In this document: piece after piece, positions 1 through 51,131 of the stretch
Numbering within the stretch: position 1 is the first letter of the stretch
Layout of the letters: the number at the start of each line of letters is the position of its first letter
From: Verrucomicrobiota bacterium
GTDB taxonomy: Bacteria; Verrucomicrobiota; Verrucomicrobiia; Opitutales; UBA2995
NCBI GenBank assembly: GCA_027622555.1
Contig: JAQBYJ010000032.1
Location: 1 to 51,131 of the forward strand
DNA: 51,131 nucleotides
Direction of reading: 5' to 3'
Notes under the pieces: model-generated
Told to the model about the DNA's origin: nothing
Database searches by the model: none
What the model saw: only the letters and a program-made list of their open reading frames with translations
Made by a program: the position numbers and the translations under genes

Positions 1-1
1 C

Positions 2-1480
2 GACCAGTCGTTTCCGCATGCCAGTGCCTATGGCAGTGACTGGGTCAATACTCCGGGATTCGACCGGGTGGCGGAGATGGGGCTGCTGTTTAACCGTGCG
101 TACACGCCGAATGCCAAGTGTGCGCCATCCCGGTCGATTATTCTGACCGGCCGACTTTCGTGGCAACTCGAGGCAGCAGTAAATCACGTCGTCTTTTTCC
201 CTGATAAATTTAAAACCTGGATGGAAGCTCTGGGTGATGCCGGTTATATCACCGGGTTTACCGGTAAAGGGTGGGGGCCGGGTGATCCTGGAACTCTGCA
301 TGGCAAACCACGGGAACTTACCGGGCCTTTGTATATTGGGAAAACGGAACCTGCTCCAGCAAAGGGTATCAGTAATAAAGACTACGCAGGCAATTTTGAA
401 TCGTTTCTCAATCAGCGGGATGAAAATAAACCGTTTAGCTTTTGGTATGGAGGCCATGAGCCGCATCGGCGGTATGAATATGGTTCTGGTGTAGCTAAAG
501 GCGGAAAGTCATTGGGCGATGTGGCCCGCGTTCCCGGCTACTGGCCGGATGATGAGATCGTTCGCAACGATATGCTCGACTACGCGTTTGAGGTCGAACA
601 TTTCGACCGGCATCTGAGCAGAATGCTTCATTCGTTGGATCACCGTGGCCTGTTGGAGAACACAATTGTAATCGTGACCTCGGACAATGGTATGCCATTC
701 CCGAGGTCAAAGGGGAACAACTACGAAATTTCCCATCACCTGCCTTTGGCCATTTCCTGGCCTGCGGGAATAAAGAATCCGGGTCGGCAGGTGAACAGCC
801 TGGTCAGCTTTATTGATTATGCGCCGACCATACTGGAGGCGGCCGGTGTTACTACCGAAGAAATAAGTATGCAGCCAATAACGGGGAAAAGCCTGTTTCC
901 TATATTTAAGGATGAGGTCTCTACCCCTGAAAGTTTCCGGGAGTTTCTGTTGGTTGGAAAAGAACGCCACGATGCCGGTCGACCGCATAATCAGGGATAT
1001 CCTATTCGCGGTATCATCAAGGGTGATTTCCTGTTTTTACGCAACTTCGAGATTGATCGTTGGCCGTCTGGAAATCCGGAAACGGGCTACCTGAATACGG
1101 ATGGGGGTGCCACCAAGACTTTGATTCTAAACCACGGTAAGAATCCGGAGACCATACACTGGTGGATGACCAATTTTGGAAAACGGGTGTCTGAAGAATT
1201 CTATAATCTGAAGCAGGATCCGGATTGTATTGTGAATCTGGCTGAGAGTGGAGACCAAACCATCAAGCGCGACATGGCTGCAAAGATGTATTCACTTCTT
1301 ACCCGCCAGGGCGACCTCCGTATGTTCGGAAAAGGTCGACAATATGAAGACTATCCGTTTTCTACCCCAGCTCAGCAGAATCTCTATGAGCGCTACATGG
1401 CTGGGGAGCCAATCGAAGCCGGCTGGGTCAATCCTTCGGACTTCGCGGTGCAGCCTTCGGATCTGATAAAAAAGAACTGA
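2..1480 (+). CDS. Sulfatase, 5' truncated by window edge (resembles heparan N-sulfatase group)
   Basis: Reading frame 2 is open from the first bases, and the residues before the first ATG ([14 protein letters not shown]...) already look like sulfatase, so the true start lies outside the window. The sulfatase signature CAPSR lies at visible residues 40-44; its Cys (codon at 119-121) would be converted to formylglycine, the catalytic residue that attacks sulfate esters. A later TSDNG motif (around nt 680) supplies metal ligands. The segments [12 protein letters not shown] and [10 protein letters not shown] recall N-sulfoglucosamine sulfohydrolases, so the substrate may be an N- or O-sulfated glycan; this is family resemblance only. 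The signal peptide, if any, is not visible. Activation would need a formylglycine-generating system, and a radical-SAM candidate is at 10622-11869. A HAD gene follows 27 bp downstream. Confidence 0.93.
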
Positions 1481-1507
1481 GGAGCCGAGTCTCCACATTT
1501 TTCCGGG

Positions 1508-2161
1508 ATGTCCAAGCTGCGCGCAATATTTTTCGATTTTGATGGTCTGATGCTGGACACAGAGTATGCTTGCTTTGCCGGTTGGCAGGCTGTGTTTCAG
1601 TCCCATGGGTTTGAGTACCGGTTAGAGGAGTTTCAACGAATAATAGGGACCGATGAGAATCCGAGAGCGTTGCTCGAGGAAAGAGTGGGTTGCAGTTTAG
1701 ACTGGGAAAAGATTGAGCCGGAACGTCGTGAGGTGGAAACGAAGTTTGGTCTTGATATGGCAATAAAGCCAGGAGTTATGGAACTGGTCCACGATGCCAG
1801 GACCCGGGGTTGGATCTGTGCGGTGGTGTCGAGTTCACCGCACTATTGGATAAGAGGGCATCTGGAGCGATGCGAGGTGATCGAGCATTTCGATGGATTT
1901 ATTTGCCGTGGGGATGCACCGAAGGCCAAGCCTGCCCCTGATCTTTATCTCGAGGCACTTCGACAATTCAACCTAACCGGTAGTGAAACTGTGGCCTTGG
2001 AGGATTCGCACAACGGATCCCTTGCAGCCAAACGCGCCGGCATTTGGTGCGTGGCCGTTCCAAACGATATTACACGTTCCATGGATTTTTCCCATTCTGA
2101 TTTAATTACCGAAAAGCTGGAAGAACTCACGCTCGACTCTCTGGTCCAGCGATTTGGGTAG
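1508..2161 (+). CDS. HAD-superfamily hydrolase, beta-phosphoglucomutase/phosphatase type
   Basis: A 217-aa protein of subfamily I HAD phosphohydrolases, which act on small phosphorylated metabolites in the cytoplasm. Motif I is DFDGLMLDTE with nucleophile Asp10 and general acid Asp12. Motif II is VSSS near residue 107, the motif III Lys lies in PKAKPAPD near 140, and motif IV is ALEDSHNG near 160. A helical cap domain lies between motifs I and II. The family cannot be narrowed to one substrate from the sequence; beta-phosphoglucomutase-like or sugar phosphatase activity is most likely. The gene lies 27 bp after the sulfatase stop and is probably cotranscribed with it. Confidence 0.88.
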   Translation: MSKLRAIFFDFDGLMLDTEYACFAGWQAVFQSHGFEYRLEEFQRIIGTDENPRALLEERVGCSLDWEKIEPERREVETKFGLDMAIKPGVMELVHDARTRGWICAVVSSSPHYWIRGHLERCEVIEHFDGFICRGDAPKAKPAPDLYLEALRQFNLTGSETVALEDSHNGSLAAKRAGIWCVAVPNDITRSMDFSHSDLITEKLEELTLDSLVQRFG

Positions 2162-2231
2162 GGCCATTGCTTCCAGCAATGCCGTCGTATACGTACTAAG
2201 ATGCCTTGTTCGGCCAAATCTGGCTTTGCCT

Positions 2232-4142
2232 CTACAATTTCACTTTGATTTTGGTCGCTGTAGGTTTGAGCCCGGATTTCTTAAATGCATCCGGGCGATC
2301 TTTCCCGGCTTTTACTGTGTATCTTCCATCCGAATAGACTTTCGGCAGGAAGGTGTTTCCCTGGATGCGCACAGTATAAAGGATTTCTTTAGTTTTGTCG
2401 TTCACGACTTGGACTACTGGATCGTTTTCCTCAAAGACGAGTTCGGGTAAGTAACCGTAAACTTTGCGACCGTCGTTGTCCTCTGTGCGGATGGTGATTG
2501 GCCAACCCGGATATTGGGAGGCTTTTGATTTCTTAACATCGCCGAATCGCGGCCAGCATTCAAAAGTGATCGTACGCGTCGGCTTGTGGAACCGTGCAAT
2601 GCCATAACCATCTTCCAGGTTGGTCTCTCCCCCTTGTTCTGAAAGTTCTCTTGCTTCGCCCATGGAAACGAAGTCCGGGTTTGCATAGGCATGCATCGTC
2701 ATTTTGTTTTGCAGACCATCCAAATAATCTCCGGTCCATTCCAGTTCATTGTCAATGGGATCACCGGAACCGGCTTCACCGTTTTCCGGCCACCACCAAC
2801 GTCCATAGATGGTGTTGACAATCGCTGGATTGGTGAATCCGAATGGTCCATCGCGGAAGTTCTCAATTCCATGCTGTACCACTACCGCCAGGTGTTGGTC
2901 GCCACAAAGATGGGGTGCCCAGGCGCGTCGGATGGCTTCCAGGGCTTTGTTGCGACCGGTTTGAGGCCAGGCGTTGCTGTCCAAGTCTGCCAGAAGGCGC
3001 CCTTCGTCAGCGCTTCCGTGCAAATGTACCGCACCGGTAAACGCAGTTTGCGACAGAACCGCTTTCATTTCTGCTCCCTCCCAGTTTTGGGACCATTCAT
3101 TTAGAAAGTGTAGTTGCCGGTCACCCAATAGTTTCAAGCCCGGTACATCTACATCGGCAGGATTGTAGCTATTGTCATTAATATGGTCCGGACGTGGTCC
3201 CATCGATGGGATCTTTCCTTTGGGGCCACTTTTGAATTTACGGTCTTCAAGCACCGCAAAGCTAACGCCTCCAACCTTAACGTCGGTATAATAGACGCCA
3301 ATGCCTTGCGCAATAGGGGTTGGATCAAATGCGTCGGGCAGGTGCCAGGTTTCTTGCGCCTCCACCATTTTAATATATTGGTGCGGATAGTAATAGCCTC
3401 CGGAATTTCCAGCTGGGCTGTCTGCAACGATACCTCCTTCACCCCACACGTTACCCTGACCAATATCGTGATCGTCGAGAATAGTGATCGTTGGGCGGTC
3501 CCTGATGACATCGCGGAACTGCCAGCCAAATAACAGCCAGGCAAACGTGTTTTCCTGGTGGTCATAGCTTTGGTCTCCAGCAAAGAAAAGCAGGTCAGGA
3601 TCTTGTGCACGCAAGTTCGCTACGATAGAAGCACGATCACCCCGGTCGTGACGGGAATTACAGGAAAGTGAACCCACGACGATTTCTTGTTTATTGATGG
3701 GGTCCTTGCGGATAAGTCCTTCGAATACGGATCCTTGGCTGTGGGAAACACGATATTCCATATCTTTCGAACCGTCCCAATTTTCCACGCGAAAGTGAGC
3801 ATACCACCCGGGGTAGTTGACCTTGGTTGTTTTGGACATCTTCCACTTTCCATTCTCTTTGAATTCAAGCGAAACCTCGCGATCTTCGCCCGGTTTCAGA
3901 GGGAACAACTGGGCTGTCATTTTCAGGACTCCGTCCTGTTGAGTATAAAGGGCGAAGCATATGACTTCGTCTCGTTCCACTCTGACGAATTCATCCAAAA
4001 ATCCATTGGCCTCGCGGTCCCAGATGTCTTCACGCGTTGCGTAGTCCAGCTTTTCGCCCCGTTCGCCAGGGAACGCAGATTGTGCAGAGGCACTGGTCCA
4101 AGAGAGCAGGACGCCAAGAAACAGGAAAAAGTAGTTCTTCAT
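2232..4142 (-). CDS. PhoD-like alkaline phosphatase/phosphodiesterase, exported
   Basis: A 636-aa protein starting with a clear Sec signal peptide (about residues 1-20, cleavage near ASA-QS). It carries the metallophosphoesterase signatures of the PhoD family: GDQSYD and LDDHDIGQG as metal-binding segments in the first half, and CGDQHLAVVVQHG in the second half. PhoD enzymes hydrolyse phosphomono- or diesters outside the cytoplasm with Ca/Fe centres; the substrate here is unknown. It is convergent with the sulfatase-HAD pair, with a 70-bp gap. The start is supported by the signal peptide beginning at the first Met. Confidence 0.9.
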   Translation of the reverse strand: MKNYFFLFLGVLLSWTSASAQSAFPGERGEKLDYATREDIWDREANGFLDEFVRVERDEVICFALYTQQDGVLKMTAQLFPLKPGEDREVSLEFKENGKWKMSKTTKVNYPGWYAHFRVENWDGSKDMEYRVSHSQGSVFEGLIRKDPINKQEIVVGSLSCNSRHDRGDRASIVANLRAQDPDLLFFAGDQSYDHQENTFAWLLFGWQFRDVIRDRPTITILDDHDIGQGNVWGEGGIVADSPAGNSGGYYYPHQYIKMVEAQETWHLPDAFDPTPIAQGIGVYYTDVKVGGVSFAVLEDRKFKSGPKGKIPSMGPRPDHINDNSYNPADVDVPGLKLLGDRQLHFLNEWSQNWEGAEMKAVLSQTAFTGAVHLHGSADEGRLLADLDSNAWPQTGRNKALEAIRRAWAPHLCGDQHLAVVVQHGIENFRDGPFGFTNPAIVNTIYGRWWWPENGEAGSGDPIDNELEWTGDYLDGLQNKMTMHAYANPDFVSMGEARELSEQGGETNLEDGYGIARFHKPTRTITFECWPRFGDVKKSKASQYPGWPITIRTEDNDGRKVYGYLPELVFEENDPVVQVVNDKTKEILYTVRIQGNTFLPKVYSDGRYTVKAGKDRPDAFKKSGLKPTATKIKVKL

Positions 4143-4376
4143 AGAGTTCTATTCAGTAATCAGAGTATTCGGGTATTCAATGATCCTATTGCCTACAGGA
4201 TGCATCGCTTCGTCTGCAATGGTTAATTGAAAGACAGTGAAGGATGCCCACCTTTGCTTTGCTACGTCACACTGCTTTCTTCAGTTCTCATCTTCCGGAG
4301 TGTACGCAGAAAGACCTTAGAATGATAGTTGGTTGCCAGGGTATTTGGCACTATTGAGACCTGTTTTATCCTGTGA

Positions 4377-4634
4377 TTAAAAATGCCTTCGTGCAAATTC
4401 ACGGCCAGATCCTGATTTAAGATAAGATTCAAATGCATGCGCTTTGTTTTTACTTCGAAATCTAACAGCCGTTTCGATTAACCAGGGACGGAACTTTGAA
4501 GTATGAGAAACCTCACCGTTATTGTGCTTTTTCAGTCTCGCGTTGAGGTCAGTTGTGAATCCGGAATAGTGTCGGTCTTTGTCAGACTCACTGACCAGTA
4601 TGTAGACGTAGTAAAATTGAGGATCTAATGGCAT
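4377..4634 (-). CDS. GIY-YIG nuclease domain protein (small, UvrC-type fold)
   Basis: An 85-aa protein consisting of a single GIY-YIG domain: YYVYILVSESD at the N-terminus followed by HYSGFTTDLNARLKKHNNG, with the conserved Tyr, Arg and Asn in place. Stand-alone domains of this size are common in bacteria and are usually annotated as putative endonucleases; their role is not established. The longer open frame reaches 4862 but would run through the tRNA gene. I therefore chose the Met at 4634, which gives the usual family length; Met at 4649 is an alternative. Confidence 0.82.
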   Translation of the reverse strand: MPLDPQFYYVYILVSESDKDRHYSGFTTDLNARLKKHNNGEVSHTSKFRPWLIETAVRFRSKNKAHAFESYLKSGSGREFARRHF

Positions 4635-4782
4635 TTCGAGCCAAAGCATTAATTTTGAGCTCGATTGTGTCCAGTTTTTGATAAAATCAAGAGTCCGCAA
4701 AATGGCTTGCCAAGCCGTAGTCTTGGAGAGGTGAGTTGATAGCGGGAAAGTCCGCCTTCGCCATGAATGGGCTACGGCGTGA

Positions 4783-4819
4783 CATCCTCCGCATAGCGCT
4801 CCGCTCCAAGCGAAGGATG
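4783..4819 (-). repeat. Imperfect inverted repeat abutting the tRNA 3' end
   Basis: The arms CATCCTCCGC and GCGAAGGATG pair with a single mismatch around a 17-nt GC-rich loop, just downstream of the tRNA-Val CCA end on the minus strand. There is no T-run, so it is not a typical intrinsic terminator. It may be an intergenic repeat or a processing structure. The neighbouring GCGAAGG-like words (near 4755) suggest a dispersed repeat family, which cannot be tested inside this window. Confidence 0.4.
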
Positions 4820-4894
4820 GTGGGAGATGGCAGATTCGAACTGCCGACCCCTTGCGTGTCATGCAAGTGCTCTAACCAACTGAGCTAATCCCCC
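4818..4894 (-). tRNA. tRNA-Val(GAC): tRNA-Val (anticodon GAC)
   Basis: A 77-nt cloverleaf on the minus strand. The acceptor stem is GGGGGAT/ATCTCCC (one G-U pair) and the D-arm is TTAGCTCAGTTGGTTAGAGC. The anticodon stem CTTGC/GCAAG closes the loop ATGACAC, giving anticodon GAC (valine). The T-arm is GGCAG-TTCGAAT-CTGCC and the discriminator A and CCA are encoded. Confidence 0.95.
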
Positions 4895-5247
4895 GGATTC
4901 AGTAAGGGGTATGAAGGAAAAGAAGAATGCGGTGTTGGCAAGTTAAAATGGAGGTCATTCTTTCATTGAATCAGTAAGTTAAAAAGTCCTGCTGGCAGAT
5001 TGGTTCGCCAGTGCTGGGTCCTTCGGACTCAGTTTTGCGAAGTGCCCATATCCGTTGTGTTCCGTCAAACTGCCGACCCCTTGCGTGTCATGCTAGGGCT
5101 CTAACCAACCGAGCTAATCCCTCTCAGAAAATGGATATGAAGACATGGCAGAAAAGGAGCTTAAAAGTCAAAAGCAGGATACTTGTTCTATGTGTAATAA
5201 ATACTTGGATTCTTCGGGCGTTTTCCTAAAGCTGGCGCTCACCTAAA
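4895..5247. other. Gene-free stretch between tRNA-Val and recN
   Basis: About 350 bp without a supportable protein gene. It contains the decayed tRNA-Val copy at 5064-5123 and the recN leader. A 72-codon open frame at 5011-5229 crosses the tRNA remnant and has no family features. Confidence 0.7.
5064..5123 (-). pseudogene. Decayed partial copy of tRNA-Val
   Basis: On the minus strand GAGGGATTAGCTCGGTTGG begins a sequence that follows the intact tRNA-Val 170-bp away. It shares the identical stretch GCATGACACGCAAGGGGTC including the GAC anticodon loop. The copy is broken: the anticodon stem has an A-A mismatch (CTAGC/GCAAG), the T-arm reads GGCAGTTTGACGG and cannot fold, and the 3' acceptor strand and CCA are missing. 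It is either a truncated duplication or a scar of integration at the tRNA. Confidence 0.8.
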
Positions 5248-6921
5248 ATGATTCAATACCTTCATATTCAAAACTTGGCTTTAATGACTGAGACTTCTCT
5301 GGATTTGGAGGCTGGATTTACTGTGGTGACGGGTGAGACGGGTGCCGGAAAATCGATCCTGCTTGGAGCACTGAGCATGTTAGCTGGAAATCGTGTAGAT
5401 AAGACCGTTATCCGTCAGGGTGAATCGGCTTGTGAGGTTGAAGCTGCTCTTGTTTTTCCAAGCTCTGATAAGATAAACACCTTTCTCGAAGACAATGGCC
5501 TTCCTCCATGCGAAGAAAATGTGTTGCTTCTGCGACGCTCGATTAGTCGAACGAAGATGGGAAAGGTATTTATCAACGGGAAACTTTGCACGCTTTCACT
5601 ATTGTCGAAGTTAGGTACGTTCTGGATCGATTTTCATGGTCCGGGTGAGCCGCAGAAACTCTTTGATTGGCAAAACCAGCTTGAGTTACTCGATAGTTAT
5701 GCGGGGTCGGTTATGGAAGTAGCCGTTTACCAGGAACTTTTTTCAGAATGGAAATCCCTGCTTCGGCAAAAGGAGGAAATCCAGAATCAATCGCAGCTTT
5801 CTGAAGATGAATTGGCCTATTACCAAAGCCAGATGGAGCAGATCGATGCGGTCGACATTATTTCAGAGGCGGCTATTGAGGCTTTGGAAAGTGACTATAA
5901 TGTTGCCAGTCAAACGGCTGATCTGGCGCAACATCTTTTACAGGTCGAAGAAGGTCTGAGCGGAGATGATGGAGTTATTTCCAAACTAGGCAGATTGGTG
6001 TTAACTTCCCGGCAAATTTCGGAAATCGACAAACGCACTGCTGAACTGACCGTTCGCTTGAACCAGGCAGTGGTTGAGTTGGACGATATCAATAGTGAGT
6101 TTTTTCAAATACGTCGTAAGACGGACTTTGACGAAGTTGAAATCGCCGCCTTTCAAAGGCGGATGGAAAAGTGGTTGGATGTAAAACGAAAATTCGGTCC
6201 GTCGGTTAAGCAGGTTATAGAAAACCGTGAGCGCCTTTCTTTGCGCATTGAAATGCAAGCGGACATTGAAGGCACGCTCGGGAAACTAGACAATTTGATT
6301 AAACGCAAGGAAGCAGAGCTGCTCGAAGCCGGAACTAATCTACGTGCGAAGCGTGAGAAGGCTGCCACTAATCTCGCTAAAGAAACGGCATCTTTACTTG
6401 ATTCCCTTGGGTTTAAGAAAGCACGCTTTGACGTAATAGTTTATGCCGAAAATGCTTTTCGCGAACATGGCAACTCCCGCTGCGAATATGTATTTTCAGC
6501 TAACCCTGGGCAGGAGCCTTTACCGCTTAACAAAATTGCTTCCAGTGGTGAAATTGCCCGGGTGATGTTGGGGCTGAAAACCATTTTGGCCAAGCTCGAT
6601 GATACTCCTGTGTTGGTGTTCGACGAAGTAGATGCGAATGTAGGAGGCGAGATTGGGACTGTAGTGGGAGATCGTTTGGCTGCTCTATCAGATGAGCACC
6701 AGGTATTTTGTGTGACCCACCTGCCCCAAGTGGCGGCCAAGGGGAAACAGCATTTTCTGGTTGATAAAATTCAAACCGACGATGATACGAAAGTATCTAT
6801 CGAACCAATACACGAAAACGAAGCCGCTCGGTTGGATGAGTTGGCTCGAATGTTGGGTAGTCGACGTTCAAAAGTTGCTCAAACACATGCAAGAGAGTTG
6901 CTTGGCCTTCCCTCACTATAA
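5248..6921 (+). CDS. recN: DNA repair protein RecN
   Basis: A 557-aa SMC-like ATPase that acts in recombinational repair of double-strand breaks. The Walker A motif GETGAGKS is at residues 29-36. A long coiled-coil middle region runs about residues 150-375, the ABC signature is the ASSGEIARVMLGL segment near 430, and Walker B is VLVFDEVDANVGG near 457. The length matches RecN. The start fits the conserved N-terminal MIQYLHIQNLAL. It is followed 9 bp later by a small exported protein, possibly in the same transcript. A LexA-like operator was not evident to me. Confidence 0.96.
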   Translation: MIQYLHIQNLALMTETSLDLEAGFTVVTGETGAGKSILLGALSMLAGNRVDKTVIRQGESACEVEAALVFPSSDKINTFLEDNGLPPCEENVLLLRRSISRTKMGKVFINGKLCTLSLLSKLGTFWIDFHGPGEPQKLFDWQNQLELLDSYAGSVMEVAVYQELFSEWKSLLRQKEEIQNQSQLSEDELAYYQSQMEQIDAVDIISEAAIEALESDYNVASQTADLAQHLLQVEEGLSGDDGVISKLGRLVLTSRQISEIDKRTAELTVRLNQAVVELDDINSEFFQIRRKTDFDEVEIAAFQRRMEKWLDVKRKFGPSVKQVIENRERLSLRIEMQADIEGTLGKLDNLIKRKEAELLEAGTNLRAKREKAATNLAKETASLLDSLGFKKARFDVIVYAENAFREHGNSRCEYVFSANPGQEPLPLNKIASSGEIARVMLGLKTILAKLDDTPVLVFDEVDANVGGEIGTVVGDRLAALSDEHQVFCVTHLPQVAAKGKQHFLVDKIQTDDDTKVSIEPIHENEAARLDELARMLGSRRSKVAQTHARELLGLPSL

Positions 6922-6930
6922 CCAGTTTAT

Positions 6931-7623
6931 ATGAAAACTAATATGATGATTCGAATTCTTTGCCTTCTTCTTTGTTTTTCTTTCCTCAATTCTCTATCTG
7001 CCCAAAGGGGTGGTGGACTTCCCAAGCATATTGTAAAGCCGAACACCAGCGACCTGGTTAAGCTCAATGTCTACGCTGACAATTGGTTTATGTTGTATAT
7101 CAATGGTAAACTGGTCGCTACAGATTCTATTGAATTCATGCCTCACAACATCATTTCAGTCGATGTGCTTCCTGAATTTCCGATGACGGTTGCTGTCATG
7201 GCTCGAGACAATGCCGACGCCATTACCGGTAAAGAGTACGAGCATGTTCAAATTGGGGACGGAGGATTTATTTTAAAATTGGGCGATGACGTGGTCAGTA
7301 ACTCTAGCTGGAAGGCGAAATGCTTTTTCTTTGGTCCGATGGAGGGTGAAAAAGAAGTCGTGAAACATATCCCGATTCCGGAAGACTGGTTTGAGGTTGA
7401 ATTCGATGACAGTGATTGGGCGTCCGCGACTGAATTTGAAGAAGCGATTGTGCGCCCGCCACAACCCTTTCGCGAATACGACTTTGAAGGTGCCAAGTTT
7501 ATTTGGACAAATGATCTCGATCTTCACAACACCGTCATTTTCAGAGCAAAGATCGAGAAGCCCGGTTGGAAGGCTCGTTGGAACACTGGCACGCCGGCAA
7601 GGCGGGTAGAGGATATAAAGTAG
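6931..7623 (+). CDS. Exported protein of unknown function, galactose-binding-like
   Basis: A 230-aa protein with a signal peptide (about residues 1-24, ending LSAQ). The mature part is beta-rich. A central segment, NVYADNWFMLYINGKLV, and a later DSDWASATEF segment resemble the galactose-binding-like beta-sandwiches that accompany secreted enzymes in Planctomycetes and Verrucomicrobia. No catalytic motif is seen. It lies 9 bp after recN and converges on ychF with a 13-bp gap. I do not recognise a named family. Confidence 0.8.
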   Translation: MKTNMMIRILCLLLCFSFLNSLSAQRGGGLPKHIVKPNTSDLVKLNVYADNWFMLYINGKLVATDSIEFMPHNIISVDVLPEFPMTVAVMARDNADAITGKEYEHVQIGDGGFILKLGDDVVSNSSWKAKCFFFGPMEGEKEVVKHIPIPEDWFEVEFDDSDWASATEFEEAIVRPPQPFREYDFEGAKFIWTNDLDLHNTVIFRAKIEKPGWKARWNTGTPARRVEDIK

Positions 7624-7636
7624 AGTCCTCCAAGAT

Positions 7637-8740
7637 TCAGGTGTTGAACCTGAAGAGAGTCACATCTCCATCTTTGAATACGTATTCTTTCCCTTCCAGG
7701 CGGTAGCGTCCGGCTTCCCGTGCGGCTGCAGTACTTCCCGCTGCAACAAGATCCTCGTAGGAAACCACCTCAGCTTTGATGAAGCCTTTTTCGAAATCGG
7801 TGTGGATCGCAGCGGCAGCCTGAGGGGCTTTGGTATTCTGGGTAATGGTCCAGGCCCGAACTTCCTGTACTCCTGCGGTAAAGTAAGTCATCAGTCCCAA
7901 TAAATCGTACGCTGCCCGAATCAGGCTGGAGACACCCGAATCGGTCACGCCAAAATCGGCTAGAAATTCTTTGCCTTCCTCCTCACTTAAATCAATCAGT
8001 TCGGACTCCAGACGTGCACTGATACTCACACACTCTGCCCCATGGTGATCGGCTGCGTATTTCTTAACCTGGGTAACGTAAGGATTCGCTTCCGGATCCA
8101 GCAAGTCATTCTCAGCCACGTTTGCTGCGAAAAGGGTTGGTTTGGAAGACAAGAGGAAAAGTTGTTTCAAAAGCACTTTTTCCTCATCTGTCATTGGCAA
8201 CGTTAGCGCAGGTTTTCCATCATTTAAGTGGGGAAGAAGTCTCTCGATCAGATCGACTTCGGCTTTGGCTTCTTTATCCCCTCCCCGGGCCATCTTTAAG
8301 GATTTGTGGTGTTTCTTTTCAGCGGATGCCATGTCCGCCAAAATGAGTTCGGCATTGATAATCTCAATATCCCGGATCGGATCCACGCCTCCCATGGTAT
8401 GAATGATGTCGTCGTCATCAAAACAGCGGACGACCTGAATGATGGCGTCACATTCCCGGATATTGGCGAGAAATTGATTTCCCAAACCCTCGCCTTCGCT
8501 GGCTCCTTTTACCAAACCGGCGATATCTTTAAATTCAATCGCCGCGGGTATAATGACATTGGTGTTGGCAATTTTGGAGAGCACCTCCAAGCGGGCATCG
8601 GGTACTTGGACTACTCCTACGTTGGGCTCAATAGTACAGAAGGGGTAGTTGGCCGATTCAGCCTTCCGCGTTCGAGTAACCGCGTTAAAGAGTGTGGATT
8701 TTCCCACATTGGGTAGGCCAACGATTCCTGCTTGAAGCAT
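7637..8740 (-). CDS. ychF: Redox-regulated ATPase/GTPase YchF (OLA1 family)
   Basis: A 367-aa Obg-like P-loop protein binding ribosomes and preferring ATP in studied members. The N-terminus [18 protein letters not shown] carries the P-loop. An [18 protein letters not shown] switch segment follows, and the C-terminal TGS-like domain ends [19 protein letters not shown]...GDVTLFRF. The open frame extends 32 codons upstream, but the family starts at the Met at 8740. The gene is divergent from rpsP. Confidence 0.95.
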
Positions 8741-8894
8741 GTTTTTCGGTGTTAAATGGTGAAAATGTGTCGAAAATGAAGCGGAACAGCTAGAAAGGGC
8801 ACCTAGCCAAAGACAATAGCAAAGTTGTATTGACAAGCATTCGCGCTCGCATTGTTTTCTTTCTCCTTTTCCTAAAACCTATTTCTGAAAACAC

Positions 8895-9431
8895 ATGGCA
8901 CTTCGCATAAAACTAGCCCGTGGCGGTTCAGCCCACAACCCAGTCTACCGTATTGTGGTAGGGGAAGCTCGCGTAAAGCGTGATGGCAATTTTGTAGAGT
9001 GGATTGGTACCTATTCTCCTAAAGCGGCCCGCGGTCGGTTGAAAATCAACCTGGATCGTGCCGATTACTGGATGGGTGTTGGTGCAAAACCAACGGATAC
9101 CGTTCGCTCTCTCATCAACAAAGCTCGTCGCGAGCCTGCTGTCGAAGAAGTTGCAGCACCTGCTCCGGTTGTTAAAGCGGCAGCACCTGTCGCTGTTGTT
9201 GAAGAAGCAGCACCGGTTGCCGTCGAAGAAGCTCCCGTAGTTGAAGAGGCGGTTGTGGAAGAAACACCGATAGTTGAAGAAGTTCCCGCTGCTGAAGAAG
9301 TGGCTACTCCCTTTGAGGCCGAAGCGTCTGCTGAAGAAGCGGTTGTTGAAGAGGCTCCTGAAAAGGCTACCGAGGCTGCTGCTGCTGAGGAAGAAACTCC
9401 TGCTGCAGAGGAAGAAAAGAAGGACGCTTAG
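8895..9431 (+). CDS. rpsP: 30S ribosomal protein S16 with a long acidic C-terminal extension
   Basis: Residues 1 to about 80 are a canonical S16 (MALRIKLARGGSAHNPVYRI, then GTYSP and an ADYWMGVGAKPTDTVRSL segment), a 30S assembly protein. The remaining ~95 residues are a low-complexity tail of Ala, Glu, Val and Pro with repeated VEEA/VEEV units, nearly doubling the usual length. The tail is strongly acidic, unlike a ribosomal protein core. It is the first gene of rpsP-trmD-rplS. Confidence 0.95.
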   Translation: MALRIKLARGGSAHNPVYRIVVGEARVKRDGNFVEWIGTYSPKAARGRLKINLDRADYWMGVGAKPTDTVRSLINKARREPAVEEVAAPAPVVKAAAPVAVVEEAAPVAVEEAPVVEEAVVEETPIVEEVPAAEEVATPFEAEASAEEAVVEEAPEKATEAAAAEEETPAAEEEKKDA

Positions 9432-9472
9432 GCTGTCCTGATTAAATCAACTCGCCGAATCCACGGCATCAT

Positions 9473-10180
9473 ATGGAAACCGCGCTCGCCATTGATCTAT
9501 TGACGCTGTTTCCTGGAATGGCCACTGGCTATCTCGAGGAAAGCATGCTTGGTCGGGCCATCAAACACGGACTCCTTTCGGTAAACGTCCGAGACATTCG
9601 TGACTGGGCCAAAGGAAAGCATAAAATAACCGATGACCGGCCCTTCGGTGGAGGTGCCGGTATGGTCATGAAACCCGAGCCCTTGTTTGCCGCCATCGAA
9701 AGTGTGAAGCGAGAAAAATCCACGGTGATTTACATGGCACCCGATGGTGAAAAGCTCACCCAAGCCTTGGCAAAAGAGCTGAGCACCGAAAAACACATCG
9801 TTTTGCTAAGTGGCCACTATGAAGGAATTGATCAACGCGTACGTGATTGCCTGATCGATCGTGAGGTCAGTATCGGTGACTACATACTCACAAATGGGAC
9901 CATTGCTGCCTGTGTTGTGATCGACGCTTTAGCCCGATATATACCGGGTTTTTTGGGTGAAGAAAAATCATTGACGCAAGATTCCTTCACAGCCAGTCTC
10001 CTCACCTTTCCCCAATTTACGCGCCCTGCGGAGTTCCGCGGAATGCAAATTCCAGAGGTACTTCTCTCTGGAAACCACGCGGAAATTGACGCTTGGCGAC
10101 TTGCCCAGCGAAAAGAAAATACCAAGTCCAAAAGGCCAGATATAATTTCTAAAGATCCGAATCATGAACCTAATAATTAA
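9473..10180 (+). CDS. trmD: tRNA (guanine37-N1)-methyltransferase TrmD
   Basis: A 235-aa SPOUT methyltransferase that makes m1G37 in tRNAs with G36, preventing +1 frameshifting. Family motifs are [17 protein letters not shown] near residue 57, [13 protein letters not shown] near 110 and [10 protein letters not shown] near 133, forming the trefoil-knot SAM site. It follows rpsP by 41 bp and overlaps rplS by 17 bp. The gene rimM, usually placed between rpsP and trmD, is absent here. Confidence 0.97.
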
Positions 10181-10529
10181 CGAACTTACTAAAGACGCTA
10201 TTCGCACCGACCTGGTTGATTTCAAGGTTGGCGATGGAGTGCGCGTGCACCTAAAGATCCAGGAAGCTGGAAAAGAGCGTATTCAGGTTTTTGCCGGAAT
10301 CGTTATTGCCCGCAAGGGAAGTGGTGTACACGAAACCTTCACGGTTCGTCGTATTTCTTTTGGCGAAGGTGTTGAAAAAGTTTTTCCCGTGAATGCACCA
10401 ACGATTGATAAGATCGAGGTAGACCGTGAGAGTATCACACGTCGTGCCCGTTTGTATTATATTCGTGACCGTATAGGTAAAGAAGCGACTAAAGTGAAGG
10501 AGCGTCGTCTCCTTGAACGTCGCAATTAA
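10164..10529 (+). CDS. rplS: 50S ribosomal protein L19
   Basis: A 121-aa protein with the L19 core [39 protein letters not shown] and a basic C-terminus. It sits at the subunit interface of the ribosome. The start codon lies inside the end of trmD (17-bp overlap), implying coupled translation. A strong terminator follows. Confidence 0.97.
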
Positions 10530-10552
10530 TCGATTGCCAAGCAATTTATTTA

Positions 10553-10580
10553 AAGCCAGTTCACTTGAACTGGCTTTTTT
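10553..10580 (+). terminator. Intrinsic terminator of rpsP-trmD-rplS
   Basis: A perfect 11-bp stem AAGCCAGTTCA / TGAACTGGCTT with a 2-nt apex (loop enlarged on folding), followed by six T residues, 24 bp after the rplS stop. Confidence 0.92.
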
Positions 10581-10621
10581 GTGTTTCCAAATTAGCGGGA
10601 TGGCGATTGTATTTCTATTTT

Positions 10622-11869
10622 ATGGGATGCGCCTCCGTTCAGTCCAAAGCACCGTTTCATGTCATGACCAAGCCCATTGGGCCATTGTGTAATCTTGACT
10701 GTACCTACTGTTTCTATCTGGAAAAGGAAGCGCTGTTTAAGAAAGGCGATTCAAGAAGAATGCAGCCCGACGTATTGGAAACCTATATACGTGATTACAT
10801 TGAATCCCAACCCAATGACTTTGTCTCATTTGCCTGGCAGGGTGGGGAACCCACTTTACTGGGTGTCGACTATTTCCGAAAGGCTGTTGAATTTCAGAAG
10901 AAATATGCCAACGGCAAAAAGATAGAAAATGCGTTTCAGACAAATGGAACGTTAATTGACGACGAATGGTGCGAGTTTTTTAAGCAGAATGATTTTCTGA
11001 TCGGATTAAGTATCGACGGACCACGTGCGCTCCATGATGCCTATCGCATTGATAAGCGTCGCAAGCCCACCTTTGACCTGGTCATGAGAGGCATCAAGTT
11101 TTTGCAAAAGCACAGCGTGCGTTTTAATACACTGACTTGTGTAAACCGAAAGAATATGAAGTCGGGAAAGGAAGTGTATAAATTCCTTAAGTCGATTGGT
11201 TCTGACTTTATGCAGTTCATTCCGATTGTAGAGCGCAAACCAGGCAAGGAGGAAGAGCAGATTGGTTTCTGGCTGGCAGAGCCACCGTCCGATACTATGG
11301 AGGAAGAAGATGATCTTCCAGTTACTGCTTGGAGTGTACGACCTCAATACTATGGTCAGTTTCTTTGCGATATCTTTGACGAATGGATCCAGGCAGATGT
11401 TGGAAAAATCTACGTCCAGATGTTCGATACCGTGTTAGGCAAATGGTTGGGTGTTCCAGGTGGGCTATGCATATTTAGTGAAACCTGTGGCTCGGCCATG
11501 GCGATCGAGCATACTGGAGATGTCTACTCCTGCGACCATTATGTATACGGCAAACATAAGGTCGGCAATATCATGGAGCAGTCCCTGGGTGAAATAGTGG
11601 AATCCCCGCAGCAGAAAAAATTTGGAAACGATAAGCGCGATTCACTCCCGAAGATGTGTCAGGAGTGTGAGTTTAAATTCGCCTGCAACGGTGGTTGTCC
11701 GAAACAGCGCTTTATGAAAACTCCTGCTGGTGATCCTGGGTTAAACTACCTGTGCCAGGGATATATGATGTTTTATAAACATAGCCAAGCTGCCATGCTT
11801 GCTATGGCTCAGTTGTATCGCATGGGGAGACCTCCTGCGGAAATCATGAGTGCGCGATCCAGAAAATGA
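10622..11869 (+). CDS. Radical-SAM anaerobic sulfatase-maturating enzyme (anSME type)
   Basis: A 415-aa radical SAM protein with the CNLDCTYC motif (CX3CX2C) binding the SAM-cleaving 4Fe-4S cluster. The C-terminal SPASM region contains CGSAMAIEHTGDVYSCDHY and CQECEFKFACNGGCPKQRF, whose cysteines bind auxiliary clusters. Members oxidise the active-site Cys or Ser of sulfatases to formylglycine, which fits the CxPSR sulfatase at the start of the window. The open frame begins at 10565, inside the terminator, so I start at the Met at 10622 (MGCASVQSKAPFHVM). Met at 10664 is also possible. A general role in peptide modification cannot be excluded. Confidence 0.9.
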   Translation: MGCASVQSKAPFHVMTKPIGPLCNLDCTYCFYLEKEALFKKGDSRRMQPDVLETYIRDYIESQPNDFVSFAWQGGEPTLLGVDYFRKAVEFQKKYANGKKIENAFQTNGTLIDDEWCEFFKQNDFLIGLSIDGPRALHDAYRIDKRRKPTFDLVMRGIKFLQKHSVRFNTLTCVNRKNMKSGKEVYKFLKSIGSDFMQFIPIVERKPGKEEEQIGFWLAEPPSDTMEEEDDLPVTAWSVRPQYYGQFLCDIFDEWIQADVGKIYVQMFDTVLGKWLGVPGGLCIFSETCGSAMAIEHTGDVYSCDHYVYGKHKVGNIMEQSLGEIVESPQQKKFGNDKRDSLPKMCQECEFKFACNGGCPKQRFMKTPAGDPGLNYLCQGYMMFYKHSQAAMLAMAQLYRMGRPPAEIMSARSRK

Positions 11870-11998
11870 GACTGTGTGCCGCGGTGGTTTGAGCCAATGA
11901 TCTGCCATCCGGTTTTTTTTGGTCTGGTAGCAGTTGGATAGAGTTATTCAAGTCGGTTCAGAGAGTAAGCGTAAGGGGAAAGCTGCGTCCATTTTATT

Positions 11999-13141
11999 AT
12001 GGCTTCAGGCTCCTTTTTCGGGTTTCCATTTAAGCGTCCTCCCATGAAAAATGATTTTCGAAATATGCCGCCTTCAGAGAAGGCCAGAATGATCAAGCGG
12101 CGGATCAAACCCATTCTTGTGGTTGGTTCTCTGGCGTTTGTGTTTTGGTTCCTTGTAGCCGTATTAAAGGAAAAGCAAGATGGTGCTACGACGGATCAAC
12201 TTGTCACAAACTCAGAAACTTCTCTGCGTTTGCGATCTCAGGTCCGGCAATGGTTTCGTAAAACGTTTCCGGAGTCGGCAGCCCGCTCGGATGAAAAATT
12301 CGGGTTTTTCGAAATGGAGCGAGAAGAGCAGCCCATTACCCATTCTAGTTGGGTAGTACTGGCGCATGGCCTCGATGAACCTGGCAATCTTTGGGCTGAT
12401 CTTGGTCCTGCGTTGGCAGAGAATGGATTTAATGTGCTCGAGTTCCGCTATCCGAATGATCAACCGGTCCATCAGTCATCCCTGTTTTTAGCCGAGCAAC
12501 TTGCGGGTTTGATCGAATCGGAGCCCTCAATCGATGGATTACACCTTATTGGTCATTCCATGGGAGGATTGGTGCTGCGCAATTTCATTACCCATCCTAA
12601 TATGCTGCCTCAAGCTGCATGGAAGGAAAAAGTACCCGTCAAAACCTTGATTCAATTGGGCACTCCCAATCATGGTTCCTGGTTGGCGACTTATCGATTG
12701 CCTGTTGAGCTACGCGATCATTTGTTTAAAGATTATGGTATGGATGCCATACTTGGAATGATTTGGGATGGTGCTGGAGAAGCGCAGATTGATCTAAAGC
12801 CCGAGAGTAGTTTTCTAAAGCAACTAAATGAGAGGCCCTTCCCTAAAGACATTTATTGGGTTGGTGTCGCAGGGACCGGTAGTCCGGTCGGGCTTCCCAA
12901 AGTCCAAGGCTGGGCCGATTCCCTTAACATTCCCCTGAATGAATCGATTGAAAACATTCAGGCCACATTCCCAGAGCTATTCAAAGGTTCTGGCGATGGA
13001 GTGGTCTCTATTGATTCCCTGCGGTGCGAGGAGATGAACGAAGTCTTTTTGGTCGATGCTCACCATCGTGATATGGTTCGAAATCCGAAAGTAGACGAAC
13101 CTCCCGCTATTCCGATTGTGATAGAAGTGCTGCGCAGATAA
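11999..13141 (+). CDS. Membrane-anchored alpha/beta hydrolase (lipase-like)
   Basis: A 380-aa protein (365 aa if the Met at 12044 is used). A basic segment precedes one transmembrane helix (about residues 38-60), then an alpha/beta-hydrolase domain begins with VVLAHGLDEPGNLW. The nucleophile elbow is GHSMGG and a FKGSGDGVVS segment near the C-terminus may hold the catalytic Asp, with His in the DAHHRDM segment. The catalytic domain is probably outside the cytoplasm, tethered by the N-terminus. It resembles esterases/lipases and PGAP1-type hydrolases; the substrate is not known. Confidence 0.85.
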   Translation: MASGSFFGFPFKRPPMKNDFRNMPPSEKARMIKRRIKPILVVGSLAFVFWFLVAVLKEKQDGATTDQLVTNSETSLRLRSQVRQWFRKTFPESAARSDEKFGFFEMEREEQPITHSSWVVLAHGLDEPGNLWADLGPALAENGFNVLEFRYPNDQPVHQSSLFLAEQLAGLIESEPSIDGLHLIGHSMGGLVLRNFITHPNMLPQAAWKEKVPVKTLIQLGTPNHGSWLATYRLPVELRDHLFKDYGMDAILGMIWDGAGEAQIDLKPESSFLKQLNERPFPKDIYWVGVAGTGSPVGLPKVQGWADSLNIPLNESIENIQATFPELFKGSGDGVVSIDSLRCEEMNEVFLVDAHHRDMVRNPKVDEPPAIPIVIEVLRR

Positions 13142-13166
13142 AACCTCAGCCTTTCAGTTCGGCCTC

Positions 13167-14348
13167 TTAGTATTTTGAGGTGGTTGCTTCTTCAACGTCA
13201 GTTTGAACAAATTGAGTAATGGTGTCTTGTACAAGTTGCTCCCATTTTTCTGCATCGTAACTGTCTTGGGATTCTATTTCTGAAGCGTGTGAGAAATGAA
13301 TTTCGTAGAGTTTCTGGTCTTGATAATCGGCTTTGATTTGAAATGTGTCATGGCTTGCAAAGACGACCTTCCAGGAATCACGGACCGCCTTCCAATAATG
13401 CTTGGTCTTGTTCCAAGATTCTTGCGCAGCGCTTAAATCCGGATCCGTGATTCGCTCGTATCGGTCGAGCCCGACCTCTTGTGCCACGTAGAAGTAGGTG
13501 TTATCCGATTTCATGGATTTTCGATTATGCTGCTCGTGTATCCATCCATTGGGCACAATCGTGATCCTGTGTTCTCCTTCCAGGATGTTGTAATCGCTTC
13601 GTACCGAATACTCCCTTCTTGGAAGCGGCCTCAGTGAAGTTTCACTCGCCCAGGCGGAATACATTTGGCCGTGCTTCCAACGACCGACCACTTCGTAACG
13701 GGGCGAATCGTCAACCTGGAATACTGCTTGTGACCACGTTCCTTTCACTGCTGCTTCATCGAGTCGTTTCCGTTCCCAGGTGTTGTCGCCACTATAAACG
13801 TGGAGGTCGGTGTCTTGATAGGTCCAATCCTGCCGCCAGTGTTTCATGACCATCGGTCCCATGATATCGCCGGTCTCATTTTCGAAATACATTACCAACG
13901 TGTGTTGTAGGCTTATATATGTATGGGTGTCTTCAATTACGGACACGTGCTCCGTTCCCCAGGAAAAATAGGGTTTAGGCGGTGAGTAATCCTTTGTAAA
14001 TCCGGCTGTCTCGACGAACTGAAAACTCGTCCGGTAATTACCTTCCATGGCCAGGATGGCAAAACGATCGCGTTCAAATGTGGTTAAACCTTTTTCCTGC
14101 AGGAGGTCCCATCTTTTATCGGCTTCCTTGGCCAAGGTAACAGTGCTGCCTTTGGAGCTACCACCTCGAGAAACCATCTTTTCTGGCTCAAGAAAAGGCC
14201 ATGCGAAGGCCAGTGGTTTCGCTTCGGTCTCGCCGGTGTCAACCCGGTCCGGTGGTTGGTCCAAGGTTTGACAACCTGTGAAAAACACGCCTGAAGCGAA
14301 AATGAAAATACTCTTTCGAAAGAGAAAGGCTTTCACTATTTTATTCAT
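13167..14348 (-). CDS. Putative lipoprotein resembling DUF6607 proteins
   Basis: A 393-aa protein with an N-terminal basic/hydrophobic signal ending in FFTGC, a plausible though non-consensus lipobox. The mature domain shows ERDRFAILAMEGNYRTSFQF, ISLQHTLVMYF and KHWRQDWTYQDTDL, which match my recollection of the DUF6607 family. The function is not known. I start at the Met at 14348 rather than the 13-codon-longer frame because the signal peptide begins there. It converges with the hydrolase gene, with a 25-bp gap. Confidence 0.78.
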   Translation of the reverse strand: MNKIVKAFLFRKSIFIFASGVFFTGCQTLDQPPDRVDTGETEAKPLAFAWPFLEPEKMVSRGGSSKGSTVTLAKEADKRWDLLQEKGLTTFERDRFAILAMEGNYRTSFQFVETAGFTKDYSPPKPYFSWGTEHVSVIEDTHTYISLQHTLVMYFENETGDIMGPMVMKHWRQDWTYQDTDLHVYSGDNTWERKRLDEAAVKGTWSQAVFQVDDSPRYEVVGRWKHGQMYSAWASETSLRPLPRREYSVRSDYNILEGEHRITIVPNGWIHEQHNRKSMKSDNTYFYVAQEVGLDRYERITDPDLSAAQESWNKTKHYWKAVRDSWKVVFASHDTFQIKADYQDQKLYEIHFSHASEIESQDSYDAEKWEQLVQDTITQFVQTDVEEATTSKY

Positions 14349-14442
14349 TGGTTTCTGGATATAAAATGGAGTTTCGCCTGGGAGCAAACAGTAACCACTC
14401 CCGAGAATATTCCAAATGACAAATCGTTCGGACGATCTCAGC

Positions 14443-16509
14443 TCATTTTGAGTTGGCGGAGGCTAAAATCTTTGCCTCAACTTCGGGTGGGGCGTACTCG
14501 TAGTGATCAAATATCTCAGTGTGAATGCCACTGCCGCCTGTGATAGAGCGCAATTTTGTAGCATAACGATAGAGTTCCATTTCGGGAACAAGCGCATGGA
14601 TCACCTTGTATTTTTCATCCATATCCACTCCTTGTATACGACCGCGAATGCTTGAGATGTCGCCCATTACGTCGCCTAGGTAAGTGTCAGGGACCCGGAT
14701 CTCCAGTTTAATGATTGGTTCAAGCAGGCATGGATTGGCGGCATTGAATGCTTCTCTGAAAGCACCTCTTCCTGCAATCTGAAAGGCGATATCCTTTGAA
14801 TCGACCGAGTGCATTTTGCCGTCGTAGAAATCGATCGCTATGTCAGTGACATGGTGACCCGCAAGTATGCCTTCAGAAGCAGCTGTTCTGACTCCTTTTT
14901 CCACGGAGGGAACAAATACGCGATCCACGTTTTGCCCTACGAGGGAATCTTTGAAGTCGATTCCACTGTTCCGCTCGCCTGGTTCTATTCGCATCCAGAC
15001 CTCGGCAAATTGCCCGGCTCCTCCCGATTGTTTTTTATGGCGAAATTTTGATTCCGCCGGTTTGCGGATGGTTTCCCTGAATGCGATTCTTGGTTGGGCC
15101 AGAGTTATTTCTACATTAAACCGATTCCTTAACCGTCCTCGAATGATGTCAAGGTGGAGGTCGCCTTGCCCGCTCAAGACAAGCTCCTTGGTTTCTTGAT
15201 TGTGCTCAAAAATAAAAGTGGGGTCTTCTTCATGAAGGGTGGACAATCCTACGGACAACTTTTCCTCATCTCCAGGATTCCGTACCACCAGGGTGGCGCG
15301 AATATTGGGCTTCGGGTAAACAACCTTGGGAAGTTTTACTTTTCGATTGAGGCTTGTAAGTGTATTGCCGGTGTGTGTGTCACGGAGTTTTGCCATTACT
15401 CCAATGTCTCCGGCCCGAATTTCAGTCACTGGCGTCCTGTTGTGACCCTGGAGGGAAAAGATCTGGCCGATTTTTTCTAAGCGGTTTCTGTTAGGGTTAA
15501 ATAGCTCTATTCCCGGCTTAATGTTTCCCGAATACATGCGGCAAAACGAGAGCTCCCCGACGTGGGGTTCGCTAATGGTTTTCCAAATATAACAGGCGGG
15601 ATCTATATCATCGAGATGGATCGTTGCGTCAGGATTCCCGTTATCCTCAACGGAAACTCGTTTTCGATCCAGCGGTGAGCTTCCGTACTTCGCGATGGTT
15701 TCCATGAGTCGGGAGACACCAATGTCTTTCTGTGCGGAAGTGGCAAAAGCTGGTATAAATAGGCTTCTTTGAATGGCTTTGTGAATCCCGGATCTGAGTT
15801 CTTGTTCGCTGAGGTTTCCCGCTTCAAAAAAATGCTCAAGCAGCGTATCATCGGCCTCGGCTACATATTCTATGAGTTTGGCGTGCAGCTCCTGGACGCG
15901 AATATTCCATTCTCCTTCGGCCGGAGTTTCCGTGTAGGTTCCGGAACCGTCCTCTTTGTAGTCAAGTTCTTCGTTTCGAAGGACATCAAGCAGGCGGTGG
16001 AAGCTTTTCCCTGGATCGATTGGGATCGTCATTGGAAATACATTATCCCCGTAGCGATTCTGAATATTCACAAGGACTTGATCGAAGTTTACGTTCTCTT
16101 TGTCGCAACCGTTAATCACAAACATTTTTGGTATGTCATAGCTCGTAGCGTATTCCCATACCTGGTCTGTCCCCAACTGCGGTCCATGCAAGGCGTCCAC
16201 CACAATAAGAGCAAAATCCCCCACCCGTAAGGCGCCTAATCCTTCGCTGATAAAATCAAAGTAACCGGGCGTATCTATGATGTTAAACTTTTTGCCTTGC
16301 CAAGTACAATGAAGCAGCGATGCATGCACAGACATTTGTCGCTCGATTTCACTCGGATGATAGTCGCTGATTGTGCTGCCGGCTTCTATGGTTCCCATTC
16401 TGTTGATGATGCCCGCGCTCGCGAGCATCGCCTCTGACAAGATGGTTTTCCCCGCGCCCTGATGCCCCACCAGAGCGAAGTTCCTAATGTGTTCGGCTGA
16501 GTAACTCAT
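14443..16509 (-). CDS. Elongation factor G-like translational GTPase (EF-G paralogue)
   Basis: A 688-aa protein with the EF-G domain order. The G domain carries the P-loop GHQGAGKT and DTPGY. Domain II follows (FCRMYSGNIKPG), then domain III (LSTLHEEDPTF, SGQGDLHLDI), domain IV, and domain V (LEPIIKLEIRVPDTYLGDVMGDISSIRG). The G4 motif, normally NKxD, reads NGCD (VINGCDKEN), which is unusual and may alter guanine recognition. It belongs to the EF-G-like group found next to a canonical FusA in several phyla. Recycling, regulatory or ribosome-rescue roles are possible but unproven. Confidence 0.88.
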   Translation of the reverse strand: MSYSAEHIRNFALVGHQGAGKTILSEAMLASAGIINRMGTIEAGSTISDYHPSEIERQMSVHASLLHCTWQGKKFNIIDTPGYFDFISEGLGALRVGDFALIVVDALHGPQLGTDQVWEYATSYDIPKMFVINGCDKENVNFDQVLVNIQNRYGDNVFPMTIPIDPGKSFHRLLDVLRNEELDYKEDGSGTYTETPAEGEWNIRVQELHAKLIEYVAEADDTLLEHFFEAGNLSEQELRSGIHKAIQRSLFIPAFATSAQKDIGVSRLMETIAKYGSSPLDRKRVSVEDNGNPDATIHLDDIDPACYIWKTISEPHVGELSFCRMYSGNIKPGIELFNPNRNRLEKIGQIFSLQGHNRTPVTEIRAGDIGVMAKLRDTHTGNTLTSLNRKVKLPKVVYPKPNIRATLVVRNPGDEEKLSVGLSTLHEEDPTFIFEHNQETKELVLSGQGDLHLDIIRGRLRNRFNVEITLAQPRIAFRETIRKPAESKFRHKKQSGGAGQFAEVWMRIEPGERNSGIDFKDSLVGQNVDRVFVPSVEKGVRTAASEGILAGHHVTDIAIDFYDGKMHSVDSKDIAFQIAGRGAFREAFNAANPCLLEPIIKLEIRVPDTYLGDVMGDISSIRGRIQGVDMDEKYKVIHALVPEMELYRYATKLRSITGGSGIHTEIFDHYEYAPPEVEAKILASANSK

Positions 16510-17083
16510 AGTGTTTCATGGGTTGGTAATTCACTGAATATTTTCCTAATACCCCGGTCAAAGGAGAAGACCTCACAGATTACACCGGTAGACGTAATTT
16601 GCCAAGAAGTTTGAATAAAAAAACCCGATTTTTTTGCGAACGAAAATTGGCGGATATAATTTCCAGGAATGGAGGAGATCTAGGCTTTTTAGGCCACTCG
16701 CTGATCTGAGATAATGGAGTCAGAACAATGTCTGGTTTATAAGTCTTTGCTGCGATCGTTTGTTTCACGCATCCAGAGAGACCCTTATCAGCCCGGCATT
16801 CCTGGCTGCCCAAGTATCGATGAGCATGTCGTTTCCGACGAAAAGTGCGTCCTTGGGGTTCATCTCAACCGCCGCCGCCTTTTGGAATGTATAAAGACCA
16901 GTTCAATTGATGATTTATCGGGTCGTTCTTTATAACGATACCCAAATTCAATGGTAAACTTTCAATATTCTCGTGGCCTCGGGAATTCCAGGCATTGGAA
17001 AACAAGGTTAACCAGTGCATTCAAACCGTATCGCGATGCATCTTGTAGGCGAAGCTAATATCTCCCGTTCCGGATCCAAGTGT
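16510..17083. other. Intergenic region holding a decayed HAD gene
   Basis: About 570 bp between the EF-G-like gene and the glycosyltransferase, both on the minus strand. The only recognisable content is the HAD remnant at 16765-16965 (minus). A T/A-rich stretch near 16615-16640 could be part of the EF-G-like gene leader. No intact ORF is supported. Confidence 0.6.
16765..16965 (-). pseudogene. HAD-family hydrolase remnant, frameshifted
   Basis: On the minus strand the frame ending at the TGA at 16765-16767 encodes FQKAAAVEMNPKDALFVGND followed by MLIDTWAARNAGLIRV. This is the motif IV region of HAD hydrolases (FVGND..D..AA..AG). Upstream, the frame hits stops, but a neighbouring frame continues with a FGYRYKERPDKSS segment. 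A shift near 16890 would join the two in the usual motif III-IV order. No start or motif I is visible. I read it as the 3' remnant of a broken gene, downstream of the glycosyltransferase. Confidence 0.55.
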
Positions 17084-18538
17084 TTAGGTACGAAGCAGGT
17101 TGAAGTACCGCGGATTGAGGAAAGATTTAAGCACTTCAGTCGTATCCAGAAAATCTGGAGCCGCCGCAGGTGCATTCAGGATGTTTTGGTAAATGGCTAT
17201 TAGGGTTTTCCCGTATGTCTTTGTATTAAAACTCCGCTGGATAGAGACGCGGTTGTCTTCCATTTGCTTAGGAGACAATAGACGGTCGAGTTTCTCTGGT
17301 GCGAAGTCTAACTTTAAGGATTTATTTTGGTTTACCATTTCAATGACCGTTTTTTGCATGGATTGATTAAGGCGACCGAAATCGACAAGATCCTCTTGAG
17401 TTATATTGTCCATAGCTTCATCGGTCATCGGCTTCTGGAAAACCTGGCGATAGTTTTGGTAGTGTCGAACCAGGGCCTGATGGACCGTTTTTCTCAAGTA
17501 GTTCTCCCCAATCCATGAAATCGGGACATCAAGTCGCGGATAAAGTCCTTCGAACCGAATACCCTGATCAGTAAATGTGCTGGTGATGTCCGGAAGATCA
17601 CGCCCGACCAGTTGCGCATCGGCTAAATACGGTTCCAGATAAGTATTTGCAAACCCATCGCCCATATTAGTAGTAACAACGGCATAGGCTTTGTTTATGA
17701 GTGCATGGAGGCTATGTTGTTCGCCGAGTCCGAATTGTGTAGGGATTCCAAGGTTTTTCGCAATCGCTTCCCATTCGTTGTAAATTGACAAGGTACTTGC
17801 TTCGGCGGGTGCCATCGTTGATCCAAATACTTCTTCTTTCGAGGCCGCGGCTGACCACAGTATAAACTCCCCTATGTTAGTTCTACGTCCACATTGTGTC
17901 GGGCATAGGTACAATTTTTTGTCCTTCAGAATGGGGGAATCCATGCCAACCGTCCTATCTTCCGGGTAGTTAACTGGATTTATGAGTAGGTTATTATGTC
18001 GATCCTCGATACCCGCAGCTTTAAAGTAATTGCGATGGCGTTCGTTGCAAAATGCATAGCCGATGTGTTCACCCATCGGGTACAGGGTCTGGTTAAGGTT
18101 TTCTATATTCCTGCTGGCGAGTTCCTCCCGAAGGGATTTGTAATTCGCAGGCCGTCCATCTTCGGCGAAGTCATGCAAATGCAAAAGTAGCTTCTGTTTT
18201 TCGCCAGCCCATTGTGAGACAACAGCTGGGATCACCAAATTCTCCCCTAAGCTGTGGTTGTGGACATGCCACAGGTCGGGTAAGGAACCCCATTCATTCT
18301 TACATCTTGTTTCAAGGGCTTTTTTCAAGTCTTCTGCCCGGGGTTGACTTAATGACTTTTTAGATGCCAATTCTGGAATCAATCTGACATTGGCAAATGG
18401 GTACGCTAGAATATTTGCTTGTTTCGAGCAAAAAACAAGTGATTCGATTCCAGCCAAATTCAGGGCGCGAACCGTATTTTCGATGACTCGAGTAATGCGG
18501 CCAGGCTTGAGGTGGTTATGGAGAATTGCTACGCGCAC
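17084..18538 (-). CDS. Glycosyltransferase-like protein (GT-B fold, GT4-like)
   Basis: A 484-aa protein. The N-terminus MRVAILHNHLKPGRITRVIE is the beta-alpha start of a GT-B fold with a glycine-containing loop. LPDLWHVHNHSLGENL and LLLHLHDFAEDGRP resemble acceptor-side segments of family 4 transferases. The C-terminal half contains VVTTNMGDGFANTYLEP, equivalent to the donor-binding E-x7-E region but degenerate. It would transfer a sugar from a nucleotide donor in the cytoplasm; the acceptor is unknown. No other cell-envelope polysaccharide genes are adjacent. The family call is moderate because the donor motif is not canonical. Confidence 0.72.
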   Translation of the reverse strand: MRVAILHNHLKPGRITRVIENTVRALNLAGIESLVFCSKQANILAYPFANVRLIPELASKKSLSQPRAEDLKKALETRCKNEWGSLPDLWHVHNHSLGENLVIPAVVSQWAGEKQKLLLHLHDFAEDGRPANYKSLREELASRNIENLNQTLYPMGEHIGYAFCNERHRNYFKAAGIEDRHNNLLINPVNYPEDRTVGMDSPILKDKKLYLCPTQCGRRTNIGEFILWSAAASKEEVFGSTMAPAEASTLSIYNEWEAIAKNLGIPTQFGLGEQHSLHALINKAYAVVTTNMGDGFANTYLEPYLADAQLVGRDLPDITSTFTDQGIRFEGLYPRLDVPISWIGENYLRKTVHQALVRHYQNYRQVFQKPMTDEAMDNITQEDLVDFGRLNQSMQKTVIEMVNQNKSLKLDFAPEKLDRLLSPKQMEDNRVSIQRSFNTKTYGKTLIAIYQNILNAPAAAPDFLDTTEVLKSFLNPRYFNLLRT

Positions 18539-18852
18539 GAAAAGGCCAGTTGGAATAGATGAGGTTAGATTTTATTATAATGAATACGCCAATTTAGTGG
18601 GTTCGTTTAGATAATAGGTCATTGGAAGTAGAGGCTAAAAATAATCTCCAAATAAGAATAGGAGGGCTACTAACCTCTTTGACAAAAATGCATAGTATTC
18701 ATTCTTGGGAGAGCCCATGCGATTCAAAACGTGATTTCTCAATAAGGGTACTAAACCGTTTGGTTGATCTTGACCTAAAAAGCTTCGTTGAGGAAATTGG
18801 CTTTGGTTCTTAGGCATATCCTATTGCCAATATTCTTCACCACAGAAATTTT
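18539..18852. other. Gene-free divergent intergenic region
   Basis: About 310 bp between the divergent glycosyltransferase and acyltransferase/synthetase genes. It is AT-rich and presumably holds both promoters. Short open frames at 18622-18813 (+) and 18635-18817 (-) show no family features, and I see no convincing element. Confidence 0.5.
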
Positions 18853-21024
18853 TTGATAGCCAAGTTACTAGTCTGGATTATTTATCGCATCCGCGTTGAA
18901 GGACATGAATATGTCCCCAAGGATAGCGGAGCCGTCATTGTGAGTAACCACATGACATACTTGGACGTTGTATTCCTAAGCATTGCGACGCGTCGTAAGA
19001 TTCGATTCATTGCGTCCGATACCCTGCATAAAACAAATCGTTTTCGCTGGTTACTCAAATTATCATTCATCGAGTTAATTCCGCCAAACAAGACTCATTC
19101 TTATTTTGAAAAAAACGTAGAACACCTTAAGCAAGGAAGATTGCTCGGCGTCTTTTTGGAAGGTCAAGTTTCTCGAACCGGAAGTATGATGGGGTTGAAG
19201 CCGGGATTTGAGGAAATTGCCAGGGAAAGTGGTGTTCCGGTAATTCCGGTTTTCATGGATAATCTCTGGCAGACCCGATTTTCCTTTTTTAACCCCGAGG
19301 GGATGAAGTTGAAGAGCAAGCCTCTTAGAATGGTTATTAATATTGAGATTGGCGAACCGATCTCTCCTGGAGATATGACCCTCTCTCATGTGCGTCAGGC
19401 TATGCTGGACTTATCTGAGAGTTGTTTTCAAAAGCGTAAGGAGCTTTCAGGCCATATTGCTGATGTTTGTTTTCGTGGGCTTGCGGGGCGACCATTTTTC
19501 GAGCAACTCATCGATTATACGGCTGGCAGAAAGTCTTTGAAGTCCGGAATTATTTTGGTGCTGGGGCTATTGATTTCGAAATATGTCAAAAGCAATATTC
19601 CTGGAAGGCGTGTTGGAATTGTACTTCCTCCGGGTATTGCTGGCACGGTTGCAAACTTAGGTGTCCTCTTTGCAGGTAAGATCCCCGTGAATCTCAATTT
19701 CACTGCGGGAAAAGCGGCTATTGAATCATCGTACCGGAAAGGTGAGATCGACACAGTTATCACTGCCGATGCTTTGATTAAAAAAATTCCGAATTTCCCG
19801 TGGCCCGAGCATACCATCGATATCGTACCCCTTCTACAAGGATTGGATAAGAAAGCTATTTTGCTTCGGTTCCTGATGGTAGTGATTTTCCCATCCGCTT
19901 TGTTGATCCGGATTTACAACATTCCAAAATACGGAAATAACGAAGAAGCAGGACTGCTTTTCACAAGTGGAAGCTCTGGTGAGCCCAAAGGAGTTCCGTT
20001 GTCACACCGCAATATCATGTCAAATGTGCTGCAGATCGATGAAGTAGCGCTGCTTAGTAAAGATGATACCTCGTTGATGTGTTGCCTGCCCATTTTTCAC
20101 AGTTTCGGGTTTACTGTCACTCTTTGGTATCCTTTGTTTCGTCAATTGAAAATGGTGACTATCCCTTCACCTTTGGAGCAGAAGAAAATTGCGGATGCAA
20201 TCGAGGCTGAAAAGGTCACTGTATTCATTGGCACACGCACTTTCTTCAAGCCATACGTCAAACGTATTCCAGCTGAAAAGATGGCCACTCTTGATTTGGT
20301 TGTCGCAGGAGCTGAACGAGTGACACCAGAGTTTTTTGACCTTTGGAACGAAAAATTCGGTTCTGATATTTTTGAAGGTTACGGGATCACGGAAACTTCG
20401 CCTGTGGTGAGCGTAAATCTAAAAAACCCTGTTCAAACAAATGAAGAAGCAGTCCCTCAGACTGCTTACCGCCGTGGTTCTGTTGGCAGAATGGTTCCAG
20501 GAATAACGGCGCGTATTAAAGATCCAGATTCCGGCGAGGAAAGAAGTCTTTTTGAGCCAGGGATGCTTTACCTTAAAGGAGGCAATATTTTTGGAGGTTA
20601 CCTGGGAGATCCAGATCTTAATGCCGAAGTGTTAAAGGACGGATGGTTTAAAACAGGTGACCTGGCTCGTTTTGATGAAGATGGGTTTCTTCACATAGAA
20701 GGGCGTGAGTCCAGATTTTCCAAAATTGGTGGCGAGATGGTGCCTCATGAGACTATCGAATCAAAAATTATTGAAGTCCTCGATTTGAAGGATGAGGAAA
20801 CGGTGTCTATCGTTGTTACCTCGCGGCCCGACGACGATAAAGGCGAAGTGCTTGTTCTGATAACTTGTATTACGATTGATGAAGAATTGTTGCGTCAGAA
20901 ATTGATCGATGAAGGTTATCCAAATCTCTGGATACCGCGAATCGTTAAACAAGTGGAAGAGATTCCTATTCTTGCCAGCGGAAAACTGGATCTGAAGGGT
21001 TGTCAGGTATTAGCTGCCTCCTGA
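18853..21024 (+). CDS. Bifunctional acyltransferase/acyl-ACP (acyl-CoA) synthetase, Aas-like
   Basis: A 723-aa fusion. Residues about 1-190 form a PlsC-type acyltransferase with the NHMTYLD motif (NHX4D) and FLEGQVSRTG. Residues about 220-720 form an AMP-forming acyl-activating enzyme with LLFTSGSSGEPKGVPLSH (ATP/AMP loop), GYGITETSPV, GWFKTGDLARFDEDGFL and a C-terminal lysine in ASGKLDLKG. In E. coli, Aas re-acylates lysophospholipids from free fatty acid; the same role at the inner membrane is likely. The start is a TTG at 18853 with no clear ribosome site; the frame is closed by a stop at 18811-18813, so little more can be added. Confidence 0.88.
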   Translation: MIAKLLVWIIYRIRVEGHEYVPKDSGAVIVSNHMTYLDVVFLSIATRRKIRFIASDTLHKTNRFRWLLKLSFIELIPPNKTHSYFEKNVEHLKQGRLLGVFLEGQVSRTGSMMGLKPGFEEIARESGVPVIPVFMDNLWQTRFSFFNPEGMKLKSKPLRMVINIEIGEPISPGDMTLSHVRQAMLDLSESCFQKRKELSGHIADVCFRGLAGRPFFEQLIDYTAGRKSLKSGIILVLGLLISKYVKSNIPGRRVGIVLPPGIAGTVANLGVLFAGKIPVNLNFTAGKAAIESSYRKGEIDTVITADALIKKIPNFPWPEHTIDIVPLLQGLDKKAILLRFLMVVIFPSALLIRIYNIPKYGNNEEAGLLFTSGSSGEPKGVPLSHRNIMSNVLQIDEVALLSKDDTSLMCCLPIFHSFGFTVTLWYPLFRQLKMVTIPSPLEQKKIADAIEAEKVTVFIGTRTFFKPYVKRIPAEKMATLDLVVAGAERVTPEFFDLWNEKFGSDIFEGYGITETSPVVSVNLKNPVQTNEEAVPQTAYRRGSVGRMVPGITARIKDPDSGEERSLFEPGMLYLKGGNIFGGYLGDPDLNAEVLKDGWFKTGDLARFDEDGFLHIEGRESRFSKIGGEMVPHETIESKIIEVLDLKDEETVSIVVTSRPDDDKGEVLVLITCITIDEELLRQKLIDEGYPNLWIPRIVKQVEEIPILASGKLDLKGCQVLAAS

Positions 21025-21047
21025 TGCTTCCTTGAGTGATTCTGGAT

Positions 21048-23423
21048 TTATCGCGGGCTTATGGTGAGGGAATGGACGACTTCTCCAGGCAGCAGAGGCA
21101 GATACTCTTCTGTTGCCCAAAGGCGTTGTAGGTCGCGGTAGTTTTTGGACATGAAGTGGCCACTTTGGCCGCAACCCATTTGAAAGATACTGTCTTCCAA
21201 CTTACCCGGGCTTACTATCATACGAACTCCAGCTGCCAAACTGTGGCTCAAAACTTTTGGACAGTAATGATCTCCCTCAAGTGGGATTTGCGGCATACTC
21301 AAAATTCCGTTCAAAGCTGGGACAGCGTACGTGATGGGATGGCGATAGTCTGATTGATTTCTATTTCCCCATCGAAATGCATCCCAGCCGCGTTCCTTAA
21401 TGCGGATGCATAACTCATCAATCACACTACTGAATTGGTGGAGCCAGGAATCATAGATGGGGTTCAGCAAATAGTCAGGTTGCTCACAAACAATTTGATA
21501 AATTGCTTCTTCTGTCATGAAGCGAAAGGGATCGAATTCCTCCGGCTCAAATTCGTAACAAGGTTGGGTAATGTGCCGGAGTACTTCAACCGTCAGGCGA
21601 TTTCGAAAATCCCTTATTATGGTATAACCAATTGAATTGCCGTCTGCTCGACCGTTCCAGTCTTCAACTTCTTTTTTAAACCTCGCCAATTCAGAATTGG
21701 ATTTCTCATAAGCATTCAAAGTATCCAGCAATAACTTACGCCAACGAATTAAAAAGGTAACCGAATTATCGTGTTGGATGGCCGCCAAGGTACGTGGGCT
21801 GTGCTTTTCCTTGGCAAGCAGTTTTTCTCTGATTTGGTAGGCTCGTGGAAATTCTGAAAAATCGCCGCTTCCCAGGCTCAAATACTTTTCTTCTCCTGAG
21901 ACGCGGTTGTTGGCCGTCCATAGAAGGTGGTTTTCAGGGTTTGTGATTTTGGGGAACTCGCTACGTTCAAGCTTCTTTGTCCAGGCCTGATCCGCTTCGC
22001 TGGAATTTATTGAATCAAACGGGTTACGGCCATTTCTATCTGGCAGGAATCCTGATAAGGTCCAGGCGATATTCCCGCCATCATCTGCCAAGACATAGTT
22101 TTGGACTGGCAAGTTTGATTCATAAGAAGTCTCTATAAATTCTTCGTTGGTGACCGAACGCTCAATCAGCATTGAACGAATATTTGCTGCATCTGGGTGA
22201 TAGGCGGACCATCGGCGAACCCGTTTTTCTCCTGTGGGTGTCTCTCCCACCACGGGTCCCCACTGAGTATATTCAATTTCCATGGTCATCGGCTCGGCAC
22301 CCTTGATCGCTATGATCTCCTGTTTTTGTTGTATTTGAGCAGTTCCCGTTGATGTTTTGTATTCGGGAAATCCGTGTTCACTCGGTTCTAGAATTATCAA
22401 ATCATCCGTATCGAGAGAACCATTGGTAATTCCCCAAGCCATTCGCCCGTTAGTCCCAAAAGCAATTCCTGGAAGACCGGGGACGCTGAACCCATGAATG
22501 TCTAAAACGTTGTCCGTACCATCTGGACTGAATGAGTACGACATCTTGTACCAAGTGTTGGGTACACCCAAATTGAGGTGCGGATCTTCCGCCAATATGG
22601 GGAATCCGCTAACGGAAGCTTCTGGTCCCACGACCCAATTATTACTTCCCGGCATACGTTCCACCGCATCGGGAATTTCGATAAAGGCAGAATCTTTTGG
22701 AGTCGCTTTAAGATATGAAAAAGCTTCAGGACCCGGAATTTCTCGATTCAAAATTTGACTGCCATCAATGGCTGCCTCCCATGAATGTGAATTCCCGTCC
22801 AAGAATTGAACAACTTCCTTGGGTAAGGTCTTTCGTGCTACCCAACGTGCGTAGTCCAGATCCGGATTGTTTTGCAAGTCCAGATAGAATGTGAAAATAA
22901 CCAGAATACTGTCTTCCGGTAACCAGGGCTGCGGTTTCACTTTCAATAACCAGTATTCGGGTGGTCTTGTTTTCAAACTGGTGAGGCCTTCGTTTACGCC
23001 TTTCGTGTATTGTTTTAGAATCGTTTTTTCATAGTCACTCAGATTTTCCCAAACTAATTTTGAGTGTTCCCGGAAATTGTGGAGTCGGACCTTTGTGTCC
23101 ATGCCAATGCCTCCTTTTCCAACCAGAGCGGACAGTTCTCCGGAAGCGACTCGGCGTAGCATATCCATTTGGAAGAAACGGTCCTGACCGTGGCAGAAAC
23201 CTATTCCGTACGATACCGTTTCTCGGGAGTTTGCTCTGATAGTAGGTACACCAAGTTTATCACGCTCGATAGTGAGGCTTTCATTAATACCTTCGCTGGT
23301 ACGGTGACCATCATAGGAAGGAAGACTGCTCCAAAACAGCAGGTATATTCCTACAATGGCGGCCAGGACCATTCCGACTACCATTGCTAATGTGCCGACT
23401 GTTGTACGAATGAGAAATCTCAT
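21048..23423 (-). CDS. Penicillin-acylase family Ntn hydrolase, membrane-anchored or exported
   Basis: A 791-aa precursor with an N-terminal hydrophobic segment (about residues 10-33). The alpha-chain region contains IERDKLGVPTIRANS and GFCHGQDRFFQMDMLRR. The beta-chain start is in PGSNNWVV: the Ser would become the N-terminal nucleophile after autoproteolysis, as in penicillin G acylase and acyl-homoserine-lactone acylases. GNRNQSDYRHP and QSGHFMSKNYRDL are typical near the C-terminus. It acts in the periplasm on an amide substrate; candidates include N-acyl amino acids and quorum signals, which cannot be told apart here. Confidence 0.9.
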   Translation of the reverse strand: MRFLIRTTVGTLAMVVGMVLAAIVGIYLLFWSSLPSYDGHRTSEGINESLTIERDKLGVPTIRANSRETVSYGIGFCHGQDRFFQMDMLRRVASGELSALVGKGGIGMDTKVRLHNFREHSKLVWENLSDYEKTILKQYTKGVNEGLTSLKTRPPEYWLLKVKPQPWLPEDSILVIFTFYLDLQNNPDLDYARWVARKTLPKEVVQFLDGNSHSWEAAIDGSQILNREIPGPEAFSYLKATPKDSAFIEIPDAVERMPGSNNWVVGPEASVSGFPILAEDPHLNLGVPNTWYKMSYSFSPDGTDNVLDIHGFSVPGLPGIAFGTNGRMAWGITNGSLDTDDLIILEPSEHGFPEYKTSTGTAQIQQKQEIIAIKGAEPMTMEIEYTQWGPVVGETPTGEKRVRRWSAYHPDAANIRSMLIERSVTNEEFIETSYESNLPVQNYVLADDGGNIAWTLSGFLPDRNGRNPFDSINSSEADQAWTKKLERSEFPKITNPENHLLWTANNRVSGEEKYLSLGSGDFSEFPRAYQIREKLLAKEKHSPRTLAAIQHDNSVTFLIRWRKLLLDTLNAYEKSNSELARFKKEVEDWNGRADGNSIGYTIIRDFRNRLTVEVLRHITQPCYEFEPEEFDPFRFMTEEAIYQIVCEQPDYLLNPIYDSWLHQFSSVIDELCIRIKERGWDAFRWGNRNQSDYRHPITYAVPALNGILSMPQIPLEGDHYCPKVLSHSLAAGVRMIVSPGKLEDSIFQMGCGQSGHFMSKNYRDLQRLWATEEYLPLLPGEVVHSLTISPR

Positions 23424-23467
23424 GTTTTTCTAAAGTCAGATCTTATTTGGGCTTTCCAGTTCATGAC

Positions 23468-25435
23468 TTATTTTTCGACTCGGAGTGTCTGCACCATCAT
23501 TACTGTTCCAATTATACCAGTAAGAAGGGTAGCGAGCCAAGGGTTTAGGGTGTGAGTGAAAGTAAGCAAAAGAATAATTACTGCCTGTGCGATTGCGGTT
23601 AGGGTAATGTACTTTGCAATGGAACGAGCTTTTATAAAGCGTAGCCATTCTCCTACCAAAAGTTTTAAACCGTCGTTGGTTACAACCGCATCTGAGTATG
23701 GAAGTGCATGCGGATCTCCGTTTTCGATCATCATACTTCCGGAAGCAGTTGCAAGGGCTGGGATGTCATTGCGTCCATAGCCCAGATAAAGGACATGTTT
23801 TTTGTTTTTTTGAATGTTCTGCACGATTTCCATTTTCTCTTTTGCAGAAGAAACCTTTATAATGGGCTGACCACTAAACGTTTCCAGCTTTGTTCGGGAA
23901 TCATTAGTGACTATGGTTACTTTGAGGTCGTTGTCTGAAGCTTCCTTGAGTAACTCAAGGCCTTCTTCCTTGATCTCTTCATCCCACACAAAAATAGCAG
24001 CCGGGATGTCGTTAAGAGTAACAAACAATCTTTGCCTGGGAGGGAATTCTCCTACTTGGGTGTTGAGTTGCTTAAAGCCACTGTGCGTAAAATAGGGCAT
24101 CGACTTTAGTGAACCCACCCGGATGAAAATCCGGCGTTCCTCTTCATCGAAGATTTCCGCTTCTATGGATCCTTTTTCAGATTGAAACAGCTGTTTGATC
24201 GTGACGCTTTTTTTATTGGGATCTTGAGAAAAATAGTGCGCTCCCAACGACAAGGACGCGGCTTCCTCCATCGCTCGAATGGTTCTTATAAGGAAGGGAG
24301 ACTTTCCTCTAAAGTGCTTGGAAAGAATTATCTTCTTTCTCACGATTCCCGGTTCGGTGAGGATCCCTGTTTTTTCTAAAACGATTTCAAGCTGACTACT
24401 AAAGAGTTCCACTAATTTCAGATTGCGGAATTGGATTCCTTTATAAGCTGTTACGGTAAACCTTCGCCTCCAAAGTAACGGTAAAATCAATACAATTCCC
24501 CAAGGGTTGAGGCCAATAAGAAGCGATACCGCGGGGACCAGCCCGTCTTGCCATGTTCCTTTGAGATGCGAATACAGGAATTGTGCAATAAGGATGACGA
24601 TAATAAAGCTGATCCAAACGAATCGTAAAAGCTTCTGTCTTCTATTAAAAACTAAGGATCGAAACTGATCCAGCCATGAAGTCACCTCTTCCCCCACGGG
24701 TTTTGAAGGGGAACTTCCGTTTTCGGTAGCCTGGATTATTAATTCGCCCTCTATGAGAATTTCTCCAGCGCTAACCGTATCGCCATTACCGCAGCGGCGA
24801 GGTACTGGGGTTGATTGAGGAGAGGCTTGGTTTAGTAATCCATAACCTTTGTGGATAATGCCAGCCACCCAGATCCGATTGCCTGTTTTGATTTTTAGAT
24901 AGTCACCTGCTTTTACAGATTCGATACCGACTGTATGGGATTGTTTGGATTCTTCAAATATCTCCAGTTTTGGTCCGCTGCCTGATTCAAGAGCATGAGC
25001 CGCATTTTGAAGACTCACATTATACTCGCGGTATTTTCGTTTGGTGATGCCATAACCTGCGAAGAGTATTGGCAGGATTCCCAGGAAATGATTTTGCAGG
25101 TCTTTTTGCATCTCCACGACCGAACCCACTATACAAAAAATAAGGAGGGCCAACATGTAGTAATCGGCTGTGCCTCTGCGTTTACTTATTAACTCCTGAG
25201 TGAGAATGGGAATTCCTTGAATACAGACCAATCCGATGGCTACCACTAAGACTGTGTTAATGACCAGGAACCCGTTCCCTTCTTGAATCGACGGGAATAG
25301 TCGCCGAAGTGTTTCAGTGATCAATGCAATTATTCCGCTAGAAGCACTTGCCCACTCCAATAACGACAAGGGCGTCCTGGTCAATGGTGGCGTTAGCAGC
25401 TGGCTTTCCAGCGCCTCTTCGGGAGTTAAAGTCAT
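23468..25435 (-). CDS. P-type ATPase-like membrane protein lacking the phosphorylated aspartate (pseudo-ATPase candidate)
   Basis: A 655-aa protein with the P1B layout: four hydrophobic helices, an actuator-like segment (about 160-250), two helices, a HAD-like P/N region (about 340-590) and two C-terminal helices. The invariant DKTGT, whose Asp is phosphorylated, reads EKTGI (Glu354, codon GAA at 24374-24376). The metal-binding CPx of the sixth helix reads LNPWG, the hinge GDGxND reads GYGRND (552-557), and no TGE is evident in the actuator. The frame is intact over its full length, which argues against simple decay. It may be a regulatory or sensor pseudo-transporter, or a very divergent pump. 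It is divergent from the nucleotide cyclase gene. Confidence 0.75.
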   Translation of the reverse strand: MTLTPEEALESQLLTPPLTRTPLSLLEWASASSGIIALITETLRRLFPSIQEGNGFLVINTVLVVAIGLVCIQGIPILTQELISKRRGTADYYMLALLIFCIVGSVVEMQKDLQNHFLGILPILFAGYGITKRKYREYNVSLQNAAHALESGSGPKLEIFEESKQSHTVGIESVKAGDYLKIKTGNRIWVAGIIHKGYGLLNQASPQSTPVPRRCGNGDTVSAGEILIEGELIIQATENGSSPSKPVGEEVTSWLDQFRSLVFNRRQKLLRFVWISFIIVILIAQFLYSHLKGTWQDGLVPAVSLLIGLNPWGIVLILPLLWRRRFTVTAYKGIQFRNLKLVELFSSQLEIVLEKTGILTEPGIVRKKIILSKHFRGKSPFLIRTIRAMEEAASLSLGAHYFSQDPNKKSVTIKQLFQSEKGSIEAEIFDEEERRIFIRVGSLKSMPYFTHSGFKQLNTQVGEFPPRQRLFVTLNDIPAAIFVWDEEIKEEGLELLKEASDNDLKVTIVTNDSRTKLETFSGQPIIKVSSAKEKMEIVQNIQKNKKHVLYLGYGRNDIPALATASGSMMIENGDPHALPYSDAVVTNDGLKLLVGEWLRFIKARSIAKYITLTAIAQAVIILLLTFTHTLNPWLATLLTGIIGTVMMVQTLRVEK

Positions 25436-25699
25436 GTTTTGGAGCTAAAAATGTCTGGTCGAAGGCTCCGTTTTTAAAAACTGCGTGAAAACTTGCCGGA
25501 GCGTTCAGGTTAGTTGAGTTGATGCCTGATAGTCGTTGCAGTTCATTTCTGATGCTTTTACTCGTAAACATGAAAGTCCTGCCACCCTGGTTTTGACCTT
25601 CTTATTACATCCATTTTTAACTCATTTATTTTACCAGATTACCTTTCTAAAAAATCTTTGTAGTCCGATTATTTCGGCCGTTTCTGCCGTTACCATTTT

Positions 25700-26674
25700 A
25701 TGAATACTCATTTCATCCAAAAGCACTATTCACTCTCAAATCTCGACTTTCGGGACCTTTGGGATATTACGACCCATTTTCGTGCGAGTCACCCGGCTTT
25801 GGGGCACATTGTTTATTCGGTTGAAACACACAGTGGCCCTCTTGTTTCAGATGAGCCCGATGTGTCCTGTATCTTGCGAACAATCGCCAGATGTACCGAG
25901 CCTGTGGAAAGTATCCGTGTTCGGCTTACCCCAGAGGCAGGAAGTCAGGAAATGCCGTCCGCCGAATTAGCTTTTTATAATAAGGAAAAGATTAATTTTA
26001 AAACGGGTCTAACGCTGACCAGTTCTGCTTCATCAAAACTTTCGGTTTACAAGTTTGAAAGTAAATTGTTTGAGCTCTTCGAGGACCTCCGAAACACCGA
26101 ACCGAATGTGAAGTTTGGGGACCCTTGTGAAATCCTGGCTGCCGTGGTGGATATTCGTGGATTTTCACATTTCTCCGAACGTCCTAATATTGAATCCCCC
26201 TATCTTTGTGGTGTTATGGGTGCATTTTATCAAATCATCCAACGGAGTTTTGCTAAATATTCGCCTGAAATGATAAAATTTATGGGAGACGGTGTGCTGG
26301 CAGTTTGGCAAACTACGTTCGAAGATCGGCAGTTCGCTGTCGACGCCGCAGTTGAGGGATGCTTGCGTCTCAATAGCCGTTATCAGCACCTGCGGAAGAG
26401 CCCACACTTTACTGAAGGTACTCCCGATTCCCTCGGTGTTGGGATATCTATAGGTCTCGGTAGTAAGTTGCCTTTTGATGGTGATTACATAGGACGACCC
26501 ATCAATGTAGCTACCCGGCTCTGCGGCGTATGCCCAGGCGGAAAAGTTTTTATCGATCAGGCAGTTCCAAATCTTGATCCCTCAATCGAAAAACACGAGA
26601 CAACGGTAGACGTCAAAACGTATGGTAAATACTACCTCTGGTCTATCCAGACCGAAGGAGGAGTTTTAGTGTAA
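25700..26674 (+). CDS. Class III adenylate/guanylate cyclase
   Basis: A 324-aa cytoplasmic protein with an unassigned N-terminal region (1 to about 135) and a C-terminal class III catalytic domain. The two metal aspartates are in VVDIRGFS and KFMGDGVLAVW, and the transition-state Asn and Arg are in GRPINVATRLC. The FDGDYIG segment provides an Asp at the base-recognition position, more in line with ATP, but specificity is uncertain. All catalytic residues seem present. It would make cAMP or cGMP. The unusual feature is the lack of a recognisable sensory domain. It shares a 264-bp divergent promoter region with the pseudo-ATPase gene. Confidence 0.88.
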   Translation: MNTHFIQKHYSLSNLDFRDLWDITTHFRASHPALGHIVYSVETHSGPLVSDEPDVSCILRTIARCTEPVESIRVRLTPEAGSQEMPSAELAFYNKEKINFKTGLTLTSSASSKLSVYKFESKLFELFEDLRNTEPNVKFGDPCEILAAVVDIRGFSHFSERPNIESPYLCGVMGAFYQIIQRSFAKYSPEMIKFMGDGVLAVWQTTFEDRQFAVDAAVEGCLRLNSRYQHLRKSPHFTEGTPDSLGVGISIGLGSKLPFDGDYIGRPINVATRLCGVCPGGKVFIDQAVPNLDPSIEKHETTVDVKTYGKYYLWSIQTEGGVLV

Positions 26675-26719
26675 CGATTGGATTGACCCCTAGTTGGTCG
26701 ACTAGACAATGGGCCACTT

Positions 26720-27160
26720 ATGTTGGAACCTAGTCTTCAAAGCCTCGCAATTCAGGCGCACGTTTTTTCAACGCTTTTGATGACAGGAATTGTCTGGTTT
26801 GTTCAGATGGTTCACTATCCGTTTTTAAATTTTGTCGCTGAAGAAAAGCGCCGGGAGGCGGCAGAATTTCATCAACATCGAACGAGCCAAGTGGTTTTGC
26901 CGATTATGATAATTGAATTGGTAACGGCCGTCACTTTGTTGGGCAGCTCCTGGATGATGCGCTATGGTCAAACGATTTGGATAAATCTTGGGCTCTTGCT
27001 ACTGACCTGGGGAGTTACGTTTTTTCGGTTTATGCCACTGTACAAGCAATTACTTGGTGGTTTCGATTCTAACCTGGTCAAGGCATTAAAAAGTGCCAAT
27101 TGGGTGCGGACATCTTTGTGGACCGTCCGATCCGTTCTCCTGATTAGTTTCTTAAATTAA
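26720..27160 (+). CDS. Small integral membrane protein, four predicted helices
   Basis: A 146-aa protein with hydrophobic segments near residues 12-32, 60-78, 86-104 and 125-145. The MVHYPFLNFVAEE and EFHQHRTSQVVLP segments are conserved-looking and resemble small membrane proteins of unknown function. Its end overlaps the convergent polA end by 4 bp. Confidence 0.75.
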   Translation: MLEPSLQSLAIQAHVFSTLLMTGIVWFVQMVHYPFLNFVAEEKRREAAEFHQHRTSQVVLPIMIIELVTAVTLLGSSWMMRYGQTIWINLGLLLLTWGVTFFRFMPLYKQLLGGFDSNLVKALKSANWVRTSLWTVRSVLLISFLN

Positions 27161-29940
27161 TGTGCCTCGAGCCAGTTGGCTCCGGTTCCTGTGTCCACTA
27201 CAATCGGGACGGAAAGGGGTAGGGCGGCTTGCATGCACGCAACAATCTTTGGCGGAAGAGTATCTCTTTCATCCTGGTGAAGATCGAAGACCAATTCATC
27301 GTGAATCTGTAACAGCATCCGGGTCCTGGTTTGCTCGTTTTCGAGCAGATCCTGGACTTTGTGCATAGCAATTTTTATCATATCTGCCGCGGTTCCCTGA
27401 ATGGGTGTATTGATCGCCACCCGTTCAGCACCAGCGCGGACGGTACCGTTTGCCGAATTGATATCCCGAAGCGGTCGCCGACGACCAAGTAGTGTCTCCA
27501 CGTAACCGTGTTTGCGTGCGTTTTCGATGGTCGATTCCATCAAATCTTTAATTTTGGGATATTGTTTGAAATATTCGTCTATGATGTCCGCGGATTCCGC
27601 ACGCCCAATTCCCAGACGTTGGGCAAGCCCATGTGCGCTGATTCCATAGATGATTCCAAAGTTCACCATTTTTGCAGTTCGACGCATGTCTGGAGTCACC
27701 TCAGTTAAAGCGGTATCGAAAATACGGGCAGCTGTGGCTGAGTGAATATCAAGATTATTGATGAACGCATCCATCATAGCTTCTTCTTTGCTTAGGGCGG
27801 CACAAATCCGGAGCTCTATCTGCGAGTAATCGGCTGCTAGTAGCGTAAATTCCTCACCACCTGCGATAAACGCTTTCCTTATCTCTCGTCCACGTTCTGT
27901 CCGAATCGGGATGTTTTGGAGGTTCGGATTATAAGAATTTAAACGTCCTGTCGCTGTAATGGTTTGATTGTAGGTTGTGTGAATTCGACCCGTGGACGGA
28001 GAGATGAATCCGGGCAAAGTATCAACGTAAGTGTTCTTCAATTTACTCGCACCGCGGTGATCGAGAATGGATTGAACGATTTCATGTTTCGAGGCGAGAC
28101 GAGTGAGGACTTGCTCGTTGGTGGCATATTGGCCGGTCTTGGTTTTCTTTGCTTTTGGATCTAGTTTAAGGATATCAAATAACACCTGGCCCAACTGCTT
28201 GGGCGAATTCAAATTGAAGTCGGTTCCTGCAAGGTCCCTGATCTTTTCGGACAAGCTTTTTATCTCAATTTCCAATTCGGCTGAGAAAGCGATCAATGTC
28301 TCCGGGTCGATGCGAACACCGGTGGCTTCCATTTTTGCCAGGACGGAAATCAACGGTGCTTCCACTTCGTGATACACTTTTTCTTGACCCGTTTCTATCA
28401 GGAGTGGCTCAAGAATCGCCTTAAGTTGAAAAGTAATATCCGCATCTTCAGAGGCATAATCAACGACTTCAGCGAGGGGGATATCGGCCATCGATTTTTG
28501 CTCCTTTCCTTTTTCACCAATGAGCGACGTGATGGAGATCGGTTTATACCCCAACAGGGACTGAGCGAGGAAATCCATGTTATGCCGCTGGTCTGGGTCG
28601 ACCAGGGTATGCACGATCATCGTGTCAAAGAGTGGCCCTTGAACTTGAATACCATGCTGCATCAAAACACTGTAATCGAATTTGATGTTATGGCCGATTT
28701 TTTCAGTGTCCGGATTTATAAATACAGGCCTTAATGCATCGAGGAATTGTTGTTTTTCCTCGTTGTCGGTGGGTATCGAAACGTAATAACCCGTTTTGGG
28801 TTTGTACGAGAATGCCACTCCCAAAAGGTCGGTGGTCAACACATCCAAGCCGGTTGTTTCGGTATCGAAACAAAAGCATGATTGCTGGTTTAGTTCCGCC
28901 ACCAATTGTTCAATGCCCGCGATTGAATCGATCAGTTTATAATCCGGTTTTTCGGATTCGAACGTTTTGAAGACTGCTTCCTCCATTTTTATTTCGTTAT
29001 CTAAAGGCTCATCATCAAAGGACATATCCAATTGGGCGCCCTGTCCTCTACCCGCTATAAATGAGTCACCGAAGAGTCGTTTGCCAATGGCATTGAATTC
29101 CAATTCAACGAACAAAGGTTTCAGGATTTCCGGGTTCGGTTCGTTGAGTTCAAGGTCTTCAATGGAAACATCAATAGGACAATCGGTCCAGATGGTAGCC
29201 AATTTTCTGGATAAACGTGCCTGCTCGGCGAAGTTCTCCAGGTTCTCCCTCTGTTTCCCTTTTAATTTATCTGTGTTGGCTAGAATATTTTCAATGGATC
29301 CAAATTCCTGGATGAGTTTTGCCCCTGTCTTTTGACCAATGCCAGGCACGCCAGGAATGTTGTCGGCGCTGTCACCCCAGAGGCCGAGGAGGTCGATCAC
29401 TTGTTCGGGTGATTCGAGACCAAACTTTTCTTTCACTTCATCCACGCCGAGGATTTCTATGTCTGAACCTTGTCTTCCAGGCTTGTACATAAAAATACCT
29501 GGCTCAACCAACTGTGCAAAATCTTTGTCGGGTGTTACCATGTAGACGTCGAATCCTTCTTTCACATAGCGTTTGGCGATGGTGCCGATGAGGTCGTCAG
29601 CCTCGTAACCGTCTTTTACCAGAGTCGGGATATTAAAGCCCCTGGTTATCTCGTAGACCTTGGGAATGGAAAGCCTCAGATCCTCCGGCATTTCTTCGCG
29701 CTGAGCCTTGTATTTAGGGAAATCGATATGCCTCTGAGTTGGTGCAGACGTATCGAAAGCCACCGCCAAATGCGTCGGATTGCGATTCTTGATCAGGTCC
29801 AGAATCGTGTTAGTGTATCCAAAAACGGCACTCGTGTTAAACCCCTTGGAATTAACAATTGGATTGCGGATGAATGCAAAATGCGCCCGGTAAATGAGCG
29901 CCATGCCGTCGAGTAAGTACAGGGTTTTGTTGGAGGCCAT
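27157..29940 (-). CDS. polA: DNA polymerase I
   Basis: A 927-aa protein with three domains. A 5'-3' exonuclease (1 to about 290) has LDGMALIYRAHFA and GYEADDLIGTIA. A 3'-5' proofreading domain (about 330-530) has all three motifs: CFDTETTGLD, HNIKFDYSVL and YASEDADITF. The polymerase has DYSQIELRI, the KMVNFGIIYG helix-O segment and the IHDELVFDL motif C. It fills gaps and removes RNA primers. Proofreading appears intact, unlike in some bacteria. Confidence 0.97.
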   Translation of the reverse strand: MASNKTLYLLDGMALIYRAHFAFIRNPIVNSKGFNTSAVFGYTNTILDLIKNRNPTHLAVAFDTSAPTQRHIDFPKYKAQREEMPEDLRLSIPKVYEITRGFNIPTLVKDGYEADDLIGTIAKRYVKEGFDVYMVTPDKDFAQLVEPGIFMYKPGRQGSDIEILGVDEVKEKFGLESPEQVIDLLGLWGDSADNIPGVPGIGQKTGAKLIQEFGSIENILANTDKLKGKQRENLENFAEQARLSRKLATIWTDCPIDVSIEDLELNEPNPEILKPLFVELEFNAIGKRLFGDSFIAGRGQGAQLDMSFDDEPLDNEIKMEEAVFKTFESEKPDYKLIDSIAGIEQLVAELNQQSCFCFDTETTGLDVLTTDLLGVAFSYKPKTGYYVSIPTDNEEKQQFLDALRPVFINPDTEKIGHNIKFDYSVLMQHGIQVQGPLFDTMIVHTLVDPDQRHNMDFLAQSLLGYKPISITSLIGEKGKEQKSMADIPLAEVVDYASEDADITFQLKAILEPLLIETGQEKVYHEVEAPLISVLAKMEATGVRIDPETLIAFSAELEIEIKSLSEKIRDLAGTDFNLNSPKQLGQVLFDILKLDPKAKKTKTGQYATNEQVLTRLASKHEIVQSILDHRGASKLKNTYVDTLPGFISPSTGRIHTTYNQTITATGRLNSYNPNLQNIPIRTERGREIRKAFIAGGEEFTLLAADYSQIELRICAALSKEEAMMDAFINNLDIHSATAARIFDTALTEVTPDMRRTAKMVNFGIIYGISAHGLAQRLGIGRAESADIIDEYFKQYPKIKDLMESTIENARKHGYVETLLGRRRPLRDINSANGTVRAGAERVAINTPIQGTAADMIKIAMHKVQDLLENEQTRTRMLLQIHDELVFDLHQDERDTLPPKIVACMQAALPLSVPIVVDTGTGANWLEAH

Positions 29941-30070
29941 GAGACAGAATTTTCAACAACCCTAGCAGTGCTGATCCATAGTTAAAGCGGAATTCTCGCC
30001 CTTGTAACAATTGTGCGTATCGCTTAAAAGATTTACGGACGGACTAAGGCTCTGGTAAAGGAGGGAGCAA

Positions 30071-30841
30071 ATGAAGGATGGGTTGTACAGCGGACTGGAT
30101 GCGGATTTCTATGATGAGCTACTGGATGGGGAAATAGATGATTTGCCGTTTTGGCGCAGCTTAATGGGTGAGCCCGGTTTGCGTGCGCTTGAGGTTGGTT
30201 GTGGAACGGGGCGCATTTTGATACCGCTTTTGAAAGAGGGGTTTCATGTGGATGGGATGGACAATTCGGCGAATATGGTTCGACTACTCCGGGAGAAGAC
30301 CTCTGAGCAAACCCTCAAGACTGACATTCGAATTCAGCGCATGGAAGAGCTCGATATGGGGAAACGCTACTCGCTTATTTTTATACCCGGGTTCTCTTTG
30401 CAAATGGTCGCTTCCCGAAAATTGCTCATAGAATCCTTACTTCGGTTTCACCAACATTTGGAGCCTGGAGGTCGATTGGCCGTCTCTTTGTTTTTCCCCT
30501 GGGAAGAAATGGAGAATGATCATCCTGGAGATTGGCATTTACGAAAGAAAGTGAAACGAAGAGACGGTTCGAAGCTCACGTGCCACCAATCTTCGGCCAT
30601 CGACCTCGAAAAACAGACCCTGTTGGTAAAGAACCGATATACCTTGTCTGATAGGTCTGGAAATGAACTTCGCGAAGAGTTTCGCGACCTTCGCCTCCTC
30701 TGGTTTTATCCTCATGAGTTACACTTGCTACTACAGAAAACAGGCTTTGAACTGTTGGAAACTTTTGCTGATTTCAGAAATGAACCTTTGGATGAAAATA
30801 CGCCGCACGCTGTGTTTCTGGCGAGGAAAAGAGACGATTAG
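30071..30841 (+). CDS. SAM-dependent methyltransferase, class I
   Basis: A 256-aa protein with motif I LEVGCGTGRILIPLL (residues about 41-55) and a following acidic residue in HVDGMDNSANM. The C-terminal region reads HELHLLLQKTGFELLETF as in generic class I methyltransferases. The acceptor is not known. A good ribosome site GGAGGGAG precedes the ATG. It lies 6 bp upstream of the ABC-F gene, so the two are probably one transcript. Confidence 0.88.
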   Translation: MKDGLYSGLDADFYDELLDGEIDDLPFWRSLMGEPGLRALEVGCGTGRILIPLLKEGFHVDGMDNSANMVRLLREKTSEQTLKTDIRIQRMEELDMGKRYSLIFIPGFSLQMVASRKLLIESLLRFHQHLEPGGRLAVSLFFPWEEMENDHPGDWHLRKKVKRRDGSKLTCHQSSAIDLEKQTLLVKNRYTLSDRSGNELREEFRDLRLLWFYPHELHLLLQKTGFELLETFADFRNEPLDENTPHAVFLARKRDD

Positions 30842-30847
30842 GCGAGT

Positions 30848-32791
30848 ATGATTGAGTTAGAAAATGTTTCGCTCCGATACGGACCGAAAGTGATCTTCAA
30901 TGAGGTCGGCGTAGTAATCAACGCTCGGGATCGAATCGGCTTGGTTGGTTCCAATGGCGCTGGCAAAACAACACTGATCAAATCGCTTCTCGGAAAAACG
31001 GAAGTCGATGCTGGACGGATCGAAATGGCCAAGTTTGTCAGCCTCGGCTACCTACCTCAGGACGGCGTTTCCATCTCAGGCCTTCCGTTACTCCAGGAAG
31101 TTGAAGAGGCATTTGAGACTGTGATCGAAATCCGCGAGCATTTGGAGCAAGCCAATCACCAATTGGATGGCCTTTCTCCCGAGACGGAGGAATACCATGA
31201 TCTTCTGGAGCTTATGGGCGGATGGGAACACGAACTCGAGATGCACGAATCTCATAAAGTGAAAAGTAAGGTGGAGTCCGTCTTATTGGGACTTGGATTC
31301 CAGATGTCCGATATGGAGCGTCCGACTGACGAATTTAGCGGTGGATGGAAAATGCGGATTGCTTTGGCCAGGCTTCTTTTAAAGCAGCCCTCACTACTAT
31401 TGCTTGATGAGCCAACGAATCATTTGGATATTGAGTCGCTTCAATGGCTTGAGAATTATTTGAAATCCTACGAAGGGGCACTGCTCATTGTATCGCACGA
31501 CCGGGCATTTTTGGATACGCTTTGCACCAAGGTCTTCGCTCTATCAATGGGACGGTTGGATGTATATGCGGGGAATTATTCTTACTTTGAATCTGAGAGC
31601 GCGGTACGCATTGAGTTGCTGGGAAAGGCTCATGCAAATCAGCAGCGTAAGATTGAAAAAACCGAGCGCTTTATTGAACGATTTCGTTATAAAAGTTCCA
31701 AGGCAAAACAGGTGCAAAGTAGAGTCAAGGCACTGGACAAGGTAGAGCGCATTCAGATCGAGAATACTGAGAAACAAATAAACTTTTCCTTCCTTTCTCC
31801 ACCACGATCAGGGCAAAAAGTGCTGGAAGTCTCTGGCCTGCATAAGAGCTATGGAGAATTGAAAGTGCTTGCGGGAATCGACTTCTCTCTGGAAAGGGAA
31901 GACCGGGTAGCAGTTGTTGGAGTTAATGGTGCCGGGAAGTCGACACTGGTGCGTATCATCGCAGGAGAAGAACCGTTTCAGGAAGGGGAGTTTCAACTTG
32001 GACACAATGTCGTGCCTGCTTATTTTGCTCAGCACCAGGCGGATATTCTGGACGAGGAAGATACTGCCTTGAGTGTGGTTGAGCGGGCGTCACCTGCGGG
32101 TGAAGTCGGTCGAGCTCGATCCATCCTGGGATCATTTTTATTTGAGGGAGATGACGTGTTCAAGAAGGTGGGCGTGCTTTCAGGCGGTGAGCGGAACCGC
32201 CTCGCTTTGGCCAAGATTCTTTTAGCGCGTTCCAACTTTCTGATTCTTGATGAACCAACCAATCACTTGGATATGGCTTCGAAAGATCGATTGCAGTCGG
32301 CATTGGCGGATTACTCCGGGACCATGATGATAGTATCCCATGATCGGGATTTTTTGGAGCCTCTGGTTACCAAAGTATTGGAAGTGTCGCAGAATTCAAT
32401 TCGGTGGTATTATGGTAGCTTGTCTCATTATCTGCAAAAAAAGGAGGAGGAAGCCTTGGCTCATTCTTCGACAGTTACTGTTTCGTCCTCCGATTTGAAT
32501 ACAGGCCTGAATTCGAAGGAACGTCGGCAACACAATGCCCGGATTCGCGAGAAATTAAAACCGCAAAAGCAGCTTATCGATACGTGTGAGCAGCAAATTG
32601 CGAGCTTGGAGCTGGTTGTTGCGAAGTTGGAGGAGAAAATGAAAGCCCCGGAGTTTTTCAAACTCGGCGATGAAACGAAGGAAGCAATGACTAAGTATGA
32701 CGCTTCAAAACTAAAAATTGAGCGACTCCTCGAAGAGTGGGAATCTGCCACAGATGCGTTGGCTAACTATGAGAAGGATCTGTTGAAATGA
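30848..32791 (+). CDS. ABC-F family ATPase (Uup/YheS-like)
   Basis: A 647-aa protein with two ATPase cassettes and no membrane domain. Cassette one has Walker A GSNGAGKTT (34-42), signature FSGGWKMRIALA and LLLDEPTNHLD. Cassette two has GVNGAGKST near 360, LSGGERNRLALA and LILDEPTNHLD. An inter-domain linker with basic/helical composition (about 240-330) and a C-terminal coiled-coil (about 540-645) follow. ABC-F proteins act on the ribosome to resolve stalling or on DNA structures (Uup). Confidence 0.93.
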   Translation: MIELENVSLRYGPKVIFNEVGVVINARDRIGLVGSNGAGKTTLIKSLLGKTEVDAGRIEMAKFVSLGYLPQDGVSISGLPLLQEVEEAFETVIEIREHLEQANHQLDGLSPETEEYHDLLELMGGWEHELEMHESHKVKSKVESVLLGLGFQMSDMERPTDEFSGGWKMRIALARLLLKQPSLLLLDEPTNHLDIESLQWLENYLKSYEGALLIVSHDRAFLDTLCTKVFALSMGRLDVYAGNYSYFESESAVRIELLGKAHANQQRKIEKTERFIERFRYKSSKAKQVQSRVKALDKVERIQIENTEKQINFSFLSPPRSGQKVLEVSGLHKSYGELKVLAGIDFSLEREDRVAVVGVNGAGKSTLVRIIAGEEPFQEGEFQLGHNVVPAYFAQHQADILDEEDTALSVVERASPAGEVGRARSILGSFLFEGDDVFKKVGVLSGGERNRLALAKILLARSNFLILDEPTNHLDMASKDRLQSALADYSGTMMIVSHDRDFLEPLVTKVLEVSQNSIRWYYGSLSHYLQKKEEEALAHSSTVTVSSSDLNTGLNSKERRQHNARIREKLKPQKQLIDTCEQQIASLELVVAKLEEKMKAPEFFKLGDETKEAMTKYDASKLKIERLLEEWESATDALANYEKDLLK

Positions 32792-33012
32792 CACCCGTTC
32801 CAGTTTTTTGGTAATCCTGGGAGTACATCCGGATCGATTGGGATGGAACCCTGGTATGAAGTGAAATCAGGTTCGTTTGGAGGAAATGTCTGTCATTACC
32901 TGCATTTCAAGTCGTAAAGTCTCCCTAAATGACCGTCAAAAACTGCTTGTGAAACCTGCTTGAATTTCTGCGGTCAATCCCCATTGTAGCCCCTTTATTA
33001 ATTGTTAGGCCT

Positions 33013-33558
33013 ATGAAATTAATCCAATTATTATCTCTTTTCACACTTTGCGTCTCTTTAGCAACCCTCGCGCAGGGACAACAAAAAACCGGTTTCGTCA
33101 GCACTGAAGCTATCATTGCCCTGCTACCAGTAACGCAGAAAGCCAATGATGAGCTTCGGGAGATGCAGACTAAGTTCCTGACTCAAGGGCAGGCGATGAA
33201 TGATGAAATGAAAGCGAAATACGACGCACTGGTTGCTCAAAATCAAGCTGGAACGCTTTCAGACAACATGAAGCAACTCGGGCAGCAGGAGATGGCTCAG
33301 CTCCAACAGGATCTGAATGATCACCAGCAGCAAATGCAGGATACGCTAACCAAGCGTAGAACCGTACTCTTCAAGCCGATTCTTAATCAAGTTCAGGAAA
33401 CGATTCAAAAAGTAGCCAAAGCACAAAATTATGATGTGGTGTTCGATATCCAGGAAGCTGGAATCCTGTATGCTACGAACGATTTCAACCTCACCAAGGC
33501 GGTATTACTCGACTTGGGCGTTGATCCCGCGACCATAGCTAAAGTTGAGGAAAAGTAA
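33013..33558 (+). CDS. OmpH/Skp-like periplasmic chaperone
   Basis: A 181-aa protein with a signal peptide (about 1-21) followed by KTGFVSTEAIIALLPVTQKA, a long Gln/Met-rich helical region (about 45-130) that would form the Skp tentacles, and a C-terminal beta segment NYDVVFDIQEAGILYA. The family binds unfolded outer-membrane proteins. It stands alone here rather than beside bamA. Confidence 0.9.
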   Translation: MKLIQLLSLFTLCVSLATLAQGQQKTGFVSTEAIIALLPVTQKANDELREMQTKFLTQGQAMNDEMKAKYDALVAQNQAGTLSDNMKQLGQQEMAQLQQDLNDHQQQMQDTLTKRRTVLFKPILNQVQETIQKVAKAQNYDVVFDIQEAGILYATNDFNLTKAVLLDLGVDPATIAKVEEK

Positions 33559-33580
33559 GAGACTCTTTTAAATTTTCTTG

Positions 33581-33613
33581 AGGCCGGATGTTTTCGAACC
33601 TCCGGCCTTTTTT
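33581..33613 (+). terminator. Intrinsic terminator after the OmpH/Skp gene
   Basis: An 8-bp stem AGGCCGGA / TCCGGCCT with a 12-nt loop, followed by TTTTTATT, 22 bp after the stop codon. Confidence 0.88.
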
Positions 33614-33637
33614 ATTCCAACATCAAATTGGTATTGG

Positions 33638-34267
33638 TCAGACAATCCCAAGGGCCCGAACCGGACTTCCATCACCTCCGGTCAACTTCAAGGGTAGGGC
33701 GATAAACTCGAAGCGATCCTGTTTTATCCTGTGAAGGTTTTTTAAACTCTCCACTATGGTTATGTTAGCGCCAAGGAGAATCCTGTGAATCTCCGTGACT
33801 TCTCGAATATCATTCACGTCAGCTACCGAAGGGGGTTCGACTCCAAGTAGAGCAATCTTTTTTTCCACAAACCATTCCGCGAGAGCTTTACTGATTCTGG
33901 GAAGGTCGTCTCTAAAGGTGTCCGTGCCAAAGTATTTTTCCCAGCCAGTCTTCAAAATAACTCGATCTCCGGCTTGGATTTTATCCACATAGTCCCCGAG
34001 GTCCGCAATTGTGTGAAGCTGCCTGGCTTGAACTTCGCCCAAGTCTATTAACCAAGCCGGTCCCATACACACTTCTAGTGGTGTGTTGTCGATGGTATCG
34101 CCACCGTCGATAAAATGTTTGGGTGCATCCATATGGGTGTTCGAATGTGAATACAGATGCCAGGTGCGCGCGTTCCATCCATTTTTGGTGATGGTCATAC
34201 TATCTTCGTAATCTATGCCACGATCTCCTTTGGTAACGGCGTGGGTAAGGTCTACAATTTGGGTCAT
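33638..34267 (-). CDS. Cyclase-family metal hydrolase (kynurenine formamidase-like)
   Basis: A 209-aa protein of the cyclase family (Zn or Mn hydrolases). The metal-binding motif is SHSNTHMDAPKHF near residues 39-51 and the C-terminal half contains LLGVEPPSV, typical of the family. Members cleave formamides, lactones or other small amides. It is the last gene of a three-gene minus-strand operon (5 bp after the GntR gene) in a sugar-acid locus, so a lactone or cyclic acid substrate is plausible, but that is inference from context. Confidence 0.88.
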   Translation of the reverse strand: MTQIVDLTHAVTKGDRGIDYEDSMTITKNGWNARTWHLYSHSNTHMDAPKHFIDGGDTIDNTPLEVCMGPAWLIDLGEVQARQLHTIADLGDYVDKIQAGDRVILKTGWEKYFGTDTFRDDLPRISKALAEWFVEKKIALLGVEPPSVADVNDIREVTEIHRILLGANITIVESLKNLHRIKQDRFEFIALPLKLTGGDGSPVRALGIV

Positions 34268-34272
34268 ACTTT

Positions 34273-34956
34273 TTAGGCGTAGTGCGATTTGAATACTCCG
34301 AGATGATCCCGAGCCATCTTCCTGGCTTCTCGTGTGTTTCCTGATTCTATAGCTGTAAAGAGGTCGTTGTGCTTGGTAAGAATTAGCCTTCTTTGTTCCT
34401 CGGCGTTTGCATGCAATTTCATTATCGGTTGCAACTGATCTCGAATGACCGCGTGCATCTGGCGGAAAAAGCGGTTGCCTGCAGCTATAGCAATCAACTC
34501 ATGAAATTCCAGATCGAGTGAGCCGAACTTATCGCCATCATGCAGGGATGCTTCCGCATCTCTAAGATTGATTTTTAATGCTTTGAGGTCTTCCTCGCTT
34601 CTTCGTACCGCTGCCAGGCCCGCGATTTCTACCTCAAGAGTGATCCTCGCTTCATAGAGATCTCCCCGCGCTTGGGTATCTAAATTTGCCTGAAGGGGTA
34701 AAAACACATTTCTGAGCGACTCCATATTCACGGTCTGGGATACCCGCGTGGTTTTCCCATGTTGGGTATCGATCACACCGATTGCGTTCAAGCGCGCCAA
34801 TCCTTCTCGTAAACTAAAACGACTTACACCCAGCTGTTTTTGCAAAGTACGTTCACTCGGCAACGGATCACCAGCTTGAAGTTCACCGCTCTTAATCTTT
34901 TCTTTAAAATAGTGAAAAATAACCTCTGAAGCTGATATGCGTATTTCTGTGGTCAT
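34273..34956 (-). CDS. GntR-family regulator, FadR subfamily (FCD domain)
   Basis: A 227-aa regulator. The winged helix-turn-helix at residues about 8-70 has GDPLPSERTLQKQLGVSR and SLREGLARL. The FCD effector domain (about 95-220) has the D-x3-H pattern in SLDLEFHELIAIAAGNRFF and the later H in KHNDLFTAIESG. FCD regulators bind sugar acids or other organic acids through a metal site. It is encoded 6 bp after the oxidoreductase. The palindrome at 36033-36047 is its likely operator. Confidence 0.93.
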   Translation of the reverse strand: MTTEIRISASEVIFHYFKEKIKSGELQAGDPLPSERTLQKQLGVSRFSLREGLARLNAIGVIDTQHGKTTRVSQTVNMESLRNVFLPLQANLDTQARGDLYEARITLEVEIAGLAAVRRSEEDLKALKINLRDAEASLHDGDKFGSLDLEFHELIAIAAGNRFFRQMHAVIRDQLQPIMKLHANAEEQRRLILTKHNDLFTAIESGNTREARKMARDHLGVFKSHYA

Positions 34957-34962
34957 GTTTTC

Positions 34963-36000
34963 TTAGAGGTTAACGACTTGGTTGGTAGCAGAGGATTCAT
35001 AACAAGCTTCGACCAAAGAAAGGGTTTTGAGATAATCTTCCACTTCACTGTCGAACGGCAGGTCGTTTAAAAGCTGTTCAACAAAATGTCTTTGCAGGTG
35101 AAAACAGCAGTCACTGGCGAAGTTAATTCGTGGATGCTCATACGAAACGGTCTGGGTAAGCCCGCCTAACGGCTTGAAGGTCAGATCACCTGCCAGATCC
35201 ATTTGCAGATGTCCCTCGGACCCATCGATCCGCATAACACCAAAGGTAAATCGTGCGTCATCGGTTTCGGCTTCATTATATCGATTTGCGTCAAGCGTTG
35301 CAGTTGCCCCACTGGAAAAATTGCAGATAACGATTCCACTATCCTCTCCCGCTATTACTGGATTTCGTTTATTCAACTTTGCATAGAGTGAGCTGACTTC
35401 TCCACCGAGGTAGCGAAAGGTATCCAGAAAATGCACTCCTGTTTCAAACATGAGCAATTTTGGATAGTCCCTAAAATAGGGTTGCCGGTCCAGGTAGGCA
35501 TTGTCTCCCCATCCGTCGCCGACCCGCATTCGGAAATGAATACTAAACAACTCCCCCAGCTTCCCTTCATCCATCAGGGCCTTGATTTTGCGATACCAGG
35601 GTTGCCAACGCCAATTTTCGTGTACCATGAATCGTGCTTCTGTTGATTGAAGCAAGCCAACCAGCTGGACAGATTCCTCATAACTAGGCGTTAGGGGCTT
35701 TTGGCAAATCATGTGGATATTTCGTTTGGCCAGGTATTTGCAAATCTCCAGATGAGTGGGAGGAGGAGTAATGATATCGACGAAATCCGGCTTTTCCTCA
35801 TCAACCATTTCCTTCCAATCCGAATAAAATCGAGGGATACCGTATTGGGCGCATTTTTCTTTAGCTTTATCTACGGAACGATTGCATGCCGCGACTATGG
35901 TGACCTCCGGAATGCGGGTCCAAGCCTCATATTGAAACTGACTGAAATATCCTGCACCTATTATGGCTACGCGCAGGGGTTGGGTTGGTGATACTGACAT
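34963..36000 (-). CDS. Gfo/Idh/MocA-family NAD(P)-dependent oxidoreductase
   Basis: A 345-aa protein. The N-terminal Rossmann domain is marked by VAIIGAGYFSQFQ; the catalytic Lys region is QKPLTPSYEES (usually EKP), and the C-terminal substrate domain has ETGVHFLDTFRYLGG with the conserved His. Substrates in the family include inositols, sugars and sugar acids. It is first in the oxidoreductase-GntR-cyclase operon, 33 bp downstream of the operator-like palindrome. Confidence 0.92.
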   Translation of the reverse strand: MSVSPTQPLRVAIIGAGYFSQFQYEAWTRIPEVTIVAACNRSVDKAKEKCAQYGIPRFYSDWKEMVDEEKPDFVDIITPPPTHLEICKYLAKRNIHMICQKPLTPSYEESVQLVGLLQSTEARFMVHENWRWQPWYRKIKALMDEGKLGELFSIHFRMRVGDGWGDNAYLDRQPYFRDYPKLLMFETGVHFLDTFRYLGGEVSSLYAKLNKRNPVIAGEDSGIVICNFSSGATATLDANRYNEAETDDARFTFGVMRIDGSEGHLQMDLAGDLTFKPLGGLTQTVSYEHPRINFASDCCFHLQRHFVEQLLNDLPFDSEVEDYLKTLSLVEACYESSATNQVVNL

Positions 36001-36032
36001 GAAAGTAACTACTTAAGGCCGAACAAGCTACG

Positions 36033-36047
36033 ACTGGTCAGACCAGT
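36033..36047. promoter_or_regulatory. Candidate GntR/FadR-type operator
   Basis: A perfect palindrome ACTGGTCAGACCAGT centred on A36040. The core TGGT-N3-ACCA is the established half-site pattern for FadR-subfamily GntR proteins, one of which is encoded in the operon that starts 33 bp away at 36000. Its position between promoter and start codon suggests autorepression. Confidence 0.8.
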
Positions 36048-36279
36048 TTGTCAACGGCTATGCCATTGTTGTTCCTTGTCTGCTGAAGTCGACAGATAAT
36101 TTTTATATTTCCTGAGATTCCTGAGTCAGAGTTCGTTTTATTGTTGGGTCCATGGGCTACAAAAAACCGGGAAAATAAAAATTTTAACCCTTTTTCTGTT
36201 TTTTTTGAACGGATTACTAAGAAGCACGTCTATGTATTCAATAAAGTTCATAGTTTAGTTTCGTTTGTAGTTTGTTGTT

Positions 36280-36317
36280 ACGGCGTCCGGTGGTTACGGG
36301 CGCCGTTTCTTTTTCCT
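36280..36317 (+). terminator. Terminator-like hairpin with no obvious upstream gene
   Basis: A 10-bp stem ACGGCGTCCG / CGGGCGCCGT (one G-U pair) with a 7-nt loop, then TTTCTTTTT. The T-run is on the plus strand only. No protein gene precedes it on this strand, so it may end a short untranslated RNA or act as an attenuator before the DoxX-like gene. Confidence 0.6.
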
Positions 36318-36444
36318 CAAGTTCCTGATAAATCCGGCCTATTTCCGCTGAATAATTTGTTTCCGGAGTTCCTGTGGGAATGAAAGATCGGTTTCAAAGC
36401 TCTCAATTGCGCGTTCTTCTTACTAACCCCAATCCATACACTCC

Positions 36445-36819
36445 ATGAATAAAGTTACTCTGGTAATTCGCATTCTCCTCGGCCTTATGTTGGCTGTTTT
36501 CGGTCTTAATAAATTTGTGCATTTTCTTCCGGCTTTAGAAATGCATGGAGACGCAGCTGTTTATATGGGAGGCCTTGCGGCTTCAAAATTCACATTTCCA
36601 GTGATCGGAATTATTGAAGTGGGCGTCGGAATGGGTCTCTTATTTAACAAATATGTTCCTTTGGCTCTCGTTCTGTTAGCTCCCATTAGCGTAAACATAC
36701 TCTTGTATCATTTGATTCTGGATCTTCCCAATATGGCGGTTGGCACCGTTGTTTTTGCTTTCAATCTGATACTGCTGTTTGCAAATAAGAAATCATACGG
36801 TTCGCTCCTGACTGCATAA
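36445..36819 (+). CDS. DoxX-like small membrane protein
   Basis: A 124-aa protein with four hydrophobic segments (about residues 6-25, 43-63, 70-92 and 97-118). The segments VIRILLGLMLAVFGLNKF and VIGIIEVGVGMGLLF are typical of DoxX/SURF4-like proteins, whose biochemical role is unsettled. It is followed by a terminator, so it appears monocistronic. Confidence 0.8.
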   Translation: MNKVTLVIRILLGLMLAVFGLNKFVHFLPALEMHGDAAVYMGGLAASKFTFPVIGIIEVGVGMGLLFNKYVPLALVLLAPISVNILLYHLILDLPNMAVGTVVFAFNLILLFANKKSYGSLLTA

Positions 36820-36838
36820 TTTTTGCACAGTTTCTATC

Positions 36839-36873
36839 GAAAGCTCTTCTTATCCAGAAGGGCTTTCTTTTTT
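36839..36873 (+). terminator. Intrinsic terminator after the DoxX-like gene
   Basis: A 12-bp stem GAAAGCTCTTCT / AGAAGGGCTTTC (one G-T pair) with a 5-nt loop TATCC, followed by six T residues. Confidence 0.88.
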
Positions 36874-36989
36874 CGAGTTGGGTGAGCGTTTAATTTGGGA
36901 TTATTTCGCTTGTAGCTAACTGGCATTGAGGTTTCGTTATCCCATCCGAAGAGGAGCACCCTAATTCCAAAACTTTATTTTCCAATCTG

Positions 36990-38057
36990 ATGAAAAACTT
37001 TCGCATCGCATTACTCCCTGGCGACGGGATAGGCACAGAGGTAATAGATGTAACGGTCAAAGTTCTCGACGCAGTAAGCCGAATCGCAGGCTTTCCTGTT
37101 ACCTATGAAACCCACTCTGTCGGGGCTACGGAATACTTGGAAAATGGCGTTGCTCTCCCTGAATCCGTTCTGGAAAAGTGTGCGGAATGTGACGCTATTC
37201 TTCTTGGCGCAATGGGTTTGCCCGATGTTCGTTTGCCGAGCGGCGTCGAGTTGACTCCGCAAATCGAAATTCGCGAGAAATTGGATCTCTACAACGGTCT
37301 TCGTCCCATCAAATTGTATCATGAGTCAGACACTCCCTTAAAAGGTTATGGTAAAGGTGATATTGATATCATGCTCGTCCGGGAGAATACCGAAGGTTTG
37401 TTTTATGAACGAAGTAAAGTGCTGGACTTGGAAGCGGACTCAGCGACAGATCTCATGTATATAAGTCGCAAAGGCGCCGAACGCATTTGCCGGGCTGCAT
37501 TCCAACAGGCAAGAAAGCGACGTAAATTCGTTACCCTCGTCGACAAGGCGAATGTGTTGCCTTCGATGGCTTACTTGAGGAATATTTTTAATAAAATCGC
37601 CGAGGAGTACCCGGATGTTAAGACGGAGCGTCAGTATATTGATGCCATGGCTCTTTTTCTGGTCCAACGGCCAAATGATTTCGATGTGGTGGTTACTGAA
37701 AACATGTTCGGCGATATTCTATCCGATCTTCTTGCCGGAATCGTCGGCGGTATGGGTATGGCTCCATCGGCGGATATTGGAGATAATTACGCCGTCTTTC
37801 AACCGTCACACGGAACTGCCCCGAGTATTGCAGGCCTGAATATTGCCAACCCTATTGCAACTATTCTCTCAGCGGCCATGATGCTTCAGTGGTTGGATAC
37901 CGAAGAAACTCAGGCAGGTGCTGATCTCATTTACGGAGCAGTAGAAATCGTATTTAGTAATCCTGAAAATCGGACCTGCGACATGGGTGGCTCATTAACA
38001 ACCACATTGATGGCGGCGCTTGTTATTGAAGCCATCAATACACTGGCTGATAATTGA
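36990..38057 (+). CDS. Isocitrate/isopropylmalate dehydrogenase-family decarboxylating dehydrogenase
   Basis: A 355-aa protein with LLPGDGIGTEV at the N-terminus, LVRENTEGLFY as substrate/metal motif, the DKANVLPSM lysine region, TENMFGDILSDL and PSHGTAPSIAGL near the cofactor site. The family oxidatively decarboxylates 2-hydroxy acids with NAD(P). Since it sits 23 bp before mannonate dehydratase and beside a TRAP transporter, a tartrate/malate-type or sugar-acid-derived substrate is more likely than leucine biosynthesis. This is inference; leuB proper cannot be excluded because the rest of the leucine genes are not visible. Confidence 0.85.
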   Translation: MKNFRIALLPGDGIGTEVIDVTVKVLDAVSRIAGFPVTYETHSVGATEYLENGVALPESVLEKCAECDAILLGAMGLPDVRLPSGVELTPQIEIREKLDLYNGLRPIKLYHESDTPLKGYGKGDIDIMLVRENTEGLFYERSKVLDLEADSATDLMYISRKGAERICRAAFQQARKRRKFVTLVDKANVLPSMAYLRNIFNKIAEEYPDVKTERQYIDAMALFLVQRPNDFDVVVTENMFGDILSDLLAGIVGGMGMAPSADIGDNYAVFQPSHGTAPSIAGLNIANPIATILSAAMMLQWLDTEETQAGADLIYGAVEIVFSNPENRTCDMGGSLTTTLMAALVIEAINTLADN

Positions 38058-38080
38058 TACCTCGGTTCCAATTATAAATA

Positions 38081-39148
38081 ATGCAGCTGGGACTTGGACT
38101 TTACCGACATATGCTCACGCGGGACAACTTTCGTTTCGCAAAGCAAGCGGGTGCCACCCATATCATTGCTCATTACTGCGACTATTTTAAGGGCGCGAAG
38201 TCGAACAGCCGCAGTGATCAACCGACAGGTGCCCAGGATGGCTGGGGATTGGCTGGTGATCCTGACAAGCTTTGGTCTTTCGAAGAACTGAATGATCTCA
38301 GGAAAGCAGTTGAAGAAGAAGGTTTGAAGTTGGAGGCCTTGGAGAATTTCGATCCTGCTCACTGGTACGACATATTGCTTGATGGTCCAAAGAAACGTGA
38401 GCAGTTGGAGAATATTAAAACTATTATTCGAAACGTCGGTCGCGCCGGAATACCGATTTTCGGGTACAATTTCAGCCTGGCTGGTGTGGCCGGACGCGTG
38501 AGAGGACCTTTTGCCCGCGGCGGGGCAGAATCTGTCGGTATGGATGGCCCTGAAGATACTCCGATGCCAAATGGAATGGTATGGAACATGGTTGTGGATC
38601 CGAATGCTCCAAACGGGATCGTTCCTACCGCAACGACGGAAGAATTGTGGCAACGCCTGGAGTGTTTCCTCGAAGAGATATTGCCCGTTGCAGAAGAGGC
38701 AGGCGTTAAAATGGCTGCGCATCCGGATGACCCTCCCTGTGAAACAGTTCGAGCTCAACCGAGGTTGGTTTATCAACCGCATTTGTATCAAAAGCTCCTC
38801 GACCTGAAACCACACCCTTCGAACACTCTGGAGTTTTGTATTGGTAGTCTGGCTGAAATGACCGAGGGCGACATTTACGAAACCGTTGAGACCTACAGCT
38901 CCCAGGAAAAGATCGCCTATATTCACTTCAGAAATGTGCGGGGGAAGGTTCCGCACTATAAGGAGACGTTTATCGACGATGGGGACATTGATATGATCCG
39001 CGTACTAAAAATTCTTAAGAAAAATAATTACACCGGTGTCCTTATTCCGGATCATACGCCTCAGATGACTTGTGATGCTCCCTGGCATGCGGGCATGGCT
39101 TATGCACTCGGTTATATGAAAGCTGCAGTCCGAATGATATCTGAATAA
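38081..39148 (+). CDS. uxuA: Mannonate dehydratase
   Basis: A 355-aa TIM-barrel enzyme that dehydrates D-mannonate to 2-keto-3-deoxygluconate in hexuronate catabolism. Characteristic segments are LGLGLYRHML, MAAHPDDPP (metal-binding His/Asp), TLEFCIGSLAEM and IHFRNVRGKVPHYKETFIDD. It is somewhat shorter than the ~394-aa E. coli protein. It is in the same direction as the dehydrogenase 23 bp upstream and the TRAP genes 125 bp downstream. Confidence 0.93.
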   Translation: MQLGLGLYRHMLTRDNFRFAKQAGATHIIAHYCDYFKGAKSNSRSDQPTGAQDGWGLAGDPDKLWSFEELNDLRKAVEEEGLKLEALENFDPAHWYDILLDGPKKREQLENIKTIIRNVGRAGIPIFGYNFSLAGVAGRVRGPFARGGAESVGMDGPEDTPMPNGMVWNMVVDPNAPNGIVPTATTEELWQRLECFLEEILPVAEEAGVKMAAHPDDPPCETVRAQPRLVYQPHLYQKLLDLKPHPSNTLEFCIGSLAEMTEGDIYETVETYSSQEKIAYIHFRNVRGKVPHYKETFIDDGDIDMIRVLKILKKNNYTGVLIPDHTPQMTCDAPWHAGMAYALGYMKAAVRMISE

Positions 39149-39191
39149 GCAGGAGTTTTCTGACTTCCTGGGTTGTCTACCGCGTTTGTGA

Positions 39192-39202
39192 TGGTCGGAA
39201 CA
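39192..39202. promoter_or_regulatory. Weak operator-like site upstream of the TRAP genes
   Basis: TGGTCGGAACA resembles the perfect TGGTCAGACCA palindrome at 36033-36047 with one half-site mismatch. It is 72 bp upstream of the TRAP binding protein. It may be chance, and I list it because of the position. Confidence 0.25.
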
Positions 39203-39273
39203 GGCAAAAGATTTCCCTTTCCGAATTGGAAGAAAGTCCGATAGTTTGTGAATCATCTTCTCCAAACAGTTTA

Positions 39274-40290
39274 ATGGATAAAAAATCTACCTCTTTTCTG
39301 CTTCTCGGTCTCATGGTTGGCATAGTTGTAACCGCGAGTGTCTTTTCTCTTCTTATTGGAACCGGAGGGAAGGGATCCGGAAATCAGACAATAGTACTTA
39401 AACTGGCCCATGTGCTGCCCGCCACAGCGCCCGTCCACAAGGCTATGGAGTACATGGCGCAGAAAGCCTCGGAGAAATCCGGTGGGTTGGTGGAGATTCA
39501 GGTTTTCCCCAATGGTCAGTTGGGTTCCGAGACCGAGACGATCGAGCAGATGCAGCGTGGTGCACTCGCCATGGTTAAGGTTTCTACTGCACCGATGGAA
39601 GGGTTTATTCCCGAGATGGCCGTTTTCAGTGTGCCTTACCTGTTTCGCGATGAAGATCATTACTGGGAGGTTCTAGGTGGCGCTATTGGCAAAGGTATTT
39701 TACTCAAAGGGGCGAATGTGGGAATACGGGGTCTTTGCTACTACGACAGTGGAGCCCGCAGTTTTTATACGGTCAAAAAACCGGTGTTAACGCCGGCCGA
39801 TCTCAAGGGCATGAAGATCCGGGTCATGAGCAGCCGCACGGCCATGGACATGGTTAATACTCTGGGAGGATCACCCACGCCGATTCCATTCGGCGAGTTG
39901 TATACTGCCCTGCAGCAAGGCATGGTCGATGGTGCGGAAAATAACCCACCAAGTATGTATGACACCCGTCACTGGGAAGTGGCCAAACACTACAGCATGG
40001 ATGAACATGCCCGCATTCCGGACATAGTCCTTTTCAGTCAAACAATTTGGGATTCCCTGTCACCGCAGGTCCAACAGTGGGTTCAGGAAGCCGCCGATGA
40101 GTCCGTGGTTTATCAGAAACAAATCTGGAAGGAGTATGTGGACGAGTGTTTATCGAACCTGGAAAAAGAAGGAGTGACTATTTACAGACCGGATAAGGCA
40201 ATTTTCCAGGAACAGGCCCGGAACATGTATAAGAACTTCGACGGAACTCCCGTGGAAGGCCTTATAAAGCAAATCCAAAATCTGGACTAA
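39274..40290 (+). CDS. dctP: TRAP transporter substrate-binding protein (DctP family)
   Basis: A 338-aa exported binding protein with an N-terminal anchor (about residues 8-29). It then shows LKLAHVLPATAPVHKA, LVEIQVFPNGQLGSETE, a YYDSGARSFYTVKKPV segment, the conserved Arg in MKIRVMSS, and EVAKHYSMDEH. DctP proteins hand organic or sugar acids to the DctQM membrane pair using a sodium gradient. Beside uxuA, a uronate or aldonate ligand is likely. The frame extends 16 codons upstream; the Met at 39274 gives the normal signal/anchor. Confidence 0.93.
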   Translation: MDKKSTSFLLLGLMVGIVVTASVFSLLIGTGGKGSGNQTIVLKLAHVLPATAPVHKAMEYMAQKASEKSGGLVEIQVFPNGQLGSETETIEQMQRGALAMVKVSTAPMEGFIPEMAVFSVPYLFRDEDHYWEVLGGAIGKGILLKGANVGIRGLCYYDSGARSFYTVKKPVLTPADLKGMKIRVMSSRTAMDMVNTLGGSPTPIPFGELYTALQQGMVDGAENNPPSMYDTRHWEVAKHYSMDEHARIPDIVLFSQTIWDSLSPQVQQWVQEAADESVVYQKQIWKEYVDECLSNLEKEGVTIYRPDKAIFQEQARNMYKNFDGTPVEGLIKQIQNLD

Positions 40291-40305
40291 GACCGCTCTG
40301 ATCCA

Positions 40306-40821
40306 ATGAAACCCATACGCAATTTTCTGGTTAAGTTTCTTGAGGTGTTTTTGATCACTGCTTTTGCAGTGCTGACTTTGGATGTCTTGTGGGGTGTTTT
40401 TTCCCGCTATATCCTCAACGCGCAAAGTCGTTGGACGGAGGAACTTGCCATCTACCTGCTCATCTGGGTGTCCTTGCTCGGTGCCAGTTTGACCTATGAA
40501 GAAAAGGGGCATTTGGGAGTCGATTACTTTGTCGGCAAATTACACCCCGATGCCCAAAAGCTGGCTGCTATCTTTGTCGAGCTGGTAGTCCTGTTTTTTG
40601 CCGCCTTTGCTTTGCTGTATGGCGGTTGGGTGCTGGTTTCCAAAACGCTGGCCTCGGGACAAGTGGTTCCGGCCCTTGGCTGGCAAAAAGGCTATCTTTA
40701 TACGGCCGTCCCGATATCCGGAATCTTCTTTATTATTTTCAGTATCGAACATCTCCTGCTGCTCCTTGCAGGCAAAGAACTGCCTGACGAATCCGCCCTC
40801 GAAAAAGGAGGCGATATTTAA
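40306..40821 (+). CDS. dctQ: TRAP transporter small permease (DctQ family)
   Basis: A 171-aa membrane protein with four helices (about residues 8-30, 43-62, 87-110 and 126-150). The segment FSRYILNAQSRWTEELAIYLLIW is the family signature. It follows dctP by 15 bp and its stop codon overlaps the dctM start by one base (TAATG at 40819-40823). Confidence 0.92.
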   Translation: MKPIRNFLVKFLEVFLITAFAVLTLDVLWGVFSRYILNAQSRWTEELAIYLLIWVSLLGASLTYEEKGHLGVDYFVGKLHPDAQKLAAIFVELVVLFFAAFALLYGGWVLVSKTLASGQVVPALGWQKGYLYTAVPISGIFFIIFSIEHLLLLLAGKELPDESALEKGGDI

Positions 40822-42113
40822 TGGATCCCCAGGTCTTAATCCTTGTTGTGGTTTTCTTCGGGTTGCTTGTGCTGCATGTTCCCATCGCGGTTTGTATAGC
40901 GGTAGCCACCATCGTCACCATTCTTTCGCTGGGAGATGTGCCGACAGCTTTCATCGTCTCGCAGAAAGTGTCCACGGGAATCGCCAGCTTCCCGTTGCTT
41001 GCCATACCGTTTTTTATTTTATCCGGAGTCCTTATGGGGGAGGGAGGTATGGCTCGGCGTTTAATGGATTTTGCGAATTCCGTGGTTGGCAGATTCCACG
41101 GTGGTCTTGCTTATGTGAATACCATGACCTGCATGATGTTTGGTGCGATTTCCGGATCCGCTGCGGCGGCTGTTTCCTCTATCGGAGGTTTCATGATTCC
41201 CGAGATGGAACGCAAAAACTATAGCAGGGAGTTCAGTGTAGCTTTGACGACCACGTCCGCCACAACCGGACTGCTCATTCCTCCCAGCAACATCATGATC
41301 GTCTATGCCGTGGTTGCAGGAAATGTTTCAGTAGCCGGATTGTTCCTGGGTGGTCTGGTACCCGGAATCTTGATGGGGCTGCTTATTATGGCGGCCTGCT
41401 TCCTAATGAACCGTAGCAAGAATGTGGGTTCTGGAGACGTTGCCTCGTTGAAAAAGGTTTTCTTTTCCTTTCTGCATGCGCTTCCCAGTTTATTATTGGT
41501 CCTTATTGTTATTGGAGGGATACTGGGCGGAATTTTTTCCGCAACCGAAGCTTCCGCTGTGGCTGTGGCCTATGCTCTGATTTTGGGAGTGATTATTTAT
41601 CGCGAGGTCAAGATTCAGGACTTACCCCGGATCTTGCTTAAGTCGGCCAAGACCACCTCGGTGGTCATGATTCTTGTAGGCGCGAGTCAAGCCATGGGTT
41701 GGGTATTGGCTTATGAGCAAATTCCTCAAACCGTGAGTTCGGCCTTGTTGGCTATTTCGGAAAACAAACTGGTTATTCTGCTTATCATTAACCTCATGCT
41801 TCTGATCGTCGGCACTTTCATGGATATGACCCCTGCGGTGCTAATCTTTACTCCCATACTTCTACCTGTGGTTATGAAACTCGGTGTGGAGCCGGTTCAC
41901 TTCGGCATATTCATGATCGCAAATCTTTGTATAGGCTTGTGTACCCCACCAGTGGGTACCTGCTTGTTTATCGGTTGCGGAGTGGGGAATACAACGATCG
42001 CCAAAGTAGTGAAGCCATTGATCCCGATCTTCATCGCGATGGCCATCGGTCTCCTTTTGATCACCTACGTACCGGGACTCTCAACCTGGTTGCCGGGTGT
42101 GTTTGGATTTTAG
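40821..42113 (+). CDS. dctM: TRAP transporter large permease (DctM family)
   Basis: A 430-aa protein with about 12 hydrophobic segments. The N-terminus contains PIAVCIAVATIVTI; PFFILSGVLMGEGGMARRLM and GAISGSAAAAVSSIGGFMIP are the DctM signature, and GLCTPPVGTCLFIGCGV is near the C-terminus. It forms the translocation channel with DctQ. Confidence 0.94.
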   Translation: MDPQVLILVVVFFGLLVLHVPIAVCIAVATIVTILSLGDVPTAFIVSQKVSTGIASFPLLAIPFFILSGVLMGEGGMARRLMDFANSVVGRFHGGLAYVNTMTCMMFGAISGSAAAAVSSIGGFMIPEMERKNYSREFSVALTTTSATTGLLIPPSNIMIVYAVVAGNVSVAGLFLGGLVPGILMGLLIMAACFLMNRSKNVGSGDVASLKKVFFSFLHALPSLLLVLIVIGGILGGIFSATEASAVAVAYALILGVIIYREVKIQDLPRILLKSAKTTSVVMILVGASQAMGWVLAYEQIPQTVSSALLAISENKLVILLIINLMLLIVGTFMDMTPAVLIFTPILLPVVMKLGVEPVHFGIFMIANLCIGLCTPPVGTCLFIGCGVGNTTIAKVVKPLIPIFIAMAIGLLLITYVPGLSTWLPGVFGF

Positions 42114-42121
42114 GCTTTAAT

Positions 42122-42165
42122 GTTGTAGGAGCTAGCTTGCTTGCGACTGGACTGTCTCCTACAAC
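42122..42165. repeat. Inverted repeat with REP-like sequence after dctM
   Basis: The 10-bp arms GTTGTAGGAG and CTCCTACAAC enclose AGCTTGCTTGCGA. The order GTAGGAG-AGCTTGC resembles REP (repetitive extragenic palindrome) elements. It starts 8 bp after the dctM stop and may also stabilise or end the TRAP transcript. Its right arm overlaps the stop codon of the remnant at 42159. Confidence 0.6.
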
Positions 42166-42437
42166 TCACGCATCCGATAAAATTTAGCTCCTCCCGGGAA
42201 GTCTTCGTCGACGTATTTAAAAGGATCTTCTGAATCCAAATCCTCAAATTCACCCTCAGTATCCCACGCTTCCAAGTCTGTGGATGACTCAAGTTGATAG
42301 GGTGCATCATCCGAAGCGGACATTCCAACCAGAACTTGATTCTGGTCTCCAACTTTCCCGCTCGTATTTGGGAGACATCACTGACTTTCGTTCCGGAGTC
42401 ACTGTCTTTATCCCTTCCAAAAACGCCGACGTCTTCC
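42159..42437 (-). pseudogene. Broken 3' end of a secreted-protein gene (STDLxxW-type C-terminal domain)
   Basis: On the minus strand 42159-42335 encodes DAPYQLESSTDLEAWDT..., ending GGAKFYRMREL and a stop. This is the pattern of a C-terminal beta-sandwich common in secreted verrucomicrobial proteins (Y-x-LE-x-STDL-x-x-W, then F-x-D, then FYR). No start lies in this frame. A second frame upstream (to about 42437) reads VFGRDKDSDSGTKVSD and joins only through a frameshift near 42333; it is closed by a stop. The parent gene's 5' part is gone. Confidence 0.65.
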
Positions 42438-42439
42438 TG

Positions 42440-42999
42440 CTACCGGGCAGGCTAAAATATGAAAAAACCGCGAATTATTGAAATGATACTTTTCGGTTAA
42501 GAGCTCTATTTTTTAGTTTCAAAAAATAATGAAATATTTTTCTTGACGCTTGTGATCCGAATTTCCAAATAGATCTCAAGAGCAACGCTTTTCAATTGTT
42601 CAACTCAATTTACCCCAAATTTAATCAGTTTATGATCCCTCGACCCTCGACCCTCGACCCTCGACCCTCGATCACCTAATCGCCTTAGAGGCGTGGTGGC
42701 GAAAAGTTGCTTCGGTCGTTGCCGGAGCCTTAACAAGAAAAGTCCGAAGTCGGCGGCACAGCCTGCCAGAGCTCATCCACAAACGGGGGCAGAGCCGTGT
42801 CGGTAAAATTGTTTCCGAAAGAGCGGTCCGGTGTACGCGCCCGGACGACAGAATGTATAACGGGCACTTTATTCGTTTATGCCCGGAAGCCGCCCTCTCA
42901 AGCGGTCGTTGTCCTCATGTGGTTCTCCAAGGACTGGTGCGCGAATGGATTTTTTCACCCAAATTCAACTTCTTTTCTCAACTTCAAATCACAGTCATT
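42440..42999. other. Gene-free debris zone upstream of the RHS locus
   Basis: AT-rich to about 42635, then the CCCTCGA array and a GC-rich stretch. A plus-strand frame stays open from about 42625 through the array into the RHS partner gene, but it has no ATG before 42853 and no recognised domain. I treat it as leader and use the start at 43000. It presumably contains the RHS operon promoter. Confidence 0.5.
42637..42671. repeat. Tandem heptamer CCCTCGA x5
   Basis: Five perfect, uninterrupted copies of the 7-bp unit CCCTCGA. There is no spacer structure, so it is not CRISPR. It is a slippage-prone microsatellite about 330 bp upstream of the RHS partner gene. Confidence 0.95.
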
Positions 43000-43743
43000 A
43001 TGAAACGTTTCCTTACGGAGTTCTATGGGCTCATTGTGTACTTATGCGCTGGATTAACCAGCTTGACGGCTCAAATAGAACACTCCACGACAAACCGGAT
43101 TGATAAACAGGCTTTCCGGGAAGAACTCGCCCTGGGAGATGTGGATAAAATTTGGCAACGTATTGAAGCCACTGCGGTTGATGAAGCGGGAGAGTCGGTG
43201 GATTCCTTCAAGCTCTGCCAGGCGTTGATGATCATGCATTCCTCTGGTGAAGTGGAAGGGTATAGAGATGTTTTTAATCCGATTACGCGGGAATTCCTGG
43301 ATGAAGTCGGAGCCTTGTTTTCCTCGGACCTGGGGCGTGAAACCCGGGATCGGGGAGAGCAGCTGGTGCTGATGGGGAAGTTGTATGAAAAATACCTGGA
43401 GGATGCGGATGAAGCGAAGGCCTGTTACCTGAAGGTGGTGAATCGTTATCTTGCCAGCCGTTCCCATCCAGTAAACGCGGAGGATTGGAAACTGGCGCTG
43501 AAGAGCGCCGAAGACCTGGAAAGCTTGAATGCCGACGAGCGCTATGCCTTCAAGCGGCTCACGCAAATGCGGGAGTTGGAGGAAATGATCGCGCACCGGA
43601 TCGCCTCCGCAAAAGAACAGGAGGCGTTCCTGGAGGCAAAGGCAACGGTGGTTCAGCCGCTGATGCCGGAATTCAACCCGGATGATGAAATTCCTTTCGA
43701 GGAACTTCGCTTGAATTTTCTCAATGAAGGGGGGCGGAAATGA
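43000..43743 (+). CDS. Exported partner protein of the RHS locus, unknown family
   Basis: A 247-aa protein with a signal peptide (about residues 1-25, ending LTAQ). The mature protein is helical and acidic, with a TPR-like helical middle (LVLMGKLYEKYLEDADEAKACYLKVV, split here as LMGKLYEKYLEDADEAKA and CYLKVV) that suggests a binding role. The last codons overlap the RHS gene by 4 bp (ATGA), so the two are translationally coupled. It could be a chaperone, adaptor or secretion factor for the RHS protein; this is inferred from coupling only. The frame extends to 42853, but the signal peptide fixes the start at 43000. Confidence 0.82.
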   Translation: MKRFLTEFYGLIVYLCAGLTSLTAQIEHSTTNRIDKQAFREELALGDVDKIWQRIEATAVDEAGESVDSFKLCQALMIMHSSGEVEGYRDVFNPITREFLDEVGALFSSDLGRETRDRGEQLVLMGKLYEKYLEDADEAKACYLKVVNRYLASRSHPVNAEDWKLALKSAEDLESLNADERYAFKRLTQMRELEEMIAHRIASAKEQEAFLEAKATVVQPLMPEFNPDDEIPFEELRLNFLNEGGRK

Positions 43744-46700
43744 GACGCTTGTTATCACAATGGACTTTGTTTGTTTTGTTGCTCGTTGCTCCGCTGGGCT
43801 CTTTGATTGCCGAAGAGTCGCGGACGGTTTTGGTACGTGCCCAGGTGCGCGGAAAAGTGGTCTCCGTCGGTGGGTCCGATTACGTTAAGTTAGCCGTGAA
43901 TGGCATAAACAAATACTTCTATTTCACCACGACTTACGATGTCACCAATTCGACGTTGTTTGAGTTCGAAGTGGATTTGAATGACGACAAGGTTATAACG
44001 GTCACGCAGGCGGGCATGTCGGATTATAGGATATATTTTAATCCGGTGATGAGTGCGGGCCTTAAGGAAAGTTTGCAAATCTTGTTGGATGACTCTCCTT
44101 TGAGAACGATAGGGAAAGCTGATATCTCGGGTTCAACGGTGGACCTCAGAGTACGGCCGGTTGCGGTTAAAGAGCCCGTCTCCGCTTTTGGTAAGGCTTA
44201 TCCCGTAATCGGTGCTACAAAAGCTGAAATACATATTGGATTGGGCCGGGCCACGATGGGTTACGGCGCTGGCAAAATCATGTTAAAGCCCGAAAATTTC
44301 GGGGCCAATAATTTGGCCACCACCGATGCCGTGTTTTCCATTTTTGATTCCACCTATGTGGACGTAACAAGTAGCGGGACCCATCGCCAGGCATTTGCTC
44401 CGGAGGGGCTGGCCGATGTGCAAGTGTTGGGCGGCGGCGGATTTGCCATAAAATTTTATACTCCCAGTCAGGTGGGCGCCAAATCGGGTGGCCTTTATCC
44501 GCTCACCGGCTCACCTGTTGCGACTTATGAGATCACGGACCCGGATACGTCCGGTGGATCAGGTGCGTCCAATGGTTTTTTTCGGGAGTTCAAACTGAAG
44601 CGAATCATAGGGGCGAAAACGGATTATCTGGAGGTCGATGAAGAATATTACGAATACGACGATGGTATGGGGGACTCCGGGGAAGGGACTACCACCTATT
44701 TGTATGACTGGTACCAATCCACCAAAGACATTGTTCACCTGCGCTACGCCAGCATTGATTCATACAATCCCGAATGGCAAATAAGTTTATTTACCCAGGA
44801 TGGCTCGGCAAATGTGAAAGATGCCAAGGAATTCACTATTGGGAATTTCGAATCGTATGCCCGGGGCTACGGTGGCGACTTATATAGCGTTTATACAAAG
44901 GATTCCAATACCACAGACCCTTCGAATCCTTATGAGGTCACTTGGGAAAGGCCGAACAACACGACCAAAACCTACCGTTTCACGGGAGCAAATCTGGATG
45001 GCGAGCCGGACACGGCCATAGGCCAGATCAAACAGGTGAAAACCACCTTCAAGGACACGGTGGACAACTTGATCACGAGCTATTCCTACTGGGAAGACGC
45101 TTCCGGCGAACTGGCCCTGCCGGACCTGATCGAAACCAAGCAGGGATCGCTGGTGGTGGGTAAAACGACCGCGGTCTACACGGAGCCGACCCTATTCAGT
45201 AAAACCATCCTCCAGAAGGTGGAGACCAACTACTCCGAATCCGGTGAGTTCTACATTACGACGGTCAAGAGCTACCGCCCGGACGATGCGGATGAACACC
45301 TTAAAGGAAAAACGATATCCATTGAGCTACCGAATGGCACCAAAACCTCTTATTTGTATCTAAAAGGCACGAGTACCTGGGACATCTCAACCTCCAAGTA
45401 CGTATTTACCCCCGGCGGATCCGGAGCGGAACGCAGGGTTGTCACATTGCATGGCAATAAGTTTAGCGGCGGCACCTATTTAAAAACCTTCGAGGGTTAC
45501 GATATCGATGACCTTGATATGGAAACGGTATTCGGGGGAACCGGTTACGGCAAGCACACTGCGGAGGATGTCTGGTATGACGCTCAAGGACGCGTGCATT
45601 ACAGAGCCACCTATGTTTATATAGGGAGTGGCAACTTCGCTCAAATTTCCCATCGCCAATACATCCATGATGGATACGGCAACCTAGTTAAAGATTATGA
45701 GTTTGTTGGTAGTCCCTTAACCGACGGACGCATCTTCCATGTGGCAACCTACGCGAACGGTCAAAAGACCAGTGAATCCGATGCCCAAGGCGTTATCACG
45801 GAATTTTACTATGACGCGTATGACCGGGTCATTGAAACCATCAAAAAAGGCATAACCGTTTCGGGCTTCGACACCCAGGGGGATATCGAAACCACCTATA
45901 CCCTGGATGTGGCTGATAATGTACTCACGGAGACCGTGCATGACCCTTCGAGCACCAAGAGCCTGACCACCACCTACACCTACGACACGGGCGGGCGGGT
46001 TAAAACAGTCAATGATCCCCGCGACCTGACCAACACCTACAGCTATACCAGTGATACGGTCACGACGGTCACCTACCCGAATAACTCCACCCGGACCACG
46101 ACCCTGCACAAGGATGGCCGTTTGTACACCATAACGGGAACGGCGCAGCCGCCCGAGACCTACACCTATGGTTATGAAAGCGGGACCGGTTTCTTGTGGT
46201 CGAAGAAAGCCTACGACTCCGGGCCTTGGAACACGGCCTACAAAGACTGGCTGGGCCGTCCCATCCGCAACGAATTCCCGACCTTCAACAGCAGTACCGT
46301 CAAGTTATTCCAGGAGTTCCAGTACGATAACACCTGGAGCCACCTGACCAAGGAGACTTACAAGTCAGGCACTTCGGTGGGTTCTGCAAGTACGGTTGGG
46401 GCAAGCAAGCTTTACTGGTACGACGGCAACGCCAAATTGACAAGAACCGCCACCGACACGAATGACAATGGCTCCATCGATTTAAGTACGGACCATAACG
46501 TGATGGAGTACTACGGTCATTTTCAAAAGTTCGGCTCCGATTGGTATGACTTTAACGGCTATGGCACCTATGGCACCGATGGTTCGAGCACGCTTAAAGG
46601 CCTTGAGGCGACCTACGCAAAAGTCTCCGGGTATACCGTCAATACCGGTAGCGATAGCACGATCGGTTACAGCTTCACCCAGAACATATTCGGTGACTAT

Positions 46701-49565
46701 ACCGAAGACTATGTCAAGGTGCGGCGTTCGCAGGCCAAGGTAATCAAGCAGCATTACATCGACCAGAATCCCAGCACTGATTTGCTGGTTACCCAGTCGG
46801 TCAACCTCAACGGACTGGATGTGGAGACGCTCAACACCGAAGGGCACCTCTTTTCGAACCACTATGACGTAATCGGCCGGCTTATCCTGACCATTGACGG
46901 ACGTGACCTGGAGACGGAGTACAGCTACGACAGCAAAGGCCAGTTGTCCTGGGTCGAGGACTCCGCCGGAGTCCGCAAAACCTACTTATACGACAGTAGT
47001 ACCGGCTTCATGTTCAAGGATACCGACGACAGTGGAATAGAAGCCCTTTATGGATACGACCTTATGGGGCGCCTCACCCACACTTATGGTCGAACACCAT
47101 ATCCGGTGAGGTATGAATACAACGATCCCATGGGCCAGATGACCAAGATGGAGACGTTTCGTACCGGGGACCTCAGTGTCTTTAGCGGCTTCAACGGAAC
47201 GAGCGACGAAACCAACTGGACCTACGATTCTTATACCGGCCTTCTTAAAAAGAAAACGGACGATAAGTTGAAATACTCGGAATACACCTATAACTCCCTT
47301 GGGCAAGTGCTAACCCGCCGGGACGGTCGCGGAGTCATTGTGACCAATGAATACTACGCTTCCACCAATCCCGGCACCGGCGGTATACCAAACGCCTTGA
47401 AGAAAGTGACCTATCCAAGTACCGGAGGCTACAACAATTCCGCCAACGTGCAATACACCCCGGATCTCTTGTACACCTACAAACGGCACGGGGGTCTCTA
47501 CGAAGTGACGGAGGGAAGTACCGGTGGTCCCGCCAACAAGCGCAACAAACGCGTGTTCAGCTACGACTCCAATTACCAGCTCTCGCAGGAGGACCTCGGC
47601 ATCTACGCCAATGACATCTATCACGAAACCAACGATGTCATCAACTACACCTACGATACCACTACAAAGGGTTTCAAAGGCCGGTCGGTGTCTTTCAACT
47701 ACCGGAACGACTCCACCTATAAAAACAGTTTCACTTACGATAGTACCAGCCGCTTGGATAAAGTCACGGCCAACCACTTCTCTGCTACTGCCTTCGACTA
47801 TACCTATAATGCGGAAGCTAACGTGGTAGATTACCTTCAATACGGCAACTACAAGCAGGACATGGTCTACCGTTCGGACAGTTACCGCTTGGACAAAATC
47901 CTGCACCTCTGGGCCAGCGATTCCTCCAAGACCCAGGAAACCCGCCTCGAATATGACAGTCATGGCCGCCGCACCTATGAGAAAATGAAAGGCACCGTGG
48001 TCACCACCCTGAGCCGTCCCGCCGCCGGCTACGCCTCCAAGGCGGAGTACGATCTGCGCAGCCAGGTGAACAAGTACGAGCGCTACAACATCGACGCCTC
48101 AACCTGGGCCATCGGCACCACGATATCGAACACCCGCTGCGACTGGGTGTTCGACAATGAAGGCAACCGCGACCACGAGACCATCGCCCCGGCATCCCTG
48201 GCCCAGTATACCGCCAATGAGCTCAACCTATACACGCTCATCCCGGGTGCCAGCCCCACCCACGACGACAACGGCAACATGCTGACCGACGGCACCCGCA
48301 CCATGGTCTACGACGCGGAAAACCGCCTGGTCAAAGTCACCATCGGGGCGAACAACTGGACCTATCAGTACGACTACATGGGACGCCGCATCACCCTCTC
48401 GGCCAACGGGACCCTGCAAAAGAAGTTCGTCTACCAGGGCTGGAACCTCATCGCCGAGACCAACTCCAGCGACACGGTGGGCCGGAAGTTTACCTGGGGG
48501 CTGGACGTCTCCACCACCATCCAGGGCGCGGGCGGCGTCGGCGGACTCCTCATGATCCAGGACGGCTCGGCGGAATATTATCCCATTTACGACGGAGCCC
48601 GCAACATTGTCGGCCTCTACAACGAGACCGGCGGTATCGCCGCCGCCTACGAGTACGATGCTTATGGACGAATCGTTAACCAATCAGGCACTTACGCGGC
48701 GTCGAACCCCTTCCGCTTCTCTACCAAATACACCGACGAAGACACAGACCTGGTCTACTACGGCCTGCGCTACTACAACCCCAAGATCGGACGCTTCATC
48801 AACCGCGACCCCATTGGAGAGTCCGGCGGCATCAACCTCAACGCCTTTGTCGGGAATAATCCGGTCAATTACTATGATTATTTGGGGTTACATCCGGATG
48901 ACCCGGAAGAGGATGAGGATTTGGATGATTATGACCTCGACCCATGGGAGGTTAATGGTTGGGACGCCATTGATACTTACCTTGAAGAGTTGGTTATCGA
49001 ATGGCTTAACCAATCTTGGGAAAATAGCATTCAAAGCAGTTACAATTATAGCTACCGCCAGACATACGAGATTGATGATTCCCAGAGTTATGATAAAACT
49101 TATACTCTTAAAACGTTTGTAGTTGACGGTGATAAAGAAGAAAGGGGAAATAAAGTTCCGTGGAATTCGGATAACAAGTACTATGTTATGCCTCCCTTAA
49201 ACTGGCCTGAAACAAACTTATCATCACTGAATGAAAAAACTCCTTTCAGCTTGTTGGGAACATTGTGGAAGGCAAATCCAAGAAAGCTGTTTATGAAGCT
49301 TCAGGCAGAAATTGGAAGAGTGGAGTATCCAATTGGAAATATTCCAGAATATACAGCTGATATTACAATAGATAAAACACTCATTGATGTGGTTTTTGGT
49401 TATACTTATTACATGGGTGGGCCTTCAGAGGAATTACCTTATCAAACTAGTTTCGAAATCAGTGGCTTAAATAATGGCCTTTGGGGAAACATTGCCAATG
49501 AAAGCCCTTATTCTGTCGATATTTGGACAGTGTTTGAACCAGTATTTATTGAAAAAGAATATTGA
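43740..49565 (+). CDS. RHS/YD-repeat protein, candidate polymorphic toxin
   Basis: A 1941-aa protein with a Sec signal peptide (about 1-25) and an N-terminal region of ~500 residues without clear repeats. From about residue 600 to 1650 come YD repeats (e.g. YDAYDRVIE, YDSKGQLSWVED, YDYMGRRITLS). The RHS core ends in KIGRFINRDPIGESGG near residue 1690 and YYDYLGL near 1716. The final ~225 residues, beginning HPDDPEEDEDLDDYDLD, are a different domain: acidic, then beta-rich, and strikingly more AT-rich than the core. In RHS toxins the core forms a shell around a cleaved C-terminal effector. I do not recognise the effector. No PAAR or VgrG domain is visible; the signal peptide suggests surface display or secretion by another route. 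Confidence 0.92.
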   Translation: MRRLLSQWTLFVLLLVAPLGSLIAEESRTVLVRAQVRGKVVSVGGSDYVKLAVNGINKYFYFTTTYDVTNSTLFEFEVDLNDDKVITVTQAGMSDYRIYFNPVMSAGLKESLQILLDDSPLRTIGKADISGSTVDLRVRPVAVKEPVSAFGKAYPVIGATKAEIHIGLGRATMGYGAGKIMLKPENFGANNLATTDAVFSIFDSTYVDVTSSGTHRQAFAPEGLADVQVLGGGGFAIKFYTPSQVGAKSGGLYPLTGSPVATYEITDPDTSGGSGASNGFFREFKLKRIIGAKTDYLEVDEEYYEYDDGMGDSGEGTTTYLYDWYQSTKDIVHLRYASIDSYNPEWQISLFTQDGSANVKDAKEFTIGNFESYARGYGGDLYSVYTKDSNTTDPSNPYEVTWERPNNTTKTYRFTGANLDGEPDTAIGQIKQVKTTFKDTVDNLITSYSYWEDASGELALPDLIETKQGSLVVGKTTAVYTEPTLFSKTILQKVETNYSESGEFYITTVKSYRPDDADEHLKGKTISIELPNGTKTSYLYLKGTSTWDISTSKYVFTPGGSGAERRVVTLHGNKFSGGTYLKTFEGYDIDDLDMETVFGGTGYGKHTAEDVWYDAQGRVHYRATYVYIGSGNFAQISHRQYIHDGYGNLVKDYEFVGSPLTDGRIFHVATYANGQKTSESDAQGVITEFYYDAYDRVIETIKKGITVSGFDTQGDIETTYTLDVADNVLTETVHDPSSTKSLTTTYTYDTGGRVKTVNDPRDLTNTYSYTSDTVTTVTYPNNSTRTTTLHKDGRLYTITGTAQPPETYTYGYESGTGFLWSKKAYDSGPWNTAYKDWLGRPIRNEFPTFNSSTVKLFQEFQYDNTWSHLTKETYKSGTSVGSASTVGASKLYWYDGNAKLTRTATDTNDNGSIDLSTDHNVMEYYGHFQKFGSDWYDFNGYGTYGTDGSSTLKGLEATYAKVSGYTVNTGSDSTIGYSFTQNIFGDYTEDYVKVRRSQAKVIKQHYIDQNPSTDLLVTQSVNLNGLDVETLNTEGHLFSNHYDVIGRLILTIDGRDLETEYSYDSKGQLSWVEDSAGVRKTYLYDSSTGFMFKDTDDSGIEALYGYDLMGRLTHTYGRTPYPVRYEYNDPMGQMTKMETFRTGDLSVFSGFNGTSDETNWTYDSYTGLLKKKTDDKLKYSEYTYNSLGQVLTRRDGRGVIVTNEYYASTNPGTGGIPNALKKVTYPSTGGYNNSANVQYTPDLLYTYKRHGGLYEVTEGSTGGPANKRNKRVFSYDSNYQLSQEDLGIYANDIYHETNDVINYTYDTTTKGFKGRSVSFNYRNDSTYKNSFTYDSTSRLDKVTANHFSATAFDYTYNAEANVVDYLQYGNYKQDMVYRSDSYRLDKILHLWASDSSKTQETRLEYDSHGRRTYEKMKGTVVTTLSRPAAGYASKAEYDLRSQVNKYERYNIDASTWAIGTTISNTRCDWVFDNEGNRDHETIAPASLAQYTANELNLYTLIPGASPTHDDNGNMLTDGTRTMVYDAENRLVKVTIGANNWTYQYDYMGRRITLSANGTLQKKFVYQGWNLIAETNSSDTVGRKFTWGLDVSTTIQGAGGVGGLLMIQDGSAEYYPIYDGARNIVGLYNETGGIAAAYEYDAYGRIVNQSGTYAASNPFRFSTKYTDEDTDLVYYGLRYYNPKIGRFINRDPIGESGGINLNAFVGNNPVNYYDYLGLHPDDPEEDEDLDDYDLDPWEVNGWDAIDTYLEELVIEWLNQSWENSIQSSYNYSYRQTYEIDDSQSYDKTYTLKTFVVDGDKEERGNKVPWNSDNKYYVMPPLNWPETNLSSLNEKTPFSLLGTLWKANPRKLFMKLQAEIGRVEYPIGNIPEYTADITIDKTLIDVVFGYTYYMGGPSEELPYQTSFEISGLNNGLWGNIANESPYSVDIWTVFEPVFIEKEY

Positions 49566-49581
49566 GAAAGATCTGAAATTT

Positions 49582-50055
49582 ATGAAGTCTTTGTTTAGCT
49601 TGTTAGTGTTGCTTACTCTCTTGTACTTCTTGGGATGCTCTGAGGGTTTTGATTATTACGAGGTTACGTCAGTAGCAATGTCCCCTAGTTATTTTCCAGG
49701 CGAGGTGGTCAAAATCTCTCAAAGAGATCTTGGATCATTGGAGAGATTTGATGTTGTATTAATTGAAATTCCTGTGACAAAACTAAATGGGTTATTTAGG
49801 GTTCTGGGCCTTCCAGGAGAAAAAATTCATTTTCAAAATAATGGCATTTTGATTGATGATGAAATAATACCACTTCCTAACTCGATTGAATTTGTGCCTA
49901 ATATTAAGGCTAATCAATACTACGCCATTGAAACTGAGGTTTCTATTTCTGAAAATCGCATTTTTGTGATCGGTGATAATATGAAGAATTCCAGGGATAG
50001 TCGCACTTTTGGCTTAGTGCCGTACGAGAATATTTTAGGAGTAGCGGTTGAATAA
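49582..50055 (+). CDS. Signal peptidase I-like putative lipoprotein without catalytic dyad; immunity candidate
   Basis: A 157-aa protein starting with a lipoprotein-type signal (Cys19 in YFLGC). The rest follows the S26 signal peptidase fold: VTSVAMSPSYFPGEVV (box B region), RVLGLPGEKIHFQNNGILID (box D region) and GDNMKNSRDSRTFGLVP (box E). The catalytic Ser that precedes the Met of box B is Ala32 (codon GCA), and the Lys that precedes Arg-Val in box D is Phe72, so it should not be an active peptidase. It lies 16 bp after the RHS stop, the classical immunity-gene place, with GAGAAAG as ribosome site, and is AT-rich like the RHS C-terminus. Confidence 0.82.
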   Translation: MKSLFSLLVLLTLLYFLGCSEGFDYYEVTSVAMSPSYFPGEVVKISQRDLGSLERFDVVLIEIPVTKLNGLFRVLGLPGEKIHFQNNGILIDDEIIPLPNSIEFVPNIKANQYYAIETEVSISENRIFVIGDNMKNSRDSRTFGLVPYENILGVAVE

Positions 50056-50080
50056 TCCTGAAAAGTATAAAAAAGAAAAG

Positions 50081-50144
50081 GAGACCGGCGGCATCGCCGC
50101 CGCCTACGAGTACGACGCCTTCGGCAGAATCACCACTCAATCAA
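50081..50144 (+). pseudogene. Displaced RHS-core fragment
   Basis: These 64 bp match 48624-48687 of the RHS gene with about a dozen differences and encode ETGGIAAAYEYDAFGRITTQ, a piece of the RHS core. The frame then continues through the direct repeat to a stop near 50212. The fragment marks an old insertion or displacement of a second RHS tip. It is the hallmark of orphan RHS tip modules. Confidence 0.88.
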
Positions 50145-50213
50145 GAGCTTCCAATAGGGTCAATAGTCAATTGTCAAGATGCGAACGGAACTTGTCAATA
50201 ATGGAGATATGAC
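50145..50213. repeat. 69-bp direct repeat, copy 1
   Basis: Identical over 69 bp to 51063-51131. It contains three near-tandem heptamers GTCAATA GTCAATT GTCAAGA at 50159-50179. The two copies are 918 bp apart and bracket the orphan module. Confidence 0.97.
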
Positions 50214-50260
50214 CCCATTGGCTCTCTGACCCCATTGGCTCTCTGACCCCATTGGCTCTC
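50210..50260. repeat. 17-bp tandem repeat x3 carrying a DPIG-like codon string
   Basis: Three perfect copies of TGACCCCATTGGCTCTC. The first overlaps the end of the 69-bp repeat. GACCCCATTGG is also the DNA that encodes the DPIG motif of the RHS core at 48807, so the unit may be a remnant of a core end that expanded by slippage. Since 17 is not a multiple of 3, each unit shifts the frame. Confidence 0.93.
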
Positions 50261-50540
50261 TTCTGGAGATCCAAATTACCGTCCTGTAAAAACTCCTCAG
50301 CAAACAAGAATCGAGCAGGTTGAAAAGAATACTAATAATGCTCCAACGGAAAGAAAACAGACTCCTAGCAATCCTTCTCCTAAACCCAAGCCATCGCCTG
50401 AACCGGACTCAGGTCCATCAATTCAACCAATTCCGTGGTGGTTAAGAGTGCCTTTACCTCCTATTATTCTCGGTCCGCCCCAATTTATAATTATGCCTGA
50501 TCCTAATAAATACTTGAATGAAGAAGATCTTCGAACATAG
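50247..50540 (+). pseudogene. Orphan RHS C-terminal tip, proline-rich, no start codon
   Basis: An open frame of 97 codons from the TGA at 50244-50246 to the TAG at 50538-50540. It encodes SGDPNYRPVKTPQQTRIEQV, then a Pro/Lys/Ser-rich stretch (PSNPSPKPKPSPEPDSGPS) and WWLRVPLPPIILGPPQFIIM. It has no ATG/GTG near its beginning and sits directly after DPIG-coding repeats, one base out of frame with them. This is what a silent RHS tip that needs recombination into a core would look like. The family is not recognised. Confidence 0.65.
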
Positions 50541-50647
50541 ATTGCTCGAAAATGATAGCAGCAATACTCGACGGGATTTTTCCATTGATTTGGAGAATAT
50601 TCAGATTGTTTTTCAGAGATTATCATACTTTCAGGAGCGGAGAATGT

Positions 50648-51028
50648 ATGGCATACGGCTCTTCCGATTTTATTGATGATTTTAAATACAGTCTTAGTTT
50701 TTTAGAATCGATTGATAGTGAACTGGTAACAGCTATCAGGCATACTAATTTTACATTAATTGACGAAAGGACGCACGGGAAAGTCGGTAGGACTGCATGC
50801 AAGTATTTTCCAGTTTACAGATATATCTTACAGGATGGGTCCATGGAGTTGGCTTGTTACATTGTCGCGTGTTATTTCTATTCAATAGAGATTGATAATT
50901 TAAGCATAAACAAGCGGCTCTTCAAAAGAAAAGAGTTTAATCTTTCTAATACCTATTCATTGGAGTGGATGAGAAAAAACCAACTTATGGGAAGTGTTTA
51001 TGCTCAACTGTCCAAGTGGCCGGTATGA
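50648..51028 (+). CDS. Small protein of unknown function, second immunity candidate
   Basis: A 126-aa protein starting MAYGSSDFIDDFKYSL with a strong ribosome site AGGAG 10 bp upstream (50633-50637). The frame continues upstream to an ATG at 50552 (158 aa) but that start has no ribosome site. The protein is rich in aromatic and charged residues (KYFPVYRYIL, CYIVACYFYSIEID) and has no known motif. It follows the orphan RHS tip and is AT-rich, as immunity genes behind orphan tips usually are; the role is inferred from position. Confidence 0.65.
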   Translation: MAYGSSDFIDDFKYSLSFLESIDSELVTAIRHTNFTLIDERTHGKVGRTACKYFPVYRYILQDGSMELACYIVACYFYSIEIDNLSINKRLFKRKEFNLSNTYSLEWMRKNQLMGSVYAQLSKWPV

Positions 51029-51062
51029 TCCGAAGCAGGGGGGAGCAGAAAAGATGACATGG

Positions 51063-51131
51063 GAGCTTCCAATAGGGTCAATAGTCAATTGTCAAGATGC
51101 GAACGGAACTTGTCAATAATGGAGATATGAC
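51063..51131. repeat. 69-bp direct repeat, copy 2 (runs off the window)
   Basis: Identical to 50145-50213 up to the last base of the window, so the true repeat may be longer and further tip modules may follow. Confidence 0.97.

What the first reader, a model, noticed from the sequence alone, without database searches (positions are those of the whole stretch)
49582..50055. Signal-peptidase-like lipoprotein with a dead active site in the RHS immunity position
Boxes B, D and E of signal peptidase I are readable, but the nucleophilic Ser is Ala32 and the general-base Lys is Phe72. An N-terminal lipobox replaces the usual membrane anchor. It sits 16 bp behind the RHS toxin-like gene and shares its AT-rich base composition. 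A catalytically dead protease fold acting as an immunity protein would be new to me. A possible model is that it binds the toxin tip in the periplasm or shields the genuine signal peptidase from it.
Basis: partly seen in the sequence, partly recalled or inferred. Interest (0 to 1): 0.85.

Follow-up and report, generated by a model that had tools for sequence, protein, structure and literature searches.

The report
Dead signal-peptidase lipoprotein behind RHS toxin
A bacterium carries, directly behind a large toxin-like gene, a small fat-anchored protein that is built like the enzyme that trims exported proteins but has lost its cutting residues; it may protect the cell from that toxin, and it has relatives elsewhere, some of them in integrons.

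Summary
P0001 (49582-50055, 157 aa) is a full-length Peptidase_S26 protein (Pfam 6.7e-25; model closest to dead SipA, Z 14.8) with Ser->Ala32, Lys->Phe72 and a lipobox at Cys19. It starts 16 bp behind an RHS gene. GC is 37%, as in the RHS tail (38%); RHS-core sequence (60-64% GC) bounds the pair on both sides.
The immunity reading is partly supported. In this order 44 of 50 RHS tails read are followed tightly by a small ORF, 30 of 44 with a hydrophobic N-terminus (control 16 of 52); P0001 fits. But its family is not an RHS family: of 19 genomes in which I read lipidated S26 proteins (22 proteins), only this one shows RHS sequence in the flanks read. Twenty lack Lys, six lack both residues, two keep the dyad. 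In five genomes they lie in or beside integrons. The RHS tail has no detectable relative, so pairing and toxicity are untested.
Best reading: a lipidated pseudo-signal-peptidase of an accessory family, recruited as envelope immunity protein and acting by binding (confidence 0.5). Mimicry of the real signal peptidase is not excluded.

The parts
43740..49565 (+). RHS/YD-repeat gene, 1941 aa, hydrophobic signal-like N-terminal stretch (by eye)
   Evidence: RHS_repeat, Rhs_assc_core, YD repeats
48654..48890 (+). RHS-associated core, the conserved end of the shell
   Evidence: TIGR03696 4e-24; protein residues 1639-1717
48891..49562 (+). Variable C-terminal tail of the RHS protein (224 aa), presumed toxin tip; no known family
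   Evidence: 38.2% GC; no Pfam, PADLOC or PDB match; no credible relative
49582..50055 (+). P0001, lipobox-bearing signal-peptidase-like protein with dead dyad; presumed immunity protein
49636..49638 (+). Cys19 of the lipobox (YFLGC)
   Evidence: invariant in A2 and A4
49675..49677 (+). Ala32 in place of the catalytic Ser
49795..49797 (+). Phe72 in place of the general-base Lys
49972..50004 (+). Box E (GDN...DSR), retained
   Evidence: conserved columns
50078..50150 (+). Fragment of RHS core, 78% identical to 48621-48693 of the same gene: likely remnant of a displaced tip unit
   Evidence: GC of 50080-50145 is 0.636
50247..50540 (+). Open stretch, possibly the end of an orphan RHS tail
   Evidence: translation only
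50552..51028 (+). P0003, 158 aa, next small gene, unknown family
   Evidence: no match

Best explanation
P0001 is a lipid-anchored signal-peptidase-fold protein that cannot cut. It comes from an accessory family of lipidated S26 proteins, some integron-borne, and sits as the immunity gene of the RHS tip unit. Shown here: S26 sequence and predicted fold, lost Ser and Lys, lipobox, place inside an RHS tip unit bounded by core copies, and agreement with what follows other RHS tails of the order. Inferred: it is exported and lipidated; both partners meet in the envelope, since the RHS protein also has a signal-like N-terminus; P0001 protects the producer and its kin by binding the RHS tail, probably with the surface or cleft that signal peptidases use for peptides, as proposed for the dead SipA.
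For: Full-length S26 matches. AlphaFold model closest to dead SipA 4n31 (Z 14.8, rmsd 2.2, 122 aligned), then active SpsB (Z 13.2) and LepB (Z 12.8). Dyad lost. 16 bp behind the RHS stop; of 44 RHS tails of the order with a following small ORF, 41 have it within 35 bp, 30 have a hydrophobic N-terminus (16 of 52 in control ORF pairs) and 7 a lipobox (2 of 52). GC shared with the RHS tail and unlike core sequence on both sides; core fragment downstream. P0001 is the only ORF over 100 aa between the tail and the core fragment.
Against: One association only: 18 of 19 genomes with a lipidated S26 relative show no RHS sequence in the flanks read, some of which are short. No ORF of 90 aa or more in the 40 other RHS loci matches the S26 profile (L186-L225 are absent from the matches; shorter ORFs were not scored). 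The RHS tail has no known toxin domain. No binding, toxicity or localisation data. The best structure model has mean pLDDT 74.6, but the other four have only 47-55. The membrane-target count uses a hydropathy rule and RHS loci that I picked from the listed hits, several from one genome.
Confidence: 0.5

Rival explanations
1. P0001 is cargo, not cognate immunity: an accessory envelope protein of the lipidated S26 family (SipA-like binding or scaffold role) that landed behind the RHS tail, perhaps through cassette traffic.
For: Relatives stand in varied neighbourhoods (gene names by eye from translations): between an AMP-ligase-like and a modA-like gene, beside alaS-like and aminotransferase-like genes, behind a gatB-like gene, near ureC-like genes, and in integron arrays. 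The own genome holds integron integrases.
Against: The gene sits 16 bp behind the tail, shares its composition, and is enclosed with it between RHS-core copies. 16 bp leave no room for an integron site between tail and gene.
Confidence: 0.3
2. Target mimicry: the RHS tail attacks or blocks signal peptidase I in the envelope, and P0001 is a lipidated dead copy that soaks it up.
For: P0001 copies the scaffold and box E of the essential enzyme while its dyad is gone. Lys-less lipidated forms are scattered on the tree: well-supported branches force at least four gains or losses of that label, as a recurrent decoy could produce.
Against: No evidence that the tail touches signal peptidase; 16 of 22 lipidated relatives keep the Ser and 2 keep the whole dyad, which a decoy would not need; relatives exist without a toxin gene seen beside them.
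Confidence: 0.12
3. P0001 still cleaves peptides, with other residues.
For: Two lipidated relatives in or beside integrons keep Ser and Lys, so lipidated active enzymes probably exist.
Against: P0001 has neither nucleophile nor base; Lys is replaced by Phe, Met, Ser, Leu, Ala or Arg in 20 of 22 lipidated relatives (two readings corrected by eye).
Confidence: 0.03
4. P0001 is a decaying pseudogene.
For: Both catalytic residues lost; the neighbourhood holds broken RHS pieces.
Against: Full-length open frame with intact lipobox and the invariant columns of its relatives. No close homologue was found for a rate test.
Confidence: 0.05

Closest known systems
SipA of Streptococcus pyogenes (PDB 4n31; PMC4049620: abstract, the section on missing catalytic residues and part 1 of 2 of the discussion read)
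   Same: Signal peptidase I fold without the catalytic Ser and Lys (Asp and Gly there); best structural match of the P0001 model; proposed by its authors to act by binding
   Different: Needed for pilus assembly, in operons with a class B sortase. P0001 has a lipobox, lies behind an RHS gene, and is 18% identical over the aligned part.
Signal peptidase I (LepB/SpsB; Pfam PF10502, NCBIfam TIGR02227)
   Same: Fold, conserved boxes, scores over the curated cut-offs
   Different: Ser and Lys lost; lipobox in place of a transmembrane anchor
Immunity proteins of polymorphic toxins, notably Imm65 (PMC3482391: passages, and part 1 of 2 of the section 'Immunity proteins')
   Same: Small gene directly behind a variable toxin tail; Imm65 is described there as the only immunity protein of that collection that appears to be lipobox-anchored
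   Different: 'signal peptidase' and 'S26' do not occur in the held part of that text (300,000 of 357,715 characters); Imm65 is tied to Tox-JAB-1
Integron gene cassettes
   Same: Lipidated S26 relatives lie in or beside integrons in five genomes of the same phylum
   Different: No attC site was recognised by eye at the window copy, and no integrase match is listed on its contig

Membership tests
Signal peptidase I (S26) | S26 fold and sequence boxes | tested here: met
Signal peptidase I (S26) | Catalytic Ser and Lys | tested here: not met
   Ala32, Phe72; so it is not filed as an active signal peptidase although TIGR02227, an equivalog model, would name it one
Signal peptidase I (S26) | N-terminal transmembrane anchor | tested here: not met
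   Lipobox with Cys19, 13 residues before Ala32; inferred from sequence
SipA-like pilus assembly factor | S26 fold without Ser and Lys | tested here: met
SipA-like pilus assembly factor | Gene in a sortase/pilin cluster | not tested
   No family search for sortases or pilins was run
RHS immunity protein | Directly behind the variable RHS tail, same strand | tested here: met
   gap 16 bp; what follows other RHS tails of the order
RHS immunity protein | Moves with the tail as one unit | tested here: inconclusive
   Shared GC and flanking core copies, but no relative of the tail was found with which to test pairing
RHS immunity protein | Neutralises the cognate toxin | not testable with these tools
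   needs co-expression
Bacterial lipoprotein | Signal with lipobox, Cys conserved in relatives | tested here: met
   lipidation itself not testable
Integron cassette (window copy) | attC site directly behind the gene, previous attC before it | tested here: inconclusive
   None seen by eye; 16 bp upstream gap; no attC model was run. Against four own-genome stretches with integrase matches the window end gave only two short hits, in the genome-wide repeat

The most novel reading that the evidence does not exclude
Decoy immunity: an RHS toxin tail that attacks the essential signal peptidase in the envelope is neutralised by a lipid-anchored dead copy of that enzyme. The wider lipidated S26 family, partly stored in integrons, would then be a mobile stock of decoys against signal-peptidase-directed weapons (toxin tails or natural inhibitors).
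Probability: 0.1. Interest if true: 0.88.

Novelty: new variant of a known kind. Interest (0 to 1): 0.6.

Why it matters
An immunity protein made from a dead house-keeping protease would show where polymorphic immunity genes can come from and would hint at the envelope target of the toxin. Independently, lipidated S26 proteins with and without the dyad occur in three phyla and in integrons, and the standard model would name them signal peptidase I; I saw no paper on them in the listings of my searches (one open-access library, listings capped). In the RHS loci read, genes behind RHS tails are mostly membrane-targeted, which suggests that RHS weapons of this order act in the envelope, whereas the 2012 survey found immunity proteins mostly cytoplasmic (PMC3482391).

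Tried and rejected
Chance match: rejected. Only signal peptidase of the cell: rejected, a KR-type enzyme is on C10. RHS-bound family: rejected by the neighbourhoods. My interim claim that no lipidated member has Lys was overturned by the class search: 2 of 22 have it; the first 18 were found with Lys-less queries, so that count is biased. Single origin of the Lys-less lipoproteins: not supported; starred branches force at least four gains or losses of the label, and P0001 itself has no well-supported place (81/66 and 92/69).

Led nowhere: relatives in viral contigs; relatives of the RHS tail in 177 genomes (own genome plus one chance-like hit, E 0.003, in what looks like a PEP-CTERM protein), in 387 genomes of the phylum (own genome only) and in plasmids; PDB, PADLOC and Pfam for the tail; structure of the tail. 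P0001 hits 30 plasmid records, all under 60% identity; of the 20 listed, 16 are annotated as signal peptidases and 4 bear no annotation there.

Corrections by eye: the HMM or the pattern misread the Lys column in G584 (Arg by gapless count), in the second Halomicronema copy (Ser) and in L060/L091 (Lys present), and missed the lipobox in L047, L079, L119, L121 and L123; I used the corrected readings. Two transmembrane proteins whose anchors happen to fit the lipobox pattern (L057, L254) were not counted as lipoproteins. The 22 proteins are those I read; not every match listed was fetched, and lists were capped, so the family is probably larger. The RHS detector used on neighbourhoods found 7 of 8 known RHS loci tried as controls (L224 missed). 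Near-identical copies in G544 (3) and G542 (2) count once each. Of the RHS tails in the 40 loci, those with under 250 bases left were left out, giving 50; the search for a following start was limited to 35 bases before and 150 after the stop. An earlier, looser rule for hydrophobic starts gave 36 of 44; the stricter one (30 of 44) is reported.

Full report
What is there. The window is one whole contig (C32) of a 6.0 Mb draft genome in 238 contigs. Close to the contig's end lies an RHS gene of 1941 codons (43740-49565), and 16 bp behind its stop a 157-codon gene, P0001. P0001 matches Peptidase_S26 over nearly its whole length and signal peptidase I of NCBIfam over its cut-off. Ala32 stands where the nucleophilic Ser belongs and Phe72 where the Lys belongs; GDN...DSR of box E is kept. 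A hydrophobic start ends in YFLGC, and that Cys is invariant in both 10-row alignments of relatives. The AlphaFold model (10-row alignment; mean pLDDT 74.6, pTM 0.65, the other four models clearly worse) is matched best by SipA, the dead signal-peptidase homologue of Streptococcus (Z 14.8, rmsd 2.2 over 122 residues), then by SpsB (Z 13.2) and E. coli LepB (1t7d Z 12.8, 1b12 Z 12.0) (Foldseek lists the same families with SpsB first). The same genome has a KR-type signal peptidase on C10.

Is P0001 in an immunity position? RHS tails and their immunity genes form exchangeable units, often followed by remnants of older units (recalled knowledge of RHS loci). Here a 73-nt stretch at 50078-50150 is 78% identical to the core region of the same gene at 48621-48693. 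The low-GC tail (0.382) and P0001 (0.369) are thus enclosed between high-GC core sequence (0.599 for 48000-48890; 0.636 for 50080-50145). An open stretch (50247-50540), perhaps a tail remnant, and another small gene, P0003 (50552-51028), follow. I then asked what follows other RHS genes of the order. RHS cores occur in 72 of 177 genomes; the window's genome has only this one. I fetched 40 loci picked from the listed hits and scored 50 tails with enough sequence left. A small ORF follows 44 of 50, within 35 bp in 41; in 30 of these 44 the first 45 residues hold a hydrophobic stretch, against 16 of 52 ORFs following ordinary long ORFs (Fisher p 4e-4); 7 of 44 against 2 of 52 have a lipobox. P0001 (gap 16 bp, hydropathy 2.47, lipobox) fits this class. 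No ORF of 90 aa or more in those 40 loci matches the S26 profile (absent from the matches).

What family is it? Searches with P0001 and with alignments of its relatives covered 177 relatives, 273 genomes of the order, 387 of the phylum, 384 of the class (samples overlap, lists capped) and one scan of a collection of 84,980 species genomes (11 loci). Twenty-two distinct lipobox-bearing S26 proteins in 19 genomes were read: eleven genomes, own genome included; five named genomes (Oscillatoria, Halomicronema with two copies, two Leptolyngbya, one Acidobacteria bacterium); and three from the class search. Lys is absent in 20 of 22; Ser is kept in 16, Ala in 4, Gly in 2; both are gone in 6, P0001 among them. 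Two, from G733 and G739, keep Ser and Lys, so the dead state is probably a repeated loss inside or beside lipidated enzymes. In the tree (58 rows) those two group with Lys-less lipoproteins of G544 and G783 (95/84), the cyanobacterial lipoproteins group with a Lys-less transmembrane protein of a cyanobacterium (99/97), and P0001 has no firm place. Some transmembrane S26 proteins have lost Lys too, so the loss is not confined to lipidated forms.

Where do the relatives live? Only P0001 was seen beside an RHS gene: in the other 18 genomes a detector that found 7 of 8 known RHS loci found none in the flanks read, which ran from 0.1 to 12.6 kb a side, short where contigs were short. In five genomes the relatives lie in or beside integrons. 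In G544 two copies follow an integron integrase (344 bits; cut-off 265) within repeats of attC type; a third copy lies elsewhere, and I did not test that place for attC sites. In G542 attC-like repeats lie before the gene and through the array behind it, and an integrase fragment below the cut-off is on the contig. In G415 attC-like repeats flank the copy on C159; integrases are on C68 and C165, the latter 28 kb from the second copy. In G733 two copies lie in an array behind an integrase (418 bits) with CTAAC...GTTAG sites. In G739 one lies beside an integrase (420 bits), without attC-like repeats found. The reading of the repeats as attC is by shape, from recalled knowledge; no attC model was run. 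The window's genome also has two full integron integrases (C59, C60), but nothing ties them to P0001.

How it most likely works. Both gene products carry export-type N-termini, so they would meet in the envelope. With no nucleophile and no base, P0001 can only bind. In SipA the authors found the peptide-binding cleft conserved and proposed a binding role, though they could not show binding in vitro (PMC4049620). I propose that P0001 binds the RHS tail and keeps it from its target at the membrane surface (inference; confidence 0.5). That the target is signal peptidase itself, with P0001 as decoy, is the boldest reading left open. Against immunity stand the single association and the relatives away from RHS genes; then P0001 would be an accessory envelope protein caught behind an RHS gene (0.3).

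Known and new. Dead signal peptidases are known (SipA), lipobox immunity proteins are known but were rare in the 2012 survey (Imm65; PMC3482391), and immunity genes behind RHS tails are a rule. Not met in my paper searches (listings only, capped, apart from the two papers read in part) is an S26 protein in an immunity position, or lipidated or integron-borne S26 proteins. The library is open-access only. I file the finding as a new variant of a known kind.

Noticed in passing
window 50145-50262 and 51063-51131: A repeat (two 69-nt copies, 100% identical; after the first, 17-bp units TGACCCCATTGGCTCTC about three times). A query covering it (50056-50300) matches 37 places of the genome, nearly all in this part; REP-like by look. 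The contig ends inside it.
   Followed up: partly
RHS loci L186-L225: Genes directly behind RHS tails in this order are mostly membrane-targeted (30 of 44; control 16 of 52), 7 of 44 with lipobox; several tails hold HExxH-like or JAB-like motifs by eye.
   Followed up: partly
L255 5949-6470 and 8590-9144; L256 1947-2441: Lipidated S26 proteins with intact Ser/Lys in or beside integrons; the L255 array also holds a Lys-less copy.
   Followed up: partly
L118 7938-8519, L119 4084-4653 and 5194-5763, L121 7680-8300: Cyanobacterial lipidated S26 proteins that have lost Lys, near a urease alpha-subunit-like gene (named by eye).
   Followed up: no
NCBIfam TIGR02227: All 10 members of A4 match this signal peptidase I model at E <= 0.001 although none has the dyad; P0001 scores 81.8 bits over a cut-off of 47. 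The model over-names at least P0001.
   Followed up: partly
window 50247-51028: Possible orphan RHS tail remnant and small gene P0003 of unknown family behind P0001.
   Followed up: partly
L089 4139-4636 (G174): An S26 protein without lipobox that has His in place of Lys, as in eukaryotic-type enzymes (recalled).
   Followed up: no
G000:C59:22733-23668 and C60:33553-34488: Two full integron integrases in the window's own genome, plus fragments on other contigs; no attC-like repeat family was found next to the C59 copy.
   Followed up: partly
window 42637-42671: CCCTCGA repeated five times without change.
   Followed up: no
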